DNA from: Tissierellales bacterium
Lineage (GTDB): Bacteria; Bacillota; Clostridia; Tissierellales; Sedimentibacteraceae
Assembly: GCA_018433765.1 (NCBI GenBank)
Contig: JAHDQO010000004.1
Span: 310,001-374,000 of the forward strand
DNA length: 64,000 nucleotides
Direction: 5' to 3'
The notes under the pieces: generated by a model
The model's input: the letters and a program-made list of their open reading frames with translations, nothing else
The model's database searches: none
What the model was told of the DNA's origin: nothing
Part shown: piece by piece, positions 1 through 64,000 of the stretch
Numbering within the stretch: position 1 is the first letter of the stretch
Layout of the letters: every line of letters starts with the position of its first letter
Program-made: the position numbers and the translations under genes

Positions 1-6
1 ATAAAA

Positions 7-46
7 AAGCTATTATAATGAGACAAGTGCACATCAATAATAGCTT
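7..46 (-). terminator. Hairpin with U-run, minus strand
   Basis: Arms AAGCTATTAT (7-16) and ATAATAGCTT (37-46) pair perfectly around a 20-nt loop. Read on the minus strand the stem is followed by six T residues, so it probably ends the minus-strand transcript containing the peptidase gene. A second hairpin (193-218) overlaps the peptidase stop codon but has a weaker T tail. Confidence 0.5.
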
Positions 47-212
47 AATTTAACAATTTTATTGTATTTATAAGAAATATAGTTATTTAACTTGCAGAAT
101 AGTTTATTGCTATAATAGTAGATTGACAGAAATGTTAATAGATAAAGAATATATAAATTAAGAAATTCTTTGGGTAGGATTAAATGAGAATAAAATAGTA
201 AGCTCACGCTTA

Positions 213-1439
213 CTATTTAGATGAATATAACTCTATTATTTTCAATATTACTTTTACAGAATCAATCATAGATGGTATAGGTATATATTCAAATTTGCCA
301 TGGAAATTATGACCTCCTGTAAATAAATTAGGTGTAGGAATTCCTTTATATGAAAGCATAGCTCCATCAGTACCGCCTCTAATTGGATGAATTATGGGTT
401 CTATGTCCAATTCCTCCATTGCCTGCTTTGCAGTTTCTACTATATGAAATACTGGTTCAATCTTACTCTTCATATTATAATATTGGTCTTTTAATTCTAG
501 ATTAACAGTATTAGGTAAATATTTTTTATTTAAAAATTCTATAACCTTTTCTATTAATGCCTTTTTATTTTCAAATTTAGTCTTATCATGATCTCTTATA
601 ATGTATTTCATAGTAGTATTTTCAACATCTCCACTGATATTCAAAAGATGAAAAAATCCTTCATAACCTTCTGTATACTCGGGCTTTTGATCTGTAGGAA
701 GCATATTGTTTAATTCAAATGCTATTCTCATAGAATTAATCATCTTGTTCTTTGAAGAACCTGGATGAATATTGTTTCCCTTTATAGTAATTTTAGCTTC
801 AGCAGCATTAAATGTTTCATATTCAAGTTCACCTTTTTTTGAACCATCTACTGTGTAAGCAAAATCTGCCCCGAATTTTTTAATATCAAAGTTATCTGTT
901 CCTCTTCCAACTTCTTCATCAGGAGTAAAAGCTATTTTAATATTGCCGTGCTTAATTTGAGGATTATTTACAAGATATTCAACAGCTGTCATTATTTCTG
1001 CTACACCTGCTTTGTCATCTGCTCCTAATAAAGTAGTTCCATCAGTTGTAATAATATCTTGTCCAATATATTTCAATATATCGGGGAAGTCATTAGTTTT
1101 AAGAACTATTTCTTTTTCTTTATTTAACACTATATCTTTTCCATCGTAATTTTTGACTATTTGAGGTTTAACATTAGTGCCAGTAAAATCTGTTGCAGTG
1201 TCCATATGAGCTAGAAAACCAATTATAGGTATTTCTTTATTAGTATTTGAAGGAAGTTCAGCCCATACATTACAGTATTCATCTAGTTCTACATTACTAA
1301 CACCTATTTCTTTTAACTCTTCTACTAATAATTTAGCCAAATTAAATTGCTTTTCTGTGCTTGGACTGCTTTTTGAATCGTCATCTGATTGTGTGTCAAT
1401 TTTTGCATACCTTAAAAATCTTTCAACTACTTTTTCCAT
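213..1439 (-). CDS. pepT: Peptidase T (tripeptide aminopeptidase)
   Basis: Predicted cytoplasmic M20-family zinc aminopeptidase that removes the N-terminal residue from tripeptides. The M20 metal-site motifs are all visible: HMDT near residue 80, GADDKAG near 140, DEEVGRG near 175 and the C-terminal GGHNFHG segment. Length (408 aa) fits PepT. I chose the ATG at 1439 because GGAGG sits just upstream of it; the ATG four codons earlier overlaps that ribosome binding site. It is transcribed away from the MFS gene upstream on the same strand, about 120 bp apart. An AAATAGTAAGC/GCTTACTATTT hairpin at 193-218 overlaps the stop. Confidence 0.93.
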   Translation of the reverse strand: MEKVVERFLRYAKIDTQSDDDSKSSPSTEKQFNLAKLLVEELKEIGVSNVELDEYCNVWAELPSNTNKEIPIIGFLAHMDTATDFTGTNVKPQIVKNYDGKDIVLNKEKEIVLKTNDFPDILKYIGQDIITTDGTTLLGADDKAGVAEIMTAVEYLVNNPQIKHGNIKIAFTPDEEVGRGTDNFDIKKFGADFAYTVDGSKKGELEYETFNAAEAKITIKGNNIHPGSSKNKMINSMRIAFELNNMLPTDQKPEYTEGYEGFFHLLNISGDVENTTMKYIIRDHDKTKFENKKALIEKVIEFLNKKYLPNTVNLELKDQYYNMKSKIEPVFHIVETAKQAMEELDIEPIIHPIRGGTDGAMLSYKGIPTPNLFTGGHNFHGKFEYIPIPSMIDSVKVILKIIELYSSK

Positions 1440-1560
1440 CTTATCCTCCATTAAATTTATTTAAGTTTTATTGACTTCCAAACTTGTGAGTATTGAAATT
1501 TATAGCTCCTTTATTATACAATAATTTCCTAATAAATGAAACATAGCTATAAAATATAAA

Positions 1561-2763
1561 TTATTTTATAGTTTGTTTATATTTTAAAACTCTTAAAATG
1601 TTAACTATAGAAATTATTCCGCAAATAAAGCCAAATATTATAAATGTATCTTTTAGACCTAGTACATCGCCTAATTTACCAAACAAAGGAAAGCCTAGTA
1701 TCATTGCAAAGCTAAAAGTCATGCTTTGAAAGGATATTATGGTGGCTCTTTTATCACTATCTACTAATTGATTAATATAATTTGAAATAGTTACAAACAT
1801 TATACTATCCATAAATCCCATGATTAAAAAAGATAACCTGCTTAAATTTATATCTGCAAGTCCAAAGATAGCAAAGGTTAAAATAACAGGACTAAAAACC
1901 AGCAAAAATTTTTGGCTAACTTTCTTTTCTATTTTGTCTGTTAATATTCCTCCAACTGCGCCTGCTAAAGAGCTAAAAGCTAATGATATTCCAATCCATA
2001 ATTCATTATGTCCAAGTAAGGTCCAATAATTTTGCAGATAATAGAAAGTTACAGTAATGAACATACTAAAAAAAGCAGAAAAACCAATAAAATAAACAAG
2101 TTCATTATTTCCCTTTAAACACTTAAAACTATCAATGTATTGTTTTTTCATTGCAGTTAATATATTAATTTTTTTCTTGTTTGTTTTATCTCTTCCAATT
2201 TCAGTTTCTTTAAAGAACAAAGCAAATATTATTGATATTAAAGCTAGTACTATTGTAGAGATATAAGCTGTAAAATAGTTATGTACTGCAATCCATCCAC
2301 CTATAATTAGAGCAGTTACACTTGCAACTTGTAAACAGGCTTCTATTTTACCTGTTATTTTCATATATTTATCTTTTTCTCCTAATTCAAGGAGAGAATC
2401 ATATACAAAAGCTTCCCCTGCACCTGACTCAAGGTTGTAAGATAAAGCACAAAATACAAAAGCTAAAGCATAACCCCAAAATGAATTTGATAAAAGCATT
2501 ATAGCAAGATAAATTATACTAATTACTCTTCCCAGTATTCTACTCCATTTCCTTCCGAATATATCTGCTACTGCACCTGTAGGAGTCTCCATCAACATGG
2601 ATGTTATGTGATAAATACCCTCAATCATTCCAAGTTCAACAAGAGTCAGTCCCTTTGAAGCAAGATATATCATCCATATTCCTTGTGTTAAATCAATGCT
2701 TTTAATATAAGTAAAAAAGTAGTTTAAAGTAATATTTCTTTTATAAAGTGATAAATTATTCAT
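1561..2763 (-). CDS. MFS transporter
   Basis: Major facilitator superfamily permease with about 12 hydrophobic segments. The segment DIFGRKWSR after the second to third helix matches the MFS loop 2-3 motif (GxxaDrfGRkw type), and ALVLALISIIFALFFKET marks the mid-protein transition. Substrate is unknown; the family includes drug and sugar exporters. The start at 2763 is preceded by AAAGGACAG on the minus strand; an ATG 11 codons upstream would place the Shine-Dalgarno inside the gene. The divergent neighbour at 2945 is an acetyltransferase, with promoters for both presumably in the 180-bp gap. Confidence 0.8.
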   Translation of the reverse strand: MNNLSLYKRNITLNYFFTYIKSIDLTQGIWMIYLASKGLTLVELGMIEGIYHITSMLMETPTGAVADIFGRKWSRILGRVISIIYLAIMLLSNSFWGYALAFVFCALSYNLESGAGEAFVYDSLLELGEKDKYMKITGKIEACLQVASVTALIIGGWIAVHNYFTAYISTIVLALISIIFALFFKETEIGRDKTNKKKINILTAMKKQYIDSFKCLKGNNELVYFIGFSAFFSMFITVTFYYLQNYWTLLGHNELWIGISLAFSSLAGAVGGILTDKIEKKVSQKFLLVFSPVILTFAIFGLADINLSRLSFLIMGFMDSIMFVTISNYINQLVDSDKRATIISFQSMTFSFAMILGFPLFGKLGDVLGLKDTFIIFGFICGIISIVNILRVLKYKQTIK

Positions 2764-2944
2764 GATAGATTTCTGTCCTTTCAATATTATTAGCATATAA
2801 AATTACTTTTATCTACATATTTTAACATTTTTCGGTATAATAGTAAAATAAATTACATATCTTTATTGACAGTAATAATATTAAGTGATAAAATAGGAAA
2901 AATTTTCATTAAAATGTACAGTTATAAAGAGGAGTGATAGTAAA

Positions 2945-3478
2945 ATGAAAGAAAAATTACTTAATAACGGAGAAAAAATAATTATTAGAGAAATAGTACC
3001 TGATGACGCAGAAAAAATGCTGGAATATTGTAAAATTATCGGAGGAGAAACTCCTTATTTAACATTTGGAGAAGAAGGATTGCCTATAACTTTAGAACAA
3101 GAAAAAGGAATATTAAAGAAGATGAAAGAAGATAAGAATTCACATTTTTTATGTGCTGATAAAGACGGTGAAATTACCGCTGCTATTAATGTTAGTTGGC
3201 CTAATAAAAAAAGATTAAAGTATAGTGCTGAATTTGGAATAAGTGTAAAGAAAAAATATTGGAGAATGGGTATAGGTAAATTACTTTTACATGAAATCAT
3301 AGAAGTTTGTAAAGAAAATGGTATAAGAAAGTTAAATTTAAAAGTTGTTGAAGGAAACGAAAGAGCTATGAGTCTATATAAGTCTTTTGGATTTGTAGTA
3401 GAAGGTAAAATATCAAGAGAACATTTTTTTAATGGAGAGTTTCAAGCTGCTTATTGTATGGGGTTGGAAATAGATTAA
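2945..3478 (+). CDS. GNAT family N-acetyltransferase
   Basis: A 177-aa GNAT-fold acyltransferase that would use acetyl-CoA. The acetyl-CoA loop is visible as KKKYWRMGIGKLLL (R-x-x-G-x-G type) around residue 100-115, followed by the family's NERAMSLYKSFGF segment near 140-153, where the last strand and helix sit. The acceptor is unknown; the RimJ/RimL-like C-terminal half suggests a protein or small amine. GAGGAG lies 7-9 bases before the ATG. It stands alone between divergent MFS and downstream parvulin genes. Confidence 0.82.
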   Translation: MKEKLLNNGEKIIIREIVPDDAEKMLEYCKIIGGETPYLTFGEEGLPITLEQEKGILKKMKEDKNSHFLCADKDGEITAAINVSWPNKKRLKYSAEFGISVKKKYWRMGIGKLLLHEIIEVCKENGIRKLNLKVVEGNERAMSLYKSFGFVVEGKISREHFFNGEFQAAYCMGLEID

Positions 3479-3573
3479 TTAAAATTTGCAATAAACTTCT
3501 ATTTAGTGTAACATGTAAAAGACTTTTCAATTATAGACAGTGTAAGCAAAATAAAAAATAGGAGAATTAAATA

Positions 3574-4332
3574 GTGGAAAAAAATGTTTTAGCAAAAATT
3601 AACGACATAGAAATAACTAAACAGCAAATGATTAACGTAATAAGGTCATTACCACAACAGCAAGCTATGGAAGTTTCTAGTGAGCAAGGTAGAAAAAGAT
3701 TATTAGAAGAGCTCATTGCAGGTGAAATGTTTTATCTAGATGCAGTTGAAAATGGACTTGACAAAGATGAAGAGTTTATTAAAGGTTTAGAAGAAGCAAA
3801 GCATGGATTATTACAGAGATTTGCAGTGCAAAAGATATTACAAGGTATTAAAGTTACAGAAGATGAAATGAAGCAATATTATGAAGCTAATAAAAGTCAA
3901 TTTGTAAATCCTGAAGAAGTTACAGCAAGACACATATTAGTTAATGAAGAAGAAGATTGCAATAAGATAAAAAAAGAAATAGAAGATGGATTAGATTTCA
4001 ATGAAGCGGCTAAAAAATATTCAACTTGTCCATCAAAAGCTCAAGGTGGAAATTTAGGTTCATTTTCAAGAGGAAAGATGGTTCCAGAATTCGAAAAAAC
4101 TGCCTTTGAATTAGAAATTGGTAAAATTAGCGAGCCTGTTAAAACTCAATTTGGCTATCACCTAATAGTTGTTGATAGTAAAAAGGAAAGTAAAGAAAAA
4201 TCTTACGAAGAATCAGCAGAACAAATAAGACAAAAATTAATTAACGAAAAACAATTTACAGTATATAACGAGAACATAAACAGATTAAAAAGTAAATATA
4301 ATGTTGAAATAAATGAAGAAGAACTTAAATAA
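3574..4332 (+). CDS. Parvulin-type peptidyl-prolyl isomerase
   Basis: A 252-aa PpiC-family foldase that should catalyse cis-trans isomerisation of peptidyl-prolyl bonds. The N-terminal 110 residues are a SurA/trigger-like helical region and residues about 115-205 are the rotamase domain, with the hallmark ARHILV, GGNLGSFSRGKMVPEFE and FGYHLI stretches. No signal peptide or lipobox is present, unlike PrsA, so it is probably cytoplasmic. The start is GTG at 3574, supported by AGGAG eleven bases upstream. A strong terminator follows 15 bases after the stop. Confidence 0.9.
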   Translation: MEKNVLAKINDIEITKQQMINVIRSLPQQQAMEVSSEQGRKRLLEELIAGEMFYLDAVENGLDKDEEFIKGLEEAKHGLLQRFAVQKILQGIKVTEDEMKQYYEANKSQFVNPEEVTARHILVNEEEDCNKIKKEIEDGLDFNEAAKKYSTCPSKAQGGNLGSFSRGKMVPEFEKTAFELEIGKISEPVKTQFGYHLIVVDSKKESKEKSYEESAEQIRQKLINEKQFTVYNENINRLKSKYNVEINEEELK

Positions 4333-4347
4333 GTTTTATAATAAAAG

Positions 4348-4384
4348 GCAGAGAATTAATGATTTTTAATTCTCTGCTTTTTTT
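4348..4384 (+). terminator. Rho-independent terminator
   Basis: GCAGAGAATTAA (4348-4359) pairs perfectly with TTAATTCTCTGC (4366-4377), followed by seven T residues. It ends the isomerase transcript. The same 12-base left arm recurs in the hairpin at 12362-12391, at the other end of the downstream gene cluster. Confidence 0.9.
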
Positions 4385-4470
4385 ATGTTAATATTAAGAC
4401 ATAAACCATGAAAATCCCTGATATTGACAGTTAATAAATGAATATACTAGAAAAATATTCAAAATAGAAC

Positions 4471-4497
4471 TTGACTTATCTGCAAAATTTGTATAAT
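4471..4497 (+). promoter_or_regulatory. Candidate sigma-A promoter of the cyclase cluster
   Basis: TTGACT (4471-4476) and TATAAT (4492-4497) are separated by 15 bases, about 100 bases before the ECF-transporter start. The spacing is slightly short for sigma-A. No FMN riboswitch-like conserved core is visible in the leader. Confidence 0.5.
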
Positions 4498-4595
4498 ATT
4501 GTCATGGAAAATATTATAAGCAATATTTGTAAAATAATGTTTATAGAACAAATGATTTAGCTTTAATATAAAAAAAAGAAAGATAGGTGAACATA

Positions 4596-5270
4596 ATGGA
4601 ACAACAAACAAAAAAAGTAAATGTGAGTTTAAAAATGAGAAAAATGATGGGAATTGGAATGATGAGTGCTATTGCTATTATAACTGTGGCTATGTTAAGA
4701 ATTCCCCTTGTATTGTTTTTAAAATATGAACCTAAGGATGTAGTTATTATTATAGGTGGATTCTTGTACGGACCTTTATCGGCATTTGCTATATCATCTA
4801 TATCATCTATAGTTGAAATGGTAACTGTGAGTGATACAGGAATAATTGGTTGTATAATGAATATTATTTCAAGCTGTTCTTTTGCATGTATAGCAGCACT
4901 TATATATAAGAAACATAAGACATTAAAAAGTGCAATTATAGGTATGGTGATTGGTTGTGCTTTGATGTCAATTTTAATGATATTATGGAATTATATAGTT
5001 ACTCCTATATTCTTAGGTTTTCCGAGAGAAGCTGTGGTAGAAATGTTAATACCTGTTTTCTTACCATTTAATTTAATAAAAGGTAGTCTTAACATTGCAA
5101 TAACTTTACTATTGTATAAGCCAATAGTTAATGGATTACGCAGAGCAAATCTATTACCAGAAGTAGATGATAAGATAAGTAGTAAAAGAAATAAAGGATC
5201 ATTAATAGGCTTATTCTTATTAATAATAACTATTGTTATTGTACTGCTATTATATACAGATATTTTATAA
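4596..5270 (+). CDS. ECF transporter S component, RibU-like
   Basis: Integral membrane substrate-binding subunit of an energy-coupling-factor importer, 224 aa with about six membrane segments. The segment LKYEPKDVVIIIGGFLYGPLSAF near residues 45-70 matches the RibU-type pattern (D then GG-FlyGP), pointing to riboflavin or a related vitamin. An extra C-terminal hydrophobic helix (residues about 205-222) follows a basic linker. The shared energising module (EcfA1, EcfA2, EcfT) is not in the window. ATG 4596 is chosen because the Shine-Dalgarno (ATAGGTG) overlaps an earlier in-frame start. It is the first gene after the terminator at 4384 and is 77 bp before the first radical SAM gene, so it may supply that cluster. 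Specificity is inferred only. Confidence 0.75.
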   Translation: MEQQTKKVNVSLKMRKMMGIGMMSAIAIITVAMLRIPLVLFLKYEPKDVVIIIGGFLYGPLSAFAISSISSIVEMVTVSDTGIIGCIMNIISSCSFACIAALIYKKHKTLKSAIIGMVIGCALMSILMILWNYIVTPIFLGFPREAVVEMLIPVFLPFNLIKGSLNIAITLLLYKPIVNGLRRANLLPEVDDKISSKRNKGSLIGLFLLIITIVIVLLLYTDIL

Positions 5271-5347
5271 ATACTTTTTATATGAAATTTAATATCTGTA
5301 AAAATTCATTAATTCAATAATGAAATTATATTTATAGGAGGAGAATC

Positions 5348-6673
5348 ATGAAAGTTAAATTGATAGCACCTAAATGTGATTGGGGTTCAGCAACTAATAA
5401 ATATCCTCCATATGTTTTGGCAACTTTAGCTGGACTTACTCCCGATGATATTGATGTGGTGATTCAAGATCAAAACATTGAAGAAATAGATTATGATGAG
5501 CCAGTTGATTTAGTAGGGATTACTGTTATTGTTCATACAGCAAAGAATGCATTTAAAATAGGTGATGAATTCAGAAAAAGAGGGATCACTACAGTTATGG
5601 GCGGTGTTTTTGTTGAAGCATGTCCAAATGAATGTCTTAAACATGCTGATTCAGTTGTTTTGTGTGAAGTAGAGGAAATGTGGAGTGATATTATAAATGA
5701 ATTATTTAGTGGAAACTATAAGAAAATATATAATTCAGATGAACGGCCTGAAATTAAAGGATTGCCTTTGCCAAGACATGATTTATTAAATCAAAATAAA
5801 TATTTAACTAATAATCTTGTAATGATTTCAAAAGGATGCTTAAATAGGTGTCATTTTTGTACTGGGGGAGTTCATTGGAAAGGACAAGTAAAGACTAGAA
5901 ATATTGAGGATATTATAAAGGAAATTAAAGTTTTAGATTCTAGTCAACCTTATATATTCTTAGACGATAATTTAATATGGAATCCTGAATATGCAAAAGA
6001 AGTGTTTAGAGCATTAATACCATTAAAAATAAAATGGATTTGTAGTGGTGCTTGCGTTGATTCAGTAGACGATAAAGAATTGATACGTTTAGCAAAAGAT
6101 AGTGGTTGTCTTGCAATGCTTTTAGGATTTGAGACAGTAAATGAAAAAACTTTAAAAAGGAATGGAAAGGGATTTAATAAAGTTGATAATTATAAAAAAA
6201 CCATAGAAAATTTTCATGATGTTGGTATAGCTGTTCAAGGGTCTTTTATCTTCGGTTTGGACGGAGATGATATTAATACTATAGTAGATACTGTTAAATT
6301 TATTGAACAATCGCAATTAGATATGTTAACGCTCAATATGCTATATCCCTATCCAGGAACTCCATTTAGAAAAAAATTAATAAATGAAAATAGATTAATA
6401 ATAGACGATAATGAATGGGACAATTTTACATATAATAGAATAATGTTTATACCTAAAAACATGTCTATAGATGAATTAGACAGAGGATTTAAATGGGCTA
6501 CGATAAAATTGGCAAATTCAGAGGAGTGCTCAAAAAGAATCGCACGTGCAGTTAAATATGATAGAGCACCTGAGTATATTTTTAAACAAAACATGCAGTT
6601 TAGTAGACATGTACGTAAAATGCATGGTAAATGGAATGAGTCAGAGTTAAATAAATTAATTAATAAAATTTAA
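5348..6673 (+). CDS. B12-binding-domain radical SAM enzyme (copy 1)
   Basis: A 441-aa class-B-like radical SAM protein. Residues 1-130 form a Rossmann-like cobalamin-binding domain (VDLVGITVIVHTA, VMGGVF), without the His-on DxHxxG motif. The radical SAM core follows, with the iron-sulfur ligands C164, C168 and C171 in SKGCLNRCHFC, and later YPYPGTPFR. Such enzymes methylate unactivated carbons or rearrange small molecules, using S-adenosylmethionine and often cobalamin. The substrate is unknown. GGAGGAG precedes the ATG. A close paralogue lies at 11039-12337; the two agree at well over half of positions by eye and bracket the cyclase, methyltransferase, isomerase and LuxS-like genes. Confidence 0.85.
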   Translation: MKVKLIAPKCDWGSATNKYPPYVLATLAGLTPDDIDVVIQDQNIEEIDYDEPVDLVGITVIVHTAKNAFKIGDEFRKRGITTVMGGVFVEACPNECLKHADSVVLCEVEEMWSDIINELFSGNYKKIYNSDERPEIKGLPLPRHDLLNQNKYLTNNLVMISKGCLNRCHFCTGGVHWKGQVKTRNIEDIIKEIKVLDSSQPYIFLDDNLIWNPEYAKEVFRALIPLKIKWICSGACVDSVDDKELIRLAKDSGCLAMLLGFETVNEKTLKRNGKGFNKVDNYKKTIENFHDVGIAVQGSFIFGLDGDDINTIVDTVKFIEQSQLDMLTLNMLYPYPGTPFRKKLINENRLIIDDNEWDNFTYNRIMFIPKNMSIDELDRGFKWATIKLANSEECSKRIARAVKYDRAPEYIFKQNMQFSRHVRKMHGKWNESELNKLINKI

Positions 6674-6708
6674 CAATCATATTCCGAATAATTGTCTAAA
6701 GAAACTAA

Positions 6709-6772
6709 TTTATACATTTGTTTGATTTAAGCAGATCAATACAATAATGCAAATAAAGGGTAAATGTATAAA
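6709..6772 (+). other. Stem-loop-forming inverted repeat inside the cluster
   Basis: TTTATACATTT (6709-6719) and AAATGTATAAA (6762-6772) are perfect 11-base complements 42 bases apart, in the 160-bp gap between the first radical SAM gene and the cyclase. AAGGGT and ACCCTT near 6757 and 6787 offer a competing pairing. It may be a processing or attenuation structure. Confidence 0.35.
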
Positions 6773-6833
6773 ATTATTAAAACATAACCCTTGATTTTTA
6801 ATATGTAATTTATAATAGGAGGTGTTGTTTAAT

Positions 6834-7952
6834 ATGAGTTACTTGAAAAAGAGCTGGAATGTTGTGCATAATAAAACTGTTGAGTATGCAATTTATAACA
6901 GTGAAGATATTTTTAATCCGGAAAACGATATAATGTTAATTGATTCTGACATAGATGGAAGTAATAGGTTTGTAGTTGTAGATCAATTTGTTTATGATAT
7001 ATATAATAAACAAATTGAAAATTATTTTGAATCAAATAATATAAATTATAAAATAGTACCTTTTGAAAGTAGTGAAAAAAATAAAAACATAGAAAATTAT
7101 ATTAAACTTTTCAAACAATTAGACGAATTCCCTATAAATCGTAGAAATGAACCTATAATAGCTATTGGAGGTGGAGTTGTTACAGATGTTATTGGTTTTG
7201 TTTCAAGTTGTTATAGGAGAGGTATACCACATATAAAAATACCTACTACTTTAATGGGGTATATTGATGCATCAATAGGAATAAAAACAGGTATAAATTT
7301 TGATTCTTATAAAAATCGCATGGGAAGTTTTGAGCCTCCTAAGTATGTAATACTAGACAAATATTTTTTATTAACTTTACCTAAGAGGCATATATTAAAT
7401 GGTGTTGGTGAGATTTTAAAGATTGCAGTTATTAAAAATCATCATTTGTTTGAGTTGTTAGAAATGTATGGTACAGAATGTATAGAATCTAAATTTCAAG
7501 ATGAAATAGGAATGAATATATTAAATATTTCTATAGAGGATATGATTGAAGAATTACAGCCTAACTTATATGAAAATAATCTTGAAAGATGTGTAGACTT
7601 CGGACATACCTTTAGTCCAGCTTTAGAAATGAAAGATATAAGAAATTTACTGCATGGAGAAGCTGTTTGCATTGATATTGTTTTTTCAACCATACTATCA
7701 AGGGTGCATTCTTTAATAACTAAATCGGAGGAAGAGAAAGTAATAGATTTAGTAAAAAAATTAGAATTACCCTATTATAGTTCTGTTATAACTCCAGAGC
7801 TATTTTGGGAAAGTATCATAGAAAGGACTCATCATAGAGATGGGATGCAAAGAATTCCTTTACCAACTGATATAGGTGAGTATTGTTTTGTAAATGATAT
7901 AAAATATAACGAACTAGTTGAAGCTTGTAAAATTCTTAATTCATATAAATAA
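6834..7952 (+). CDS. Sugar-phosphate cyclase, dehydroquinate synthase superfamily (sedoheptulose-7-phosphate cyclase type)
   Basis: A 372-aa NAD- and zinc-dependent cyclase. The NAD loop is GGGVVTDVIGF (residues 112-122). The zinc ligands of dehydroquinate synthase are conserved as E193, H258 and H274. The substrate region differs from true AroB: IDASIGIKTGINF with KNRMGSFEPPK replaces the GGKTAVN type, and the helix after the metal histidine reads GHTFSPALE, not GHTFGHAIE. From memory these features are shared with 2-epi-5-epi-valiolone-synthase-like enzymes and EboD-type proteins, which cyclise sedoheptulose 7-phosphate. The exact substrate is not provable here. ATG 6834 fits AGGAGGTG upstream. 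No shikimate genes are adjacent. Confidence 0.8.
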   Translation: MSYLKKSWNVVHNKTVEYAIYNSEDIFNPENDIMLIDSDIDGSNRFVVVDQFVYDIYNKQIENYFESNNINYKIVPFESSEKNKNIENYIKLFKQLDEFPINRRNEPIIAIGGGVVTDVIGFVSSCYRRGIPHIKIPTTLMGYIDASIGIKTGINFDSYKNRMGSFEPPKYVILDKYFLLTLPKRHILNGVGEILKIAVIKNHHLFELLEMYGTECIESKFQDEIGMNILNISIEDMIEELQPNLYENNLERCVDFGHTFSPALEMKDIRNLLHGEAVCIDIVFSTILSRVHSLITKSEEEKVIDLVKKLELPYYSSVITPELFWESIIERTHHRDGMQRIPLPTDIGEYCFVNDIKYNELVEACKILNSYK

Positions 7953-8028
7953 AAAGCTTGTTTTCGAACGGTTACTTATATTAATATTTCTTGTCTTTTA
8001 AAAACTAGAAATGGAGTGAATTTAAAAT

Positions 8029-9201
8029 ATGAATATTAAAGAAATTGATTTATTTGAAAAATTTAAATGTAGATTAAATAAAGAGTTATATGACATGGTT
8101 TTTATTAATCCACAAAAAGTTGTTTTAATAGGCGAAGAAAATCTAATAGAGTTATTTAGTAATATTTATAAGAGTAAAGGTGGCATGATAGAATATGTTT
8201 ACGGATATAAGATAAATGATATTAAAAATGATATTTTTAGTATATATAATGTAATTGATAATACTATAAATAAAATAAATAAAAATACTCCTTTAATAAT
8301 TTTAGGAGCATATTATACTTCCTTTTTTATACAGCTTAAATCTATGGGATTTAATAATATATTTTCTTTTCTAACAGAGGATATATCTAATATTGACAAC
8401 TATTTTAGGATGGTAGAGCATAAAGATAAAATTATGAAAATGTATAATTTATTAGAAGATTTAACATCAAAAAAAGTAATTGAAAATGTATTTATGGCTA
8501 GAATTTATGATGATTTAAGATATATAGGTGACATACAGGATAGAAATTTAGATAATGAATATTTTGATAAGAATATAATAAAGCTTTTAGATAATGAGAT
8601 TTTTATTGATGCAGGAGCATATAATGGCGATACGTTATACAATTTTCTAAAAAATACAAATTCACATTTTAAGGATGCATACTTATTTGAGCCGGATAGA
8701 AACAATTTTACTATGTTAGACAATCAGTTATCTAATAAATTGCTTGTATCAAATATTGGTGAGAAATTAGATTTTATAGAATTAGGAGAAACAACGGATA
8801 ATATTCATATTTATAATTCGGGAGTTTACAGTAAAGCTTCAAAACTTAATTTTACTGGTAATCTTAGTAAAGCGTCTCACATTACAGGAAATTTGGATAT
8901 GTCTTTAAATAATAGAAGCTTTAGTGATGATATTATTGATGTTGTGAGATTAGATGATGTTCTCGAAGATAAAGAAGTTACTTATATAAAGATGGATATA
9001 GAAGGAAGTGAATATGAAGCTATAAAAGGAGCTAGAAAAATAATAACTAGATGCAAACCGAAATTAGCTATATGCATATATCACAATGAAAACCATTTAT
9101 GGGACATCCCTATATTGATTAATGATTTAAATCCAAATTATAAAATTTATATTAGACATTACAATTCAAATTTATGGGATACAATATGCTATGCTATATA
9201 A
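8029..9201 (+). CDS. FkbM family methyltransferase with N-terminal Rossmann-like domain
   Basis: A 390-aa protein. Residues 28-120 resemble a nucleotide-binding Rossmann fold (VVLIGEENL; LIILGAYYTSF), as seen in front of some sugar-modifying enzymes. Residues 185-360 are the FkbM S-adenosylmethionine-dependent O-methyltransferase: IFIDAGAYNGDT is the SAM-binding loop (residues 191-202), EPD at 221-223 is the acidic residue after strand two, and VRLDDVLED followed by IKMDIEGSEYEAIKGA (320-335) is the FkbM signature. FkbM members methylate hydroxyls of sugars and macrolides, so a hydroxyl on the cyclase product is a reasonable target. GGAGTGA precedes the ATG. It lies 76 bp after the cyclase gene. 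Confidence 0.82.
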   Translation: MNIKEIDLFEKFKCRLNKELYDMVFINPQKVVLIGEENLIELFSNIYKSKGGMIEYVYGYKINDIKNDIFSIYNVIDNTINKINKNTPLIILGAYYTSFFIQLKSMGFNNIFSFLTEDISNIDNYFRMVEHKDKIMKMYNLLEDLTSKKVIENVFMARIYDDLRYIGDIQDRNLDNEYFDKNIIKLLDNEIFIDAGAYNGDTLYNFLKNTNSHFKDAYLFEPDRNNFTMLDNQLSNKLLVSNIGEKLDFIELGETTDNIHIYNSGVYSKASKLNFTGNLSKASHITGNLDMSLNNRSFSDDIIDVVRLDDVLEDKEVTYIKMDIEGSEYEAIKGARKIITRCKPKLAICIYHNENHLWDIPILINDLNPNYKIYIRHYNSNLWDTICYAI

Positions 9202-9237
9202 ATTTAAAATTAAAAAAATTAAGAGGAGGCACATGAA

Positions 9238-10467
9238 ATGTTTAAATTAAGTTATAGTACTAATGGATTGACTGAATTATCATTAAAAGAAGCTATGTAT
9301 GAAGTTGAAAAAGCTAAATTTGAAGGGATTGAATTATCATTTCAGAAACATGAATTTAATCCATTTGAACTTAAAAAAGAAGATATTTTAAATATAAGAA
9401 AACTATTTGAAAATAGCTCTGTAAAGCCAGTATGTATATCAACTGCTACTACTTTTTTTCTATCTGATATAGCACATGAGCCATCTTTGCTTTCATTAGA
9501 TTCTTCTAAAAGAAAAGAGCGTATAAATCTAATAAAAAGAGGGATTGAAATTGCAAAACTCATTGGTATTTCTGTTGTTAGTTTTCAAAGTGGATATCTA
9601 AGAGAAGAGCATATAAATAATCCATGTATAAATCCACGAGAATTATTAATCTCTGGAATAAAAGAATGTTTGGAAGATATTGGTGATGTTATATTGGTTA
9701 TAGAACCAGAACCGGGAATGTATATAGAAACATTAGAGGATGCTGTAAAACTTATTAAAGAAATAGATAATCCCAAATTTAGGTTGCATATCGATATTTG
9801 TCATGCTTATTGTACAGAAAAAAATTATATTCAATCTATGAAAAAACATATTAATTATACTGAATATATGCATCTTGCAGATATTAAAGATGGATATAAT
9901 TTAAAATTCATGGTATCTACCTTAGAAGATATTAAAGATTTGAAATTAGATTTTAATTTTGCTTCTTATTTAATTAATGTTAAAGATGATAATAATTACA
10001 TATTTGTTTCTTCTAGTCAACGCATCTATTTTTATAAAAAGCTATCTGAATTACAAATGGACAATATAAAACAATGTTTAAACTCAGATAACGACACAAC
10101 AAAATTAGAATTTGTACCAATGAAGAATCTAGATAATTTAATTAGAATGGAGGATTTTGATATTGAAATAAAGGCATATTTGGATTCAATATCAGGTACT
10201 AATCTAAATGTACTTCAAAGAGCAATACCTATATTAAAATACATTAGAAATGAAATTGTGTCACAGCCTATTTGCAATACAATAAACGGAAAAGTTCATT
10301 ATCATGAGGTTCCGGGTAATGGTAAAATAGATTTTACCAAAGTATTTAAAATGTTAAATGATAGTTATGATAAATATATTACAGTAGAATTATATAATCA
10401 TTCAAGCATTTGGAAAACTGTACTTTATGATAGCAGGAAGTATTTGTTAAATTGTATTAATAAATAA
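9238..10467 (+). CDS. Sugar phosphate isomerase/epimerase-like TIM barrel with large insertion
   Basis: A 409-aa xylose-isomerase-like (AP endonuclease 2 superfamily) protein. Candidate metal ligands are E156 in IEPEPG, D186 and H189 in HIDICH, H212 in MHLAD, H356 in HYHEVPGNGKIDF and E384 in VELYNH, in the order expected for this fold. Between about residues 221 and 350 an unrecognised segment of some 130 residues separates the MHLAD strand from the HYHEVPGNG strand, which is normally only a short loop away; usual family members are near 280 aa. A strong GAGGAGG precedes the ATG. In ebo clusters an EboE barrel of this superfamily accompanies the EboD cyclase, which suggests partnership with the upstream cyclase. 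The reaction is unknown. Confidence 0.75.
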   Translation: MFKLSYSTNGLTELSLKEAMYEVEKAKFEGIELSFQKHEFNPFELKKEDILNIRKLFENSSVKPVCISTATTFFLSDIAHEPSLLSLDSSKRKERINLIKRGIEIAKLIGISVVSFQSGYLREEHINNPCINPRELLISGIKECLEDIGDVILVIEPEPGMYIETLEDAVKLIKEIDNPKFRLHIDICHAYCTEKNYIQSMKKHINYTEYMHLADIKDGYNLKFMVSTLEDIKDLKLDFNFASYLINVKDDNNYIFVSSSQRIYFYKKLSELQMDNIKQCLNSDNDTTKLEFVPMKNLDNLIRMEDFDIEIKAYLDSISGTNLNVLQRAIPILKYIRNEIVSQPICNTINGKVHYHEVPGNGKIDFTKVFKMLNDSYDKYITVELYNHSSIWKTVLYDSRKYLLNCINK

Positions 10468-10513
10468 ATTATTATTCATAATAAAATAATTTTGAAGAAA
10501 GGAAGAATAACAA

Positions 10514-10993
10514 ATGATAGATTTGGCGAAAGCTGGTTGGAATTTAAATGAAATTGGAAATATAGATCATCGTAAAGTTAAAGCACCATATATTAGAATG
10601 ATTGGATCTAAAGAAGGAGAACACGGTGATTATGTTTTTTCATATGATCTCAGGTTTACACAACCAAATATAGAGTATATGGATACAAAAGTTTTACACT
10701 CGCTAGAACATTTCATGCTTGTAGGATTTGAAAAATATTTTGGAGATCATTTTGTAAGTATTTCACCTATGGGATGTCAAACAGGGTTTTATTTAATACT
10801 TATTAATGAATACGATTTTGATGTTATTTCGCAATCTTTTAAAAAAGTCATGGAAGATATTGTGAAAGCTGATTCGGTTCCACTAAGTACCGAAGTGAAT
10901 TGTGGACAAGCTAAACATCATACTTTAAAAGAAGTAAAGGAATTAGTTAAACTTATTTTAGCAAATGAAAAAAATTGGGCAAAAGTTTTTTAA
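10514..10993 (+). CDS. LuxS-like S-ribosylhomocysteine lyase family protein
   Basis: A 159-aa LuxS-family metalloenzyme. The zinc-site pattern HSLEH (H62, E65, H66) and the distant NCGQAKHHT (C130) are intact, as are the catalytic Cys in SPMGCQTGFY (C88), the substrate-side DHRKVKAP (H19) and DLRFTQPN (R47). In typical LuxS the catalytic loop is MGCRTGFY; here Gln replaces that Arg, and the C-terminus is short. Authentic LuxS splits S-ribosylhomocysteine into homocysteine and the AI-2 precursor, recycling the by-product of methylation. Its place between an isomerase and a radical SAM gene, away from methionine-cycle genes, suggests a cluster-specific role: either salvage for the methyltransferases or a related isomerisation on a different substrate. 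Confidence 0.8.
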   Translation: MIDLAKAGWNLNEIGNIDHRKVKAPYIRMIGSKEGEHGDYVFSYDLRFTQPNIEYMDTKVLHSLEHFMLVGFEKYFGDHFVSISPMGCQTGFYLILINEYDFDVISQSFKKVMEDIVKADSVPLSTEVNCGQAKHHTLKEVKELVKLILANEKNWAKVF

Positions 10994-11038
10994 AATGTTT
11001 AAGAAATTGATTTTTAATTAATAAAGAGGAGGATTTCT

Positions 11039-12337
11039 ATGAAACTTAAGCTTATAGCACCAAAGTGCAATGTAACACAAGCAACAAATTGTTTTCCACC
11101 ATACGTGTTAGCAGTTTTAGCTGGATTGACTCCAAGTGATATACAGGTAAGTATACAAGATGAAAATATAGAAAAAATAGATTATGATGAACAAGTTGAC
11201 TTAGTTGGTATAACGGTTATTGTTCAAACTGCCAATAATGCATTTCGAATTGCTGACGAGTATAGAAGAAGAGGTATTACAGTTTTCATGGGGGGAATTT
11301 TTCCTGAAGCTTGTCCAGAACAATGTTTAGAACATGCTGATTCTGTTGTTTTAAGTGAGGTAGAAGAAATATGGGAAGATATTTTGGAAGATTTTAAAAG
11401 TGGAACATATAAAAAAGTATATAAAGCAGAAAACAGACCTGAAATTAAAGGGCTACCTCTACCTAGACATGATTTGCTGAAAAATAAAAAAGGATACTTA
11501 ACAAATAATCTGATAATGACATCAAAAGGTTGTATAAACAGATGTGAATTTTGTTCTGCGGGTAAACACTGGCAAGGACAAGTTAAAACTAAAGATATAG
11601 AAGATATAATAGCGGAAATTAAGTTGTTAGATATGAATGAACCTATACTTTTTATTGATGATAACTTAATTTGGAATCCTGAATATGCAAAATCTCTATT
11701 TAGATCAATTATTCCTCTTAGAATTAAGTGGGTTTGCTGTGGTGCTTGTGTTGATTCTATTGAAGATATTGAACTGGTTGAATTAGCTAAACAGAGTGGT
11801 TGCATTTCAACTCTTCTTGGTTTTGAAACAATAAATGAAAGAGCACTTAAAAAATCTCGAAAAGGATTTAATAAAGTTGAAAAATATAAAAATACTATTG
11901 ATTTATTTCATAGTGTCGGAATTGCAGTTCAAGGAACATTTATATTTGGTTTAGATGAAGATAATACTGAATCATTTAAAACGACAGTTAAATTTATTGA
12001 AGATTCTGAATTAGATATGGTTACTTTTAATTTGTTATATCCTTATCCAGGCACTCCATTTAGAGAAAGGCTAAAAAGAGAAAATAGGTTAATTGAAGAT
12101 AAAAATGAATGGGAAAACTTTAGCTATAAACATCTTATGTTTCATCCAAAAAATATGTCTTATGAAGAGCTGTGTGAGAATTTTGAATGGATATCTAAGC
12201 GGTTGGCAAGTAAAAAACTTTGTGCAAAGAGAATTTATGAAGCAGTACTTAATAATAGAGCACCAGAACATGTATTTCATCAAAATATTAATCTAAGAAA
12301 ACATGTAGCAGCAATGTATGGAGGAGAATGGGAATAA
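11039..12337 (+). CDS. B12-binding-domain radical SAM enzyme (copy 2)
   Basis: A 432-aa paralogue of the protein at 5348-6673, with the same architecture: N-terminal cobalamin-binding-like domain (residues 1-130, VGITVIVQTA and FMGGIFPEAC), then radical SAM core with C165, C169 and C172 in SKGCINRCEFC, then YPYPGTPFRERL. The two copies match from the first residues (MKLKLIAPKC against MKVKLIAPKC) to the C-terminal RAPEHVFHQN against RAPEYIFKQN, so they came from one duplication. Different residues right after the cluster cysteines (SAGKHW against TGGVHW) may mean different substrates. AGAGGAGG precedes the ATG. It is the last gene before the terminator at 12362. Confidence 0.85.
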   Translation: MKLKLIAPKCNVTQATNCFPPYVLAVLAGLTPSDIQVSIQDENIEKIDYDEQVDLVGITVIVQTANNAFRIADEYRRRGITVFMGGIFPEACPEQCLEHADSVVLSEVEEIWEDILEDFKSGTYKKVYKAENRPEIKGLPLPRHDLLKNKKGYLTNNLIMTSKGCINRCEFCSAGKHWQGQVKTKDIEDIIAEIKLLDMNEPILFIDDNLIWNPEYAKSLFRSIIPLRIKWVCCGACVDSIEDIELVELAKQSGCISTLLGFETINERALKKSRKGFNKVEKYKNTIDLFHSVGIAVQGTFIFGLDEDNTESFKTTVKFIEDSELDMVTFNLLYPYPGTPFRERLKRENRLIEDKNEWENFSYKHLMFHPKNMSYEELCENFEWISKRLASKKLCAKRIYEAVLNNRAPEHVFHQNINLRKHVAAMYGGEWE

Positions 12338-12361
12338 ATAATATATAGTTTTATGAAAAAA

Positions 12362-12400
12362 GCAGAGAATTAATATTTTTTAATTTTCTGCTTAATTTTA
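12362..12400 (+). terminator. Terminator-like hairpin ending the cluster
   Basis: GCAGAGAATTAA (12362-12373) pairs with TTAATTTTCTGC (12380-12391) with one G-T wobble, followed by an interrupted T-rich tail. The left arm is identical to that of the terminator at 4348-4377, upstream of the cluster. Confidence 0.7.
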
Positions 12401-12414
12401 ATTCTATTATTCAA

Positions 12415-13578
12415 TTATTTTTTTATATTTTCATATACTATGATAGGTTCTGCAACGCTATTTATACTCGCAATATTGTTTAAACGAATTTTAAAAACTT
12501 CTGATATTTCATGTCCTTTAGTGACGAGGACTGCTCCGGAAGTAAGTCTTATATCTTCAGCTAACACCATACCGATTTCAATATCCTGTAAAGAAATAGA
12601 TTTTTTAATTAGAATACTATTTACATTAGAATTTTTATCAGATAGAAGTAAGTTTTCTAGAGTTATAACAACTTCAGGATCATACCATCCTAAATGACTT
12701 TTTATTAATTTTAGAGATTCATTACTAGTTTTTCCTCTTTGTATGTGAGCATCAAAATCAATAACTACTTTAAGAATACGTGATGCAAGTGGAATTTCCT
12801 TTCCTTTTATATTATCATTGGGTATCCCTCCACCGTCATATTGCTTTGCTTGATAAGCAATAGCTTTTGCAATTCCTTCTAAACGTGGTATATTAGTTAA
12901 TAAATTATTACCGGTTTGATAATGTGAAGAAAAAATTTCTTTTTCCTTTTGCGTTAAAGTACGTCCGCTATATTTCTTATTTAATATATTATTAGGAATT
13001 GTAACACAACCTATTTGTGATAATAAAGCTGCTAAATCTATCTCCCATAAATCTTGTACATCTAAATTTTTAGCTATACTTTTGGCTAATGGACTGATAC
13101 GAGAAGATTGATTAAAAGCTACTGGACTAGCTAGAGATATCATATCTATTAAAACTTTAATACTTCCATTTAATGTTTTGTTTAAAAGTTCTCGTTCAGA
13201 TAATATTAAGTGGTACTGTTCTATTGATGCTTTTAATGCGTTTGTAAAATGTTCAATTTTACATGGTTTAGTTAAAAATCGAAAAATATTACCTTCATTT
13301 ATAGCTTGAATTGACATTTGTATATCTGCTTGACCTGTAAGCATAACTCGAACAGTATCTGGTTCAATTTGTTTAGCTTGTGTAAGAAATTCAATACCGT
13401 CCATTCCGGGCATGCGAAAATCTGAAACTATAACTGCAAAAGGTCCTTTCTCTTTCATAATTTTTAATCCTTCTGTACCACTTTCTGCTGTAATTATATC
13501 AAATTGCTTTCGAAAATTTCTGCGATATGCAGAAAGAATATTAATATCATCATCTACTAAAAGAATTTTATTATTCAT
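12415..13578 (-). CDS. Response regulator with degenerate HD-GYP domain
   Basis: A two-component receiver (residues 1-120, phosphoacceptor D53 in VSDFRMPG, acidic pocket VDDD at 8-11) fused to an HD-GYP-like domain. The catalytic HD dyad expected before IGK is replaced (LLSQIGC), and the GYP signature reads YDGGGIP, so c-di-GMP hydrolysis is doubtful and a binding or scaffold role is more likely. The C-terminal 60 residues resemble the small domain that follows HD-GYP in RpfG-like proteins. ATG 13578 is preferred over a GTG two codons earlier. It is last in the order kinase, HDOD regulator, this gene, 23 bp after the HDOD gene, so it is probably cotranscribed with it. Confidence 0.8.
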   Translation of the reverse strand: MNNKILLVDDDINILSAYRRNFRKQFDIITAESGTEGLKIMKEKGPFAVIVSDFRMPGMDGIEFLTQAKQIEPDTVRVMLTGQADIQMSIQAINEGNIFRFLTKPCKIEHFTNALKASIEQYHLILSERELLNKTLNGSIKVLIDMISLASPVAFNQSSRISPLAKSIAKNLDVQDLWEIDLAALLSQIGCVTIPNNILNKKYSGRTLTQKEKEIFSSHYQTGNNLLTNIPRLEGIAKAIAYQAKQYDGGGIPNDNIKGKEIPLASRILKVVIDFDAHIQRGKTSNESLKLIKSHLGWYDPEVVITLENLLLSDKNSNVNSILIKKSISLQDIEIGMVLAEDIRLTSGAVLVTKGHEISEVFKIRLNNIASINSVAEPIIVYENIKK

Positions 13579-13601
13579 ATACACTCTCTTTTCCTTTACT
13601 A

Positions 13602-14801
13602 TTATAATTCAAAATTATTTATTAGATTATTTGCTATTGATTCCCAATCATTAAACTTGTCTATTAAATTTAATGATTCTAAATAGTCCATATCTATTTT
13701 GGGATAAGTTATTTGATTAGATATACTCTTCTTTGTTAATAAACCATTAGCAACATGAACAATTGTTAAGGATGAAACTTTAGTGCCTTTAAAATTTGAT
13801 ACGTGATTATGGTAAGCAGAAACTTCTATAATTGAGTCGGGAATTCCCCATTGACCTAATAAGTAAGCTCCTACTTCGGCATGAGTTGTTTGAAAAATTT
13901 CATATTCTGCTTCAGTATAACTGCATCCCTTTTTATATACTAATTTTTCAATATTATTATAATACTCGGGTACTTGCATCAATATAAGCTTTCCTATGTC
14001 GTGAAGCAATCCAGCTGTACAAGCTTCATCTACAAGATGACTATCTTTAAATTCAGTACGTGCAATTTCCTTGGATAATTTGCTAATCGTAACACTATGT
14101 TTAACAAAGTTATCAAAATATGGTTGTGGTAAATCTTTAAGAGATTTAAAAACGTGAACATAAAGAACGAGCATTTTTAATGTATTCACTCCCAAGATTA
14201 TTGCTGCCTGCTGTGGACTGGTTACCCTTTTTCTTAAACAAAAAAAAGCGGAATTAACTAATTGTAAGACTTTAGCTGTCATTGCGACATCCTGAGCAAT
14301 TAAGTCTCCTATTTCTTTAAGGGAAACGTTATTGCATTGCATTCTTTCTTCAATTTTATAATACAAGCTAGGTAAACTTGGCAATCTGGCCATTCCAGAT
14401 ATTTTTTTAGCTAAATTCTCATTTTTTATAAGTTTGTGTAAAGAATAAGCTTTGTTAATTGTTTGTATAAGGGTATCAGCATCACATGGTTTAGCCAAAA
14501 ACTGATGAACAGTTGTAGCTGATCTTAAAATCATTTCTTTATCTGAATAACCTGAAAGAATAATTCTAATAATATGTGGATAATGAACTTTTATGTAATT
14601 TAGAAGTTCTATTCCATTCATCTTAGGCATTCTCATATCCGACACAATAATGTCAACATGCTGTTCGGATATTATATTGATAGCTTCATTTCCATTAGAA
14701 GCAAAAAGTAATTTCCATTCACGGCGTTTTGTATATAACATGCGTTTAAGACCATGAATTATATTCTGATCATCATCTACAAAAAGAATTGTAGTCTTCA
14801 T
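13602..14801 (-). CDS. Response regulator with HDOD domain
   Basis: Receiver domain (residues 1-120; phosphoacceptor D55 in VSDMRMPK; VDDD at 8-11) followed by an HDOD domain from about residue 140 to 340, with LLHDIGKL in its second half. HDOD proteins are non-catalytic relatives of HD phosphohydrolases used in signalling and cell-cycle or motility control. ATG 14801 is chosen because AAGGAGG sits six bases upstream; the open frame extends to a TTG within that site. It lies between the histidine kinase gene upstream (190-bp gap) and the degenerate HD-GYP regulator downstream. Confidence 0.85.
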   Translation of the reverse strand: MKTTILFVDDDQNIIHGLKRMLYTKRREWKLLFASNGNEAINIISEQHVDIIVSDMRMPKMNGIELLNYIKVHYPHIIRIILSGYSDKEMILRSATTVHQFLAKPCDADTLIQTINKAYSLHKLIKNENLAKKISGMARLPSLPSLYYKIEERMQCNNVSLKEIGDLIAQDVAMTAKVLQLVNSAFFCLRKRVTSPQQAAIILGVNTLKMLVLYVHVFKSLKDLPQPYFDNFVKHSVTISKLSKEIARTEFKDSHLVDEACTAGLLHDIGKLILMQVPEYYNNIEKLVYKKGCSYTEAEYEIFQTTHAEVGAYLLGQWGIPDSIIEVSAYHNHVSNFKGTKVSSLTIVHVANGLLTKKSISNQITYPKIDMDYLESLNLIDKFNDWESIANNLINNFEL

Positions 14802-14925
14802 ATAAACCTCCTTCAATACATATTATTTATATGATTACAATGTATAATCATTGATAATATCTTTAAAGATTTGTTACTTACTCGTTTCACAACTTCCAAT
14901 GATTTTAGAGTAGTTAAATAAATTT

Positions 14926-14943
14926 GCTTTACGATAGTAAAGC
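14926..14943. repeat. Palindromic dispersed repeat, copy 1
   Basis: GCTTTACGATAGTAAAGC is an imperfect palindrome with 7-base arms (GCTTTAC/GTAAAGC), in the gap between the kinase and HDOD genes. Further copies are at 52579, 58029, 60085 and 60276. Short tandem-like words (ttactcgttactca) follow it. Confidence 0.7.
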
Positions 14944-15005
14944 TACTATGTTACTCGTTACTCATTTAGCATCTTTCGTTTATTAACTTACCCAATACAT
15001 ATATT

Positions 15006-17582
15006 TTAATTATTGTTATAATCCGACAACGGCAGGCAAATAGTAAAAGTAGTACCTTTTCCTTCTTCAGATTCTACTTCTATTATTCCTTGATGTTTGT
15101 TAACAATTATATCATGTGTAATTGCCAGTCCTTGTCCTGTTCCTTTGCCTACTTCTTTAGTAGTAAAGAAAGGATCATATATTCTATTAATAAGAGATTT
15201 AGGAATACCAATTCCGTTATCACTTATAATTATTTTTACATAATTACCTTCACTTTTTGTAGATATAGTAATTTTTCCTTTAGCGTAGAACTTTTTGTCT
15301 ACTGCTTCTTTAATGGCATGTGCAGCATTAATAATCATATTTAAAATAACTTGATTAATTTCATCAATAACACAATAGACCATTGGAATGTGTGGGTCTA
15401 GTATTGTCTCCATATCTGATGCATACTTCCATTCATTCCGTGTAATAGTTGTAGTTTGATTTATGCTTTGATTGATATCGCATAGCATTTTTTCTTTACT
15501 TCCAGGATGAGAGAAATTTTTTAATGTAAGAACAAGTTTACTAACTCTATCTATACCTTCTAATGACTGCTTTATTGATAACGGTATTTCTGCTAATAAA
15601 TATTCTAAATCAGCATCATCTATCATTTTTTTAATCTTATCTATACAGTCTGCGTTAATTATTTCATTATTAGTTGATTCTTCAATATAACTCCATATTT
15701 GTTTAACAACAATATCAAGGTCGTTCATGGCATCTTTTAAAAATCTAGTATTATCGCCAATATACTGCATGGGTGTGTTTATTTCATGAGCTACGCCTGC
15801 GGCCAGCAAACCAACTGATTCCATTTTTTGAGATAAAGTCAACCTGTCTTCTATTTTCTTTTTCTCAGTAATATCTCTAAGAACAATAACAAATCCTATA
15901 ACTTTGTTATCCTTTTCAATCATAGGAGAACTACTGCAGGATATAATTTTTTTTGTATTATCCTTTGTTAAGATAATATTATCAGAGATAGTATATATTT
16001 TTTCAGTATTTAACATTTTTTTAATTTCATTATATGATAATGAATTTGTTTTTCTATCTATTATTTTCAATATATCAAAAATAGTTTTTTCTTTTATTTC
16101 TTCAGTTGTCCAACCTGTAATTTTTTCTGCTGCTTTATTGATCATCAATATTTTTCCATTTGTATCTATACTAATAACACCATTACTTATGCTGCGAAGA
16201 GTTACTGAAAGATGTTCTTTTTGCTTAGCTAATTTTTCTGCATCCCATAAATGGTTAAATGCATTTGCAAAAATTTCACTGGCGATTGAAAGCAATGTTA
16301 TATCCTCATCTAAAATATTATATTCATTTTTTACCCAGTCAAATCCAAGGTATCCTATAATAGAATTTCTATATTTCATTGGAACAACTACAAGTGATTG
16401 AATTGATTGAGATAATAGAACTTCTTTTTCAACTTCAGCTTCAGGAGGCAAATCAGATATTCTAGGTATTATTATGTTTTGTAATGCCTTTAACTGCTGC
16501 ATCCACCATGGCATACTTTCACAAGGTAATGCTTTAAGGTTAGATATTTGAGAATCTATACCAGCATTACTCCATTCATGTGTATTGTCCATAGTATCTA
16601 AGTTATCACTAAACATAAAGATATAACATCTATCAGCTTTTACAAACTTTCCGATAGCTTGTAATGATTGATTTATTGTATTATCAATTTCATGTATATT
16701 TAGATTAATAAAATTAGTTGAAATTTGTGCTACTAATTCTTCAAATTGAACCTGATATTGAAGAGCTTTTGCCATTCGTTTACGTTCATTTATTTCATTA
16801 CATAATTCTTCGTTAACTTTTGACAGATTTAAGGTTCTTTCATGAACACGTATTTCTAGCTCGTCATAAGCCTTTTTTAGTTCCTCAACTACTAACTTTC
16901 GATCTGTTATATCACAACTAGTATAGATAATTCCAACATAATTATTGAATTGATCATAAAGAGTGCTGATAATAGTTTCTACCCAAATATAATATCCGTC
17001 TCTATGTTTCATTCTTAGTTCAATTCTCTTTGAATTGTAATTTTCGAATTCTTCACGTTTTGTAATTATAAATTTTTCGTCATCTGGATGTATATGTTTA
17101 CTAAAATGTTTTCCTATTAAGTTCTCATATTTATATCCTAAGATATGATGACTTGATGAACTAGCATATTTGATAATTCCGTTTTCATCAATTTGAAATA
17201 TCATGTCCATCATATTGTTTGTTACAAGTCTTAAATATGATTCTTTTTTTTCTAATTCATGGTGATAGTCCTCTAGTACTTGAAGTATATCGTTGACTGC
17301 TCCAGCTGCATGAGCTATTTCATCATTCCCAGAAATTTCTATACGAGAAGATAATTTACCGCTTATACCTATTTCGACAATACTTGTATTAAGCAGTGCC
17401 AAACGAGAAAACAGCATTTTTTTAATAAATAGGATTAATGATAGGATAGAAATTATTATTATGCCTAGTAGACAATAAATATAATAATAATTAAATGAAA
17501 TTGTATGAGATATGATAAATACGATAGAGACTAAAACAATAATTAAGCTTGTGAAAAGTATTGATTTCTTACGTAATGTCAT
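15006..17582 (-). CDS. Membrane-anchored multi-sensor histidine kinase
   Basis: An 858-aa kinase. Two N-terminal membrane helices (residues about 8-54) have almost no extracellular loop, then come a HAMP-like segment (to about 110), a PAS/PAC domain (about 118-230), a coiled linker, a GAF-like domain (about 280-450), a second PAS domain (about 460-580), the dimerisation helix with the phosphoacceptor His in GVAHEINTPMQYIGDN (about 599-614) and the ATPase domain with NMIINAAHAI, DNGIGIP and GKGTGQGLA. The receiver partners are probably the two response regulators directly downstream, since it carries no receiver itself. GGAGG lies before the ATG. The signal is probably cytoplasmic or at the membrane. 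Confidence 0.88.
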   Translation of the reverse strand: MTLRKKSILFTSLIIVLVSIVFIISHTISFNYYYIYCLLGIIIISILSLILFIKKMLFSRLALLNTSIVEIGISGKLSSRIEISGNDEIAHAAGAVNDILQVLEDYHHELEKKESYLRLVTNNMMDMIFQIDENGIIKYASSSSHHILGYKYENLIGKHFSKHIHPDDEKFIITKREEFENYNSKRIELRMKHRDGYYIWVETIISTLYDQFNNYVGIIYTSCDITDRKLVVEELKKAYDELEIRVHERTLNLSKVNEELCNEINERKRMAKALQYQVQFEELVAQISTNFINLNIHEIDNTINQSLQAIGKFVKADRCYIFMFSDNLDTMDNTHEWSNAGIDSQISNLKALPCESMPWWMQQLKALQNIIIPRISDLPPEAEVEKEVLLSQSIQSLVVVPMKYRNSIIGYLGFDWVKNEYNILDEDITLLSIASEIFANAFNHLWDAEKLAKQKEHLSVTLRSISNGVISIDTNGKILMINKAAEKITGWTTEEIKEKTIFDILKIIDRKTNSLSYNEIKKMLNTEKIYTISDNIILTKDNTKKIISCSSSPMIEKDNKVIGFVIVLRDITEKKKIEDRLTLSQKMESVGLLAAGVAHEINTPMQYIGDNTRFLKDAMNDLDIVVKQIWSYIEESTNNEIINADCIDKIKKMIDDADLEYLLAEIPLSIKQSLEGIDRVSKLVLTLKNFSHPGSKEKMLCDINQSINQTTTITRNEWKYASDMETILDPHIPMVYCVIDEINQVILNMIINAAHAIKEAVDKKFYAKGKITISTKSEGNYVKIIISDNGIGIPKSLINRIYDPFFTTKEVGKGTGQGLAITHDIIVNKHQGIIEVESEEGKGTTFTICLPLSDYNNN

Positions 17583-17950
17583 ATAACCAAGCCTCCAACC
17601 TGATAATAAAATTTTAGTAAATATTTGAAACTGGTTATGATTTTTTGTTATAAATCATTTTAAAAATGATTATATCAGATAATTCATAGTTATAAAAGTA
17701 AAAAAATATATTATCAGTTATAATAAGGTAAAAAAGCCTAAAAAACTTTCAATTACTTTTAATTACTAGATATATTTAACTTCTATTTTCAGTTTTGTTA
17801 TGAATTATATATTTTTTAGAAAGTTTTTAAATTATGTAAGCTAATATTATTTAAAGAAATATTACAATATAGTTTGTACTATTTTTTGTTAGTATTAAGA
17901 AATTAAATATACTCAATTGTTTAGAATAAATAAATGAGGAGTTAAAATAA

Positions 17951-18093
17951 ATATTTAGAAGATTTGTTATTAGTGAACAAATAGATGTTTTTTTCTTAGG
18001 TCAAAGTTGAATGATTCTTTAATTACTGAAGTTATTTCTAATCATTTCATAGAAAAATTTATTAATTCTATATTGAAAAGTTTTGAAAAATGA
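17951..18093 (+). pseudogene. Possible small gene remnant
   Basis: GAGGAG (17936-17941) sits at normal spacing before an open frame whose first codon is ATA (17951), where ATG would be expected. The frame runs FRRFVISEQIDVFFLGQS to a TGA at 18008; the shifted frame from 18010 continues NDSLITEVISNHFIEKF to a TGA at 18091-18093. Loss of the start plus a one-base shift suggests a decayed small gene; a chance open frame in AT-rich DNA is equally possible. Nothing else was seen in 17583-18125. Confidence 0.25.
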
Positions 18094-18125
18094 AGCTTAA
18101 ATTAGGAAATTTTTAAATTGAATTA

Positions 18126-18599
18126 TTATAATTCAAATTTCTTTTTATACTTATCATAATCCAAATTTAGCATTTTCACATATTCTGATAATAGTGGTTT
18201 AAAGTCTTTAATAAAACTTTTATCATTAATTATTGCTTTAAAATTTTCGTCTCCATTTTCTTTTATTGGCTTATTATCTATGTAGTCACAACAATAAGCA
18301 TCTATATAACAAGATATTTCGTAGGCTTTTTCTAAGACTTCTTTTTCCTGTTTTGTATACTTATTATTATAAATAACGAACTTATAAATTATAGGATAGA
18401 CATTATCATTAAATAATATACCATCATTTATACCATTATATCCATATTCAGGATGCTGCAATTTTTTATCAACTTCATCTAATATTTTCAAACAATCATT
18501 ATAAACTTCCTCAGAAACGCCTTCAGGAATATTTTTACTACATCCAGTAATACTAAAAATTAGTATTAAGATTAATAATATAGACATAAATTTTTTCAA
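18126..18599 (-). CDS. Hypothetical lipoprotein
   Basis: A 157-aa protein with a lipoprotein signal peptide: basic start, hydrophobic LLILILIFSITGC and a lipobox cysteine near residue 20. The mature part is charged and rich in Lys, Asp, Tyr and Asn, with several cysteines (CCDY near residue 103) and no domain I recognise. TTG at 18599 fits the upstream AGGGGG spacing; ATG four codons later is the alternative. It is divergently transcribed from the subtilisin-like lipoprotein gene at 18749, and both products would be exposed outside the membrane. Confidence 0.65.
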   Translation of the reverse strand: MKKFMSILLILILIFSITGCSKNIPEGVSEEVYNDCLKILDEVDKKLQHPEYGYNGINDGILFNDNVYPIIYKFVIYNNKYTKQEKEVLEKAYEISCYIDAYCCDYIDNKPIKENGDENFKAIINDKSFIKDFKPLLSEYVKMLNLDYDKYKKKFEL

Positions 18600-18748
18600 T
18601 TAATTACCCCCTAGAAATTTATATCTATATTATACCATAAATATATATACAATTAAATAAACATATAATTAATTAGCAAAAACATCAAAAAATGTTATAA
18701 TATTATATAATTTACAAATTGTAAAATTTGAAATATAGGAGGGAGCTT

Positions 18749-19822
18749 ATGAAAAAAAATTTTTTTTTAGTAGTATTTATAATAATATGTTTTATATGTA
18801 CAAGCTGTAAAAGTAAAGAGGTTAATGCACAATTTAACTACAATGAGTTAGATTATCATAAACATGATAAAATATTATTTTTAAATTTAGAAAACAGTAA
18901 ATTTAACAAGAAAGATATAGTTACATTTACATTTAATGAAAAAACTAATTTTGGTAAACTTAATGAATATGCAAAAGGCATAATGGAAAAGGGAAAAAAC
19001 CCAGGCTTAGGTGTTAGAGCAATCCATGAAGAAGGAATAACAGGTAAAGGTATTAAAGTAGCAATAATAGATCAAAACATATGTGCTACTAAATATCATC
19101 CTGAATATGATGGAAAAATAGTAGAATATAAAGATTTTGGATGTGAAGCACTTAGTTATAGAGGTTCAATGCATGGTCCGGCAGTAGCTAGTTTATTAGT
19201 TGGAGAAAATATAGGAGTTGCACCAGGTTCAGAATTATATTTTGCTGCAGTTCCTTCTTGGAAAAATGATGCTAAATATTATGCAGATGCACTTTGGTGG
19301 ATAATAGAAAAAAATAAGGAGCTGCCTAAAAATGATAAAATAAAAGTAGTATCTATTTCAGCTGCACCATCAGAGTATAATAAAAATACTGATGATTGGA
19401 AAATAGCATGTGAAAAAGCAAGAGAAAACAATATTTTAGTATTAGATTGTTCTGGTATGAATCTTAAAATTCAAGGGTGTTATTATGATATTAACGATCC
19501 AGATGATATTTCAAAGTGTAAATTAGGATTTCCATCTCAAACTATAAGTATGAAATACGATATTTACGCACCTGCATCATTTAGAACTGTAGCAGAACAT
19601 CGCTCTGAAAGTATCCCTTCATATCAATATACAGGTAACGGAGGTGTAAGCTGGGCAATGCCTTATATTGCAGGTGTACTTGCATTAGGATGGCAGGTTA
19701 ATTACGATTTATTACAAGATGAAATAATTGAGATATTAAGTAATACAACATATGATATATATGGGTATACAATAGTTAATCCTAAAGCATTTATTGATAA
19801 AGTAAAAGAAAGTACAACATAG
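18749..19822 (+). CDS. Subtilisin-like (S8) serine protease lipoprotein
   Basis: A 357-aa peptidase S8 family protein with a lipoprotein signal ending in CTSC (lipidated C20), so it should sit on the outer face of the membrane. The triad is visible: D108 in GIKVAIIDQN, H142 in MHGPAVAS and S301 in GGVSWAMPYIAGVLAL. The oxyanion Asn may be N238 in DCSGMN. Around the Ser the usual GTSMA reads GVSWA, an unusual substitution. There is no clear propeptide beyond about 60 residues. ATG 18749 is chosen because AGGAGG lies six bases upstream; an earlier TTG precedes that site. No substrate is indicated by neighbours. Confidence 0.82.
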   Translation: MKKNFFLVVFIIICFICTSCKSKEVNAQFNYNELDYHKHDKILFLNLENSKFNKKDIVTFTFNEKTNFGKLNEYAKGIMEKGKNPGLGVRAIHEEGITGKGIKVAIIDQNICATKYHPEYDGKIVEYKDFGCEALSYRGSMHGPAVASLLVGENIGVAPGSELYFAAVPSWKNDAKYYADALWWIIEKNKELPKNDKIKVVSISAAPSEYNKNTDDWKIACEKARENNILVLDCSGMNLKIQGCYYDINDPDDISKCKLGFPSQTISMKYDIYAPASFRTVAEHRSESIPSYQYTGNGGVSWAMPYIAGVLALGWQVNYDLLQDEIIEILSNTTYDIYGYTIVNPKAFIDKVKESTT

Positions 19823-19988
19823 TAGTTTTATTATTATTTATTCTAATGGGAGTTTATTACATAAATGATTATCAAATATAAATATTAGCAAAACAATTGT
19901 ATTTGTTTAATAATGGTTTGTGAAAAAGAGGGATAATTAGTAAAATATATTTTTAGTCCTTAATTTATTTACAATTTGAATATCTAAC

Positions 19989-20711
19989 TTATTTAGTATA
20001 CTTGCTAAAACGTTTTATAATAACAAGCGATACTATTAGTGTAATAATTATTGATGTATAGCAGGATAAATAATCATACTGTATAATTTCATCAGCAAAA
20101 CCATAATTAATAATACCTAAAGTTGCTGTTAACGGGTAAATATCAGCTAAACTTGTGTTTGCTGCAAATATGCCAACAAACCCATATATCATAGAAATAA
20201 TAAGAGAAAACCAATATCCTTTATTAATTAATATAACTAAAGCAAGTATAGGTAATATTGAAATAAAACATGCAATTCCCATTAAAAGATATTTAAATAA
20301 TGAAGCTATAAAAAAAATAATTGTTAAACCCCTAGCTCCTACTAGAATTGAGCTTATTATAGTAAATGAGAAACTTACAGCAGACAATATAATTATAATA
20401 AAAACTGTAACCCACAATTTTGAAATCATTAATTTGTTTTTGTCTATAGGTACAATAAGTAGAGATTTTATGGTATCATCTTTATATTCTCTATTTACTA
20501 TATAGCTCCCTACTAAAGAAAATATAACAGGGCAAATAAAAAACAAATTAAACCATAATGTTTGATTAACTAACCATTCAGCCGTATTGTCATTCCAGCC
20601 ATAATAGGTAGCTAGAACTACTAGAGAAGCTAATAAAAAACCTAAAATACATATATATATTATTTTACATCTTTTTAATTTCATAAATTCTACAGCTATC
20701 ATATTCTTCAT
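19989..20711 (-). CDS. ABC-2 type permease, LanG/LanE-like
   Basis: A 240-aa permease with six hydrophobic segments, starting MKNMIAVEFMKLKRCKI, the amphipathic N-terminus typical of bacitracin and lantibiotic-immunity permeases. The NREYKDDTIKSLLIVPIDKNKLMISKLW segment between helices 2 and 3 is a family hallmark. With the ATPase at 21484 and the sister permease at 20763 it should form an exporter that removes cationic peptides or similar antibiotics from the membrane. It is the last gene of the operon, 51 bp after its sister. Confidence 0.8.
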   Translation of the reverse strand: MKNMIAVEFMKLKRCKIIYICILGFLLASLVVLATYYGWNDNTAEWLVNQTLWFNLFFICPVIFSLVGSYIVNREYKDDTIKSLLIVPIDKNKLMISKLWVTVFIIIILSAVSFSFTIISSILVGARGLTIIFFIASLFKYLLMGIACFISILPILALVILINKGYWFSLIISMIYGFVGIFAANTSLADIYPLTATLGIINYGFADEIIQYDYLSCYTSIIITLIVSLVIIKRFSKYTK

Positions 20712-20762
20712 AAATAACCATTCCTTCCATTAACTTTTATCTTTACACTTTTCACTTTTATT

Positions 20763-21503
20763 TTAAACTGTTTCTCTATTTAAAAACCATATAGAGCATA
20801 TAATAGACAATATTCCTGTAATTATTAAATTAAGTGCTGCTATATGCGGCGGCAAAGTTGTAGAAAAAATGACACCTTCAAGTTTAGTACAAATTATTCT
20901 GCTTACTGCTGATATTGGATGTATTTCAGTAAGAATATCAGCTAAAACAAATCCTGACAAAGCATATAAAATAGAAATTGATATTGGTAAAATATAACCC
21001 TTTCTAGAAATAATTATAATTAGTACTATTGGAAGCATTGCGACTAATGACAATACTCCTGTATAGATACATAACAACATATATTCAATTACAGATTTTA
21101 AAGTTATTCCTGTAGCTCCAATCAATAGACCTCCTAAAACAGATACTAATCCCATTAGACACATAAAAATTACTGACAAAAAAAGAAGCAGAATTATTTT
21201 AGCAAACAATAGATTACTTCTTTTAACAGGAATAATAAATAATGATTTTAATGTACTATTTTTGCGTTCACTGTAAAATAATATAGTAGATATAATTCCT
21301 AATATACAAGGTAGTATAAACCACATAGAATATGCTAAAGGCATTTTTAAAAACTTTTTCCAGATAATAATTTCATAATTTTTATAATAAATTGTACAGA
21401 TAATAGGAAGTACAAGTGAAGATGTCATTGCTAATATAATAAATAACTGCCTTTTAAGTTTTTTAAATTCTGTTAAAATTAAACTAAGCAATACCTTCAC
21501 CAC
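20763..21503 (-). CDS. ABC-2 type permease, LanE/BcrB-like
   Basis: A 246-aa, six-helix permease beginning with the LILTEFKKLKRQLF amphipathic segment and carrying FYSERKNSTLKSLFIIPVKRSNLLFAKI after helix 2, parallel to the downstream permease. The pair resembles LanE and LanG. The reading frame overlaps the 3' end of the ATPase gene by 20 bases, indicating translational coupling; the start (GTG 21503 or a nearby TTG) is uncertain. No immunity lipoprotein (LanI) or lantibiotic precursor is adjacent. Confidence 0.78.
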   Translation of the reverse strand: MVKVLLSLILTEFKKLKRQLFIILAMTSSLVLPIICTIYYKNYEIIIWKKFLKMPLAYSMWFILPCILGIISTILFYSERKNSTLKSLFIIPVKRSNLLFAKIILLLFLSVIFMCLMGLVSVLGGLLIGATGITLKSVIEYMLLCIYTGVLSLVAMLPIVLIIIISRKGYILPISISILYALSGFVLADILTEIHPISAVSRIICTKLEGVIFSTTLPPHIAALNLIITGILSIICSIWFLNRETV

Positions 21504-22407
21504 CAGTTATTTTCTTAAAATAATCTTCTAAGCTGTCATTACAATTTCTAATATTTGATACTTCAATATTAGAAATTGTAAGAACTTTGTTTATTTTAGC
21601 TATATCTTTATCTGTTTCATATATGCGTATAGAAGTATCATCTTCAATATCATAATCAAAAATATTAAACTGCTGCTCTAAAATACGAGCCGCTTTAGAT
21701 GCAGAAGAGAGATTAATCATTATGTATTTACGATTACGTTTCTTTAAATCTTTGTAATTACTTTCTTCTAAAAGATTACCATTATGTAAAATGCCGATTG
21801 TATCAGCTAATTGTTCTATTTCAGTAAGTATATGACTTGAAATTAATATACTTATTTCTTTTTCTAAGCATAAATTTTTAATAAACTTACGTATTTCAAC
21901 AATACCAATAGGGTCAAGTCCATTTGTAGGTTCATCTAATATTAAAAGTTCAGGTTCATGCATTATAGCGTTTGCTATTCCAAGCCTCTGCTTCATACCA
22001 AGTGAATATTTAGAAAAGATTTTTTTATCATTATATTTAAGTCCTACAATATCTAAAGCATGCTTAATAGCATCTTTTCTGGTTATACCTCTTAGTTTTG
22101 CAAATATTTTTAAATTTTCTGTTCCAGTAAGATTAGGGTAAAATCCGGGAGTTTCAATAATAGCACCGATTCTTGGGTAAATGTGTTTTGCATTTTTCTT
22201 TATATTCTTACCAAAAACGCTTATTTTACCTGATGTAGCGGAAGTAAGCCCTAAAATCATTTTCATAATAGTTGTTTTACCTGCTCCATTTCTTCCTAAT
22301 AATCCATATATTTTTCCTTTATGCACGTGTATACTGACATTATTAACTGCTACCTGTTTATCAAATTTTTTAGTTAGATTTTTAGTTTCTATAACATAAT
22401 CTTTCAT
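21484..22407 (-). CDS. ABC transporter ATPase, LanF/BcrA type
   Basis: A 307-aa ATP-binding subunit with Walker A GRNGAGKTT (about residue 38), Q-loop IGAIIETPGFYPNLTG, signature YSLGMKQRLG (about 135), Walker B LLILDEPTNGLDP and switch His in SSHILTE. The E-loop in place of Q (IETPGFY) is characteristic of lantibiotic and bacitracin exporters. A C-terminal 75-residue domain follows. It energises the two permeases encoded downstream and is the first gene of this transcript; a terminator separates it from the kinase gene upstream. Confidence 0.88.
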   Translation of the reverse strand: MKDYVIETKNLTKKFDKQVAVNNVSIHVHKGKIYGLLGRNGAGKTTIMKMILGLTSATSGKISVFGKNIKKNAKHIYPRIGAIIETPGFYPNLTGTENLKIFAKLRGITRKDAIKHALDIVGLKYNDKKIFSKYSLGMKQRLGIANAIMHEPELLILDEPTNGLDPIGIVEIRKFIKNLCLEKEISILISSHILTEIEQLADTIGILHNGNLLEESNYKDLKKRNRKYIMINLSSASKAARILEQQFNIFDYDIEDDTSIRIYETDKDIAKINKVLTISNIEVSNIRNCNDSLEDYFKKITGGEGIA

Positions 22408-22476
22408 AAATTATTCATTCCCTTCAGTAGTCTATAATTTAATAATCTAATTTTATCATTAATATCTGACGGAATA

Positions 22477-22504
22477 CTTACACAATTCTTACTTTTTTCT
22501 TACT
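22477..22504 (-). promoter_or_regulatory. Three 11-bp-spaced direct repeats, probable response-regulator site
   Basis: CTTAC begins at 22477, 22488 and 22499, exactly 11 bases apart, about 70-100 bases upstream of the ATPase start; the last two read CTTACT. One-helical-turn direct repeats are how OmpR-family dimers bind, so the regulator at 23484 is the likely ligand. CTTACTTATAA also occurs once at 24270, upstream of the regulator gene. Confidence 0.5.
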
Positions 22505-22507
22505 TAT

Positions 22508-22538
22508 AAAAAAACTCTGTGATAAAACTATCTCAGAG
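22508..22538 (-). terminator. Terminator after the kinase gene
   Basis: CTCTGTGATA (22515-22524) and TATCTCAGAG (22529-22538) pair with one mismatch around AAAC and are followed on the minus strand by seven T residues. The stem overlaps the kinase stop codon and separates it from the exporter genes. Confidence 0.8.
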
Positions 22539-23450
22539 CGGAAGTGATATTTGAAATTCTGTTTGTTTATTAGGTGTACTGTTAACTAGTATATTTCCTT
22601 TATGACAATTAACTAATTCCTTAACGATAGATAATCCTAAACCATTTCCACGTTTTGAACGTGCCATATCACATTTGTAAAGTCTATCAAATATATATGG
22701 CAGATTATCTTTTGAAATACCTTTACCGTTGTCACTTATTTTAATTATTACATTATTTATGCTTTTAATTATTTTTATATTAATTGAGTTACAATTACTG
22801 TGTACAATTGCGTTTTGTATAAGATTGTTTATTATACGTTCATATGATTTAACATCTAAGTTTATATATAATTCACTATTAGGAATATCTACTTTAAGCT
22901 TTATTTTATTTTCTTCAAATATAGGTATCCAATCAATAATAATATTGCGAGTCAGTTCATAAATATCTGTTTTTTCAAAATAAAATACTATTTCATTAGA
23001 ATCTAATTTAAACCATTGAAAAAGCATGTCAACAAATTCTTTTAAATTATAAGCTTTGTTTCTTACAATATTTATATATTCATCTTTTTCTTTTCCTTCT
23101 ACAACTCCACTGCATACAGCATCTAAATATCCTATTAATGATGTTAAAGGAGTTTTTACATCATGTGAAAGATTGGTAAGCAATTGTTTATGAGCTTCAT
23201 CGGTCTTTTTAAGTTCTATTATTTCATTATTATAAGAATTAGTAATTTCATTGATTTTAAAGCTTATTTCTGATGCAACATTATTTTTTTTTATTAGTAT
23301 TTTTCTGTTTCTATTGCCTTTTTTAATATCATTTAATATATTAACAATATTATTAAGATTCTTTTTAATTCTAAGAATATAATACAAAAGACAAACAATT
23401 ATTATAATCAGAACAGCAATTATAATTAATAAAATATTTACATTATTCAT
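22533..23450 (-). CDS. Sensor histidine kinase of a peptide-antibiotic type two-component system
   Basis: A 305-aa membrane kinase with one long N-terminal hydrophobic segment, a short HAMP-like linker, the phosphoacceptor His in LLTNLSHDVKTPLTSLIGY (about residue 100) and the ATPase motifs NLIQNAIVHS, DNGKGIS and RGNGLGLSIVKELV. Compact intramembrane-sensing kinases of this size commonly work with antibiotic exporters. I use the ATG at 23450; a TTG at 23480, three bases after the regulator stop and preceded by AGGAAG, is an equally possible start adding ten residues. The partner regulator is immediately upstream. Confidence 0.85.
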   Translation of the reverse strand: MNNVNILLIIIAVLIIIIVCLLYYILRIKKNLNNIVNILNDIKKGNRNRKILIKKNNVASEISFKINEITNSYNNEIIELKKTDEAHKQLLTNLSHDVKTPLTSLIGYLDAVCSGVVEGKEKDEYINIVRNKAYNLKEFVDMLFQWFKLDSNEIVFYFEKTDIYELTRNIIIDWIPIFEENKIKLKVDIPNSELYINLDVKSYERIINNLIQNAIVHSNCNSINIKIIKSINNVIIKISDNGKGISKDNLPYIFDRLYKCDMARSKRGNGLGLSIVKELVNCHKGNILVNSTPNKQTEFQISLPL

Positions 23451-23483
23451 TATTACTTTAGTTCTCCATTCTAAATTCAAAAG

Positions 23484-24179
23484 TTATACTTCCTGACTAA
23501 ATTTATAACCTACTCCCCAAATTGTTTGAATATACTTAGGTTTTTGGGGATTAAGTTCGATTTTTTTTCTTAATCTGCGTATATGTACCATAATGTTGTT
23601 ATCATCAAAAGCATATTCTTCGTTCCATACATTTGAATATATCTGTTTCTTAGTAAATACTTGTCCTTGATGGAGTGCAAGAAAATACAATAAATCAAAC
23701 TCTTTTGCTGTAAGTAATACATTATTTTCATTAATTAATACTGACCTATTTTTTGAATTTATGACAAGACCATTAAAAGTTAATATAGTATCTTCATTTT
23801 TAAAATTGTTGAAAGTAGTGTATCTTCGTATTAATGATTGAACTCGTGCAATAAATTCATTTATACTAAATGGTTTTGTAATATAATCATCAGCACCTGC
23901 TCTAAGTCCAGAAACTTTATCAGTTTCACTGTCTTTAGCGGTTAGCATTAATACGGGTACAGAGCTTTTTTTACGAAGGTTTGTTAAAACTTCAAAACCA
24001 TTCATTTGTGGAAGCATTATATCAAGAACAATAAGATAATAAGATTTATTATGGATTAAATTCAATCCATCTGTACCAGTATGAGATATATCTACAAGAT
24101 AATTTTCATTTTCTAAATATTTTTTTAGCAGTTTGCATAAGTCTGTATCATCATCTATTATTAAAATACTTTTTTTCAT
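23484..24179 (-). CDS. OmpR/PhoB family response regulator
   Basis: A 231-aa regulator with a receiver domain (IDDD at 8-11, phosphoacceptor D53 in VLDIMLP, switch T in LTAKDS, K in TKPF) and a winged-helix DNA-binding domain (VLLTAKEFDLLYFLALHQG, VHIRRLRKKI, TIWGVGYKF). ATG 24179 is chosen because AAGGAG lies upstream; the open frame extends 15 codons further. It is the first gene of the two-gene transcript and probably controls the exporter through the 11-bp repeats at 22477-22504. Confidence 0.92.
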   Translation of the reverse strand: MKKSILIIDDDTDLCKLLKKYLENENYLVDISHTGTDGLNLIHNKSYYLIVLDIMLPQMNGFEVLTNLRKKSSVPVLMLTAKDSETDKVSGLRAGADDYITKPFSINEFIARVQSLIRRYTTFNNFKNEDTILTFNGLVINSKNRSVLINENNVLLTAKEFDLLYFLALHQGQVFTKKQIYSNVWNEEYAFDDNNIMVHIRRLRKKIELNPQKPKYIQTIWGVGYKFSQEV

Positions 24180-24479
24180 TATTATAACTCCTTGTACTTG
24201 AATACTCGATAAACTAATTAACACTAAATTACACAGAAGAACACATAATTTTTAATATAAAATATGTACCTTACTTATAAATATATACTTATGATATCAT
24301 ATTACGTTCTAATTAATAACATTAAATTTATCATACCAGTAGATTATACAACAATAAAAAACATTAAAATTATTATAATAAATAGAAAAAATTAATAAAT
24401 CTGAGTAATGTGTGGTAACAGCATGGTGCTTAATAATATTTTAAAAATGAAAATATAATTAAAATTGTTAAAACAAATG

Positions 24480-24791
24480 TTGACTTTATTTTTTTAGTTG
24501 TATAATATTGTCAAAGATAAAGATATCTTACACATTAAAATATGGGAGTAAGTAGCCTTAATAGACCTAAAATCATTTCTAAATTATAATCCCAATTAAC
24601 ACTGTATACTTATTTAATCGATTAAATTGTATAGATAAAAAATCAACTATCATTAATGATGGTTATTTGATGGCGAAGTTTATAAAGACTGGGAAGATGA
24701 TAAAGATAATGATTTATTTTGGAAATTTTATAAAATAGTACTAACTAAAATTAAGAAAAAAGTAATTCTTTTTTATAAAAGAATTATTTTT
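24480..24791 (+). ncRNA. Candidate small RNA unit in a 620-bp gap
   Basis: A promoter-like TTGACT (24480) and TATAAT (24501) are followed by a perfect 16-base palindrome ATTTAATCGATTAAAT (24612-24627), a second palindrome AACTATCATTAATGATGGTT (24645-24664, one wobble) and a perfect 10-bp terminator stem with five T residues (24763-24791). This outlines a transcript of about 280 nt with no good start codon. An open frame without start (24660-24821, reading DGEVYKDWEDDKDNDLFWKF) crosses it, so the stretch could also be a decayed gene. Nothing else was identified between 24225 and 24848. Confidence 0.35.
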
Positions 24792-24848
24792 AACTTTTAT
24801 AAATTAGAAAGTGTAATGTAAATTAACAATTAATACTAGGAGATACTT

Positions 24849-25421
24849 ATGTATATAAGAAGAATTATTCAGATTATAATAGTTATATTAATTATATTAT
24901 TTATATTGGCTTTAGCTTTAGATATCTCATCATTATCAGATTTTAAATCTATTTTAAAATCACTTAGACAAGATTTTATTTTTAATAATAGTTTATATCA
25001 TAAAAAACATATCTCAGAGTATAATTTGAAAAGTAATGAAAAGTATACAACTCAATATTCTATAATACATTATTGTGAAGATAAAATTACAGATGAAGAT
25101 TGTTTTCTTATATTTATCAAGGGCATAAAAGAACCCTTTTTAGTATATGAGAAAGAAAGATTTTGTTGGAATGATATTTATGAAAATATAAATAAAAAAT
25201 ACAATATTAGAGATATACAAACACATTTAGATGCAGAAGTTTATTTTTATGTTAAAAATAATAACAGTTATGATAGAAGTAAGATAGTTGATTATATACG
25301 TTGGCTTGCATATATAGATAATAAAAATGAAGTTCAATTAATAATTGAATTTAAATCTGGTAAAGTATACTATTGGGATTCATATAAGAAAACATATCTA
25401 TCTACTATTCCAAAAAAATAA
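24849..25421 (+). CDS. Hypothetical membrane-anchored protein
   Basis: A 190-aa protein with a single N-terminal membrane helix (residues about 5-28, IIQIIIVILIILFILALALDI) and a hydrophilic, Lys/Asn/Tyr-rich remainder likely outside the cell. Repeated YxxR/K and W residues in the C-terminal half (VDYIRWLAYIDNK, VQLIIEFKSGKVYYWDSYKKTY) suggest a small beta-rich domain. I recognise no family. AGGAG precedes the ATG. It is alone on the plus strand, converging with the permease gene at 25433. Confidence 0.55.
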   Translation: MYIRRIIQIIIVILIILFILALALDISSLSDFKSILKSLRQDFIFNNSLYHKKHISEYNLKSNEKYTTQYSIIHYCEDKITDEDCFLIFIKGIKEPFLVYEKERFCWNDIYENINKKYNIRDIQTHLDAEVYFYVKNNNSYDRSKIVDYIRWLAYIDNKNEVQLIIEFKSGKVYYWDSYKKTYLSTIPKK

Positions 25422-25432
25422 AGTAGATATAA

Positions 25433-26800
25433 TTAAAAAATAATCACAGCAACAATAATAGTAACAATAAAACCAGTAAAAACAGGAATAATATTTTTCT
25501 TTGATAACTCTACGGGATCAACTTTACAGATAGCTGCTACAGGTATGACACCCCAAGGAGTTATTGTTCCTCCACCTACCCACATAGCAAAGATTTGACC
25601 TAGCGAAGCTAAGTTGACCGTGTCAATATTTACAGCACTGGATAAAGTTTTAGATATAGTTCCAACTAATGGAAGAGCTGAAAATCCAGCGCCGCCTAAA
25701 CCTGAAATTAGTGAAGTAACTGATTGAATAATTACTGCAGAATATTTCGATAAAGAAATAGTATTAGAAATGTATAGACCTATGTCACTTAGATAACCTC
25801 TAGCTTGGTCTCCTAATATCTTTATAGACGTTTCTTCATTTCCTAGGAAAAAGAAAGCACCAACAATTAATATTGGGGCAAAAGTTTTAATACCAAAGAT
25901 AAAACCACTTTTAATATATTCACTGACTGTTGCAAGTACATTTTTGAAATCATTTTTTACAATAACAGCCAAAATCATTATAATAACAGAAACACCTGAA
26001 ATTAAAGCAGCAGCATCTCCTCCTTTAAATTGATATTTATACATAAGGTAAATAGTAAACAAAAAAATTAAAGGTGTTATAATAGCTACAATTTTGACTT
26101 TTTCAGATAGTAATGAATTATTTTTTTTCTTTTCTATTAATGACTTTTCTTTGTAAACTGTCTTTTTTATATCTCTTTTCATCATTAGGAATGAAACTAC
26201 CGTTGTTACTATACTCATGGTTATCCATAATGGAAGTTGTGCTTTCATTAAAATTGCTGGATCACTTATACTTGCTCCTTTGGCTGTTATACTTGGAGCT
26301 CCTTGAATAAAATAATCAGCAGATATTGCAACACCATGGCCAAAGATGTTCATAGTACAGGCTGCCCAGATAGAAGGAAGACCAGCTTTAATAGCAGCAG
26401 GTAGTATTATAGCTCCTATAAGTGCTACAGCAGGTGAAGGCCATAATATAAAAGAAGAAACCATCATCATCAAACCCATGACCCAGAAACTAGAGGAAGG
26501 TTTTTTGATAAGTTTATTTATAGGCTGTATCATAATAACATCCGCACCAATATCAGTTAAGACATTAGACATAGACACAATTAATGAAATAATGACAATT
26601 ATATTCCAAAACTCTGTACCCGATACGATTATTCCTCTATAAACAGTTTGAACTCCTTCTAAAATACTACCACTATAAATATATCCTATTGTAAATAATC
26701 CTAAAATACAAATAAGAATAATGTCTTTGCGCATAATAAGAAAGACAATAATAATTATAATAAATGATATGTAAATATAATGAATTAAGCCAATTTGCAT
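25433..26800 (-). CDS. Ion-transporter-superfamily permease
   Basis: A 455-aa protein with about 11-12 membrane helices. Two halves contain similar polar re-entrant-like loops: LWPSPAVALIGAIILPAAIKAG with MNIFGHGVAISADYF in the first, and SGLGGAGFSALPLVG with WVGGGTITPWGVIPVAAI in the second. This two-repeat layout is seen in citrate, dicarboxylate, gluconate and Na+/H+ permeases of the IT superfamily. The substrate cannot be assigned. GGAG precedes the ATG. No catabolic genes are adjacent, so it seems to be a single-gene unit. Confidence 0.65.
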   Translation of the reverse strand: MQIGLIHYIYISFIIIIIVFLIMRKDIILICILGLFTIGYIYSGSILEGVQTVYRGIIVSGTEFWNIIVIISLIVSMSNVLTDIGADVIMIQPINKLIKKPSSSFWVMGLMMMVSSFILWPSPAVALIGAIILPAAIKAGLPSIWAACTMNIFGHGVAISADYFIQGAPSITAKGASISDPAILMKAQLPLWITMSIVTTVVSFLMMKRDIKKTVYKEKSLIEKKKNNSLLSEKVKIVAIITPLIFLFTIYLMYKYQFKGGDAAALISGVSVIIMILAVIVKNDFKNVLATVSEYIKSGFIFGIKTFAPILIVGAFFFLGNEETSIKILGDQARGYLSDIGLYISNTISLSKYSAVIIQSVTSLISGLGGAGFSALPLVGTISKTLSSAVNIDTVNLASLGQIFAMWVGGGTITPWGVIPVAAICKVDPVELSKKNIIPVFTGFIVTIIVAVIIF

Positions 26801-27052
26801 TAAATAATCTCCTTTTAATTATAATGTGGATAATTTTATTCAAAATGATGATTACTTGACTAGTTTAATACTCTTTAGTTTTTCCAATTAAGAGTTATTA
26901 AATGCAAAATGCTTTGTTTATTATTCTAGGATATTTATTTAATTAAAAACCTTACCATATTTTACAAAATAAAAGTTTGGAACTTTTTTTATAGCTCTAC
27001 GTCAAACAATTATGTACAACAATATGCGCATAAAAATTAACAGGAGGGAAAA

Positions 27053-27592
27053 ATGAAAAAAACAATAGTAATAGTATTAATAGCGTCTTTAATACTAGCA
27101 TTAGCAGGCTGTAATCAAGAAAAACAGGAAGTCAATGTATCAGTTAATGATATAGTAGATAATATAAAAGAAGTAATTAAAACTGATTTAATAGAAGGTG
27201 GAGTTTCAGAGGAAGACTTTGCTGAAGGTAATTTACCGGGTTACAGTATAGAAAATGTTAAAGACGGCATTGCTTTTGAAGGCTTGGAATTAGATGAAAA
27301 ATGGCTTGAAGAAGGTACAATTATTATGCCTATGATTAATATAAACTCAAATATGATAGTAGTGTTAAAAGCATCAGATGAAGAATATGTTGATGAATTA
27401 GGCGTAGTTCTAAATGCTTTGCTTAAAAAGCAAGATGATACTTGGGGAAGTTATTTACCTGATCAGTATGATAAAGTTAAAAATAATGTTATGAAATTAG
27501 AAGGTAAATATCTAATTTACATTACTTATGATGATCCAGATAAAATAGAAAATATATTTGATGAAGCATTAAATATTAAAGAATCAAAATAA
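27053..27592 (+). CDS. DUF4358-like lipoprotein
   Basis: A 179-aa lipoprotein (lipobox LALAGC, lipidated C20). The mature domain has the DUF4358 pattern: an early helix (VNDIVDNIKEVIKTD), a central IIMPMININSNMIVVLKASDEEYVDEL segment and a C-terminal LYITYDDPDKIENIFDEAL-like stretch. In Clostridia such proteins are habitually encoded beside MBOAT and DHHW genes, as here, and are thought to take part in acylation of a surface polymer. GGAGGG precedes the ATG. A terminator follows, so transcription of the next two genes may be partly separate. Confidence 0.75.
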   Translation: MKKTIVIVLIASLILALAGCNQEKQEVNVSVNDIVDNIKEVIKTDLIEGGVSEEDFAEGNLPGYSIENVKDGIAFEGLELDEKWLEEGTIIMPMININSNMIVVLKASDEEYVDELGVVLNALLKKQDDTWGSYLPDQYDKVKNNVMKLEGKYLIYITYDDPDKIENIFDEALNIKESK

Positions 27593-27597
27593 AAATT

Positions 27598-27630
27598 AAA
27601 AGGTGCTATAAAAAAGCACCTTTTAATTTA
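27598..27630 (+). terminator. Rho-independent terminator or attenuator
   Basis: AAAAGGTGCT and AGCACCTTTT form a 10-base stem around a short A-rich loop just after the lipoprotein stop, followed by TTAATTTA. It lies only 17 bases before the MBOAT start and would separate the lipoprotein from the O-acyltransferase unless read through. Confidence 0.75.
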
Positions 27631-27646
27631 ATAACGAGGTAAAAGA

Positions 27647-29026
27647 ATGGTATTTAGCAGTTTAACATTTCTATTTGTTTTTTTACCAATAGTCATTTCT
27701 ATATATTTTGCTGCACCTTCAAAGTTTAAAAATCTAGTATTATTTATTTCAAGTTTAATATTTTACGCATGGGGAGAACCTGTATATATTTTATTAATGA
27801 TATTTTCAACAATAGTTGATTATATAAATGGTATTTTAGTAGATAAGTACAGCCATGATAAAAACAAGTCTAAAAAATTTGTAATAATTTCTGTAATAAT
27901 AAATTTATCATTACTGTGCATCTTTAAGTATGCTGATTTTATAATATTAACTATAAATGGATTTATTGGAACCGATATACCTTTATTAAAGCTGCCATTA
28001 CCTATAGGAATATCTTTTTATACTTTTCAAACTATGTCGTATACAATAGATGTTTATAGAAAAGAGGCACCAGTGCAGAGAAATATAATATCATTAGGTG
28101 CATATGTATCACTATTTCCTCAGTTAATTGCAGGGCCTATAGTAAGGTATCAAACAATAGCAGAACAAATAAATACTAGAAAAGAAACATTAGACAAGTT
28201 TGGTGAAGGTGTAAGCAGATTTCTAATAGGATTAGGTAAAAAAGTATTAATTGCAAACAATATTGGAATGCTTTGGAACATTATTCAGTCATCATCAATA
28301 AATAATTTATCAGTATTGTCTTTATGGTTTGGAATAAGTGCGTTTTCTCTACAAATATACTTTGATTTTAGCGGATATTCAGATATGGCTATAGGTTTAG
28401 GAAAAATGTTTGGTTTTGATTTTCTAGAGAATTTTAACTATCCATATATATCACAAAGTATTACTGAATTTTGGAGAAGATGGCATATTTCACTTGGAAG
28501 CTGGTTTAAAGACTATGTTTATATACCTTTAGGTGGAAATAAAAAAGGAAAGTTTAAAACCTATAGGAACTTGTTTATAGTCTGGTTTTTAACAGGATTA
28601 TGGCATGGAGCTAGCTGGAACTTTGTAATATGGGGATTATATTTTGGAGTAATAATAACATTAGAGAAGATATTCTTAATAAATATATTAAAAAAAGCAC
28701 CAAAATTTTTTAGGCATCTATATACTACCTTAATATTATTCATTTCATGGGTATTTTTTAATTTTGAAGAAATGAGTGAAGGTATTGAATATTTAAAAGG
28801 AATGTTTGGGTTTAAGGAACTTCCTATAATAGATGTTAATTTTCTATATTATTTAACTAATTATGCAGTAGTGTTTATAGTAGGAATAATATGTGCAACG
28901 CCTATCGCAAAGAAATTTATTAAAAATAAAACAATATATGCTTTAATATTATTCGTTATTTATTTTTTATCAATTGCATATTTAGTAGATTCTTCATTCA
29001 ATCCATTTCTATACTTTAGGTTTTAG
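27647..29026 (+). CDS. MBOAT family O-acyltransferase (AlgI/DltB-like)
   Basis: A 459-aa membrane-bound O-acyltransferase with about 10-12 hydrophobic segments. Family motifs are present: YAWGEPVYILLM near residue 40, PLPIGISFYTFQTMSYTIDVYR near 120, FPQLIAGPIVRY near 165, WRRWHISLGSWFKDYVYIPLGG near 280 and the catalytic His in LTGLWHGASWNFVIWGLYFG near 315. Such proteins move acyl groups across the membrane onto extracellular polysaccharides or teichoic acids. The next gene encodes the DHHW partner expected to finish the transfer, 10 bp away. Cell-surface acetylation is the likely outcome; the polymer is unknown. Confidence 0.9.
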   Translation: MVFSSLTFLFVFLPIVISIYFAAPSKFKNLVLFISSLIFYAWGEPVYILLMIFSTIVDYINGILVDKYSHDKNKSKKFVIISVIINLSLLCIFKYADFIILTINGFIGTDIPLLKLPLPIGISFYTFQTMSYTIDVYRKEAPVQRNIISLGAYVSLFPQLIAGPIVRYQTIAEQINTRKETLDKFGEGVSRFLIGLGKKVLIANNIGMLWNIIQSSSINNLSVLSLWFGISAFSLQIYFDFSGYSDMAIGLGKMFGFDFLENFNYPYISQSITEFWRRWHISLGSWFKDYVYIPLGGNKKGKFKTYRNLFIVWFLTGLWHGASWNFVIWGLYFGVIITLEKIFLINILKKAPKFFRHLYTTLILFISWVFFNFEEMSEGIEYLKGMFGFKELPIIDVNFLYYLTNYAVVFIVGIICATPIAKKFIKNKTIYALILFVIYFLSIAYLVDSSFNPFLYFRF

Positions 29027-29036
29027 AGGTAAAAAT

Positions 29037-30167
29037 ATGAAAAGTAAATGTAATAAGCAAATAGCAGTAATATTTATAATATCAACAATACTTCTGTCAT
29101 TACTTAATATTATAGTTACAGATAAGGAATTTTCAGAATTAGAAAATAGATATTTACAAAAGAAGCCTAGTCTTACTTATAAGAAATTATTATCAGGTGA
29201 ATTTTCAGAAGATTTTGAAAAATATATTACAGATCAGTTCCCATTAAGAAATTGGTGGATAAAGATAAAATCAGATGTGGAAAGAGCAGTATTAAAAAAA
29301 GATAATAATGGAATTTATTTTGGGAAAGATGGGTATCTATTTGAAATGTATAATAAACCTGAAAAAACCTTTTATAAAAATATTGAATACATTAATTCTT
29401 TTATTGACAAAACAAATATTAATGTTTCTATAATGGCAGTACCAAATTCATTTCAAATATACAGTGAAAAGCTGCCTCTTTTTGCGAACCCTTATGACCA
29501 AGCAAAAGTATTAAATGATTTAAAAAATAATTTAGTATCAGAGGCAGGTTTTATTGATTTAATAGGCGTATTACAAGATAAAAAAGATGAGTATATTTAT
29601 TTTAAAACAGATCATCATTGGACGATGTTAGGCGCGTATTATGGATATTTAGAATACTGTAAAGTTAATAATATTGAAGCTGTGAGTTTAGAAGAATTTC
29701 AAATAATAGAAAAAAGTAATGAATTTTATGGTACTTATTATTCTAAAGCTAATGGTACAAGAGTAAAACCAGATAAGTTAGAAATATTGGAGCTTATCAA
29801 GAGCAAATATAGTTATTTAGTAAATTATATATATGAAGATGAACAATCAGATAATTTTTATGATGATGAATATTTAAGTAAGAAAGATAAGTATTCTTAT
29901 TTCTTTGGAGGAAATCATTCATTAATAACTATAAAAACAACAAACAAAAACGGAAAAAAATTATTAGTTATAAAAGATTCATATGCAAATGCAATGATTC
30001 CCTTACTAGCTAATAATTTTGAAGAAATACATGTTGTAGACCTCAGATATTATAAATACAATATTTATGACTATATAAAAGAAAACAATATTAATGAGGG
30101 ATTAGTATTATACAACATATCTAATTTTAATAATGATACAGGATTAGCGATCTTAAATTATTATTGA
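29037..30167 (+). CDS. DHHW family protein (AlgJ/AlgX-like acyltransferase)
   Basis: A 376-aa protein with an N-terminal membrane anchor (residues about 8-27) and an extracellular SGNH-like domain. The diagnostic TDHHWTMLGAYYGY is near residue 195, and the nucleophile Ser probably lies in KDSYANAMIPLL near 318. DHHW proteins act with MBOAT partners to acetylate exopolysaccharides in Clostridia. It begins 10 bp after the MBOAT stop, with GAGGTAAAAATATG as start context, and its 3' end overlaps the convergent gene at 30161 by 7 bases. Confidence 0.85.
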   Translation: MKSKCNKQIAVIFIISTILLSLLNIIVTDKEFSELENRYLQKKPSLTYKKLLSGEFSEDFEKYITDQFPLRNWWIKIKSDVERAVLKKDNNGIYFGKDGYLFEMYNKPEKTFYKNIEYINSFIDKTNINVSIMAVPNSFQIYSEKLPLFANPYDQAKVLNDLKNNLVSEAGFIDLIGVLQDKKDEYIYFKTDHHWTMLGAYYGYLEYCKVNNIEAVSLEEFQIIEKSNEFYGTYYSKANGTRVKPDKLEILELIKSKYSYLVNYIYEDEQSDNFYDDEYLSKKDKYSYFFGGNHSLITIKTTNKNGKKLLVIKDSYANAMIPLLANNFEEIHVVDLRYYKYNIYDYIKENNINEGLVLYNISNFNNDTGLAILNYY

Positions 30168-31117
30168 TAATTAACGATTTCTAGTCCTGTGATATCACCT
30201 GTATCTTTATAGATTGTTGCTCCATCTTTGTTTCTTAGTTTTATATCTATATTTGAATTAATACTTTCGGTAATTCTCCTTGTCATATTTCCTTGAAGAG
30301 GAGCTTGTAAAAAACCTCCGCTGTTTTTATCAGCAGTTATTTGCAGTGTATATTTTGAATTCTTTAAAGAAACACAAACTTCTTTTTCTAGTATTATTAG
30401 ATTGCTGATTTTACTGTTGTTATAAGTTGCAAATCTATATTCCATACCCCTGATGTTAAGTATACAAATAAAACCTGTGAATGTGCAAAATAAAAAAGGT
30501 ATTTCAGCAATTGAACACATTAAAGAAACAGATTCATCAGAAAAATGATTAGATTGAATCCATATATATTTTTTAGGAAATGATGCTCCCCAATCTTTTT
30601 CTATATATCCTTTACCACCATCAAAGTTAATTTCTTTATTATTAATTTCCAGATTTCCACTTAATAAATGATTCATGCTTATAACTTCATGAAAGCACTC
30701 CATAAAAGGAAAATACCCAAAGAAACCCATTGCTCCGGGAGAAAAAACAGATTTGACTATTTGTATCATATCATTAAAGTACACAACACCGTTTGCACTA
30801 ATATTTTCGTCATTAATATCCAGTTTAATACCATGTTTCGAAAATTTGTTGCTGTCTATAGTTATTGATAGACTATCATCTATAGGAGTAAAACTGTCTG
30901 CTGAGTATTCTACATAATTTGTTTTTCCATTACTGCCGTTTATTATTTGAATAAAACTGTGTGCTTTTTCATTATTATCTGGATAAGATATGCCTGGTAT
31001 AAAAGAATAAACAGATTTTTTATCTTTAGAAACAAGCTTATAATACCATCCTTCAAAGTATTTTGAGTTTCTTTTTCCTTGAAAGTTTTCTCCATTGAAT
31101 TTTTCATATTTTAACAT
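30161..31117 (-). CDS. Tocopherol cyclase-like protein
   Basis: A 318-aa soluble protein of the tocopherol-cyclase-like family. The N-terminal KYFEGWYYKLVSKDKKSVYSFIPGISY and the central GGKGYIEKDWGASFPKKYIWIQSNHF are the family's two conserved stretches. Plant VTE1 closes the chromanol ring of tocopherol; bacterial relatives are mostly uncharacterised and a tocopherol pathway is not expected here, so the name reflects fold and not function. Its ATG overlaps the stop of the upstream FAD-Rieske gene by one base (TAATG), so the two proteins are translationally coupled and may act on one lipid-like or quinone-like substrate. Confidence 0.75.
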   Translation of the reverse strand: MLKYEKFNGENFQGKRNSKYFEGWYYKLVSKDKKSVYSFIPGISYPDNNEKAHSFIQIINGSNGKTNYVEYSADSFTPIDDSLSITIDSNKFSKHGIKLDINDENISANGVVYFNDMIQIVKSVFSPGAMGFFGYFPFMECFHEVISMNHLLSGNLEINNKEINFDGGKGYIEKDWGASFPKKYIWIQSNHFSDESVSLMCSIAEIPFLFCTFTGFICILNIRGMEYRFATYNNSKISNLIILEKEVCVSLKNSKYTLQITADKNSGGFLQAPLQGNMTRRITESINSNIDIKLRNKDGATIYKDTGDITGLEIVNYQ

Positions 31118-32652
31118 TAATCATTATCTCCTTGATCAATAATTACTTTTTCTAAAGGTTCTACAGCAGGTCCTTCTATAACTTTTCCATTAATATCAAA
31201 TCTTGATCCATGACATTGACAATCCCAAGTTTTTTCAGCTGTATTAAACTTTAATTGACAGCCTAAATGTGTGCATACAGGTATAATACCATAACATTTT
31301 TCATCTTCGTCTTTATATACACCTATTTTATGTCCGTCATATTCAACTTCTTTTCCTTCTCCTGTTTTAATGTCTTTAATATCTCTTAAAGGTATGGTTA
31401 GTACTCTTTTTGCTAAACCGCCTGCCGCACTAAAACTGTTAGAGAAGAATTCAGATGCTGATTCTTTAGGAGTAAATCTAAGAGGATTATAAATATCTGA
31501 ATTCACATTATCATTGTTTAATATTTTATCTCTTATTATTTGAGCTGCAACTGTACTTCCTGTCATACCCCATTTGCCGAATCCTGTTATAACATATAAG
31601 TTAGGAACATTTTTAGTCATTTGACCTATATATGGAACTTTGTCAAGAGGCATACAATCCTGAGTAGACCATCTAGATATAATTTTAGGATTTTTAAAAT
31701 GTTCTTTTGCAAAAGTTTCAAGTTCAAGATAAGATTCTCTTTCATCTTTTTTCAATCCTGTCTTGTGATTTCCTCCACCTAGAATCAAGATATTTTCATC
31801 ATCACTACCAAAATGGTATCTCATAGAATATATAGGGTCATTTATGTTTATATACATTCCACCAAAAGGCTTATCTTCTGACTTTATTGCAAGTATATAA
31901 GACTTTTCAGCATGTAAACGCATATAATACATCCCATAATTTTTTAAGAATGGAAAATGGGTAGCTACTACTACAATATCACTTTTGATGTCACCTCTAT
32001 TGGTAGTTATAGAAAAAGGTGATTTATCACCTTTAATTTCCAAAGCTCTAGTATTCTCGTATATGCTTATTCCTGAATCTGAAACTAAAGCTGATAAGCC
32101 GTATAAATATTTTATAGGGTGAAATTGAGCTTGACTTTCAATTTTTATAGCTCCTTCTATTTCAAATGGAAGTTCTGAGCTGTTAACAAAAGATGATTCA
32201 ATGTTTAACTCTTCATATGCACGTAATTCTTTTTCTAAAGCACGGACTTCTTCCTTTCTAGTTGTATAAACGTATGCAGGTTGAGTTTTAAAGTCACAAG
32301 ATATATTATTTTTTTCCACAGTGTGCTTTATTAAATTAATAGCATTATTATTTGAAACAGCATATTGCATAGCATAGTCTTTACCAAATGAATCAATTAA
32401 ATAATCATATTTTAACCCATGTTGCATTGATATTTTAGCTGAAGTATATCCTGTTGTTCCTAGACCTATCTTAGTTGCTTCTATAATACCTACCTTTAAT
32501 CCGTTTTCTTTAAGCAGGAATGCTGTAGTCAATCCTGCTATTCCTGCACCTATAATTAAGACATCAAAATTGTCACCATCAGAAACAGTAGTGTACTCTT
32601 GTTTTCTCTGTACGTTTAACCAGTAAGATTTATTTAAATAATTTTCTTCCAT
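31117..32652 (-). CDS. FAD-dependent oxidoreductase with C-terminal Rieske domain
   Basis: A 511-aa fusion. Residues about 25-370 are a DadA-type FAD oxidoreductase, with the dinucleotide loop VLIIGAGIAGLTTAFLL (GxGxxG) and a C-terminal VITGFGKWGMTGS flavin contact. Residues about 420-505 are a Rieske [2Fe-2S] domain with ligands in CTHLGC and CQCHGSRF (Cys-x-His and Cys-x-x-His pairs). Such fusions occur in many Firmicutes and pass electrons from an amine or hydroxyl substrate to the cluster. GAGG precedes the ATG (AAGAGGTTGAT). It is coupled by a one-base overlap to the tocopherol-cyclase-like gene. Confidence 0.88.
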   Translation of the reverse strand: MEENYLNKSYWLNVQRKQEYTTVSDGDNFDVLIIGAGIAGLTTAFLLKENGLKVGIIEATKIGLGTTGYTSAKISMQHGLKYDYLIDSFGKDYAMQYAVSNNNAINLIKHTVEKNNISCDFKTQPAYVYTTRKEEVRALEKELRAYEELNIESSFVNSSELPFEIEGAIKIESQAQFHPIKYLYGLSALVSDSGISIYENTRALEIKGDKSPFSITTNRGDIKSDIVVVATHFPFLKNYGMYYMRLHAEKSYILAIKSEDKPFGGMYININDPIYSMRYHFGSDDENILILGGGNHKTGLKKDERESYLELETFAKEHFKNPKIISRWSTQDCMPLDKVPYIGQMTKNVPNLYVITGFGKWGMTGSTVAAQIIRDKILNNDNVNSDIYNPLRFTPKESASEFFSNSFSAAGGLAKRVLTIPLRDIKDIKTGEGKEVEYDGHKIGVYKDEDEKCYGIIPVCTHLGCQLKFNTAEKTWDCQCHGSRFDINGKVIEGPAVEPLEKVIIDQGDND

Positions 32653-32875
32653 ATCATCAACCTCTTTATATTTTTTATAAAATAATCTATATTTATATTA
32701 ATTTTCATAAATTAGTATCTCCAATTTAAAAGCATAAATACTGTCAAAAGTATAAGAAAAATAAAAAATAACATTAAAAAATAAAATTGGTATCATTTAA
32801 TAAAAAAGGTTAAAATAAATCATAGAATAATATGTTATAATACTAGAATAATAAATAAATAGACGATTTTAATAT

Positions 32876-32905
32876 AAGATCCTTCGACTAACGCTCAGGA
32901 TGACC
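32876..32905. repeat. Dispersed repeat, GATCCTTCGAC family, copy 1
   Basis: The core GATCCTTCGAC-taacgct-CAGGATGAC contains partly complementary ends. Related copies: 44034-44051 (left half only), 55585-55615 (inverted) and 60164-60203 (with a longer centre). It lies just upstream of the next gene's ribosome binding site. Similar sequence families are scattered in many bacterial genomes. Confidence 0.6.
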
Positions 32906-32932
32906 AGATATCGAGGAGGAAGGGAAATAATA

Positions 32933-33424
32933 ATGAAAAAAATATCTATAGTTATTTTAATAATTTTAATAATTACCATTTTTACATCTTGCAGTTTTAA
33001 CAAGAACAGTGCAGTTAAAAATCTTGAATTAGATAAAACTGCTGATGACGATAAAGCTTTAGCATATATTGTTAATAGCCCAACAAAAAGGCTGCTAGAA
33101 AAAATCACTAACGTTGAAATTTATGAATCTCAAAATAGTTATGAGAATTTTTTATTCATACCAACTTATAAAGAATCAAATATTTCAATTTATGAATTAA
33201 TATTAAAAGATGATGAATTAAGTGAAGGTAAGATTTTATTCAAAACAGACATGGTTACAGATGATTATGCATTATATATCAAAACTATTCGTCCAGAAGG
33301 AATTCCGTTCTTAAAAATAGTTATTGAGTATAAAGATTCTAAAGGAGAGTATATTGTTAGCTACAACGGTAAAGAAGGCACACCAAAAGTAGAGGTTATA
33401 AATGAAAGTCTACATAATCTTTAA
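32933..33424 (+). CDS. Hypothetical lipoprotein
   Basis: A 163-aa protein with a lipoprotein signal (hydrophobic ISIVILIILIITIFTSC, lipidated Cys near residue 19). The mature part is an acidic-basic mixture without recognisable family features; LYIKTIRPEGIPFLKIVIEYKDSKGEYIVSYNGKEG-like strands near the C-terminus suggest a beta-rich fold. ATG 32933 is used because GAGGAGGAAGGG lies upstream; an earlier in-frame ATG falls within the dispersed repeat. The stop codon sits inside its terminator stem. Confidence 0.65.
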   Translation: MKKISIVILIILIITIFTSCSFNKNSAVKNLELDKTADDDKALAYIVNSPTKRLLEKITNVEIYESQNSYENFLFIPTYKESNISIYELILKDDELSEGKILFKTDMVTDDYALYIKTIRPEGIPFLKIVIEYKDSKGEYIVSYNGKEGTPKVEVINESLHNL

Positions 33425-33450
33425 TATAATGATTATGTAGACTTTCTTAT
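33404..33450 (+). terminator. Long-stem terminator
   Basis: GAAAGTCTACATAATC (33404-33419) pairs perfectly over 16 bases with GATTATGTAGACTTTC (33431-33446), followed by TTATTTT. The coding region of the lipoprotein ends within the structure. Confidence 0.85.
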
Positions 33451-33510
33451 TTTGAATTTATATTGTACAAACTGATAGGCTTGCTTGATAAGTAATTTTA
33501 ATTTTTTAAA

Positions 33511-34572
33511 TTATTTTTTTAACTTAGCTATAGCAAATTGATATTTTTCTTCATTTTCTAAAATTTTAAATTCATTCTCACTAATTATTGCTTTAATAAG
33601 ATTTTTTCTTATTAACTTTTGTTCGTTAACCTTTGTTTCCAGTATTATTGTATCAAAATACTCACTTTCAAAGTAATCAAACTTTGCAGATAACAGTTTA
33701 TCAGTATAGGTTTCAAACCATTGTGCCGCTTTAGGATAATCCTGCTTTTGTATATATAGCTTACAATACTCATACGATGATAATCCAATACCCACTTCAA
33801 AAGTTTCTTCTAACTTAAATGCAGTTTCTAAGTAATAGTTGCATTTATCATATTCCAAAGCATCTCTTGCAATTATAGACATCATAATCAACATTGAAAT
33901 ACTTTGATTTATATATTTGAGTAATAGAGTTTGGCTTGACTTTTTAGCTTCTGTACTTTTGTTCTGTTTCTTTAAAATCATAGGATATATTGTCATTGGG
34001 TCAATACAATATGGTATTAGTTTATTTATTATTTTTTCACTTTCTTCATAGTTTCCCAATGTCATATGAATACTAGCCATAGAAAATAAAGAGATGTTAG
34101 TATATTTTACATCATTGCTTTTAACTACTTCTTCATATAAAGATAAGGCATATTCTTTATTTTTCAAAATATTATCCGAATTTGTATTTTCGAATATAGA
34201 ACCGTACATATTAATGATACTTGCAATAATAAATTTTAAATTTATAGATGTGGGATATTCTCTAATATATTCTTTGCATTTTTCCTTGCCAACTCCATTT
34301 CCTTGATGTAAAAACAATTCTTTTAAATCTTCCTTTATTTCAGTTATTTCCTTTTCTGAAAGTTGCTCTTTAAAAGATAATAAAAAATCCGTTGTAGTAT
34401 TTAATGCTCTGGCTAAGGGAGAAATCAATGAAATATTAGGTGTTGAATTTCCCGTCTCCCATTTACTTATCGCTCCAGCAGATATACCAAGCATGTTGGC
34501 TAGTTTTTCTTGTGTCAAATTATTTTGTTTGCGTAATTCTAAAATTGTAGTTCCTATATCAAAACTTTTCAT
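33511..34572 (-). CDS. Xre-family transcriptional regulator with TPR-like C-terminus
   Basis: A 353-aa protein. Residues about 8-65 are a helix-turn-helix of the Xre/Cro type (LTQEKLANMLGISAGAISKWETGNSTPN). Residues about 95-350 are helical and repeat-like (YEEVVKSNDVKYTNISLFSMASIHMTLGNYEES), typical of tetratricopeptide repeats in Rgg- or PlcR-like regulators, which may bind a peptide. ATG 34572 is chosen because GGAGG lies eight bases upstream. The target is unknown; it sits next to decayed mobile-element genes, which suggests possible mobile origin. Confidence 0.78.
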   Translation of the reverse strand: MKSFDIGTTILELRKQNNLTQEKLANMLGISAGAISKWETGNSTPNISLISPLARALNTTTDFLLSFKEQLSEKEITEIKEDLKELFLHQGNGVGKEKCKEYIREYPTSINLKFIIASIINMYGSIFENTNSDNILKNKEYALSLYEEVVKSNDVKYTNISLFSMASIHMTLGNYEESEKIINKLIPYCIDPMTIYPMILKKQNKSTEAKKSSQTLLLKYINQSISMLIMMSIIARDALEYDKCNYYLETAFKLEETFEVGIGLSSYEYCKLYIQKQDYPKAAQWFETYTDKLLSAKFDYFESEYFDTIILETKVNEQKLIRKNLIKAIISENEFKILENEEKYQFAIAKLKK

Positions 34573-34837
34573 AATATTACCTCCATATTTTTGTATCATA
34601 CTAATATTATAAGTTAAATCATTTTATTGCACAATGGATAGACATTTCTACTTTAGTTTAGAAATATTGAATGTTATTCAACATTTATTATAAGGTATAA
34701 TGTAGCTTTATTCAAAGGGAAGGATTTCTTTCAATTTATAAATAGTTTTATTAAATCCTGTCATTGGTATGTGTGGTTTATAGTAATTATTTCAACTTTC
34801 CAAATTTCAATAAACACAACCTTTTCAACCTCCAAGT

Positions 34838-35092
34838 TTATTTTAACATAGCTTTTATATCCTCAATATCACCTTTATAGATGCTGTCGGAAGAGTTTAC
34901 ACGTTTAGCAATTTGATTAAAGCTATTACTCATTTTTTGTATCTCTGCTGTTATTTGTTTTATGTCGGAATAATCAAGATTTATGATATAACCGTCAATA
35001 GCCATTTTACTAAGAATAAGCACCTAATCTTTTTGTAAGTAGTAGTGCCATTTTTTCATCAATAAAATCTCTTTCTTCCTGTGTAACACTAA
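34838..35092 (-). pseudogene. mobC: Frameshifted mobC (mobilisation protein) remnant
   Basis: Read on the minus strand, VTQEERDFIDEKMALLLTKRLGAY ends in a stop near 35020, while the next frame continues LSKMAIDGYIINLDYSDIKQ and then FNQIAKRVNSSDSIYKGD. Together they resemble the C-terminal two thirds of MobC-type relaxosome proteins (NxxNQIAKRxN is their signature). The start is missing and the two halves are in different frames, so the gene is dead. It marks a former conjugative or mobilisable element. Confidence 0.75.
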
Positions 35093-35202
35093 CGAAAGAA
35101 AACGGACAACACAAACAACAGATTGATACTTATTACAAGTTTGCAGGGGCATTTGAACTGTCAAAAGAAGTTGCAACAAGACAAAGAAAAACGGTATCAT
35201 AA
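35092..35202 (+). pseudogene. C-terminal fragment of an unknown mobile-element protein
   Basis: On the plus strand an open frame without a start reads QQIDTYYKFAGAFELSKEVA and TRQRKTVS before TAA at 35200-35202. It has coding-like composition but no recognisable family. It abuts the mobC remnant in opposite orientation, implying a deletion junction near 35092. Confidence 0.35.
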
Positions 35203-35231
35203 TTGAATATAATACCGTTTATACACACAAC

Positions 35232-35479
35232 TTATTTAGTTGTCATACATAAAACGCCCTTAGTAGGGTGTTTAATATTTAATGCTCGTGATTGTCCTAT
35301 TTTCAATATATTTTGAATTTCCTTTCTTGTTATACCATCTTTTTCACTAATAGAATCCAATATTTTTTGATACTGTGGATTTATGTATGCTCCAGAACAG
35401 TATTTGTTTTATGTGTAAAGTCAGCATGGTAATTTATATTTGGAAGCATAACTTGAAAAGCACCGTAGTTCTTAAAGCT
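35232..35479 (-). pseudogene. Fragment of a RecG/AlbA-2-like helix-turn-helix protein
   Basis: On the minus strand FKNYGAFQVMLPNINYHADF continues after a frame break near 35385 as NPQYQKILDSISEKDGITRK and EIQNILKIGQSRA before TAA at 35232-35234. It looks like the C-terminal winged-helix end of the divergent-AAA (AlbA-2) proteins often carried by integrative elements. It is truncated at its start by the MFS gene boundary. Confidence 0.45.
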
Positions 35480-36770
35480 ATTCACATACAATATTATCTA
35501 TATCTGATTCAGTAACTAGTGATTTTTTTGCATTTAATAATGTATCTTTAAATAAAAATACAAAAATAATTACTATAATTCCAGCTACGCTTATAGGAAT
35601 ATATGGTGGTAAAGTATCATATAATACGCCAAATAATATCTGACCAATTGGTATTGATATTGTTAAACCTAAATTCATAGTTGTTGCTGTTCTACCCATA
35701 TATTCTAATGGTACAATTTCTTGGAAAAGTGTTGATATACCTATGTTAGCAGCGGTAACAACTACTCCTATTAAAAACGAAAGAAAAGTAATACATATAT
35801 AAGATATTAAATTATTTTTAAATACATTAAAAAATGATGTTGTAGGTATTATTGACATAAGTACTGCCAATCCACCAGTTATTAAAAAACTATTAATTAT
35901 TAATTTACTTATTTTAGTTTGTTTTAGTATTTTGCTGCATATTATAGGTGACAATAACATTGATGAAGAAAGAATAACTTGAAACAAACTAAATTGATAA
36001 TCACTGCATTTTAAAATTTCCTTTATTACAAATATAAGACCTACACTAAATAGTGGACTCATACAAAAATTTAATACAGTACCTAAACCAATAATAGCTG
36101 ATATTAGTCTACTATTTTTTATTATTTTAATACCATCAACAAAATCATTTTTAAATTCTTTAAAATTTATTTGTTCTGGTTTTTTATTGTTTTTAGGAAT
36201 ATCTATGAATATTTCACTGATTGCTGATAAAATAAAGCTTATTGAATTCAAAATAAATATTATTTTTAAACCTATATTTACATATAGAAATGCAGCTATC
36301 AAAGGAGCTAGTATATTACCAATATTATTAACTATTGATTTTAGACTGTTAGCTTCCATTAATTCATCTTTTTCTACAATACTAGGAATTACAGCTGCCA
36401 TTGCAGAGTTGAAAAAAATTTCTGTAATTTCTAATATAATAACTAGTGCATAAATAATAGGTAAAGATAAAGCTTTATTATAGATGAAATATATTGCTAC
36501 AATACCAATAACTAATCCGTTTATAAAATCTATAATAACAATAGATTTTTTTCTATCAAACCAATCTCCGAATACACCTGCTACAGGTGATAAAATAAGT
36601 CTAGGAATAATAGAAATAGCAAGGATTGAAGCAAAAATAGTTGCTGAACCAGTAATAGCTAAAACATATAATGATAAAGCAAACTGCTGCATGTTACTTC
36701 CTACTAATGAAACTGTTTTACCTGCTATAAGCAACATAAAATTTTTATTCTTAAATAGTTTTGATCTCAT
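35478..36770 (-). CDS. MFS efflux transporter (Mef-like)
   Basis: A 430-aa permease with about 12 membrane helices of the MFS_3 type that includes macrolide efflux pumps. Typical motifs are SLVGSNMQQFALSLYVLAITGSA near residue 18, GVFGDWFDRKKS near 65 (loop 2-3 motif) and VPLEYMGRTATTMNLGLTISIPIGQILFG near 355. The exported compound is not known and resistance is only a possibility. Its stop lies immediately beside mobile-element remnants, so it may have arrived with that element. Confidence 0.8.
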   Translation of the reverse strand: MRSKLFKNKNFMLLIAGKTVSLVGSNMQQFALSLYVLAITGSATIFASILAISIIPRLILSPVAGVFGDWFDRKKSIVIIDFINGLVIGIVAIYFIYNKALSLPIIYALVIILEITEIFFNSAMAAVIPSIVEKDELMEANSLKSIVNNIGNILAPLIAAFLYVNIGLKIIFILNSISFILSAISEIFIDIPKNNKKPEQINFKEFKNDFVDGIKIIKNSRLISAIIGLGTVLNFCMSPLFSVGLIFVIKEILKCSDYQFSLFQVILSSSMLLSPIICSKILKQTKISKLIINSFLITGGLAVLMSIIPTTSFFNVFKNNLISYICITFLSFLIGVVVTAANIGISTLFQEIVPLEYMGRTATTMNLGLTISIPIGQILFGVLYDTLPPYIPISVAGIIVIIFVFLFKDTLLNAKKSLVTESDIDNIVCE

Positions 36771-37031
36771 ACAATATCCTTTCTATATTTTCATATAATT
36801 GTTTTTAAGTACAGATAAAATTAATAATTTTAAAATAATATATTGTTTTTTCAAGGTTCATAATAGAAAAAAGTTCAGGCAAGATAAGTTGACAAAATGT
36901 GTGCTATTTCGTTGATTTTTTATTAACAATATAATATTAAACTGTTATTATTTGACTGTCAACATATTTTATACAAATATAGTAATAATAAGCAACGATA
37001 CATAAATTTGTAGATGACATATTTAAGAAAT

Positions 37032-37226
37032 ACTCACTCTAAATAGAGTGAGTCAGATTGTTGACAAAGTCAACAAGATGACAGGCTTTTGACAAATTTG
37101 AAGTTCGAGGCGTGCCGAAAGAGAGTAAGCGGAGCGTATATAGAAATACGTGAGCATTCTCGATTGAGGCAACAACGATGAAATTCGGGTTTGTCAATAG
37201 CCTGACTCACTCTAAATAGAGTGAGT
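37032..37226. mobile_element. MITE-like structured element between two copies of a palindrome
   Basis: A 22-bp palindrome with arms ACTCACTCTA and TAGAGTGAGT occurs identically at 37032-37053 and 37205-37226. Between them lies about 150 bp ending in near-inverted repeats: TCAGATTGTTGACAAA at 37053-37068 against the complement TCAGGCTATTGACAAA at 37190-37205 (13 of 16). The interior folds into an imperfect hairpin around GCGTAT/ATACGTGAGC and has no coding potential. It follows the flippase-like gene stop by a few bases, as though a small element inserted in and duplicated that gene's terminator hairpin. Confidence 0.6.
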
Positions 37227-37233
37227 ATAAGTT

Positions 37234-38253
37234 TTATCTTATAGTTTGCTTTGCTAATAAGTCTTTAGGTTTATATAAGAAAGACAAGCTTCCTAATAAT
37301 ATAAGTAAATAACATGATATAAAACGCCACACAAGCATAATACTAATAATAATTTCTGAACTAGCTACATTTTTAAATAATAGAATAAACGTACCTTCTA
37401 TTCCGCCAGTTCCTCCGGGTGTAGGTATAACAAATCCAAACAAGTAGATACATGAAACCATAAAAACTATGGATAAAGTATTACATTCTATACTAAATCC
37501 TTTAAATATATAGAATACACATAAGAAAAGGAAGAAAAATGATACTATTTGAACTAATATTAATTTAAGTATAAAGAACCTATTTTTTATAATTTCTTGA
37601 TTACATCTTGCAAAATCATCAATTTGTTTGTTAACTTTGCTATTTATTGATTCATAGTTTCTTATAACTTTTATCTTAACGAGATATTTTATGATAAACT
37701 TAGATACTTTCTTACACCATTTTGGTTTGAACATGGCAAAAAGCTGAAATGCTATACCTACAATTTGAGCTAAAATATTAATAAAAATCAGTAAAATTAT
37801 TAAATTTTTATCGTGATTGGGTAAATAGTTTAAAGCAATAATAGAAAACAATATTAAAACTAATTGATATAATATATTTCTAGTTATTATTATATTTGAT
37901 GTTTTACTTATAGGTATACCGCCTTTATTATAAAGATAAAGCTGATAAGGAAATCCACCAGTGAAAAAAGGAGTAATATTGTTAAACACATATAAGCCCA
38001 TAACAGCTTTGCTAACTAATCCTACTGATACTTTTTCATAAAGTCGTTTTGTCATTAAATAAAGAATAACTATGTCAGTAAAAACATAAATCAATATACA
38101 TAACAATGCATAGGTAAGCCATTTATAGTTTATGCCTTTTAAATAACTTTCTATAACAGCGATATTATGTTTTGAAAAAATATAATAATAAATAGCAGCT
38201 ATACAGATTAAAGTAATACTTATATTTAAAATTGTTTTTTTATTCTTTTTCAC
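37234..38253 (-). CDS. UPF0104 family membrane protein (lysylphosphatidylglycerol synthase TM-region/flippase-like)
   Basis: A 339-aa integral membrane protein with about eight helices. The conserved family stretches are NNITPFFTGGFPYQLYLYNKGG near residue 90 and FGFVIPTPGGTGGIEGTFILLF near 280. Members include the flippase half of MprF and AglD-like proteins. No synthase domain is attached. Its start overlaps the upstream glycosyltransferase gene by 14 bases, so translational coupling is likely and it may move the glycolipid made by that enzyme. Confidence 0.8.
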   Translation of the reverse strand: MKKNKKTILNISITLICIAAIYYYIFSKHNIAVIESYLKGINYKWLTYALLCILIYVFTDIVILYLMTKRLYEKVSVGLVSKAVMGLYVFNNITPFFTGGFPYQLYLYNKGGIPISKTSNIIITRNILYQLVLILFSIIALNYLPNHDKNLIILLIFINILAQIVGIAFQLFAMFKPKWCKKVSKFIIKYLVKIKVIRNYESINSKVNKQIDDFARCNQEIIKNRFFILKLILVQIVSFFFLFLCVFYIFKGFSIECNTLSIVFMVSCIYLFGFVIPTPGGTGGIEGTFILLFKNVASSEIIISIMLVWRFISCYLLILLGSLSFLYKPKDLLAKQTIR

Positions 38254-39361
38254 ATAAAGCTCCTTTATATTCAGTAACTATATTTGTAAAATCAAGACAG
38301 GCATTAGGTTTAGCATATCTTTTAGATATAATTTGCATATCTTCAATTCGCTCCTTATCTTCTAATAAGTCTTTAAGATGAATGGAGATATTTTTATTAT
38401 TTGCACAAACTGCTAGTCCTTTATTTAATAAGAATGCCGCATTTTCTTCTTCTTGACCGGGAATAGGATTGACAATAATCATAGGTAATTGTTTAATAAT
38501 TGCTTCTGTAATAGTTAAACCTCCCGGTTTAGTGATTAAAATATCGGCCGCATCCATATATAAAAATATTCTTTCTGTGAAACCAAGTATTCTAATAGGG
38601 TTATCATAACAACTGCTAATTTCCTTTAATTTATTTTTAAGTTTTGCATCTTTACCTGCGATTACAACAATTTGTACTTCTAAAGCTGACTCAATAATAT
38701 TTTTCAAAATATCTTGAATCTTTCCAGCTCCAAAACTACCCCCAACCAATAATACAGTTGTTATATTTTTTTCTAAATCTAGTTTTTGGCGTGCCTCTAT
38801 TTTACTGTTTTTATTTGTACAACTACAAGATGATGGGATTCCAAAAGTGTGTATTTTAAAATCGGGAATTCCTTTTCCAAGCAGACGAAGACGCATAAAA
38901 TTACTTGATACGATATATTTATTTACTCCTGGAGAAATCCACCCTTCATGAAAATCAAAATCAGTTATTAATACAAATACATCGTAATTGAAATTATATT
39001 TATTTTTTAAATCTGTTATTTCTGAAACAATAAATGGGTGAAGACATACAACAATATTTGGGGCATATTCTTTTATTAATTTTTTTGATTTAGTATTAGA
39101 AATAAGTTTAGATTTATGATTTTTTTTGGGTATCATATTTCTTACATTATATGACGCCCTATATAGTTGTGGTATTTTTTTAGTACAAGCTTCATATGCA
39201 GCAGCGGTTAATTTTGAAAGACCATGATTAATATAATCAATATAATCTATGACAGATGTGTTTATATCATAATTATTTTTTTCTATATAGTTTTTTAGAG
39301 CATTAGCAGCTGCATTATGACCACCACCAATATTAACTGTTAAAATTAATAGATTAATCAA
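38240..39361 (-). CDS. MGDG synthase-like glycosyltransferase (diacylglycerol glycosyltransferase)
   Basis: A 373-aa GT28/GT-B enzyme. The N-terminal TVNIGGGHNAAANALKNYI (residues about 8-26) is the MGDG-synthase acceptor-side signature and the C-terminal ILITKPGGLTITEAIIKQLPMIIVNPIPGQEEENA is the sugar-nucleotide-binding region. Relatives such as UgtP add sugars from UDP-glucose or UDP-galactose to diacylglycerol. It should act at the inner membrane face to make glycolipids or lipoteichoic-acid anchors. GGAGG precedes the ATG. It is followed with overlap by a flippase-like gene. Confidence 0.85.
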   Translation of the reverse strand: MINLLILTVNIGGGHNAAANALKNYIEKNNYDINTSVIDYIDYINHGLSKLTAAAYEACTKKIPQLYRASYNVRNMIPKKNHKSKLISNTKSKKLIKEYAPNIVVCLHPFIVSEITDLKNKYNFNYDVFVLITDFDFHEGWISPGVNKYIVSSNFMRLRLLGKGIPDFKIHTFGIPSSCSCTNKNSKIEARQKLDLEKNITTVLLVGGSFGAGKIQDILKNIIESALEVQIVVIAGKDAKLKNKLKEISSCYDNPIRILGFTERIFLYMDAADILITKPGGLTITEAIIKQLPMIIVNPIPGQEEENAAFLLNKGLAVCANNKNISIHLKDLLEDKERIEDMQIISKRYAKPNACLDFTNIVTEYKGALCEKE

Positions 39362-39684
39362 ATTGATACCTCCATAATACGAAAATATTTTTGTAGACTA
39401 AAAAAATTGTCATATTATATATACTACAATCAAGTTAATAATCCATTAAATAGATATTAATCAAACATTAAACATTTATTAATAAATTATGTATATTTGT
39501 AAAATAAATATTTTGTAGCTAATTCAATTAATATACTACAATTAATTCAAGATATATTACAAATTTTGATAATATTTATTTTAATATAACAGATATCTGA
39601 TGTTTATACTTCATCTAAAATATATTGAAAATAATTAATTAAAAGTATAAAATTAGGTATAGAAAAAATTAAAAGGATAATTTT

Positions 39685-40848
39685 ATGAGTAAATTCTTAA
39701 TTAATATATTTTTAAAAAATAAAGATAATGATAGAAAAAAAGTAGGATATCTAGGAAGCATAACAGGGATTATCTGCAATGTATTTTTATTTATAATTAA
39801 ATTAATTGTTGGAATTAATGTTAATAGTGTTGCTGTAATGGCCGATAGTTTCAATAATTTATCTGATGTTGGAACTAGTGCAATTACATTTATAGGATTT
39901 AAGCTATCTGATAAACCTGCTGACAAAGAACATCCTTTTGGACATGGAAGGACAGAGTATATATCAGCTATGATTGTTTCAATGGTTATAATACTTGTGG
40001 GCTTTGAATTGCTGAAATCATCAATAACACGTCTCATAAATCCTGAGCCTGTTATTTTCAAAACATATGCCGTATATATTTTGATAATATCAATTATAAT
40101 AAAATTATGGCTGTCTAAATTTAATAAAAATTTAAATAAGATTATTAATTCCCAAACTTTAGAAGCTGCGTCTTTAGATAGTTTATCTGATGTTCTCTCA
40201 ACAAGTTGTGTTCTAATTTCAATAATTGCAGTTAATTTTACTGATTTTTCAGTAGATGGTGTTGTAGGAATTATTGTTGCTGGATTTATTTTATTTAATG
40301 GAATAAGCTTAACAAAAAGTACTTTAAATATGCTTTTGGGAAGCAATCCAGATCCTAAATTAATGGAAAATATAAATAACTACATAATTAATTTTGATGG
40401 TGTAAAAGGTGTGCATGATTTAATAATTCATGATTATGGACCAAATACTAAAATGGCAACTGTACATATAGAAATATCAGCCTCTTTACATTCAATAGCA
40501 GCACATAATATTATAGATGAAATTGAACGTAAGACATATGATAAATTTGGAGTTATATTATTAATACACTTTGATCCTGTTAAAGATAAATGCTTATATA
40601 CAAATAAAATCAAGGAAAGAGTAACAAAAATACTTGATGATTTTGAAGATGTATGTTCAATTCATGATTTTCGAACTGCTAGTGATGGAGACGTAAGAAC
40701 TATGATATTTGATGTTGTTGTTGATGAAAAACTATCTAATGAAAATATAAAAATACTAAAGCATAGAATTATTGAAAAATTATCAGAACATTTTGAAACA
40801 TATCAATTTGTTATTACTATAGAAAAAGAAAATATATTTATTAATTAA
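39685..40848 (+). CDS. Cation diffusion facilitator family transporter
   Basis: A 387-aa metal-proton antiporter with six membrane helices. Two metal-site motifs stand out: MADSFNNLSDVG (residues about 52-63) and the HPFGHGRTEY loop, and later AASLDSLSDVLSTS (about 164-177). The C-terminal region has the HHXXH-like cytoplasmic domain fold. Substrates in the family include Zn2+, Fe2+, Mn2+ and Co2+; the specific one cannot be read reliably. AAAGGAT precedes the ATG. A terminator shared with the convergent lipoprotein gene follows at 40850. Confidence 0.9.
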   Translation: MSKFLINIFLKNKDNDRKKVGYLGSITGIICNVFLFIIKLIVGINVNSVAVMADSFNNLSDVGTSAITFIGFKLSDKPADKEHPFGHGRTEYISAMIVSMVIILVGFELLKSSITRLINPEPVIFKTYAVYILIISIIIKLWLSKFNKNLNKIINSQTLEAASLDSLSDVLSTSCVLISIIAVNFTDFSVDGVVGIIVAGFILFNGISLTKSTLNMLLGSNPDPKLMENINNYIINFDGVKGVHDLIIHDYGPNTKMATVHIEISASLHSIAAHNIIDEIERKTYDKFGVILLIHFDPVKDKCLYTNKIKERVTKILDDFEDVCSIHDFRTASDGDVRTMIFDVVVDEKLSNENIKILKHRIIEKLSEHFETYQFVITIEKENIFIN

Positions 40849-40849
40849 G

Positions 40850-40886
40850 AGATGTAGAGATTTAAAGTCTCTACATCTTATTTTTA
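40850..40886. terminator. Bidirectional terminator
   Basis: AGATGTAGAGA (40850-40860) and TCTCTACATCT (40868-40878) form a perfect 11-bp stem with T-rich sequence on the plus side and A-rich sequence on the other, ending both the transporter gene and the convergent ankyrin gene. Confidence 0.85.
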
Positions 40887-41300
40887 GTTTAAACCTTTTT
40901 TATATTTACTATGGTTAATAAATATATCTTTAAAAGATTTATTATTAGTGTTGAGTGCATAATCATATACTGTCATATTATTAGAATCTGCGTATTTTGA
41001 TATTACATGAGGATTTGCACCAGCATCCAACAAAATAATAGCTAATTCACAATTTTCAAAAGGTAAAGTTTTTTCAATTGGGTAATAACCCTCAGAATCT
41101 TTTTGATTAATATCCACTACTTTACTGTCTATTATTTTTTTAACTAATTCAATATCATTTGATAATGATGCATCACAAAGCTGATCAATGGTATATGTTT
41201 GAGAACATTCATTTGCTCTGCTTTCTAGTTTATTATAAGTTGTACATCCGCTTAGTAGTATTACTAGAATTATGATTATATTTAATTTTTTTAATATCAC
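40884..41300 (-). CDS. Ankyrin-repeat lipoprotein
   Basis: A 138-aa protein with a lipoprotein signal (IIIILVILLSGC, lipidated C19). The mature part holds two ankyrin-like units: LCDASLSNDIELVKKIIDSK-VVDINQKDSEGYYPI and LAIILLDAGANPHVISKYAD-type helices around residues 45-110. Ankyrin repeats bind other proteins, so an extracytoplasmic binding or immunity role is possible. It ends at the bidirectional terminator shared with the CDF gene. Confidence 0.7.
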   Translation of the reverse strand: MILKKLNIIIILVILLSGCTTYNKLESRANECSQTYTIDQLCDASLSNDIELVKKIIDSKVVDINQKDSEGYYPIEKTLPFENCELAIILLDAGANPHVISKYADSNNMTVYDYALNTNNKSFKDIFINHSKYKKGLN

Positions 41301-41402
41301 TTTTTATCATCCCTTATTATACTTCTAATGTTACACTTAATAGTATAATAATAGGTGTTTGTGTGTCAATAAAGTTATAAACAAAATAGGCAAAAACTTT
41401 AT

Positions 41403-42410
41403 TTATACCCATAAATAATTAAGCAATATATATATTACATATATAGTAAATAGAAACAAACCTTCTTTTTTATTAATCGTGTCATTAGTGTTTTTAGAAA
41501 ACATCCTAAAAGCAAATAAAATTATCAGCATTGTTGGTATTTGAAGTTTATAAAAGCTAGTTGGAACTAAAAGTCCACCTTTTGTCACTGAAGCTGCACT
41601 TCCTATAACAAAAAGTACGTTTAAGATGTCAGCACCTACTATGTTTCCAACAGCAAGTTCTCCGTGTCCCTTTCTTACAGCTGTTATTGCAGTTACTAGT
41701 TCAGGTAAGCTTGTACCAAAAGCTACTAAAGTAGCGGCAATAATACTTTGAGGAATTCCTACTCTTGTAGCAGTTATACTTACGGCAGGAATGAGAATTT
41801 TTGATGATGCAACAACAAGAAATAGACCTAAAACCATTTTTAGTAATTGAATAACAATCGGTGATTTTTCTTCAGCTATATCATCACAATCAGAAACTTC
41901 AGTATTTTTAGCCCATTTTATAGATATAAATATATATATAACTAATAATAAAATAAAAATCCATCCTACCCATTGGCTTATATTTCCTATGTTATTCTTT
42001 GATAAAAAAGGAAGACAAACAATAGCTAGTAATAATCCTGATAAAAATTGAATCTTACCCTGTCTATTAATAATTATTGGGTCTACTGGAAGTCTGCCAA
42101 TTAGTGCAGATATACCAATAATAAGCCCTGTGTCTGCAATAATAGATCCTATAGCATTTCCAAGTGCTAAATCAGGTTTTCCATTAATAGCTGCCAATAC
42201 TGAAACAGTAGCTTCTGGTAAAGTAGTTCCTAAAGAAACTATAGTTGCACCAATAATTATTTTTGGAATACCCCAATAAACAGATAGACTACAAGCTTGG
42301 TCTACAAGTATATCTGCACCTTTACTTAAAGTGAATAAAGTAGCGGCAATAACAATAAATAATAAAACGGATGAAAATGATGATAAATAATTTTGAATGA
42401 TTGTTTCCAT
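41403..42410 (-). CDS. Ca2+/Na+ (cation/proton) antiporter, CaCA superfamily
   Basis: A 335-aa exchanger with about 10-11 helices and two inverted alpha repeats: VSLGTTLPEATVSVLAA (residues about 58-74) and VAFGTSLPELVTAITAV (about 228-244), the GTS/TxPE motifs that hold the cation. The length and repeats match the YrbG/CaxA-type sodium-calcium exchangers. A yybP-ykoY riboswitch precedes it, and such riboswitches sense Mn2+, so the natural role may include Mn2+ export. AGGAGT lies before the ATG. Confidence 0.88.
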   Translation of the reverse strand: METIIQNYLSSFSSVLLFIVIAATLFTLSKGADILVDQACSLSVYWGIPKIIIGATIVSLGTTLPEATVSVLAAINGKPDLALGNAIGSIIADTGLIIGISALIGRLPVDPIIINRQGKIQFLSGLLLAIVCLPFLSKNNIGNISQWVGWIFILLLVIYIFISIKWAKNTEVSDCDDIAEEKSPIVIQLLKMVLGLFLVVASSKILIPAVSITATRVGIPQSIIAATLVAFGTSLPELVTAITAVRKGHGELAVGNIVGADILNVLFVIGSAASVTKGGLLVPTSFYKLQIPTMLIILFAFRMFSKNTNDTINKKEGLFLFTIYVIYILLNYLWV

Positions 42411-42440
42411 AATAACTCCTTTTTATTTTTTTTAAATAAT

Positions 42441-42580
42441 AAAAAAACTCTCAATCAACTTAGACTTAGTGTTTAAAGTTAATTGTAGAGTCTCACAGAA
42501 CAAATTGTTATTAAAACCGGGACAAAAGTCCGTATTGACGATTTTAATACCTATTACAAGGTTAGTTACTCCCTCTATCT
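42441..42580 (-). ncRNA. yybP-ykoY (Mn2+) riboswitch
   Basis: On the minus strand the leader reads TAGAGGGAGTAACTAACC, later CGTCAATACGGAC and finally GTGAGACTCTACAATTAAC, the conserved blocks of yybP-ykoY. Stem P1 pairs TAGAG (5' side) with CTCTA (3' side, 42483-42489 region). The same CTCTA can also enter a terminator, CTCT-AAT-AACTT pairing with AAGTT-ATT-AGAG (42448-42490) followed by seven T residues at 42441-42447. Mn2+ binding would stabilise P1 and stop termination, allowing the antiporter to be made. Confidence 0.8.
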
Positions 42581-42616
42581 TTATAATTATAAATGGAATA
42601 AATCATTTGTCAAGTA

Positions 42617-43960
42617 CTATTTAAATTTTTTAATACGATTATATATGTAATAACATGCAGTAAAAAAGATTACTAAAATTAATCCTGCCGCAAGACCTGA
42701 ACCCTGACCCGGAATAAAAGGCATACTTATTATAATCAGTAAAATGCTTATAATAGATATTATTGATAATATTGGATAACCTTTTAACTGACAGTGACCC
42801 ATGGGAGGGCAGCCGTTAGTCTTCCTAAATTTATAATGAGTTAATAAAATGATAAGATAAGTAAATAGAAGTGAGAAACCTCCTGAACTAACAAGAAAAA
42901 CATAAACTTTTTCAGGTAAGAAAAATGAAGAAGAAAAAGCTAAAAGAATAGCTAATCCAGAAAAAACAATACATTTAGTCGGAATATCACTTTTCTCATT
43001 TAAAATTTTCGGTGCAAAAGATTCTACAGCTAAAGATCTTAGCATTCTTGCTAAACTAAATGTAGCTGCAAGCATAGTAGATATTATGGCAATAATTAAG
43101 ATACTATTCATTAAATTAGCAGCCCAATATATACCATTATTAGCTAACGCTGCAACAAATGGACTTGTTTCTTCATTTAGTTGACTTGTAGCGATTAAGG
43201 GCAGCAGAACCAAGATAGATAAAAAATACAAACCAATTAAGCTAAATACAGTATATTTTATAGCTTTAGGTACCACTTTATGGGGTTCGGATGTTTCAGA
43301 AGCAGCTAAACCAATTATTTCAAAACCGGCATATGTGAATATTACAATCAGCATACTTCCAGCAATTCCTTTAATTCCACCAGTAAAAAAAATCTCATTT
43401 TCTATTTGTCCTAGTCCTATAAATGGTTTATTAGGAAATAATCCAAAAACTAAAGCTACTCCAGTAGCAACAAATCCTATAATTGCTAGTAATTTTATAC
43501 TAGCTAATAAGTTTTCTAATCTACTCATTTTATCTGTTCCTAATAAATTGATTGTTGTAACAGAAACAATTATTATAATACCAATAGTAGTTATTTTAAC
43601 TTCAGGTATCCAGTTTTTTATTAAAATTGAAACAGCTACAGCTTCGCTAGACATAGCTAAAATCATACCAGTCCAATATACCCACCCTACAACAAAACCA
43701 GCAGCATTTCCAAATTCTCTTTGAGCAAAAGTTCTAAATGATCCGGGAGAAGTATCAGCAGTAGTCATTTCAGATAAAGATGTTAATATAACATATACAA
43801 GTGCTCCTCCAAGTAAATAAGCTATTAAAACTGAAGGACCGGAATTTCTTATAGGTACAGCTGAACCTAGAAAAAAAGATCCTCCAACTACGGTTCCTAA
43901 AGCTAAAAGAGTTAAACCCCACGCACTTAAACCTTTTTCTTTCTTATTTATAGTAAACAC
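42617..43960 (-). CDS. APC family amino acid permease
   Basis: A 447-aa permease with 12 hydrophobic segments. The N-terminal LGTVVGGSFFLGSAVPIRNSGPSVLIAYLLGG matches the APC helix 1-2 region; SFRTFAQREFGNAAGFVVGWVYW matches the helix 3 region; TYAGFEIIGLAASETSEPHKVVPKAI the helix 6-7 loop. A C-terminal extension ends in KKFK. It is probably an amino acid-proton symporter or antiporter; the substrate cannot be told. It lies downstream of no operon partner and is preceded by a 460-bp leader containing a hairpin at 44158-44186. Confidence 0.82.
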   Translation of the reverse strand: MFTINKKEKGLSAWGLTLLALGTVVGGSFFLGSAVPIRNSGPSVLIAYLLGGALVYVILTSLSEMTTADTSPGSFRTFAQREFGNAAGFVVGWVYWTGMILAMSSEAVAVSILIKNWIPEVKITTIGIIIIVSVTTINLLGTDKMSRLENLLASIKLLAIIGFVATGVALVFGLFPNKPFIGLGQIENEIFFTGGIKGIAGSMLIVIFTYAGFEIIGLAASETSEPHKVVPKAIKYTVFSLIGLYFLSILVLLPLIATSQLNEETSPFVAALANNGIYWAANLMNSILIIAIISTMLAATFSLARMLRSLAVESFAPKILNEKSDIPTKCIVFSGLAILLAFSSSFFLPEKVYVFLVSSGGFSLLFTYLIILLTHYKFRKTNGCPPMGHCQLKGYPILSIISIISILLIIISMPFIPGQGSGLAAGLILVIFFTACYYIYNRIKKFK

Positions 43961-44033
43961 TTCCTTATCTTCTTATCTCTTTATCTTTATTGATTTCTCA
44001 ACTTTCAACTTTCTAACTACATATTTTAGCAAC

Positions 44034-44186
44034 AAGATCCTTCGACTTAGTTCCACTTTACACTTTTACTTTTTATCTTCTTTTATATAGTATTTTCATA
44101 TAAAAGTATTTTAATAGCATATTTTTAAAGAAAAATAGAAAAGTTGAACAAAGCAAAACACTTTGGCAAAATTATAACCAAAGTGT
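44034..44186. repeat. Partial dispersed repeat and a hairpin in the 470-bp gap before topB
   Basis: The GATCCTTCGAC repeat half lies at 44034-44051 amid low-complexity words (actttcaactttc, acttttactttttatc) seen in other gaps. ACACTTTGG (44158-44166) and CCAAAGTGT (44178-44186) form a perfect 9-bp hairpin that is followed by TTTTGCTTTG on the minus strand; it may belong to the permease leader on that strand. Nothing else is evident in 43961-44427. Confidence 0.4.
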
Positions 44187-44427
44187 CCAAGAAGAGAATT
44201 AAAAATGAAAAAAAAAATATTAATATTGTTTAATATATGTATTGGTTTATACATCTATATATAGCTTACCATAAATGTATGAATTTGTAAACAACTTTTT
44301 GAAAAAAATTACAAATTTAACCATGATTTATTTTTTATAGCTTTTTATTCAATACCAAACATAACATAGCATATAATTTTATGGTATAATGTAAAGCAAT
44401 ATTAAAAAATGAAAAAGGATTGATACA

Positions 44428-46623
44428 ATGAGCAAAACATTAGTACTTGCTGAAAAACCTTCTGTAGGAAGAGACTTGGCAAGAGTATTAAAATGCAGTA
44501 AAAAAGGCAGTGGCTGTCTTGAGGGTGAAAAATATATAGTTACATGGGCTTTAGGACATTTAGTCACATTAGCTGAACCAGAAAAATATAGTGATAGATA
44601 TAAATCGTGGAGAATGGAAGACTTACCTATGCTCCCTTCAAACATGAAAACAGAGATAATAAAAAAAACAAGCAAACAATATAACTTCGTTAAGAAACTT
44701 CTTAATAGAAATGATGTAAAAGAAATAGTGATAGCTACTGATGCAGGTAGAGAAGGAGAATTAGTTGCTAGATGGATAATAGATAAGTCACATATAAACA
44801 AGCCTATAAAAAGATTGTGGATATCGTCAGTGACTGATAAAGCTATAAAAGAAGGTTTTAAAAATCTTAAAGATGGCAAGAACTATGACAACCTATATAA
44901 ATCTGCTGTTGCTAGAGCTGAAGCTGATTGGATAGTAGGTATAAATGCTACTAGAGCTTTGACATGTAAATACAATGCCAGCCTGTCATGCGGCAGAGTT
45001 CAGACACCTACACTAGCAATGATAGCCGCTAGAGAAGAAGAAATAAGAAAGTTTAAACCTAAAACTTACTATGGCATTGCAGTATTGGCCAACGGGTTAA
45101 GATTTATATGGCATGATAGTAAGAGTAATGATACAAAAACATTTAGTAAAGATAAATGTGATGCTATTTTATCTAGTATTAAAAATAAAGATGCTAAAGT
45201 TACGGAAGTAAATAAAGTTACTAAAAAATCATTTGCACCGTTATTATATGATTTAACTGAACTACAAAGAGATGCTAACAAAATATTCGGATATTCTGCA
45301 AAAGAAACTCTTTCTATTATGCAGATTTTATATGAACGACATAAAATTTTAACATATCCTAGGACTGATTCAAGATATATAACATCAGATATTGTAGATA
45401 CTTTAAAAGACAGATTAAGAGCTTGCAGTGTAGGACCGTATACGAGACTAGCTTCAAAAATATTAAGATCTACAATAAAAGGAAATAAAGCATATGTAAA
45501 CAACAGCAAAGTGACAGATCATCACGCTATTATACCTACAGAACAAACTGTATTTTTAAGTAATTTAACGGATAGAGAAAGAAAAATATATGACTTGGTT
45601 GTGAAAAGATTTTTAGCTGTATTATATCCTGCTTATGAATATGAAAAAATAACAGTAAAAGCTAAAGTTGGAAATGAGACATTTTTTGCTACAGGAAATA
45701 TACCACTTTCAGAAGGTTGGAAAGAAGTCTATAATAATAATTTTAATGATGAAGAAATAGTAGACAATTTAACAAGAGACAAGATAGCAAATATAAGAAA
45801 AGATAGCATAATGAAAATATCTTCTATGCAGCAGACAAAGGGAGAAACTAAGCCGCCAGCTCCATTTAATGAAGCAACACTTCTCTCTGCTATGGAAAAT
45901 CCAACTAAATATATGCAGTCAGAAAGAAAAGATTTAATAAAAACTATTGGTAAAACAGGTGGACTAGGTACTGTTGCTACTAGAGCAGATATAATAGAAA
46001 AATTGTTTAATAGTTTTTTATTGGAAAAAAAAGGAAAAGACATTTTTATAACATCTAAAGGTAAACAGCTTGTACAACTTGCTCCTGAAGACTTAACTTC
46101 ACCAGTTCTGACGGCAGAATGGGAGCAGAAACTTTATAGTATATCAGAAGGTAAACTCAAGAAAAATCAATTTATTGATGAAATGAAAAACTATACTAAA
46201 ACAATAGTTAAAGAAATAAAAAATAGTGAAAAAGATTTTAAACATGACAATTTAACTAGAACTAAATGTCCTGAATGCGGTAAATATTTATTAGAAGTCA
46301 ATACAAAAAAAGGTAAGATGCTTATATGTCCTGATAGAGAATGTGGTTATAGAAAAGGAGTATCAAAAATAACTAACGCTAGATGTCCAAACTGTCATAA
46401 GAAATTGGAACTTAAAGGTGAAGGTGATGGACAAATATTTGTTTGCAAATGTGGCTATAGAGAAAAACTATCAGCATTTAATAAAAGGAAGAAAGATCAA
46501 AATAACAAGATTTCTAATAAAGAAGCAGCTAAATATTTAAGAAAACAGAAAACAAATAGTGATCAAACACTTAATACTGCATTAGCAGATGCACTTAGTA
46601 AAATAAAATTTGATAAAAAATAA
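44428..46623 (+). CDS. topB: DNA topoisomerase III
   Basis: A 731-aa type IA topoisomerase that decatenates and relaxes negatively supercoiled DNA. The toprim domain occupies residues 1-140 (MSKTLVLAEKPSVGRDLAR; VIATDAGREGE). The catalytic Tyr lies in ILTYPRTDSRYIT near residue 310, and ALTCKYNASLSCGRVQTPTLAM near 175-196 is the TopoIII core. C-terminal zinc-ribbon-like clusters follow: CPECG plus CPDREC near 615-640, CPNC plus CKC near 660-680. The ending (SDQTLNTALADALSKIKFDKK) is basic. It is alone in its transcript. Confidence 0.95.
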   Translation: MSKTLVLAEKPSVGRDLARVLKCSKKGSGCLEGEKYIVTWALGHLVTLAEPEKYSDRYKSWRMEDLPMLPSNMKTEIIKKTSKQYNFVKKLLNRNDVKEIVIATDAGREGELVARWIIDKSHINKPIKRLWISSVTDKAIKEGFKNLKDGKNYDNLYKSAVARAEADWIVGINATRALTCKYNASLSCGRVQTPTLAMIAAREEEIRKFKPKTYYGIAVLANGLRFIWHDSKSNDTKTFSKDKCDAILSSIKNKDAKVTEVNKVTKKSFAPLLYDLTELQRDANKIFGYSAKETLSIMQILYERHKILTYPRTDSRYITSDIVDTLKDRLRACSVGPYTRLASKILRSTIKGNKAYVNNSKVTDHHAIIPTEQTVFLSNLTDRERKIYDLVVKRFLAVLYPAYEYEKITVKAKVGNETFFATGNIPLSEGWKEVYNNNFNDEEIVDNLTRDKIANIRKDSIMKISSMQQTKGETKPPAPFNEATLLSAMENPTKYMQSERKDLIKTIGKTGGLGTVATRADIIEKLFNSFLLEKKGKDIFITSKGKQLVQLAPEDLTSPVLTAEWEQKLYSISEGKLKKNQFIDEMKNYTKTIVKEIKNSEKDFKHDNLTRTKCPECGKYLLEVNTKKGKMLICPDRECGYRKGVSKITNARCPNCHKKLELKGEGDGQIFVCKCGYREKLSAFNKRKKDQNNKISNKEAAKYLRKQKTNSDQTLNTALADALSKIKFDKK

Positions 46624-46724
46624 AATAATACTAAATAATAGTTATAAAACTATTGACTTAAATTAGATAAATATGATAAACTTGATAAAAATATGTAAGT
46701 CAAAATCTGTACTAAAGGTTTTTG

Positions 46725-46812
46725 AAAAAGGCAAACTAATTGAAAGATTAGGACGCAAAATCACAGGTCTAAGGTTTAAACTATGATGGCTGGATTACCA
46801 AAGGTCTTTTTT
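46725..46812 (+). ncRNA. c-di-GMP-I (GEMM) riboswitch
   Basis: GEMM-I blocks in order: AAAAAGGCAAACTAATTGAAAG with a GAAA tetraloop stem CTAAT/ATTAG, then GGACGCAAAATCACAGG, then CTAAGG, and ATGATGGCTGGATTACC. P1 pairs AAAAAG before GGCAAAC with CTTTTT at 46806-46811. A terminator at 46892-46927 could be its expression platform. The downstream gene on this strand is the AtoE-type transporter at 47319; no cyclic-di-GMP enzyme gene is next to it, though a degenerate HD-GYP regulator is elsewhere in the window. Confidence 0.85.
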
Positions 46813-46891
46813 AGTGCAAAAAAACACTAAATATTTAGTTATTTTATTATGTATGTCCATTTTTGCTAGAGGGTATTGGATATAATTTGGA

Positions 46892-46927
46892 AAAAACTCT
46901 TTTCAATAATAAGAAAAGAGTTTTTTT
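46892..46927 (+). terminator. Terminator downstream of the c-di-GMP riboswitch
   Basis: AAAAACTCTTTTC (46892-46904) and GAAAAGAGTTTTT (46913-46925) make a 13-base stem followed by T residues, 80 bases after the aptamer. A short 60-codon open frame crossing it is not considered real. Confidence 0.75.
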
Positions 46928-46957
46928 ATGCATAAATGCAAATGTTTTCAGAGAGAT

Positions 46958-46977
46958 TATATGCATTAATGCATATA
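46958..46977. promoter_or_regulatory. 20-bp perfect palindrome
   Basis: TATATGCATTAATGCATATA is an exact 20-base palindrome, 340 bases before the fatty-acid transporter start; TTTATGCATAAA (46925-46936) lies just before. It could be an operator. AGTAGTATTTTAAAATACTA near 47190-47210 is a second dyad in the same leader. Confidence 0.35.
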
Positions 46978-47318
46978 GTATATTCTATAACTTTAAAAAA
47001 ATACCAAACAATTATTGTAATTTGAACATTACTATTTATGACTAACAGTTGGCACGAATATTGCTAATATAAGTTTATAACTTTAATTAGAAAATTTAAT
47101 CATATATCTCTCTTTTAAATGTGTGATAATATCTTTTAGAGGATATATGCAAACATTTTCATTTAGACGATTGTTAATAAAAGTGTAAAAGTAGTATTTT
47201 AAAATACTATTTTAGCATTAATTGTTATAAATTTGACAATCGACTATAACACTCTCACTTGAAAGGAGGATAGTTGTAAAACTAAAATACTCAAAAAAAT
47301 ATTTTAAGGGGGCTATTT

Positions 47319-48659
47319 ATGTTTAAGAAATTTACAAACGGATGTGTTTCATTAGTAAATAAATATTTACCAGATCCGTTTCTATTCGCAGTAATATTAA
47401 CAATGATTGTTTTTGTATTAGGAATTATTTTTACAGGTCAAGGACCTTTGGCCATGGCTGTACATTGGGGAAGTGGATTCTGGAGCTTATTATCATTTTC
47501 TATGCAGATGGTACTTATCCTAGTTACAGGTAGTGCGATGGCACAAGCTCCTGTGTTTAAGAAAATATTAAGAGCTATAGCTAGTACAGCAAAAACTCCT
47601 GGACGAGCTATAGTAATTACTACGTTTGTAGCAACATTTTGCTGTTGGATAAACTGGGGATTTGGATTAATTGTAGGAGCTTTACTTGCTAAAGAAATGG
47701 CAAGACAAGTAAAAGGTGTTGACTATAGATTACTTATAGCTGCTGCTTATTCAGGATTTATTGTATGGCATGGTGGATTGTCTGGATCTATCCCTTTGAA
47801 GCTTGCTAATATTACAGGTCTTGAAGAAGCTACTGCAGGAGCTGTAACACAAGCAATACCAACTAGCATGACAATTTTTTCACCATTAAACTTATTTATC
47901 TTTTTAGTAATTTTGATTGTAATGCCTTTTGTTACAAGAGCAATGCATCCAGAGCCTAGCAAAACTGTAACAATTGATCCATCTTTACTTAAAGATGAAG
48001 AAGTGAAGAAATATGAGATAAAAACTCCAGCTGATAAAATGGAAAACAGTAAAATAATATGGCTTTTAGTTGTTGTATTAGGATTTAGCTATATTGTTTA
48101 CTATTTTGCAACAAACGGTTTCAAATTAGGATTAGACATTGTAAACTTTACATTCTTATTTATAGGTATTTTACTACATGGTAATTTAAGAAGATATATA
48201 GATGCTGTATTTGAAGCAGTAAAAGGTTCAGCAGGAATAATATTACAGTTCCCGTTCTACGCAGGTATAATGGGTATGATGATAGGGAAAAGTGCAGCAG
48301 GTGCTTCATTAGCAGGTGTTATATCAAGTGCATTTGTCAGTATATCAACAGCAACAACTTTTCCTTTATTCACATTCTTAAGTGCAGGAATTGTTAACTT
48401 CTTTGTACCTTCAGGTGGAGGACAATGGGCTGTACAAGCTCCAATCATGATGCCAGCAGGTCAAGCATTAGGTGTTCCTGCTGCAAAAACTGGACTAGCT
48501 ATAGCATGGGGTGATGCATGGACTAATATGATTCAGCCGTTCTGGGCATTACCAGCTTTAGGAATTGCAGGATTAGGTGCTAAAGATATCATGGGATATT
48601 GCATAGTTAATCTAATATTAGGTGCAATTGTAATGTGTGCAGGATTCTTAATTTTCTAA
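47319..48659 (+). CDS. Short-chain fatty acid transporter (AtoE family)
   Basis: A 446-aa membrane permease with about 12 helices of the AtoE/TIGR00366 group. Typical stretches: NKYLPDPFLFAVILTMIVF (residues 15-33), FVATFCCWINWGFGLIVGA (about 108-126), AYSGFIVWHGGLSGSIPLKLAN (about 144-165), and VNFFVPSGGGQWAVQAPIM with IAWGDAWTNMIQPFWALPALGIAGL (about 360-425). Substrates in characterised members are short-chain fatty acids such as acetoacetate or butyrate. AAGGGGG lies before the ATG. A c-di-GMP riboswitch and terminator are 500 bp upstream. Confidence 0.85.
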   Translation: MFKKFTNGCVSLVNKYLPDPFLFAVILTMIVFVLGIIFTGQGPLAMAVHWGSGFWSLLSFSMQMVLILVTGSAMAQAPVFKKILRAIASTAKTPGRAIVITTFVATFCCWINWGFGLIVGALLAKEMARQVKGVDYRLLIAAAYSGFIVWHGGLSGSIPLKLANITGLEEATAGAVTQAIPTSMTIFSPLNLFIFLVILIVMPFVTRAMHPEPSKTVTIDPSLLKDEEVKKYEIKTPADKMENSKIIWLLVVVLGFSYIVYYFATNGFKLGLDIVNFTFLFIGILLHGNLRRYIDAVFEAVKGSAGIILQFPFYAGIMGMMIGKSAAGASLAGVISSAFVSISTATTFPLFTFLSAGIVNFFVPSGGGQWAVQAPIMMPAGQALGVPAAKTGLAIAWGDAWTNMIQPFWALPALGIAGLGAKDIMGYCIVNLILGAIVMCAGFLIF

Positions 48660-48671
48660 GACATAAAATAA

Positions 48672-48709
48672 AAAAATCCTTCTTTGTTTCTATACAAAGA
48701 AGGATTTTT
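48672..48709. terminator. Bidirectional terminator
   Basis: AAAAATCCTTCTTTG (48672-48686) and CAAAGAAGGATTTTT (48695-48709) pair over 15 bases, with A and T runs on both sides. It lies between the convergent transporter and cardiolipin synthase genes. Confidence 0.88.
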
Positions 48710-48710
48710 A

Positions 48711-50156
48711 CTATAATAGCGGAGACAATAATCTTGATACAGATTCTTTAAACTTTATTGTCCATCTTCTCTCAAGGTACAATTCTCTTGTAAGCTCATA
48801 GCATAAATCTATATCATTTAGAAAAGCTGTTTGTAAATCATAGGCTACTTCTGAATTATAAATTAAAGCATTTGCTTCAAAGTTAAGTTTAAAACTGCGG
48901 ACATCAAAATTTGCTGTTCCAACTGAAGCAATGGTATCATCAACTACGATAGTTTTAGCATGCAGAAACCCATTTTCATATGTGTATACTTTAACCCCAT
49001 ATCTCAACAATTCACCTGCATGGCAGTATGTTGCCCAGTAAACAAAAGGATGATCAGGCATGTTAGGTATCATTATACGTATATCGATACCTGATAAAGC
49101 TGCTATTTTAAGTGCTTCCATTACACTAGCATCAGGAATGAAATACGGACTTTGAATATATATGCTTCTTCTTGCTGAATTTATCATTTTTACGTAATTC
49201 TGTTTTATTTGTTCCATAGAAGAATCAGGACCGCTTGTTATTATTTGTATGCCAGCATTTCCTTTTCCATCCCCTATTGCAAAATATTTATTTCCAAAAT
49301 AAAAATCTTCTTTGCTTGCGTTTCTCCAATCTAATAAGAATCTAGTTTGTAAATCAGATACTGCACTACCTGTTATTTTTAAATGTGTATCTCTCCAATA
49401 TCCAAATCTTTTACTCAAACCTAAATATTCATTGCCAACATTGAATCCTCCGATGAAACCTATATTACTATCTATTACTATTATTTTTCTATGGTTTCTA
49501 TAATTTATTTTAAAATTTATTAAAGGTATTTTACCTGCAAAAAATTCGCTTACTTTTCCACCAGCTTGAATTAATTCTTCAAATGATTTTTTATTTAAAG
49601 TTCGGCCGCCTAATGAATCATAAAGAAGTCTTACTTCTACACCTTCTTTTGCCTTTTTAGTTAAGGCTTCAATTAACTTTTTACCTAAATCATCGTTTTT
49701 AATTATATAATATAAAATATGTATATGGTCTTCAGCTTCTTCAATACATTTAAAAACTTCTTCAAATTTCTCTTTACCATCTGTGAAAATTTTTACTTCA
49801 TTATCTTGAGAATAAAAAGCATCATTACTAAACAAATTCATTTTAATCATATCTTTGTATGGGTATATTTTAGGATCATTAATAGTAAGCTCTCCTGACT
49901 TAAAAGCATCTTGCTGTGTTTTTAAGTCGTCACCATACCTTTTTTTCTCAGTAACTTTCATAGTAAAAAGTTTTTTTCTGCTAAAATTTTGTGCAAGAAA
50001 AATGTAAGCAAGGAACCCTATCCCCGGAAAAACCAGAAGTACAAGTACCCATGCAAGTGTAGCCGTAGGATCTCTTCTTTCTAAAAATATGACTGCGATG
50101 GCCAAAATTACTTGAAATATATAAAATGTGGGAAGCCAACCAATATTAATAAACAT
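48711..50156 (-). CDS. cls: Cardiolipin synthase
   Basis: A 481-aa phospholipase-D-type synthase that condenses two phosphatidylglycerol molecules in the membrane. Two N-terminal helices (residues about 1-60) anchor it. The two HKD motifs are complete: HRKIIVIDSNIGFIGGFNVGNEY (about 218-240) and HAKTIVVDDTIASVGTANFD (about 396-415). YIQSPYFIPD separates them. It ends at the shared terminator. Upstream, 690 bases separate it from the divergently encoded T-box operon. Confidence 0.93.
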   Translation of the reverse strand: MFINIGWLPTFYIFQVILAIAVIFLERRDPTATLAWVLVLLVFPGIGFLAYIFLAQNFSRKKLFTMKVTEKKRYGDDLKTQQDAFKSGELTINDPKIYPYKDMIKMNLFSNDAFYSQDNEVKIFTDGKEKFEEVFKCIEEAEDHIHILYYIIKNDDLGKKLIEALTKKAKEGVEVRLLYDSLGGRTLNKKSFEELIQAGGKVSEFFAGKIPLINFKINYRNHRKIIVIDSNIGFIGGFNVGNEYLGLSKRFGYWRDTHLKITGSAVSDLQTRFLLDWRNASKEDFYFGNKYFAIGDGKGNAGIQIITSGPDSSMEQIKQNYVKMINSARRSIYIQSPYFIPDASVMEALKIAALSGIDIRIMIPNMPDHPFVYWATYCHAGELLRYGVKVYTYENGFLHAKTIVVDDTIASVGTANFDVRSFKLNFEANALIYNSEVAYDLQTAFLNDIDLCYELTRELYLERRWTIKFKESVSRLLSPLL

Positions 50157-50444
50157 AATGTATTCCTCCGTAGTGCTGAAATTTAAAAAGTAGTATTAAT
50201 ATAAACTTATTTATTATATATAAGATACAATATTTTATATGTAAAATCAACTAATTTAGCATTTATACTTATTATGCTTAATTAACGCCTATTATATTAA
50301 ATTTGTTTAGTTAATATATAGATAGTGGTAAAGTAAAATTAAAGTAGTTATACATAAATTACCACAAAAAAACATTTGACAAAAGATTAATTATTACATA
50401 TAATTTATAAAAAATTGATGAATTAATTATAAACTGTGACAGGA

Positions 50445-50702
50445 AGAGTATGTATACTAAAAAGTTTTAGCGAGTCGGTTATGGTGAAAGTCCGGCACTA
50501 AGAGTATATTGAAGAACATCCTTGAGTTTCCAACCGAAATTTTATTAAAGTAGACTTGGACGTAATTTAGCACGTTACAGCTAATAGGTATCGAAGTAAT
50601 TCTGTACTGAAAGAGATAACTATTTTTATATAGTTAATTAAGGTGGCACCGTGAATAATACCTTTCACCCTTAAATGCAATTTAAGGATGAAAGGTTTTT
50701 TT
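50445..50702 (+). promoter_or_regulatory. T-box leader with Asn specifier
   Basis: The T-box sequence AAGGTGGCACCGTGAATAAT (50640-50659) precedes a terminator whose arms CCTTTCACCCTTAAAT and TTTAAGGATGAAAGG pair, ending in seven T residues at 50696-50702. The Stem I landmarks GAAAGTCCGGCAC and TTGAGTTTCCAACCGAAA are present. The specifier region GAAGAACATCC (50511-50521) has AAC (Asn) at 50515-50517; an overlapping GAA (Glu) is at 50514-50516. It controls aspS-gatCAB in response to uncharged tRNA. Confidence 0.88.
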
Positions 50703-50844
50703 ATTGCTTTAAAATAATTAGCGATTGCAAACAAAGTGATGACTAACTAACGTCATTCTGAACGGATCGTAGTGGAGCAATATACAAACTGAACATAAAT
50801 AATATCAATGTTTTAGTCCAAAAAAAAATAATTAGGAGGTAAAG

Positions 50845-52137
50845 ATGAAAAGAACATTAATTTTAGATTTGCAAAATAAAGAAGAACAAGAACAAGTGAA
50901 ACTAAAAGGATGGATTCACAATATAAAAAAATTTAAGCATTTTGCATTTGTAATATTACGAGACAGAAGTGGAGTAGTACAGCTAGTAATTAATAAAAAA
51001 GAAATTTTAGACGAACTTAAACTTGAGATGACAGTAGAAGTAATAGGTAGTTTATTAAAAAATAAAAATGCACCAAATGGAATAGAAGTCACTGTAAATA
51101 AAGTTAATGTTATAGGAAAAGCTTATTATGATTTACTGCCATTTTCTATAAATGGTAAAGATATAAATGCATCTTTTGAAAAACAGCTTGATTATAGGAC
51201 TATAAGTCTAAGAAGAATGAAAACCAGAGGAGTATTTAAAATCCAGCAAGAAATTGTTAACGCTTTTAGAAAATTTCTATTAGATGAAGGTTTTAACGAA
51301 ATTCATACACCTAAAATCATAGGAAGTGAAACAGAAGGCGGCTCAGAAGTTTTTATGGTTGATTATTTTGGAACAAGAACGTTTTTAGCTCAAAGTCCTC
51401 AGTTTTATAAACAAATGATGGTAGGTGCTGGATTTGAAAGAGTGTTTGAAATAGGTCATGCATATAGAGCAGAACTTCACAGCACGTGGAGGCATTTAAA
51501 TGAATATGTCAGTTTAGATGTTGAGGTAGGATTTATTAAAGACGAGTTTGACCTTATGAAACTTGAAGAAAAAATGATAAAATATATTATAAATCATCTG
51601 AGTGACAATTGTGATAGAGAACTTAAAATGCTTAAAGTTAAACTTCCTGTAATAAAAGAAATTCCTAAGATTACTTTAATAGAAGCACAAGAAATACTGC
51701 TTGAAAAATATGATAAAAGATCACCGATAGGAAATATTGATGCAGAAGGAGAAAAGCTGTTTGCAAAATATATAAAGGAAAAATATGATTCGGATTTTGT
51801 ATTTTTAACTAAATATCCTTCATCTAAAAGACCAGTTTATACTATGCCAGATAAAAAAGAAGGTATGACAAAAAGTTTTGACCTGATTTTTAAAGGATTA
51901 GAAATAACTACAGGAGGACAAAGAATACATGATTATGATATGCTAATAAAGAACATTAAAAAATTTGGTGGCAAACCAGAAAGAATGGAATTTTATACAG
52001 AAACTTTTAAATACGGAATGCCTCCACATGGAGGATTTGCAATAGGTTTAGAAAGAATTACTATGATGATGCTAGACCTAGACAACATAAGAAAAGCAAC
52101 TCTAATACCAAGAGATATAAATAGAGTAACACCTTAA
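50845..52137 (+). CDS. aspS: Aspartate--tRNA(Asp/Asn) ligase, archaeal type (non-discriminating AspRS)
   Basis: A 430-aa class II synthetase with an N-terminal anticodon-binding OB fold (residues about 15-110, WIHNIKKFKHFAFVILRDRSG) and catalytic core. Motif 2 is near 205-225 (VFEIGHAYRAELHSTWRHLNEY), motif 3 near 396-404 (GGFAIGLER). The C-terminus RDINRVTP and FKYGMPPHGGF match the archaeal-type AspRS, not bacterial AsnRS, which ends differently. Followed by gatCAB and preceded by an Asn T-box, it most likely charges tRNA-Asn with Asp, which GatCAB then amidates. A simple AsnRS call would be easy to make but is less well supported. GGAGG precedes the ATG. Confidence 0.85.
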   Translation: MKRTLILDLQNKEEQEQVKLKGWIHNIKKFKHFAFVILRDRSGVVQLVINKKEILDELKLEMTVEVIGSLLKNKNAPNGIEVTVNKVNVIGKAYYDLLPFSINGKDINASFEKQLDYRTISLRRMKTRGVFKIQQEIVNAFRKFLLDEGFNEIHTPKIIGSETEGGSEVFMVDYFGTRTFLAQSPQFYKQMMVGAGFERVFEIGHAYRAELHSTWRHLNEYVSLDVEVGFIKDEFDLMKLEEKMIKYIINHLSDNCDRELKMLKVKLPVIKEIPKITLIEAQEILLEKYDKRSPIGNIDAEGEKLFAKYIKEKYDSDFVFLTKYPSSKRPVYTMPDKKEGMTKSFDLIFKGLEITTGGQRIHDYDMLIKNIKKFGGKPERMEFYTETFKYGMPPHGGFAIGLERITMMMLDLDNIRKATLIPRDINRVTP

Positions 52138-52199
52138 AAAACGAGAAACGAGAAACTAGCAACGAGAAACATGGAAGTTTAAAAAAGTGCGGAACACTA

Positions 52200-52231
52200 T
52201 TCAGTGTCTTTCCGTGTAATTCCGTGGTTAA
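52200..52231. repeat. Dispersed repeat, CCGTGGTTAA family, copy 1
   Basis: The sequence TTCAGTGTCTTTCCGTGTAA followed by TTCCGTGGTTAA lies between aspS and gatC, and a sister copy lies at 52599-52630 between gatC and gatA. Truncated inverted copies are at 59991-60010 and 61358-61378. The unit itself contains the tandem word TTCCGTG. Confidence 0.7.
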
Positions 52232-52247
52232 TATAGGAGGAAATAGA

Positions 52248-52532
52248 ATGAAAGTAACTATAAAAGAGGTTGAATATATTGCTAAATTGGCAAATTTAAA
52301 ATTAACTGAAAAAGAAGCAGAAAAGATGGCTGATGAATTTAGCGGTATATTAACTCACTTTGATAATATTAAAAAAGAAAATTTGGACGGCATACAAATG
52401 TACAGCTTTGACGATGAATCATCAAAGCTTAGAGACGATAAAGTAATTGAGTTTGAAAACAAAGAAGAATTATTTAGAAATGTAAAAGATATGTCTAAAA
52501 CATCAATTAAAATACCAAAAGTAGTTGAATAA
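52248..52532 (+). CDS. gatC: Aspartyl/glutamyl-tRNA amidotransferase subunit C
   Basis: A 94-aa subunit that tethers GatA to GatB and stabilises the amidotransferase. The family pattern is clear: IAKLANLKLTEKEAEKMADEFSGILTHFDNIKKENLDG near residues 10-50 and LRDDKVIEF in the C-terminal arm. ATG 52248 is chosen because AGGAGG lies upstream; the open frame begins eight codons earlier. It is separated from aspS and gatA by short repeat-filled gaps in one operon. Confidence 0.93.
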   Translation: MKVTIKEVEYIAKLANLKLTEKEAEKMADEFSGILTHFDNIKKENLDGIQMYSFDDESSKLRDDKVIEFENKEELFRNVKDMSKTSIKIPKVVE

Positions 52533-52578
52533 CAATATGAATTGAGAATGGAAAAATGAGAATTGAGAATTAACGGAG

Positions 52579-52630
52579 GCTTTACTGACGTAAAGCAATT
52601 CAGTGTCCTTCCGTGTTTTTCCGTGGTTAA
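52579..52630. repeat. Palindromic and CCGTGGTTAA repeats between gatC and gatA
   Basis: GCTTTACTGACGTAAAGC (52579-52596) is a copy of the palindromic family, inverted relative to the 58029 copy. It directly abuts the second CCGTGGTTAA-family copy (52599-52630). Confidence 0.7.
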
Positions 52631-52659
52631 GTTTATTTTATGAAAGGATTGAATGTAAT

Positions 52660-54135
52660 ATGAATTTAGAAAGATTCACTATAGATAGTATCAAACAAGG
52701 GCTCATGTCCAAACAGTTTTCAGATGTTGAATTATTAACCGAATACTTCAAAAGAATTAATAAATATGATATGCACATAAAATCATTTATTACACTATGC
52801 GAAGAAGAATCACTAAAAAAAGCAAAAGAAGTAGATGAAAAAATTGCAAAAGGAGAAAAGTTAGGTTTTCTAGAAGGAGTACCAGTTTCTATAAAAGACA
52901 ATATATGTACAAATACAATCAAAACTACATGTGCATCTAAAATGCTAAATGACTTTATACCACCGTATGATGCTTCTGTTGTTAAAAAACTAAAAGAATC
53001 AGGTGCAGTAATAGTAGGTAAAACAAATATGGACGAATTTGCAATGGGATCATCGACAGAAAATTCGAGCTTTTTTAAAACTAAAAACCCTTGGGATATT
53101 GATAGAGTTCCGGGAGGGTCATCAGGAGGGGCGGCATCAAGTACAGCAGCAGGATTTGTGCCTTTAGCTTATGGTTCAGATACTGGAGGTTCAATAAGAC
53201 AGCCAGCATCATTTTGCGGAGTTGTTGGTATAAAACCTACTTATGGTTTAGTATCAAGATATGGACTTATAGCATTTGGTTCGTCACTGGATCAAATTGG
53301 TCCTCTTGCAGGAACTGTAAAAGATTGTGCTTTAGGGCTTGAAGCAGTTCAAGGAAGCGATACTAAAGACAGTACAAGTATAAAAGAAGAGTATTGCATT
53401 AACTATTTAAATACAATAGAAGATGGAATAAAAGGATTAAAAATAGGTATACCAAAAGAATTTTTATCAGAAGATTTAAATAAGGAAATAAAATCAAAAG
53501 TATCTGAGTCTATAAAAGCACTAGAAAAACTAGGTGTAGAAATTGAAGAGTTCAGTCTTCCAATTACTGAAACGGGGCTTTCAGCATATTATATAGTTTC
53601 ATCAGCAGAAGCAAGTTCAAATCTAGGAAGATATGATGGAGTAAGATATGGCTATAGAACTGATAAATTTGAGGATTATAAGGAATTAATATTAAAAACA
53701 AGAACAGAAGGCTTTGGAGATGAAGCCAAAAGACGTATAATGATTGGAACTTATGTGCTTTCATCAGGGTATTATGATGCTTATTATAAAAAAGCTATGA
53801 TTTATAGACAAAAAGTTAAAAAATTATTTAAAGATGCATTTAGCAAATATGACGTAATAGTATCTCCAACGTCTCCTATTCTGCCATTTAAAATAGGAGA
53901 AAAAACAAATAATCCACTTGATATGTATTTAGCAGACACATTAACTGTAAATGTAAATCTTGCAGGAATACCAGCATTGTCAATGCCGTGTGGATTTAGT
54001 AAAAGTAAACTTCCAATAGGAATACAATTCATGGCAGACCATTTTAACGAAGAAAAGATATTTAGAACTGCTTATACATTAGAGCAGGAACTTAAAGTAG
54101 ACAACGTTCCTCAAATGAAACTGGAGGTTAAATAA
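52660..54135 (+). CDS. gatA: Aspartyl/glutamyl-tRNA amidotransferase subunit A
   Basis: A 491-aa amidase-signature enzyme that hydrolyses glutamine and delivers ammonia to GatB. The Ser-cisSer-Lys triad is visible: Lys in VPVSIKDNICT (near residue 80), Ser pair in GGSSGGAASSTAAGFVPLAYGSDTGGSIRQPASFCG (near 150-180, including GSDTGGSIR). KPTYGLVSRYGL follows. ATG 52660 is used because AAAGGA precedes it; the frame extends 19 codons upstream into the repeat. It is joined to gatB: its TAA is directly followed by gatB's ATG. Confidence 0.95.
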   Translation: MNLERFTIDSIKQGLMSKQFSDVELLTEYFKRINKYDMHIKSFITLCEEESLKKAKEVDEKIAKGEKLGFLEGVPVSIKDNICTNTIKTTCASKMLNDFIPPYDASVVKKLKESGAVIVGKTNMDEFAMGSSTENSSFFKTKNPWDIDRVPGGSSGGAASSTAAGFVPLAYGSDTGGSIRQPASFCGVVGIKPTYGLVSRYGLIAFGSSLDQIGPLAGTVKDCALGLEAVQGSDTKDSTSIKEEYCINYLNTIEDGIKGLKIGIPKEFLSEDLNKEIKSKVSESIKALEKLGVEIEEFSLPITETGLSAYYIVSSAEASSNLGRYDGVRYGYRTDKFEDYKELILKTRTEGFGDEAKRRIMIGTYVLSSGYYDAYYKKAMIYRQKVKKLFKDAFSKYDVIVSPTSPILPFKIGEKTNNPLDMYLADTLTVNVNLAGIPALSMPCGFSKSKLPIGIQFMADHFNEEKIFRTAYTLEQELKVDNVPQMKLEVK

Positions 54136-55554
54136 ATGAACTACGAAACTATTATAGGATTAGAAATACATGTAGAACTTAATACTAAATCAAAAATATT
54201 CTGCTCTTGTTCAACAGGATTTGGTGCTCAGCCAAACAAAAATACATGTCCTGTTTGTACAGGGTTACCTGGAGCACTTCCAGTATTAAATAAAGAAGTA
54301 GTAAATTTAGCAGTTAGAGCAGGAACGGCATTAAACTGTGATATAAACTTAATAAACAAAACAGATAGAAAAAATTATTTTTATCCTGATCTGCCAAAAG
54401 CATATCAGATATCACAATTTGATATACCTATATGTTCAAATGGACATATAGATATAGAGGTAGAAAAAGAGAAGAAAAGAGTTAATCTTACAAGAATACA
54501 TATAGAAGAAGATGCTGGAAAACTTGTTCATTTAGAAGACGAAGAAGTTACTTTGATAGATTATAACAGAGCTGGAGTACCATTAGTAGAAATAGTTTCC
54601 GAGCCTGATATAAGGTCTGCAGAAGAAGCAGTAAGTTTCTTAAAAACTCTTAGATCTATTTTAGTTTATTCACAAATATCTGACTGCCGTATGGATCAAG
54701 GTTCTATGAGATGTGATGCTAATATTTCGGTAAGAGAATTAGGAAATAAAAAATTAAATACAAAAGTAGAAATAAAAAACATGAACTCTTTTAAAGAAGT
54801 ATACAAAGCATTAAAAAAAGAAGAAAAAAGACAGATAGAATTATACAGCTATGGAGAGGGTTACAAAGTAGTCCAAGAAACAAGAAGATGGGATTCATCA
54901 AAAGGAAGGACTATAACTATGAGAACCAAAGAAGATGCACATGACTATAGATATTTTCCAGAACCTGATCTTCCACCTGTTATTATACAAGAATCTGTAG
55001 TGAAAAATATAAAAAGTTCTTTACCTGAACTGCCAAAAGAAAAGAAGGAAAGAATGATTAAAGAATATAATTTAACTGAAAAAGAAGTTAATATAATAAT
55101 TGAAGAAAAAGAAATAGCTGATTATTATGAGGAAGTAGTTAAAAAGTGCGGCGAACCAAAAGAAGCTGCAAATTGGATAATAACTGAGATACTAAGACTT
55201 TTAAAAATAAGCGATAAAATAACAGTTAAAGCAAGCTATCTTTCTGACCTAATCAAAGAAGTTAAAAAAGGCACTATAAGCAATACAGCAGCAAAAAGTG
55301 TATTAGAAGAATTAGCTGTATCTGATAAAACAGTACAGCAGATTATAGAAGAAAAAGGATTAAGACAAATAAGTAATGCTAATGAATTAGAAGATGTAGT
55401 AGAAAAAATATTGTTTGATAACAAACAAGCAGTAGAAGATTATAAAACAGGGAAGAAACGCTCCTTTGGGTTCCTTATGGGACAAATAATGAAAGAAACA
55501 AAAGGAAAAGCAAACCCTGTAGTAGTAAAAGAATTGCTTACAAATAAGCTCTAA
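54136..55554 (+). CDS. gatB: Aspartyl/glutamyl-tRNA amidotransferase subunit B
   Basis: A 472-aa kinase-transamidase subunit that phosphorylates the misacylated Asp or Glu residue and amidates it. Conserved signatures: GLEIHVELNTKSKIFCSC near residue 10, the CPVCTGLPGALP metal site, DYNRAGVPLVEIVSEPDI near 137-160, and DYRYFPEPDLPPV near 272. The C-terminal tail domain (residues about 310-470) binds tRNA, with KKRSFGFLMGQIMKETKGKANP near its end. ATG follows the gatA stop with no gap. Confidence 0.96.
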   Translation: MNYETIIGLEIHVELNTKSKIFCSCSTGFGAQPNKNTCPVCTGLPGALPVLNKEVVNLAVRAGTALNCDINLINKTDRKNYFYPDLPKAYQISQFDIPICSNGHIDIEVEKEKKRVNLTRIHIEEDAGKLVHLEDEEVTLIDYNRAGVPLVEIVSEPDIRSAEEAVSFLKTLRSILVYSQISDCRMDQGSMRCDANISVRELGNKKLNTKVEIKNMNSFKEVYKALKKEEKRQIELYSYGEGYKVVQETRRWDSSKGRTITMRTKEDAHDYRYFPEPDLPPVIIQESVVKNIKSSLPELPKEKKERMIKEYNLTEKEVNIIIEEKEIADYYEEVVKKCGEPKEAANWIITEILRLLKISDKITVKASYLSDLIKEVKKGTISNTAAKSVLEELAVSDKTVQQIIEEKGLRQISNANELEDVVEKILFDNKQAVEDYKTGKKRSFGFLMGQIMKETKGKANPVVVKELLTNKL

Positions 55555-55584
55555 ACTTAAACCGAAAATTATTAACTAGATTAT

Positions 55585-55615
55585 TGTCACCCTAAGCGTT
55601 AGTCGAAAGATCTTG
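55585..55615. repeat. GATCCTTCGAC-family repeat, inverted
   Basis: GTCACCCTAAGCG-TTAGTCGAAAGATCTTG is the complement of the family core with a few substitutions. It is followed by AAAGCAG/CTGCTTT (55623-55641), which may be a weak terminator of gatB. Confidence 0.55.
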
Positions 55616-55739
55616 TATTAATAAAGCAGAAAAGCTGCTTTAACGGGAAAAGAAATAAAATTCATATTAATTTAGTTAAAATATTGTATAATTGGTATAT
55701 AAACTAACATTAAATAAAAATTTTAAATGGAGGATGTCG

Positions 55740-56189
55740 ATGAACTTAAAAACTAAAAAAACAGTAAAAACACCTTGGCATATTTGGTTAATTGCTATAT
55801 TTTTTATTTTCATATATGCAAATGGTATTTACGATTATTTTATGATGTTAGGGCATAATATGGATTACTATAAAGCTAAAGGTTATGGAGAGATTGTAGT
55901 ACAATATTTTACCAATTACCCAATTCCATTCCTGATTTTGTATAATATTAATATATATTGTGGTATATTGGCACCTGTACTGCTTTTATTCAAGAAAAAA
56001 TGGGCAACTTACGTTGCTTTAGTTTCTGCTGTCTCTTATACAATATTACTTATTCTTACATTTACGCTTCGTAATAGGTGGAATGTTTTAGGAACGAGTG
56101 TTGCTATTTTTGATATTGGAATTGTACTATTTACATATGGTTTATATTTTTATTGTAGGAATATGAATAAGAAAAAAGTTCTACGATAA
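55740..56189 (+). CDS. Small integral membrane protein
   Basis: A 149-aa protein with about four hydrophobic helices (residues about 12-30, 55-75, 80-110 and 115-140), a basic N-terminus and C-terminal CRNMNKKKVLR. No enzyme motif or known family is seen, though small four-helix proteins of this kind are common in Firmicutes. ATG 55740 is chosen because GGAGG lies six bases upstream; earlier in-frame starts overlap this site. It has no obvious partner gene, lying between gatB and convergent hydG. Confidence 0.65.
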   Translation: MNLKTKKTVKTPWHIWLIAIFFIFIYANGIYDYFMMLGHNMDYYKAKGYGEIVVQYFTNYPIPFLILYNINIYCGILAPVLLLFKKKWATYVALVSAVSYTILLILTFTLRNRWNVLGTSVAIFDIGIVLFTYGLYFYCRNMNKKKVLR

Positions 56190-56249
56190 ATTATATACTA
56201 TTAGTAGCAAGATTTTTCAAATAATAATACAATGCTTTCTTTATTAACA

Positions 56250-56405
56250 AATTAACTTTTACCAAAGAAAATAGAACAAACATTAATGAATCTTTAAAAA
56301 ATGAGATTTTCGGTGATGAAGATAATAATTCTGACGATAACCTATAGTCGTTGTAAAAAAAGGATACTGAATATGAAAAAGACTAGATTTTCTAGTCCTT
56401 TTCAT
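56250..56405 (+). other. Open-frame remnant and terminator-like stem
   Basis: An open frame without a start (about 56250-56346) reads TNINESLKNEIFGDEDNN, an acidic tail like the end of a lost gene. GACTAGA and TCTAGTC (about 56383-56399) form a short stem with T-rich flanks that may end hydG on the minus strand. Nothing else is seen in this gap. Confidence 0.3.
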
Positions 56406-56416
56406 TATTTTACTAT

Positions 56417-57919
56417 TTAAATAAACAAATCTCTTTCTCCATTTGATATTCTGTTATAGTAATCATTAACTTTTTCTATCAATCCGCTGTTTATATAAAA
56501 AGGATTACTTTTTATTGCTTCTATTTCATTTAACAGTACTTTTTTACCAATCTCTTTAGTTTCTGGTGATGCATAATCATCAAGGTACTCTTTATAAGTT
56601 AAAACAGCATTTAGTTTGCAGAACTTGCCTTCTTTGCAGTCTCTCAGCATATCCATTATTTTATCACCAGTTCTTCCGCAGCGGTAGCCAGCTGTACAGA
56701 AAGAAGTTATTATACCATCATTAGCAAGTTTTCTTATAACTTCGTCTAAACTTCTTGTATCACCAAGCATAAACTGCTGTTTTTCTTCTTCTTGTAAATC
56801 CTTGTTTTGACTGTATGCGCCTATTCCTATTTTACTTGATGCATCCATTTGAGTACATCCAACTTTTATGATATCATCTCTTAAATCAGGTTGTTCTCTC
56901 GCAGTTAGTATTAGTCCTGTATAAGGAACTGAAAGCCTTAGTATAGTAATAAGTTTTTTCAAATTTTCATCAGAAACTTTGTATTTAGAGTTTTTGCTCA
57001 AAGGTGAACCTGATGCAAAATTTAGTCTAGGGAATGAAATAGTGTGAGGGCCTATTCCAAAATGTCTTTCAAGATCTAATGAATGGTATAAAAGTCCCAT
57101 TACTTCAAAACGCCAATCGTTAAGTCCAAATAATGCGCCAATAGCGAAATCATCTATACCAGCATCCATAGCTCTGTGAAGAGAATACAATCTCCATCTG
57201 TAATCTGATTTTGGACCTGATGGATGTAAGTTAGCATATAGATTTCGATCATAAGTTTCTTGGAAAACTTGAAAAGTACCAATACCTGCTTTTTTTAACT
57301 TCCTAAGATCTTTAATATCCATAGGAGCAGCATTTACATTTACTCTTCTTATATTACCTTTTCCTTTACCATTAGGAGATTTTTTTTCAACACTGTAAAC
57401 AGCTTTAATAGTATCTGTTATGTAATCAATATCGGATAAAGGATGTTCACCATAAACAACTATTAATCTTTTATGACCTTCATTAATAATTGCTTTAGTT
57501 TCTTCTTTTATCTCATCCATATTTAATACTCTTCTTTTTTCTTCACTATTATCTTTTCTAAATCCGCAGTATTTACAGCTGTTAACACATAAATTACTAC
57601 AGTATAATGGAGCAAAGAAAACAATTCTGTTGTCGTACACTTTTCTTTTAATATTATTGCTTACTTCATATAATTCTTCCCAAATTTCTTCATCTTTAAC
57701 ATTAATTAATGCAGCAGTTTCATCAGGTGTAAGAGTATGTATGCTCAATGCTTTATCCATGATACTTCTAATATAAGATTTGTCAGGGTTTTCATTATTT
57801 TTAAGTTTACTCATTATTTCTTCTTTATTTATAAAATCCTTACCATTAACAAGATATTTATCAATTTCATCTTGTTTAACTACTTGTTTAGACCATTCCA
57901 TAGCTGATAACTTACTCAA
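56417..57919 (-). CDS. hydG: [FeFe] hydrogenase maturase HydG (radical SAM tyrosine lyase)
   Basis: A 500-aa radical SAM enzyme that makes the CO and CN ligands of the H-cluster from tyrosine. The SAM cluster is C111, C115, C118 in CVNSCKYCGF. A second Fe-S cluster near the C-terminus is visible as CTAGYRCGRTGDKIMDMLRD with a later C in KFCKLNAVL, the HydG auxiliary site. The C-terminal LTYKEYLDDYASPETK is also characteristic. The start is TTG 57919, preceded by AAGGAG; a GTG three codons upstream overlaps this site. HydE lies upstream on the same strand; HydF and any hydrogenase gene are not in the window. Confidence 0.93.
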   Translation of the reverse strand: MSKLSAMEWSKQVVKQDEIDKYLVNGKDFINKEEIMSKLKNNENPDKSYIRSIMDKALSIHTLTPDETAALINVKDEEIWEELYEVSNNIKRKVYDNRIVFFAPLYCSNLCVNSCKYCGFRKDNSEEKRRVLNMDEIKEETKAIINEGHKRLIVVYGEHPLSDIDYITDTIKAVYSVEKKSPNGKGKGNIRRVNVNAAPMDIKDLRKLKKAGIGTFQVFQETYDRNLYANLHPSGPKSDYRWRLYSLHRAMDAGIDDFAIGALFGLNDWRFEVMGLLYHSLDLERHFGIGPHTISFPRLNFASGSPLSKNSKYKVSDENLKKLITILRLSVPYTGLILTAREQPDLRDDIIKVGCTQMDASSKIGIGAYSQNKDLQEEEKQQFMLGDTRSLDEVIRKLANDGIITSFCTAGYRCGRTGDKIMDMLRDCKEGKFCKLNAVLTYKEYLDDYASPETKEIGKKVLLNEIEAIKSNPFYINSGLIEKVNDYYNRISNGERDLFI

Positions 57920-58028
57920 AATAATCACTCCTTAAAATAAATGTTTTTTAGACTGTTGTTGAATATGTAACTATTAATATTACTTGTTTCATTTTGTATA
58001 TTAAGTTTTTATCACTCCGGTAAATTCC

Positions 58029-58046
58029 GCTTTACGTTAGTAAAGC
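58029..58046. repeat. Palindromic dispersed repeat, copy 3
   Basis: GCTTTACGTTAGTAAAGC, between hydG and hydE. The stem arms are perfect and the centre (GTTA) is the most common in the family. It is followed by the low-complexity words actttaaactttacacttttaac. Confidence 0.75.
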
Positions 58047-58083
58047 CACTATAACTTTAAACTTTACACTTTTAACTATTATC

Positions 58084-59127
58084 TTAATAATTCCACCCTA
58101 TATAATCACCCCTTCCCATATCAACTTGCGATCCTGAATTTTTTAAATCATTTTTTACTTTTTGTAAACTTATTTCTGCTTCATCCGATACATCATTTTT
58201 TCCTTGGTATATTTCATAATTTTCTCTTGCTGAAGAAGGTGATAGGTTAAGCATAATAACGTTTGCTCCTGCAATAATACCTTTATTCCATCCATCAGGA
58301 GAAATAACAGCTAATGCAGTTGTAGCCGGCAGTAATGTTTTTGGAAGTAGTAATCTAACGAGTGCAACGCATATTAGTGTTTTTCTTAAAGACCCTTGGT
58401 TATATGAACTCAAAGGAGTATCTGGATGTGGTATAAAGGCACCAAGCCCAACCATTTGAAAATTATTATTCTTTAGAAACAATATATCTTCGGCTAAAAT
58501 CTCGTCTGTTTGACCAGGTAATCCTACAATAAAACCTGACCCTGTTTGATAACCTATATCTAAAAGGTTTGTTAAACAGCGCAATCTATTTTCAAGACTC
58601 ATTCTTGGATGCATATTTTGGTATAAATTTTTATTTACTGTTTCTTGCCTTAACAAATATCTGTCTGCACCAGCTTTATACAATTTTTTATAACATGTTC
58701 TACTTTTCTCACCTATAGAAAAGGTAACTGCTGTATTATTAAATAGATATTTAATTTCTTTGGTTAGCTCAACAAGAAGTTCGTCATGAAAATAAGAATC
58801 TTCTCCACTTTGCAAAACAAAAGTCCTTATTCCTAATTTATATCCTCTATGACAGCATTCAAGTATTTCGTTTTTCATTAATCTATATCTGTTTATATTT
58901 TTGTTTTGACATCTTAATCCGCAGTATTTACATGTGTTTTTGCAGAAATTTGAAAACTCTATTAATCCTCTAATATAGACTTTATTTCCATAGTGATTTT
59001 TTTTTGTTAAGTTAGCTAATCTAAACAAATCATTTTCCAAAGAGTCATTTATATTAGATAAAATATACATAATTTCATCTTTTGCTAATGTATTTGTAAC
59101 ATAGAGCTTTTCTAGTAATTTTTTCAT
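58084..59127 (-). CDS. hydE: [FeFe] hydrogenase maturase HydE (radical SAM)
   Basis: A 347-aa radical SAM enzyme acting in H-cluster assembly. The SAM cluster is C62, C66, C69 in FCKNTCKYCG. Typical HydE segments: FVLQSGEDSYFHDELLVEL near residue 115, YLLRQETVNKNLYQNMHP near 155, GFIVGLPGQTDEILAEDI near 200, LGAFIPHPDTPLS near 235 and the late GANVIMLNLSP. ATG 59127 is used because GGAG precedes it; a GTG four codons upstream overlaps the site. The hydG gene follows on the same strand, 165 bp away. Confidence 0.92.
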   Translation of the reverse strand: MKKLLEKLYVTNTLAKDEIMYILSNINDSLENDLFRLANLTKKNHYGNKVYIRGLIEFSNFCKNTCKYCGLRCQNKNINRYRLMKNEILECCHRGYKLGIRTFVLQSGEDSYFHDELLVELTKEIKYLFNNTAVTFSIGEKSRTCYKKLYKAGADRYLLRQETVNKNLYQNMHPRMSLENRLRCLTNLLDIGYQTGSGFIVGLPGQTDEILAEDILFLKNNNFQMVGLGAFIPHPDTPLSSYNQGSLRKTLICVALVRLLLPKTLLPATTALAVISPDGWNKGIIAGANVIMLNLSPSSARENYEIYQGKNDVSDEAEISLQKVKNDLKNSGSQVDMGRGDYIGWNY

Positions 59128-59139
59128 AAAATTCTCCAC

Positions 59140-59516
59140 ATAATAAAATAACTTCCCTCAAAAAGGAAAGTTGTTAAAATATTAACATATTACTACAAAA
59201 AATTATAAATAATTTAAAATAGATTGTATGTATTACGCTATAACAAATTCCTCTTCGAATCAGATTTAACTTTTTCGCAAGGTTTTATTTTTTATTTACA
59301 ACAAACGATAAAAAATTCCTTTAATAAAGTTTGAAGTTTCCTTAATTATTAAATAATATTTTTTAGTATTTGTCAATACAAACTTATGTCTAAATATGAT
59401 GAATAAAATTATTGATAAGGTTGTTAAAATGAGATAAACTTCATATAGGTATGTAAAAAATTTAACAAATTATTTTACATATGCTAAAATAATTTCGTTA
59501 TGAGAAGAAAACAATT
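59140..59516. other. 377-bp gap without a gene
   Basis: AT-rich spacer between the divergent hydE start and the Fur-family gene stop. No ORF, strong hairpin, riboswitch or repeat is visible; it probably holds the hydE promoter on the minus strand. Confidence 0.4.
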
Positions 59517-59963
59517 TCAATCTTTTTTGTTTTCAGAATTTTTACATTCTTTACAGTAGCCATATAATTCAAATTTATGATCTGTTAAACAAAAATCTTT
59601 ATCATTAAGTAATTGTTCTATATCTTTTAGCGGACAAAAGTCTATTGCTTCAGTTTTTCCGCATTTTAGACATATTATGTGATGGTGATGGTGATTAATT
59701 GAGCAAGATAATTTATATAAAGATGTACCTTCTTCATTTATAACTTTATGAATTAAATCTAATTTTTCTAAGATTTCTATGTTTCTATAAATAGTAGTCA
59801 TATTAGTTTTATGATAATTTTTTTTAGATTCACTAAGTAATTTTTCAACGGTAATTAAGTTGTTGTTGTTTGAAACCAATGCTTTTAATATTGCTTTTCT
59901 TTGTTCAGTAATTTTATAGCCATTAGATTTTAGTTTATCTAATAAATCATTTAATTCTTTCAT
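59517..59963 (-). CDS. Fur-family metal-responsive repressor (probable Zur)
   Basis: A 148-aa Fur-type dimeric repressor. The N-terminal winged helix (residues about 1-85) carries the recognition stretch KTNMTTIYRNIEILEKLDLIHKV. The metal-binding half has HHHHHIICLKCGKTEAIDFC and CKECKNS, giving two CxxC zinc sites. Fur, Zur, PerR and Mur cannot be told apart from sequence alone, but a znu-type operon follows on the opposite strand, so Zur is most likely. A 19-base palindrome at the znuA promoter is a likely operator. Confidence 0.85.
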   Translation of the reverse strand: MKELNDLLDKLKSNGYKITEQRKAILKALVSNNNNLITVEKLLSESKKNYHKTNMTTIYRNIEILEKLDLIHKVINEEGTSLYKLSCSINHHHHHIICLKCGKTEAIDFCPLKDIEQLLNDKDFCLTDHKFELYGYCKECKNSENKKD

Positions 59964-59990
59964 GAACAGACATTCCTTTTTTTATTTTTA

Positions 59991-60293
59991 TTAACCACGG
60001 AAGCACATAATAGTTAAAAACTAAAAGTTAATAGTTAAAAGTTATTGTCGATTTACTCATACTTCGTAAATCTTATAATTAAATGCTTTACATTAGTAAA
60101 GTTTTGTTAGTAAAACTTCCATAATTTTGATCTTTTCACTTTTATCTTTTATCTTATTTTATACAAGATCCTTCGACTCGCTTTGCTAGCTTAGGATGAC
60201 ATGACTCTTGATTTTTTTCGCTTCTCCAACTAACCAACTCGACTAACCAACTAACTAACCAATCATTTTTAAATTGTTTTACGTTAGTAAAAC
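59991..60293. repeat. Dense cluster of dispersed repeats
   Basis: In order: truncated CCGTGGTTAA repeat (59991-60010), GATTTACTCATACTTCGTAAATC-like palindrome (60050-60072), GCTTTACATTAGTAAAG (60085-60102), GATCCTTCGAC repeat with longer centre (60164-60203), and GTTTTACGTTAGTAAAAC (60276-60293). Words such as cttttatcttttatctta fill the rest. Confidence 0.7.
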
Positions 60294-60391
60294 TACCTTA
60301 ACTTTACACTTTTAACTTTTAACTTTTATCTTTTATCTTAATAATATCATATTATTTGTAATAATAATATCTCATTTGACAAATAATATTG

Positions 60392-60454
60392 TTGACATTA
60401 TAGAAAGTAGTGATAGAATTATAAATGAAATCTTTAATGCAAATGATTTGCATT
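60392..60454 (+). promoter_or_regulatory. znuA promoter with 9-1-9 palindromic operator
   Basis: TTGACA (60392-60397) and TAGAAT (60414-60419) form a sigma-A-like promoter with 16-bp spacing. AATGCAAAT-G-ATTTGCATT (60436-60454) is a perfect 9-1-9 inverted repeat just downstream, as in Fur/Zur boxes, and lies where a bound repressor would block transcription. AGGAGG follows before the znuA start. Confidence 0.7.
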
Positions 60455-60473
60455 TAGCGAGGAGGAAATAAAT

Positions 60474-61361
60474 ATGAATTTGAAGAAAGTAATATTATGT
60501 ATAAGTATTATATTAATATTAATAATAACAGCATGTGAGTCTAAAACCTTAGACAGCAGTTTAAATGCAGCTTATAATAATAAGCTTACAGTAGCAGTAT
60601 CAATAGTACCTGAAGAAACATTTGTTAAAGCTGTTGCAGGAGATTTAGTCGACATTATAATAATGATACCGCCAGGAAATAGTCCAGCAAATTATGAACC
60701 TACACCTGGACAAATGCTGAAGTTTAGTAAATCTAAAATTTATTTTTCTATAGGAGTTCCAACTGAGGATGCTAATATTCTTCCAAAGGTTGAGAGTTTA
60801 AATAAGAATATAAAAGTAGTTTCTTTAGCCGAAAAAGTTAAAGAATATTATCCTGAACGCAATTTTGATAAAGGAAGAGATCCTCATATTTGGTTGTCTC
60901 CAAAACGTGTCAAAGTCATGATAGAAGTGATTAGAGATGAATTAATAGAGCTAGATCCAAATAATAAAACATTTTATGAAAAAAATGCAGAAGAGTATAC
61001 AGCTGAGCTTGATAATGCTAATAATGAGATTAAAGAAATTTTAAATAATTTTAAGGAGCAGTCGTTTATCATTTATCATCCTGCTTTTGGCTATTTTGCT
61101 GATGATTACGGATTAAATATGGTTTCAATAGAGCAATCAGGAAAAGAAGCAACTAGTAGAAAGCTGCAAGAGGTTATTGATTTTGCAAAAGAAGAAAATA
61201 TAAAGTTCATTTTTTATCAACAGGAATTTGACAGTCAGCAGGCAGAAACTATAGCAGAAGAAATAGACGGAGCAACAGTCAAAGTATCTCCATTAGCTCC
61301 AGATTACATAGAAAATTTGAAATTAATAGCTAACAAATTCAAAGATAAACTTAATGATTAA
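60474..61361 (+). CDS. znuA: Metal ABC transporter substrate-binding lipoprotein (ZnuA-like)
   Basis: A 295-aa lipoprotein with signal ILILIITAC and C22 lipidation. The cluster A-I metal-binding pattern is partly kept: DPHIWLSP (His near residue 140) and IIYHPAFGYFADDYGL (His near 200). The first His expected in GxDPHxYEPTP is absent; the region reads PGNSPANYEPTP. QQEFDSQQAETIAEEIDGATVKVSPL follows near 245-270. Zn2+ is inferred from the Zur-like operator and znuCB context; the missing His hints at altered affinity or another metal. Confidence 0.82.
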   Translation: MNLKKVILCISIILILIITACESKTLDSSLNAAYNNKLTVAVSIVPEETFVKAVAGDLVDIIIMIPPGNSPANYEPTPGQMLKFSKSKIYFSIGVPTEDANILPKVESLNKNIKVVSLAEKVKEYYPERNFDKGRDPHIWLSPKRVKVMIEVIRDELIELDPNNKTFYEKNAEEYTAELDNANNEIKEILNNFKEQSFIIYHPAFGYFADDYGLNMVSIEQSGKEATSRKLQEVIDFAKEENIKFIFYQQEFDSQQAETIAEEIDGATVKVSPLAPDYIENLKLIANKFKDKLND

Positions 61362-61417
61362 CCACAAAGCTACACTGATAAGCAAATTAAAGCAGATTTA
61401 CGAAGCATGAGTAAATC
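61358..61417. repeat. Repeats overlapping the znuA stop codon
   Basis: TTAACCACAAAGCTACACTG (from 61358) is a truncated inverted CCGTGGTTAA-family copy that includes the znuA stop codon. GATTTACGAAGCATGAGTAA then ATC (61395-61417) matches the 60050-60072 palindrome at all but one base in the inverse direction. Both lie in the 110-bp gap before znuC. Confidence 0.65.
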
Positions 61418-61470
61418 TTCAATGTTATTCGTTACTAGTTACTAGTTTCTCGTTTTAATAGGGGGTTATT

Positions 61471-62196
61471 ATGTATGATATTGAAATAAAAGATTTGAGT
61501 GTGTATTATGATTCTGTAAGTGCACTTCAAAACGTTAGTTTAAATATTAGTGATAAAGAGTTTTTAGGATTGATAGGGCCAAACGGTGGAGGTAAAACTA
61601 CATTTTTAAAAGTACTAATAGGACTATTAGAACCTACAACTGGTACTATTACAATCAATGCAGATAGTCCTATTGGTTATGTACCTCAATTTATTTTTTT
61701 TGATAGGAAATTTCCTATAAGTGTTATGGATGTGGTACTGATGGGGAAGTTACCTAATAAAACTAAATGGTTTCAAAGTTATTCTAATAAGGATAAACAA
61801 TGTGCAGAAAGAGTAATGGATCAATTGGGAATATTAGATTTTAAAGATAGACAAATTGGCCAGTTGTCTGGAGGACAGCTGCAAAAAGTACTTATTGCAA
61901 GAGCATTAGTTACTGAACCAAAAATATTAATTTTAGATGAGCCTACTGCTAGTTTGGATTCAAAGACAAAAAAAGAAATTTATGAGATGCTAAAAAAGCT
62001 TAATAAACAAAAAACTATAATTATTGCTAGCCATGATATGGGAGATATATTTTCTTATATAGATAGTGCTGCCTATATAAATAAAACTTTAAGTTATTAC
62101 AAAAATGACACAAAAAGTAGTGATGAAATATTATGTAAAATGCAGGGATATCCTTATATGAAATCAGGTGATAAAGATGATAAGAGAGTTTTTTAA
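61471..62196 (+). CDS. znuC: Metal ABC transporter ATPase (ZnuC-like)
   Basis: A 241-aa ATP-binding subunit. Walker A GPNGGGKTT (near residue 37), Q in VPQFIFF, signature LSGGQLQK (near 131), Walker B ILILDEPTASLD and switch His in IASHDMGDI are all present. It energises uptake through ZnuB using the lipoprotein ZnuA. The 3' end overlaps the znuB frame, indicating coupling. GGGGG precedes the ATG. Confidence 0.9.
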   Translation: MYDIEIKDLSVYYDSVSALQNVSLNISDKEFLGLIGPNGGGKTTFLKVLIGLLEPTTGTITINADSPIGYVPQFIFFDRKFPISVMDVVLMGKLPNKTKWFQSYSNKDKQCAERVMDQLGILDFKDRQIGQLSGGQLQKVLIARALVTEPKILILDEPTASLDSKTKKEIYEMLKKLNKQKTIIIASHDMGDIFSYIDSAAYINKTLSYYKNDTKSSDEILCKMQGYPYMKSGDKDDKRVF

Positions 62197-62995
62197 TTAC
62201 ACATTCATTCAGAATGCTTTTATAAGTGCTTTTTTAGCTAGTATTGTCTGCGGTATAATAGGAACAATTATAGTTGAGAAACATTTAGTAAGTATGAGCG
62301 GAGGAATAGCACATGCTTCATTTGGAGGAATTGGATTAGGTTATTTATTAGGTATAGAACCTATAATAGGAGGTCTTATATTTTCTGTATTATCTTCACT
62401 CAGCATATCCAATATAAAAAGAAAAACAAATACTAATGCAGACACTTTGATAGGAATTTTTTGGTCTGTGGGTATGGCATTAGGTATACTCTTTATTTCA
62501 CTAACACCCGGATATACTCCTGATATGACATCATATTTATTTGGAGATATACTTACAGTTTCTACATTACATATTAAATTCATGTTAGTATTAAGCATAA
62601 TAATAGTTTTTTTTATTGTTGGTATTTTTCATTACTGGAAATTATATATGTTTGATGAGGAATTTGCTAAAGTTTTGGGAATAAACGTTTTGACACTTGA
62701 ACGATTATTATTTATATTAATTTCGCTCAGCATAGTTATTCTAATAAAAGTTGTAGGAATAATATTGATTATAGCATTACTGACTATTCCACCTGCTATT
62801 GCAAAATTATTTACTTATGACTTGAAAAAAATAATGATAATATCTAGTTTAGTAGGTGTATTATTTAGTGTAAGCGGACTAATTATTTCTTGTCAATTTG
62901 ATATACCTTCAGGAGCGACAATTATATTGTTATCTGCACTAGGATATTTTGCTGTTACTATTGCTAACAAATTATTAAAAAAACAAATATTTTAA
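62177..62995 (+). CDS. znuB: Metal ABC transporter permease (ZnuB-like)
   Basis: A 272-aa permease with about eight helices, of the ABC-3 metal-uptake type. Family stretches: VSMSGGIAHASFGGIGLGYLLG near residue 42, GMALGILFISLTPGYTPDMTSYLFGDIL near 105, and VVGIILIIALLTIPPAIAKLF near 197. ATG 62177 is used because AGGTGATAAAG precedes it; a GTG three codons upstream is the alternative. It overlaps the znuC end by 20 bases. Confidence 0.88.
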   Translation: MIREFFNYTFIQNAFISAFLASIVCGIIGTIIVEKHLVSMSGGIAHASFGGIGLGYLLGIEPIIGGLIFSVLSSLSISNIKRKTNTNADTLIGIFWSVGMALGILFISLTPGYTPDMTSYLFGDILTVSTLHIKFMLVLSIIIVFFIVGIFHYWKLYMFDEEFAKVLGINVLTLERLLFILISLSIVILIKVVGIILIIALLTIPPAIAKLFTYDLKKIMIISSLVGVLFSVSGLIISCQFDIPSGATIILLSALGYFAVTIANKLLKKQIF

Positions 62996-63090
62996 GCACT
63001 CGAAACCTTTGAAAAATGAATATAATAAATAATTAATAGAATTTGAATAAACTTGTAAAATATGGTACTATATTATAGAAAGATACTTAG

Positions 63091-63129
63091 TAAGGTGATG
63101 GTTGACACTCCCTGATGAAAGGGGGTGAT
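63091..63129 (+). promoter_or_regulatory. Toxin mRNA leader with masked ribosome binding site
   Basis: CACTCCC (about 63106-63112) can pair with GGGGGTG (63121-63127), which is the toxin Shine-Dalgarno region. TAAGGTGAT (63091-63099) is complementary to ATCACCTTA (63231-63239) in the terminator, so the transcript can form a 5'-3' interaction. Both features are typical of inactive type I toxin mRNAs. Confidence 0.55.
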
Positions 63130-63132
63130 AAC

Positions 63133-63231
63133 GTGACTGTATATGAAGCAATAACATTGATGATACTATTTTCTACATTTGTATTAACGCTAATTCGTGT
63201 TATTGTAACAATATTACATAAACGAAGATAA
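63133..63231 (+). CDS. Holin-like small hydrophobic toxin (type I toxin-antitoxin)
   Basis: A 32-residue peptide starting GTG: MTVYEAITLMILFSTF followed by a hydrophobic VLTLIRVIVTIL and basic HKRR. The MTVYEA start, one membrane helix and basic tail match the putative holin-like toxins widespread in Firmicutes. AAGGGGGTGATAAC precedes the start. An antisense RNA antitoxin is expected to overlap but cannot be proven here. Confidence 0.8.
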   Translation: MTVYEAITLMILFSTFVLTLIRVIVTILHKRR

Positions 63232-63261
63232 TCACCTTACTGGCATAAGGTGATTATTATT
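63228..63261 (+). terminator. Terminator of the toxin transcript
   Basis: ATAATCACCTTA (63228-63239) and TAAGGTGATTAT (63246-63257) pair perfectly over 12 bases around CTGGCA, followed by TATTAATTT. Its left arm can instead pair with the leader at 63091-63099. Confidence 0.85.
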
Positions 63262-63407
63262 AATTTAAAAATCTCTTTAAGTCAGCCATTATAGGCTGAG
63301 TATCTTTCATTAATATTATATACTATTTACCAAAAAATATCAAACATATTTTATTTGGTTATTTTTAAGTGATGATACGAGAATAAATAAAAAAAGTGGG
63401 TGATTAA

Positions 63408-63701
63408 ATGCCTAAAATAGATAAGTATAAAAAAAGTATAGGTAAAATAGCAAAAGATTATAATTTAATATTACTAATATATTATGGTAGTTTTGGAACA
63501 GAGCATTACAATGAAAATAGCGATATTGATATAGGTTATTTGTCCGACAAAGTACTTACTACAGAAGAAAAGGAAAACTTATACAAAGATTTAATGATTT
63601 ATCACATGAAAGGTGATATTGATCTTTTAGATTTAAAAACCTCAGAACCTGTAATTAGATTTGAAGCAGTTAAAAATCTTAGAATTTTATATGAAAAATA
63701 A
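63408..63701 (+). CDS. MNT-type nucleotidyltransferase, probably truncated
   Basis: A 97-aa minimal nucleotidyltransferase. The catalytic pattern GSFGTEHYNENSDIDIGYL (residues about 28-46, GS and DxD) is intact and DIDLLDL may supply the third acid. The frame then meets TAA at 63699-63701 but stays open in the same frame to 63776, reading EGIAEDYRNYYIKSFYEYN. Such proteins are usually 130 aa or longer with a C-terminal helix, so the stop looks like a nonsense mutation. In other genomes these partner HEPN proteins as toxin-antitoxin pairs; no HEPN gene follows. Confidence 0.7.
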   Translation: MPKIDKYKKSIGKIAKDYNLILLIYYGSFGTEHYNENSDIDIGYLSDKVLTTEEKENLYKDLMIYHMKGDIDLLDLKTSEPVIRFEAVKNLRILYEK

Positions 63702-63786
63702 GAAGGTATTGCAGAAGATTATAGAAATTATTATATTAAAAGTTTTTATGAATACAACATAATTGTTAACAAATAGGGAGATAAAA

Positions 63787-64000
63787 ATGAAAATACAGAC
63801 AGTTAGAGACATTACTTTAATTTTAATAGATGAAGAAAGATATATAGCAGTTAGTTGTGATTCTTGTGGGGGAATAGGAGAAAAAGAAAAGGATGTTGTA
63901 AAAGTATCGGCTCAAATAGCTGGAGAACAAACTGCTAAAACTGTGCTTTCTGAAATAATAAGCATAGGAGCTGAGCCTTTAATGTTATCAGATGGACTAG
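63787..64000 (+). CDS. AIR-synthase-related protein, 5' part
   Basis: The first 71 residues of a gene that runs off the window. The segment VSCDSCGGIGEKEKDVVKVS and later AKTVLSEIISIGAEPLMLSDGL match the N-terminal ATP-binding half of PurM/HypE/SelD-type proteins, and resemble a Clostridial family of unknown function with CDSCGGIGEK. GGGAG precedes the ATG. It does not look like the purine enzyme PurM itself. Confidence 0.7.
   Translation, partial: MKIQTVRDITLILIDEERYIAVSCDSCGGIGEKEKDVVKVSAQIAGEQTAKTVLSEIISIGAEPLMLSDGL

Follow-up and report, generated by a model that had tools for sequence, protein, structure and literature searches.

A putative C7-cyclitol operon with a divergent LuxS paralogue in a Tissierellales bacterium

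A run of seven genes in a Tissierellales bacterium appears, on balance, to be an operon that makes a decorated C7-cyclitol by way of an EEVS-type cyclase, with a LuxS paralogue recruited to epimerise or dehydrate a ketocyclitol. The window analysed is the whole stretch of 64,000 nucleotides in which the run lies (contig JAHDQO010000004.1, positions 310,001 to 374,000).

Organization of the operon

The seven same-strand genes lie between two terminator-like hairpins, in the order ECF S component, radical SAM protein 1, cyclase, FkbM methyltransferase, TIM-barrel isomerase, LuxS homologue and radical SAM protein 2. The features are as follows.

4343..4382, + strand: terminator-like hairpin at the end of the upstream gene (17 pairs, loop of 6, T-run)
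4471..4499, + strand: promoter-like site before the operon (consensus scan, 9/12)
4587..5270, + strand: ECF transporter S component, RibU-like (ECF_trnsprt 74.3 bits; GTG start, in-frame ATG nine bases on)
5348..6673, + strand: radical SAM protein 1, N-terminal B12-binding-like domain (Radical_SAM 66.9 bits; CX3CX2C at 5837-5860)
6834..7952, + strand: EEVS-type sedoheptulose-7-phosphate cyclase, predicted (metal triad E193/H258/H274; fingerprint D255, P262, H334)
8029..9201, + strand: FkbM-family methyltransferase with an N-terminal extension of about 190 residues (Methyltransf_21 over residues 194-353; FIDAGAYNGDT at residue 192)
9238..10467, + strand: xylose-isomerase-like TIM barrel of 409 aa that includes an insert of about 120 residues (AP_endonuc_2 109.6 bits; alignment to TM0416)
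10514..10993, + strand: LuxS paralogue (H62, E65, H66, C88, C130 and R47 kept; I14, G15 and S82 at the Ser6, Phe7 and Asp78 sites)
11039..12337, + strand: radical SAM protein 2, B12-binding domain (Radical_SAM 61.3, B12-binding 43.3, DUF4070 25.0 bits; CX3CX2C at 11531-11554)
12360..12393, + strand: terminator-like hairpin at the operon end (14 pairs, loop of 6)

An earlier, sequence-only reading had placed six of these genes on one strand with short gaps, and this was borne out, with Pfam concurring for each. The ECF S component at 4587-5270 is an addition that heads the run, and position 4471, at which that reading began, is the promoter-like site ahead of it. The intergenic gaps from radical SAM protein 1 to radical SAM protein 2 are 148 (160 with the likelier cyclase start), 76, 36, 46 and 45 bases. 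All frames of the run are full-length and intact, and by eye Shine-Dalgarno-like stretches precede most of the genes. It seems implausible that seven full-length family matches would fall in one run by chance. Three terminator-like sites were found in the region, compared with 1.7 (sd 1.7) in shuffles; the promoter-like sites number 71 against a shuffled mean of 69.9, the 4471 site being weak by itself. Rfam scans of the window and the leader gave no match at the operon. The GC content of the run is 0.269 versus 0.275 for the window, a base composition that neither signals nor excludes recent import.

The cyclase

In Pfam the cyclase matches DHQ_synthase (123.9 bits) and DHQS_C (80 bits). Its likeliest start is the ATG at 6834, with AGGAGG just upstream; a GTG at 6822 falls inside that AGGAGG site. 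With the ATG start, the residues E193, H258 and H274 singled out in the earlier reading are numbered exactly, and they align to the metal triad. Among solved structures the best match is ValA/EEVS (310 bits), followed by 5tpr (226 bits), with DHQS at no more than 159 bits. Two residue sites are described as telling the types of sedoheptulose-7-phosphate cyclase apart in PMC4426668. In our alignment the cyclase has D/P/H at the discriminating sites, as does ValA, while two DDGS-type rows have A/P/T; the first two of these sites are N and H in six DHQS-type rows, against D and P in the window cyclase. The genome's own AroB, at another locus, carries N and H at the DHQS sites. We take the DHQS-defining residues to be those numbered Asn268 and His275.

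The tree places the cyclase inside the SH7PC group with support of 100/100 and outside the DHQS rows, but leaves it unsettled whether the EEVS or the DDGS rows are nearest (82/83 for DDGS). A grouping with true 3-dehydroquinate synthases, looked for in the tree, was not found, and the assignment to the sedoheptulose-7-phosphate type stands by both tree and fingerprint residues. Conversion of sedoheptulose 7-phosphate to 2-epi-5-epi-valiolone or a close isomer is a well supported prediction from the sequence. A second AroB was also considered as a candidate; residues and tree rule it out, and the score on the aroB model is 226.8 bits, with a cut-off of 305.

The LuxS paralogue

The LuxS protein of the run (Pfam LuxS, 128.7 bits) is the second copy in the genome; the other copy scores higher and has Ser6-Phe7. 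The metal ligands H54, H58 and C126 and the catalytic C84 and E57 are kept in 37 of 37 LuxS rows, that of the window included. Together with the family match, Arg39 and His11 are also held in common with LuxS S-ribosylhomocysteine lyase, the closest being of the H. pylori and Halomonas type. In contrast to these lyases, the window copy has Ser6, Phe7 and Asp78 replaced, carries eight extra N-terminal residues and shares its operon with a cyclitol cyclase. Ser6-Phe7 is found in all 36 other LuxS rows, of which two are identical, from a comparison set skewed to top-scoring LuxS proteins, and is Ile-Gly in the paralogue; the Asp78 site is Ser. Ser6, His11 and Arg39 are reported as important for LuxS activity, and an Asp, which by its position we take as Asp78, contacts the substrate, according to PMC4618692. 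The substrate of the paralogue is probably something other than S-ribosylhomocysteine, because the metal and acid-base residues stay while Ser6/Phe7 and Asp78 are gone.

The retention of every metal and acid-base residue is equally what an ordinary S-ribosylhomocysteine lyase would display. Such an enzyme would clear the SAH that FkbM and the radical SAM enzymes release, or serve as a DPD source, with no cyclitol step, and up to three SAM consumers are present in the same operon. It should also be mentioned that ordinary LuxS varies at the Lys35 and Asp78 sites, with Thr and Tyr there in 30 of 30 clostridial rows. We nevertheless consider this explanation unlikely. Besides the Ile-Gly replacement, the paralogue falls outside the clostridial LuxS clade, grouping with non-clostridial LuxS (98/95), and its branch is very long (2.18 versus a median of 0.21). 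A LuxS with Ser6-Phe7 is already there in the genome, and the nucleosidase that makes the lyase substrate is absent from the seven proteins. The genome holds four strong proteins of the PNP_UDP_1 family, to which MTAN belongs. The sequence-only reading had left a choice between by-product handling and a new isomerisation for LuxS. The isomerisation is favoured, since substrate-side residues are lost with the catalytic ones kept and the genome has a better-scoring LuxS and PNP_UDP_1 proteins; by-product handling loses ground.

The radical SAM pair

Both radical SAM proteins carry a CX3CX2C cluster motif (CLNRCHFC and CINRCEFC). The two share 65% identity, compared with 40% for the next best in the class sample, and are sister rows in the tree (100/100). 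Of the B12 domains first read in both, that of radical SAM protein 2 exceeds the Pfam cut-off of 32.1 (43.3 bits) and that of radical SAM protein 1 falls under it (28.6 bits). Cobalamin may be used by the pair. The best solved sequence matches for both are MgmA (9ccb, a glutamine methylase) and then AprD4 (6fd2). By fold, AprD4 is best and TsrM among the first, a comparison used weakly, as the model of radical SAM protein 2 was built from two sequences and has a mean pLDDT of 56. The motif and the domain order are common to AprD4, MgmA and TsrM, which are the best solved relatives, with identities of 16-21% in the fold alignments.

The rank of AprD4, second by sequence for both proteins and first by fold with that weak model, raises a different function, in which the pair would act without cobalamin as 1,2-diol dehydratases, or as related enzymes, and deoxygenate the ring to give a deoxycyclitol. 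AprD4 is not known to bind cobalamin, and the sub-threshold B12-binding match of radical SAM protein 1 agrees with this function. We regard it as doubtful: MgmA is the better match by sequence and TsrM is among the first by fold, radical SAM protein 2 passes the B12-binding cut-off and also matches DUF4070, known from the hopanoid methylase HpnP, and an AprD3-like reductase is absent from the seven proteins. The methylated product proposed earlier stays inferential, the closest solved relatives being one enzyme that methylates, MgmA, and one diol dehydratase that does not, AprD4.

Other members of the operon

The FkbM protein passes the Methyltransf_21 cut-off of 22.7 with 63.2 bits. For the TIM barrel, candidate metal ligands assigned by eye are E156, D186/H189, H212 and E384. 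Against curated models it scores 54.6 on 5-keto-L-gluconate epimerase (IolO, cut-off 300) and 35.3 on inosose dehydratase (IolE, cut-off 290); at the sequence level, the superfamily match holds and no named cyclitol enzyme is close. Its single-sequence structure (pLDDT 46) was left out of the reading. The nearest solved structures to the ECF S component are RibU. Riboflavin was rejected as its cargo: an FMN riboswitch sits just upstream of another PF12822 gene, the likelier RibU (11 of 13 PF12822 loci scanned).

Distribution

The sequence-only reading expected the set to be conserved in related genomes. Support from conservation is missing, as no other genome was found to carry the set, which is a single occurrence so far. 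At the thresholds used, searches for a cyclase of this type found none in 26 other genomes of the family, 248 of the order, 390 of the class and 397 of the phylum, these draws overlapping. A contig scan with six exact 8-residue peptides, which detects only sequences holding one of them, picked up a single relative at 35%, which has DHQS residues; two viral contig scans built in that way gave no match. In the phage search 14 of 50,697 records matched, the best rows being 25-31% identical. Among the plasmid matches listed, Acetoanaerobium noterae and Aureibacter tunicatorum hold cyclase-like and radical SAM matches, about 100 and 340 kb apart. A phage or defence island was rejected on five of the seven proteins (all except radical SAM protein 2 and the ECF gene): among these five, only the FkbM protein had a PHROG match, a generic methyltransferase, and the sole PADLOC match, a weak one of 18.1 bits, was that of radical SAM protein 1. 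In the open-licence PMC literature, no described cluster with this gene set was found among the matches listed, nor was 'sedoheptulose 7-phosphate cyclase' found together with LuxS or radical SAM in any of 19 papers.

The lack of a second genome with the set is what would be expected if the genes adjoined one another but served no common pathway, a sugar-modifying set and a LuxS relic having come under one promoter by chance. We judge this improbable. The short gaps, Shine-Dalgarno-like stretches, bounding hairpins and intact frames speak against it, as do the catalytic or metal residues retained at the places checked (cyclase, LuxS and the radical SAM pair) and the duplicated radical SAM pair that flanks other genes.

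Proposed pathway and comparison with known systems

In the cyclitol operon that we favour, the cyclase would first use the NAD/metal chemistry of the DHQS superfamily to convert sedoheptulose 7-phosphate to 2-epi-5-epi-valiolone or a close isomer. LuxS-type chemistry may then act on its alpha-hydroxy ketone product. In LuxS the ketol is bound on the metal and the alpha proton is moved by Cys84 to give an enediolate, after which beta-elimination is possible. On a valiolone-type ketone this chemistry would epimerise C2 and/or remove the C5 hydroxyl (valienone type). The TIM-barrel superfamily includes inosose isomerases and dehydratases, and the metal TIM barrel could perform whichever of epimerisation and dehydration LuxS leaves. 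The duplicated radical SAM enzymes and FkbM would finally tailor the ring, with C- and O-methylation the likeliest modifications, and the ECF S component would be part of a transporter. Both the substrate of LuxS and the pathway product are what we infer. More tentatively, and as a possibility that we hold with less confidence than the operon itself, the LuxS fold may serve as a metal-dependent ketocyclitol epimerase or dehydratase beside a duplicated B12 radical SAM pair, in an anaerobic pathway leading to a new methylated C7-cyclitol.

C7-cyclitols form the core of acarbose and validamycin. The cyclase shares its three fingerprint residues with EEVS-led clusters (validamycin, acarbose, and plasmids of A. 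vitis, R. rhizogenes and S. clavuligerus), in which tailoring genes likewise follow. A. vitis and R. rhizogenes also have a TIM-barrel sugar isomerase in the vicinity of the cyclase, not close to that of the window (best pairwise E 0.005 and 1.2). In A. vitis, R. rhizogenes and S. clavuligerus a ROK gene stands beside the cyclase, whereas the window operon has none; its seven genes lack a ROK kinase, dehydrogenase, aminotransferase and glycosyltransferase, and have instead two radical SAM enzymes, FkbM and LuxS. In acarbose biosynthesis EEV needs epimerisation and dehydration, which other enzymes run on the 7-phosphate, as described in PMC9200736. It is noted that the want of a ROK-type cyclitol kinase, with the acarbose steps acting on the 7-phosphate, counts against a cyclitol operon.

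The ebo operon (EboA-F) contains a non-DHQS sugar phosphate cyclase and a xylose-isomerase-like protein, according to PMC5133447, and the window has both a cyclase outside DHQS and a xylose-isomerase-like protein. In contrast to ebo, UbiA-like, metallohydrolase and phosphodiesterase matches are absent from its seven proteins. The ebo link suggested earlier is a weak one. Against the EboE model (cut-off 250) the TIM barrel reaches 14.3 bits, and no UbiA- or phosphodiesterase-like protein is among the seven. Identity with the ebo operon was rejected, EboC (UbiA), EboE and EboF not being found beside the cyclase.

The cyclase stands alone of its type against the 390 other class genomes, at the threshold used. 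Seven genes of ordinary size make the prediction open to direct testing. If true, a LuxS with a new substrate would illustrate how an enzyme of signalling and recycling can be put to biosynthetic use, and would represent a new epimerase or dehydratase.

The gene run and its borders

In this 4.19 Mb genome (38 contigs), seven same-strand genes fill the interval between two terminator-like hairpins. The run, at 4587-12337, is real and operon-like:

4343-4382: terminator-like hairpin
from 4587 (+): ECF S component
5348-6673 (+): radical SAM protein (radical SAM 1)
6834-7952 (+): 3-dehydroquinate synthase (DHQS)-like cyclase
8029-9201 (+): FkbM methyltransferase
9238-10467 (+): TIM-barrel isomerase
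10514-10993 (+): LuxS homologue
11039-12337 (+): second radical SAM protein (radical SAM 2)
12360-12393: terminator-like hairpin

The successive intergenic gaps are 77, 148, 76, 36, 46 and 45 bases. For the cyclase, ATG 6834 is the likelier start, since the alternative GTG 6822 falls within an AGGAGG site; counted to this ATG, the second gap measures 160. The ECF gene has a GTG at 4587 and an in-frame ATG nine bases downstream. A promoter-like match at 4471 carries little weight, because shuffled sequences yield such sites as often as the region does.

Elsewhere in the window, a Tocopherol_cycl-family protein (30161-31117, -; 93 bits) adjoins a Rieske-domain FAD oxidoreductase (31117-32652, -), an unexpected pairing for a clostridial genome. 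An LPG_synthase_TM protein overlaps an MGDG-synthase-type glycosyltransferase at 37234-39361 (-). A c-di-GMP-I riboswitch (46720-46802, +) and a T-box leader (50427-50675, +) both lie above the Rfam gathering score.

The cyclase

Counted from ATG 6834, the residues E193, H258 and H274 named in the sequence-only reading are exact. The top solved relative is ValA, the validamycin EEVS (310 bits), followed at 226 bits by 5tpr, which is titled 3-dehydroquinate synthase and which we take to be the Anabaena variabilis DDGS; DHQS chains rank after it at ≤159 bits. EEVS and DDGS are subtypes of sedoheptulose-7-phosphate cyclase (SH7PC). Two sites are reported to separate them (PMC4426668). In a 14-protein alignment, three discriminating sites read D, P and H in the window cyclase, ValA and the cyclases of A. 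vitis, R. rhizogenes and S. clavuligerus, and D, P and R in that of Streptomyces NBC_00467. They read A, P and T in two DDGS-type sequences, 5tpr and Nostoc HK-01; the Nostoc gene adjoins an O-methyltransferase, with a D-alanine-D-alanine-ligase-type gene nearby. In six DHQS-type sequences, including the genome's own AroB and a MAG relative, the first two sites are N and H. In the corresponding tree, the eight SH7PC sequences, the window's among them, form one group with 100/100 support. Inside it the closest neighbor of the window cyclase is unsettled: it joins the DDGS sequences at 82/83, yet its shortest path is to ValA. The assignment as an SH7PC is solid, and the pattern is that of EEVS, read at the alignment positions that we take to be the two EEVS/DDGS-discriminating sites.

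The LuxS paralogue

The genome holds two LuxS genes, the other scoring 201 bits versus 128 for the window copy. The other copy falls in the clostridial LuxS group, and the window copy clusters with the Halomonas, Actinomyces, Anoxybacillus and H. pylori sequences (98/95). It is identical to a Halomonas LuxS in 66 of 148 columns and to the other copy in 39 of 146. Its end branch is the longest in the tree (2.18 versus a median of 0.21), and its exact position is unsure because of a long-branch warning and an unsettled bootstrap.

In reference numbering, H11, D37, R39, H54, E57, H58, C84 and C126 are kept in 37 of 37 LuxS sequences (two of them identical). Ser6 and Phe7, present in all 36 others, are Ile and Gly in the window copy. 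Ser also occupies its Asp78 site, where 6 of the others have Asp and 30 have Tyr, and its Lys35 site, where the others have Thr (30), Lys (4) or Asn (2). It should be mentioned that this comparison is biased: 30 of the 37 sequences are the 30 top-scoring loci, and thus not the weaker paralogues, of a class search that gave a match above cut-off in 155 of 391 genomes. Ser6, His11 and Arg39 are reported to matter for LuxS activity, and Asp76 of S. suis LuxS to touch the substrate (PMC4618692); judged by spacing from the catalytic Cys, we take Asp76 to correspond to Asp78. That the window protein is a paralogue with a modified pocket is well supported by sequence, and it has probably retained catalysis with an altered substrate. 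The PNP_UDP_1 family is represented in the genome by four strong matches and one weak one, all of them candidates for MTAN, and the window copy is probably not required for normal SAH recycling.

The radical SAM pair and the remaining genes

The two radical SAM proteins share 65% identity across 428 residues and are sisters in the tree (100/100). Both contain CX3CX2C; a B12-binding domain scores above cut-off in radical SAM 2 only. The nearest solved chains by sequence are MgmA and then AprD4, and the top fold matches of a model with mean pLDDT 56 are AprD4, MgmA and TsrM. Methylation is likelier than diol dehydration as the role of the pair. Relatives at E ≤1e-85 occur in 3 of 391 class genomes, namely this one and two from one other genus with a single match each (40% identity); in the 17-18 kb around both matches, the cyclase, LuxS, FkbM and TIM-barrel proteins have no match at 1e-5. 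By eye, several radical SAM genes, a UbiA-like prenyltransferase and methyltransferases surround one such relative (locus L022, 744-15904). On a Citrobacter portucalensis plasmid (locus L012, 10429-20886), a GH3-like gene, five window-related radical SAM genes, an acetyltransferase and a PAP2 phosphatase are clustered.

The TIM-barrel protein (409 aa, with an insert of ~120 residues) lies below every curated equivalog cut-off and has no relatives at E 1e-10 among 98 other class genomes. From its alignment to TM0416, E156, D186/H189, H212 and E384 were picked by eye as candidate metal ligands. The FkbM protein has an ordinary domain plus an N-terminal extension. The ECF S component is RibU-like and probably carries other cargo than RibU, because a better PF12822 match in the genome has an FMN riboswitch directly upstream. 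The genome has 13 ECF S-component matches, with FMN, THF, TPP or ZTP riboswitches at 5 of 11 loci scanned.

Occurrence of the gene set

A family search for the cyclase (1e-40, 26 other genomes) gave three matches at 30-35% identity, all with DHQS residues. The cyclase is absent at 1e-50 from 248 other order genomes and 397 other phylum genomes, and at 1e-55 from 390 other class genomes, these draws overlapping. Matches occur in 115 of 72,556 plasmid records, every one below 60% identity; among those listed and annotated, Streptomyces clavuligerus aside, most are named dehydroquinate synthases. Twelve loci were compared: five plasmid SH7PC neighborhoods (A. vitis, R. rhizogenes, S. clavuligerus, Nostoc HK-01 and Streptomyces NBC_00467), the MAG locus, and six loci with radical SAM relatives, four on plasmids and two in genomes. 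At E 1e-5, no locus among the 12 has two different operon protein kinds together. The same comparison on the genome's own stretch, cut within FkbM, detected all four kinds contained there.

The gene set is thus a single occurrence among what was searched, which is the chief weakness of the case. The sequence-only reading, for which genes not found together in related genomes would count as refutation, is not borne out on this point when taken literally. Those genomes lack even the cyclase at the thresholds applied, so the missing set shows that the combination is rare, not that its genes are unconnected in function.

Proposed pathway

Judging from its residues, the cyclase would turn sedoheptulose 7-phosphate into 2-epi-5-epi-valiolone. 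Epimerization and the valienone-forming step can both start by proton abstraction beside a ketone, and in LuxS thioether cleavage comes after a 2-keto intermediate. In acarbose biosynthesis, 2-epi-5-epi-valiolone is reported to be phosphorylated, epimerized and then converted to valienone 7-phosphate (PMC9200736). Cys84 of LuxS is described as shifting the C2 proton to form the 2-keto intermediate, with the hydroxyls bound by the metal (PMC3907816). Since both steps can begin with such LuxS-like proton removal, we propose that the epimerization and the valienone-type step are divided between the LuxS paralogue and the TIM-barrel protein. The radical SAM pair and FkbM would decorate the ring afterwards. 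There is no kinase among the seven genes of the operon, so that intermediates may remain unphosphorylated or a kinase may be supplied from elsewhere. The run, the cyclase assignment and the altered LuxS pocket stand on the sequence, and the remainder, from the cyclase product onwards, is inferred. We read the run as a new form of EEVS-led C7-cyclitol cluster.
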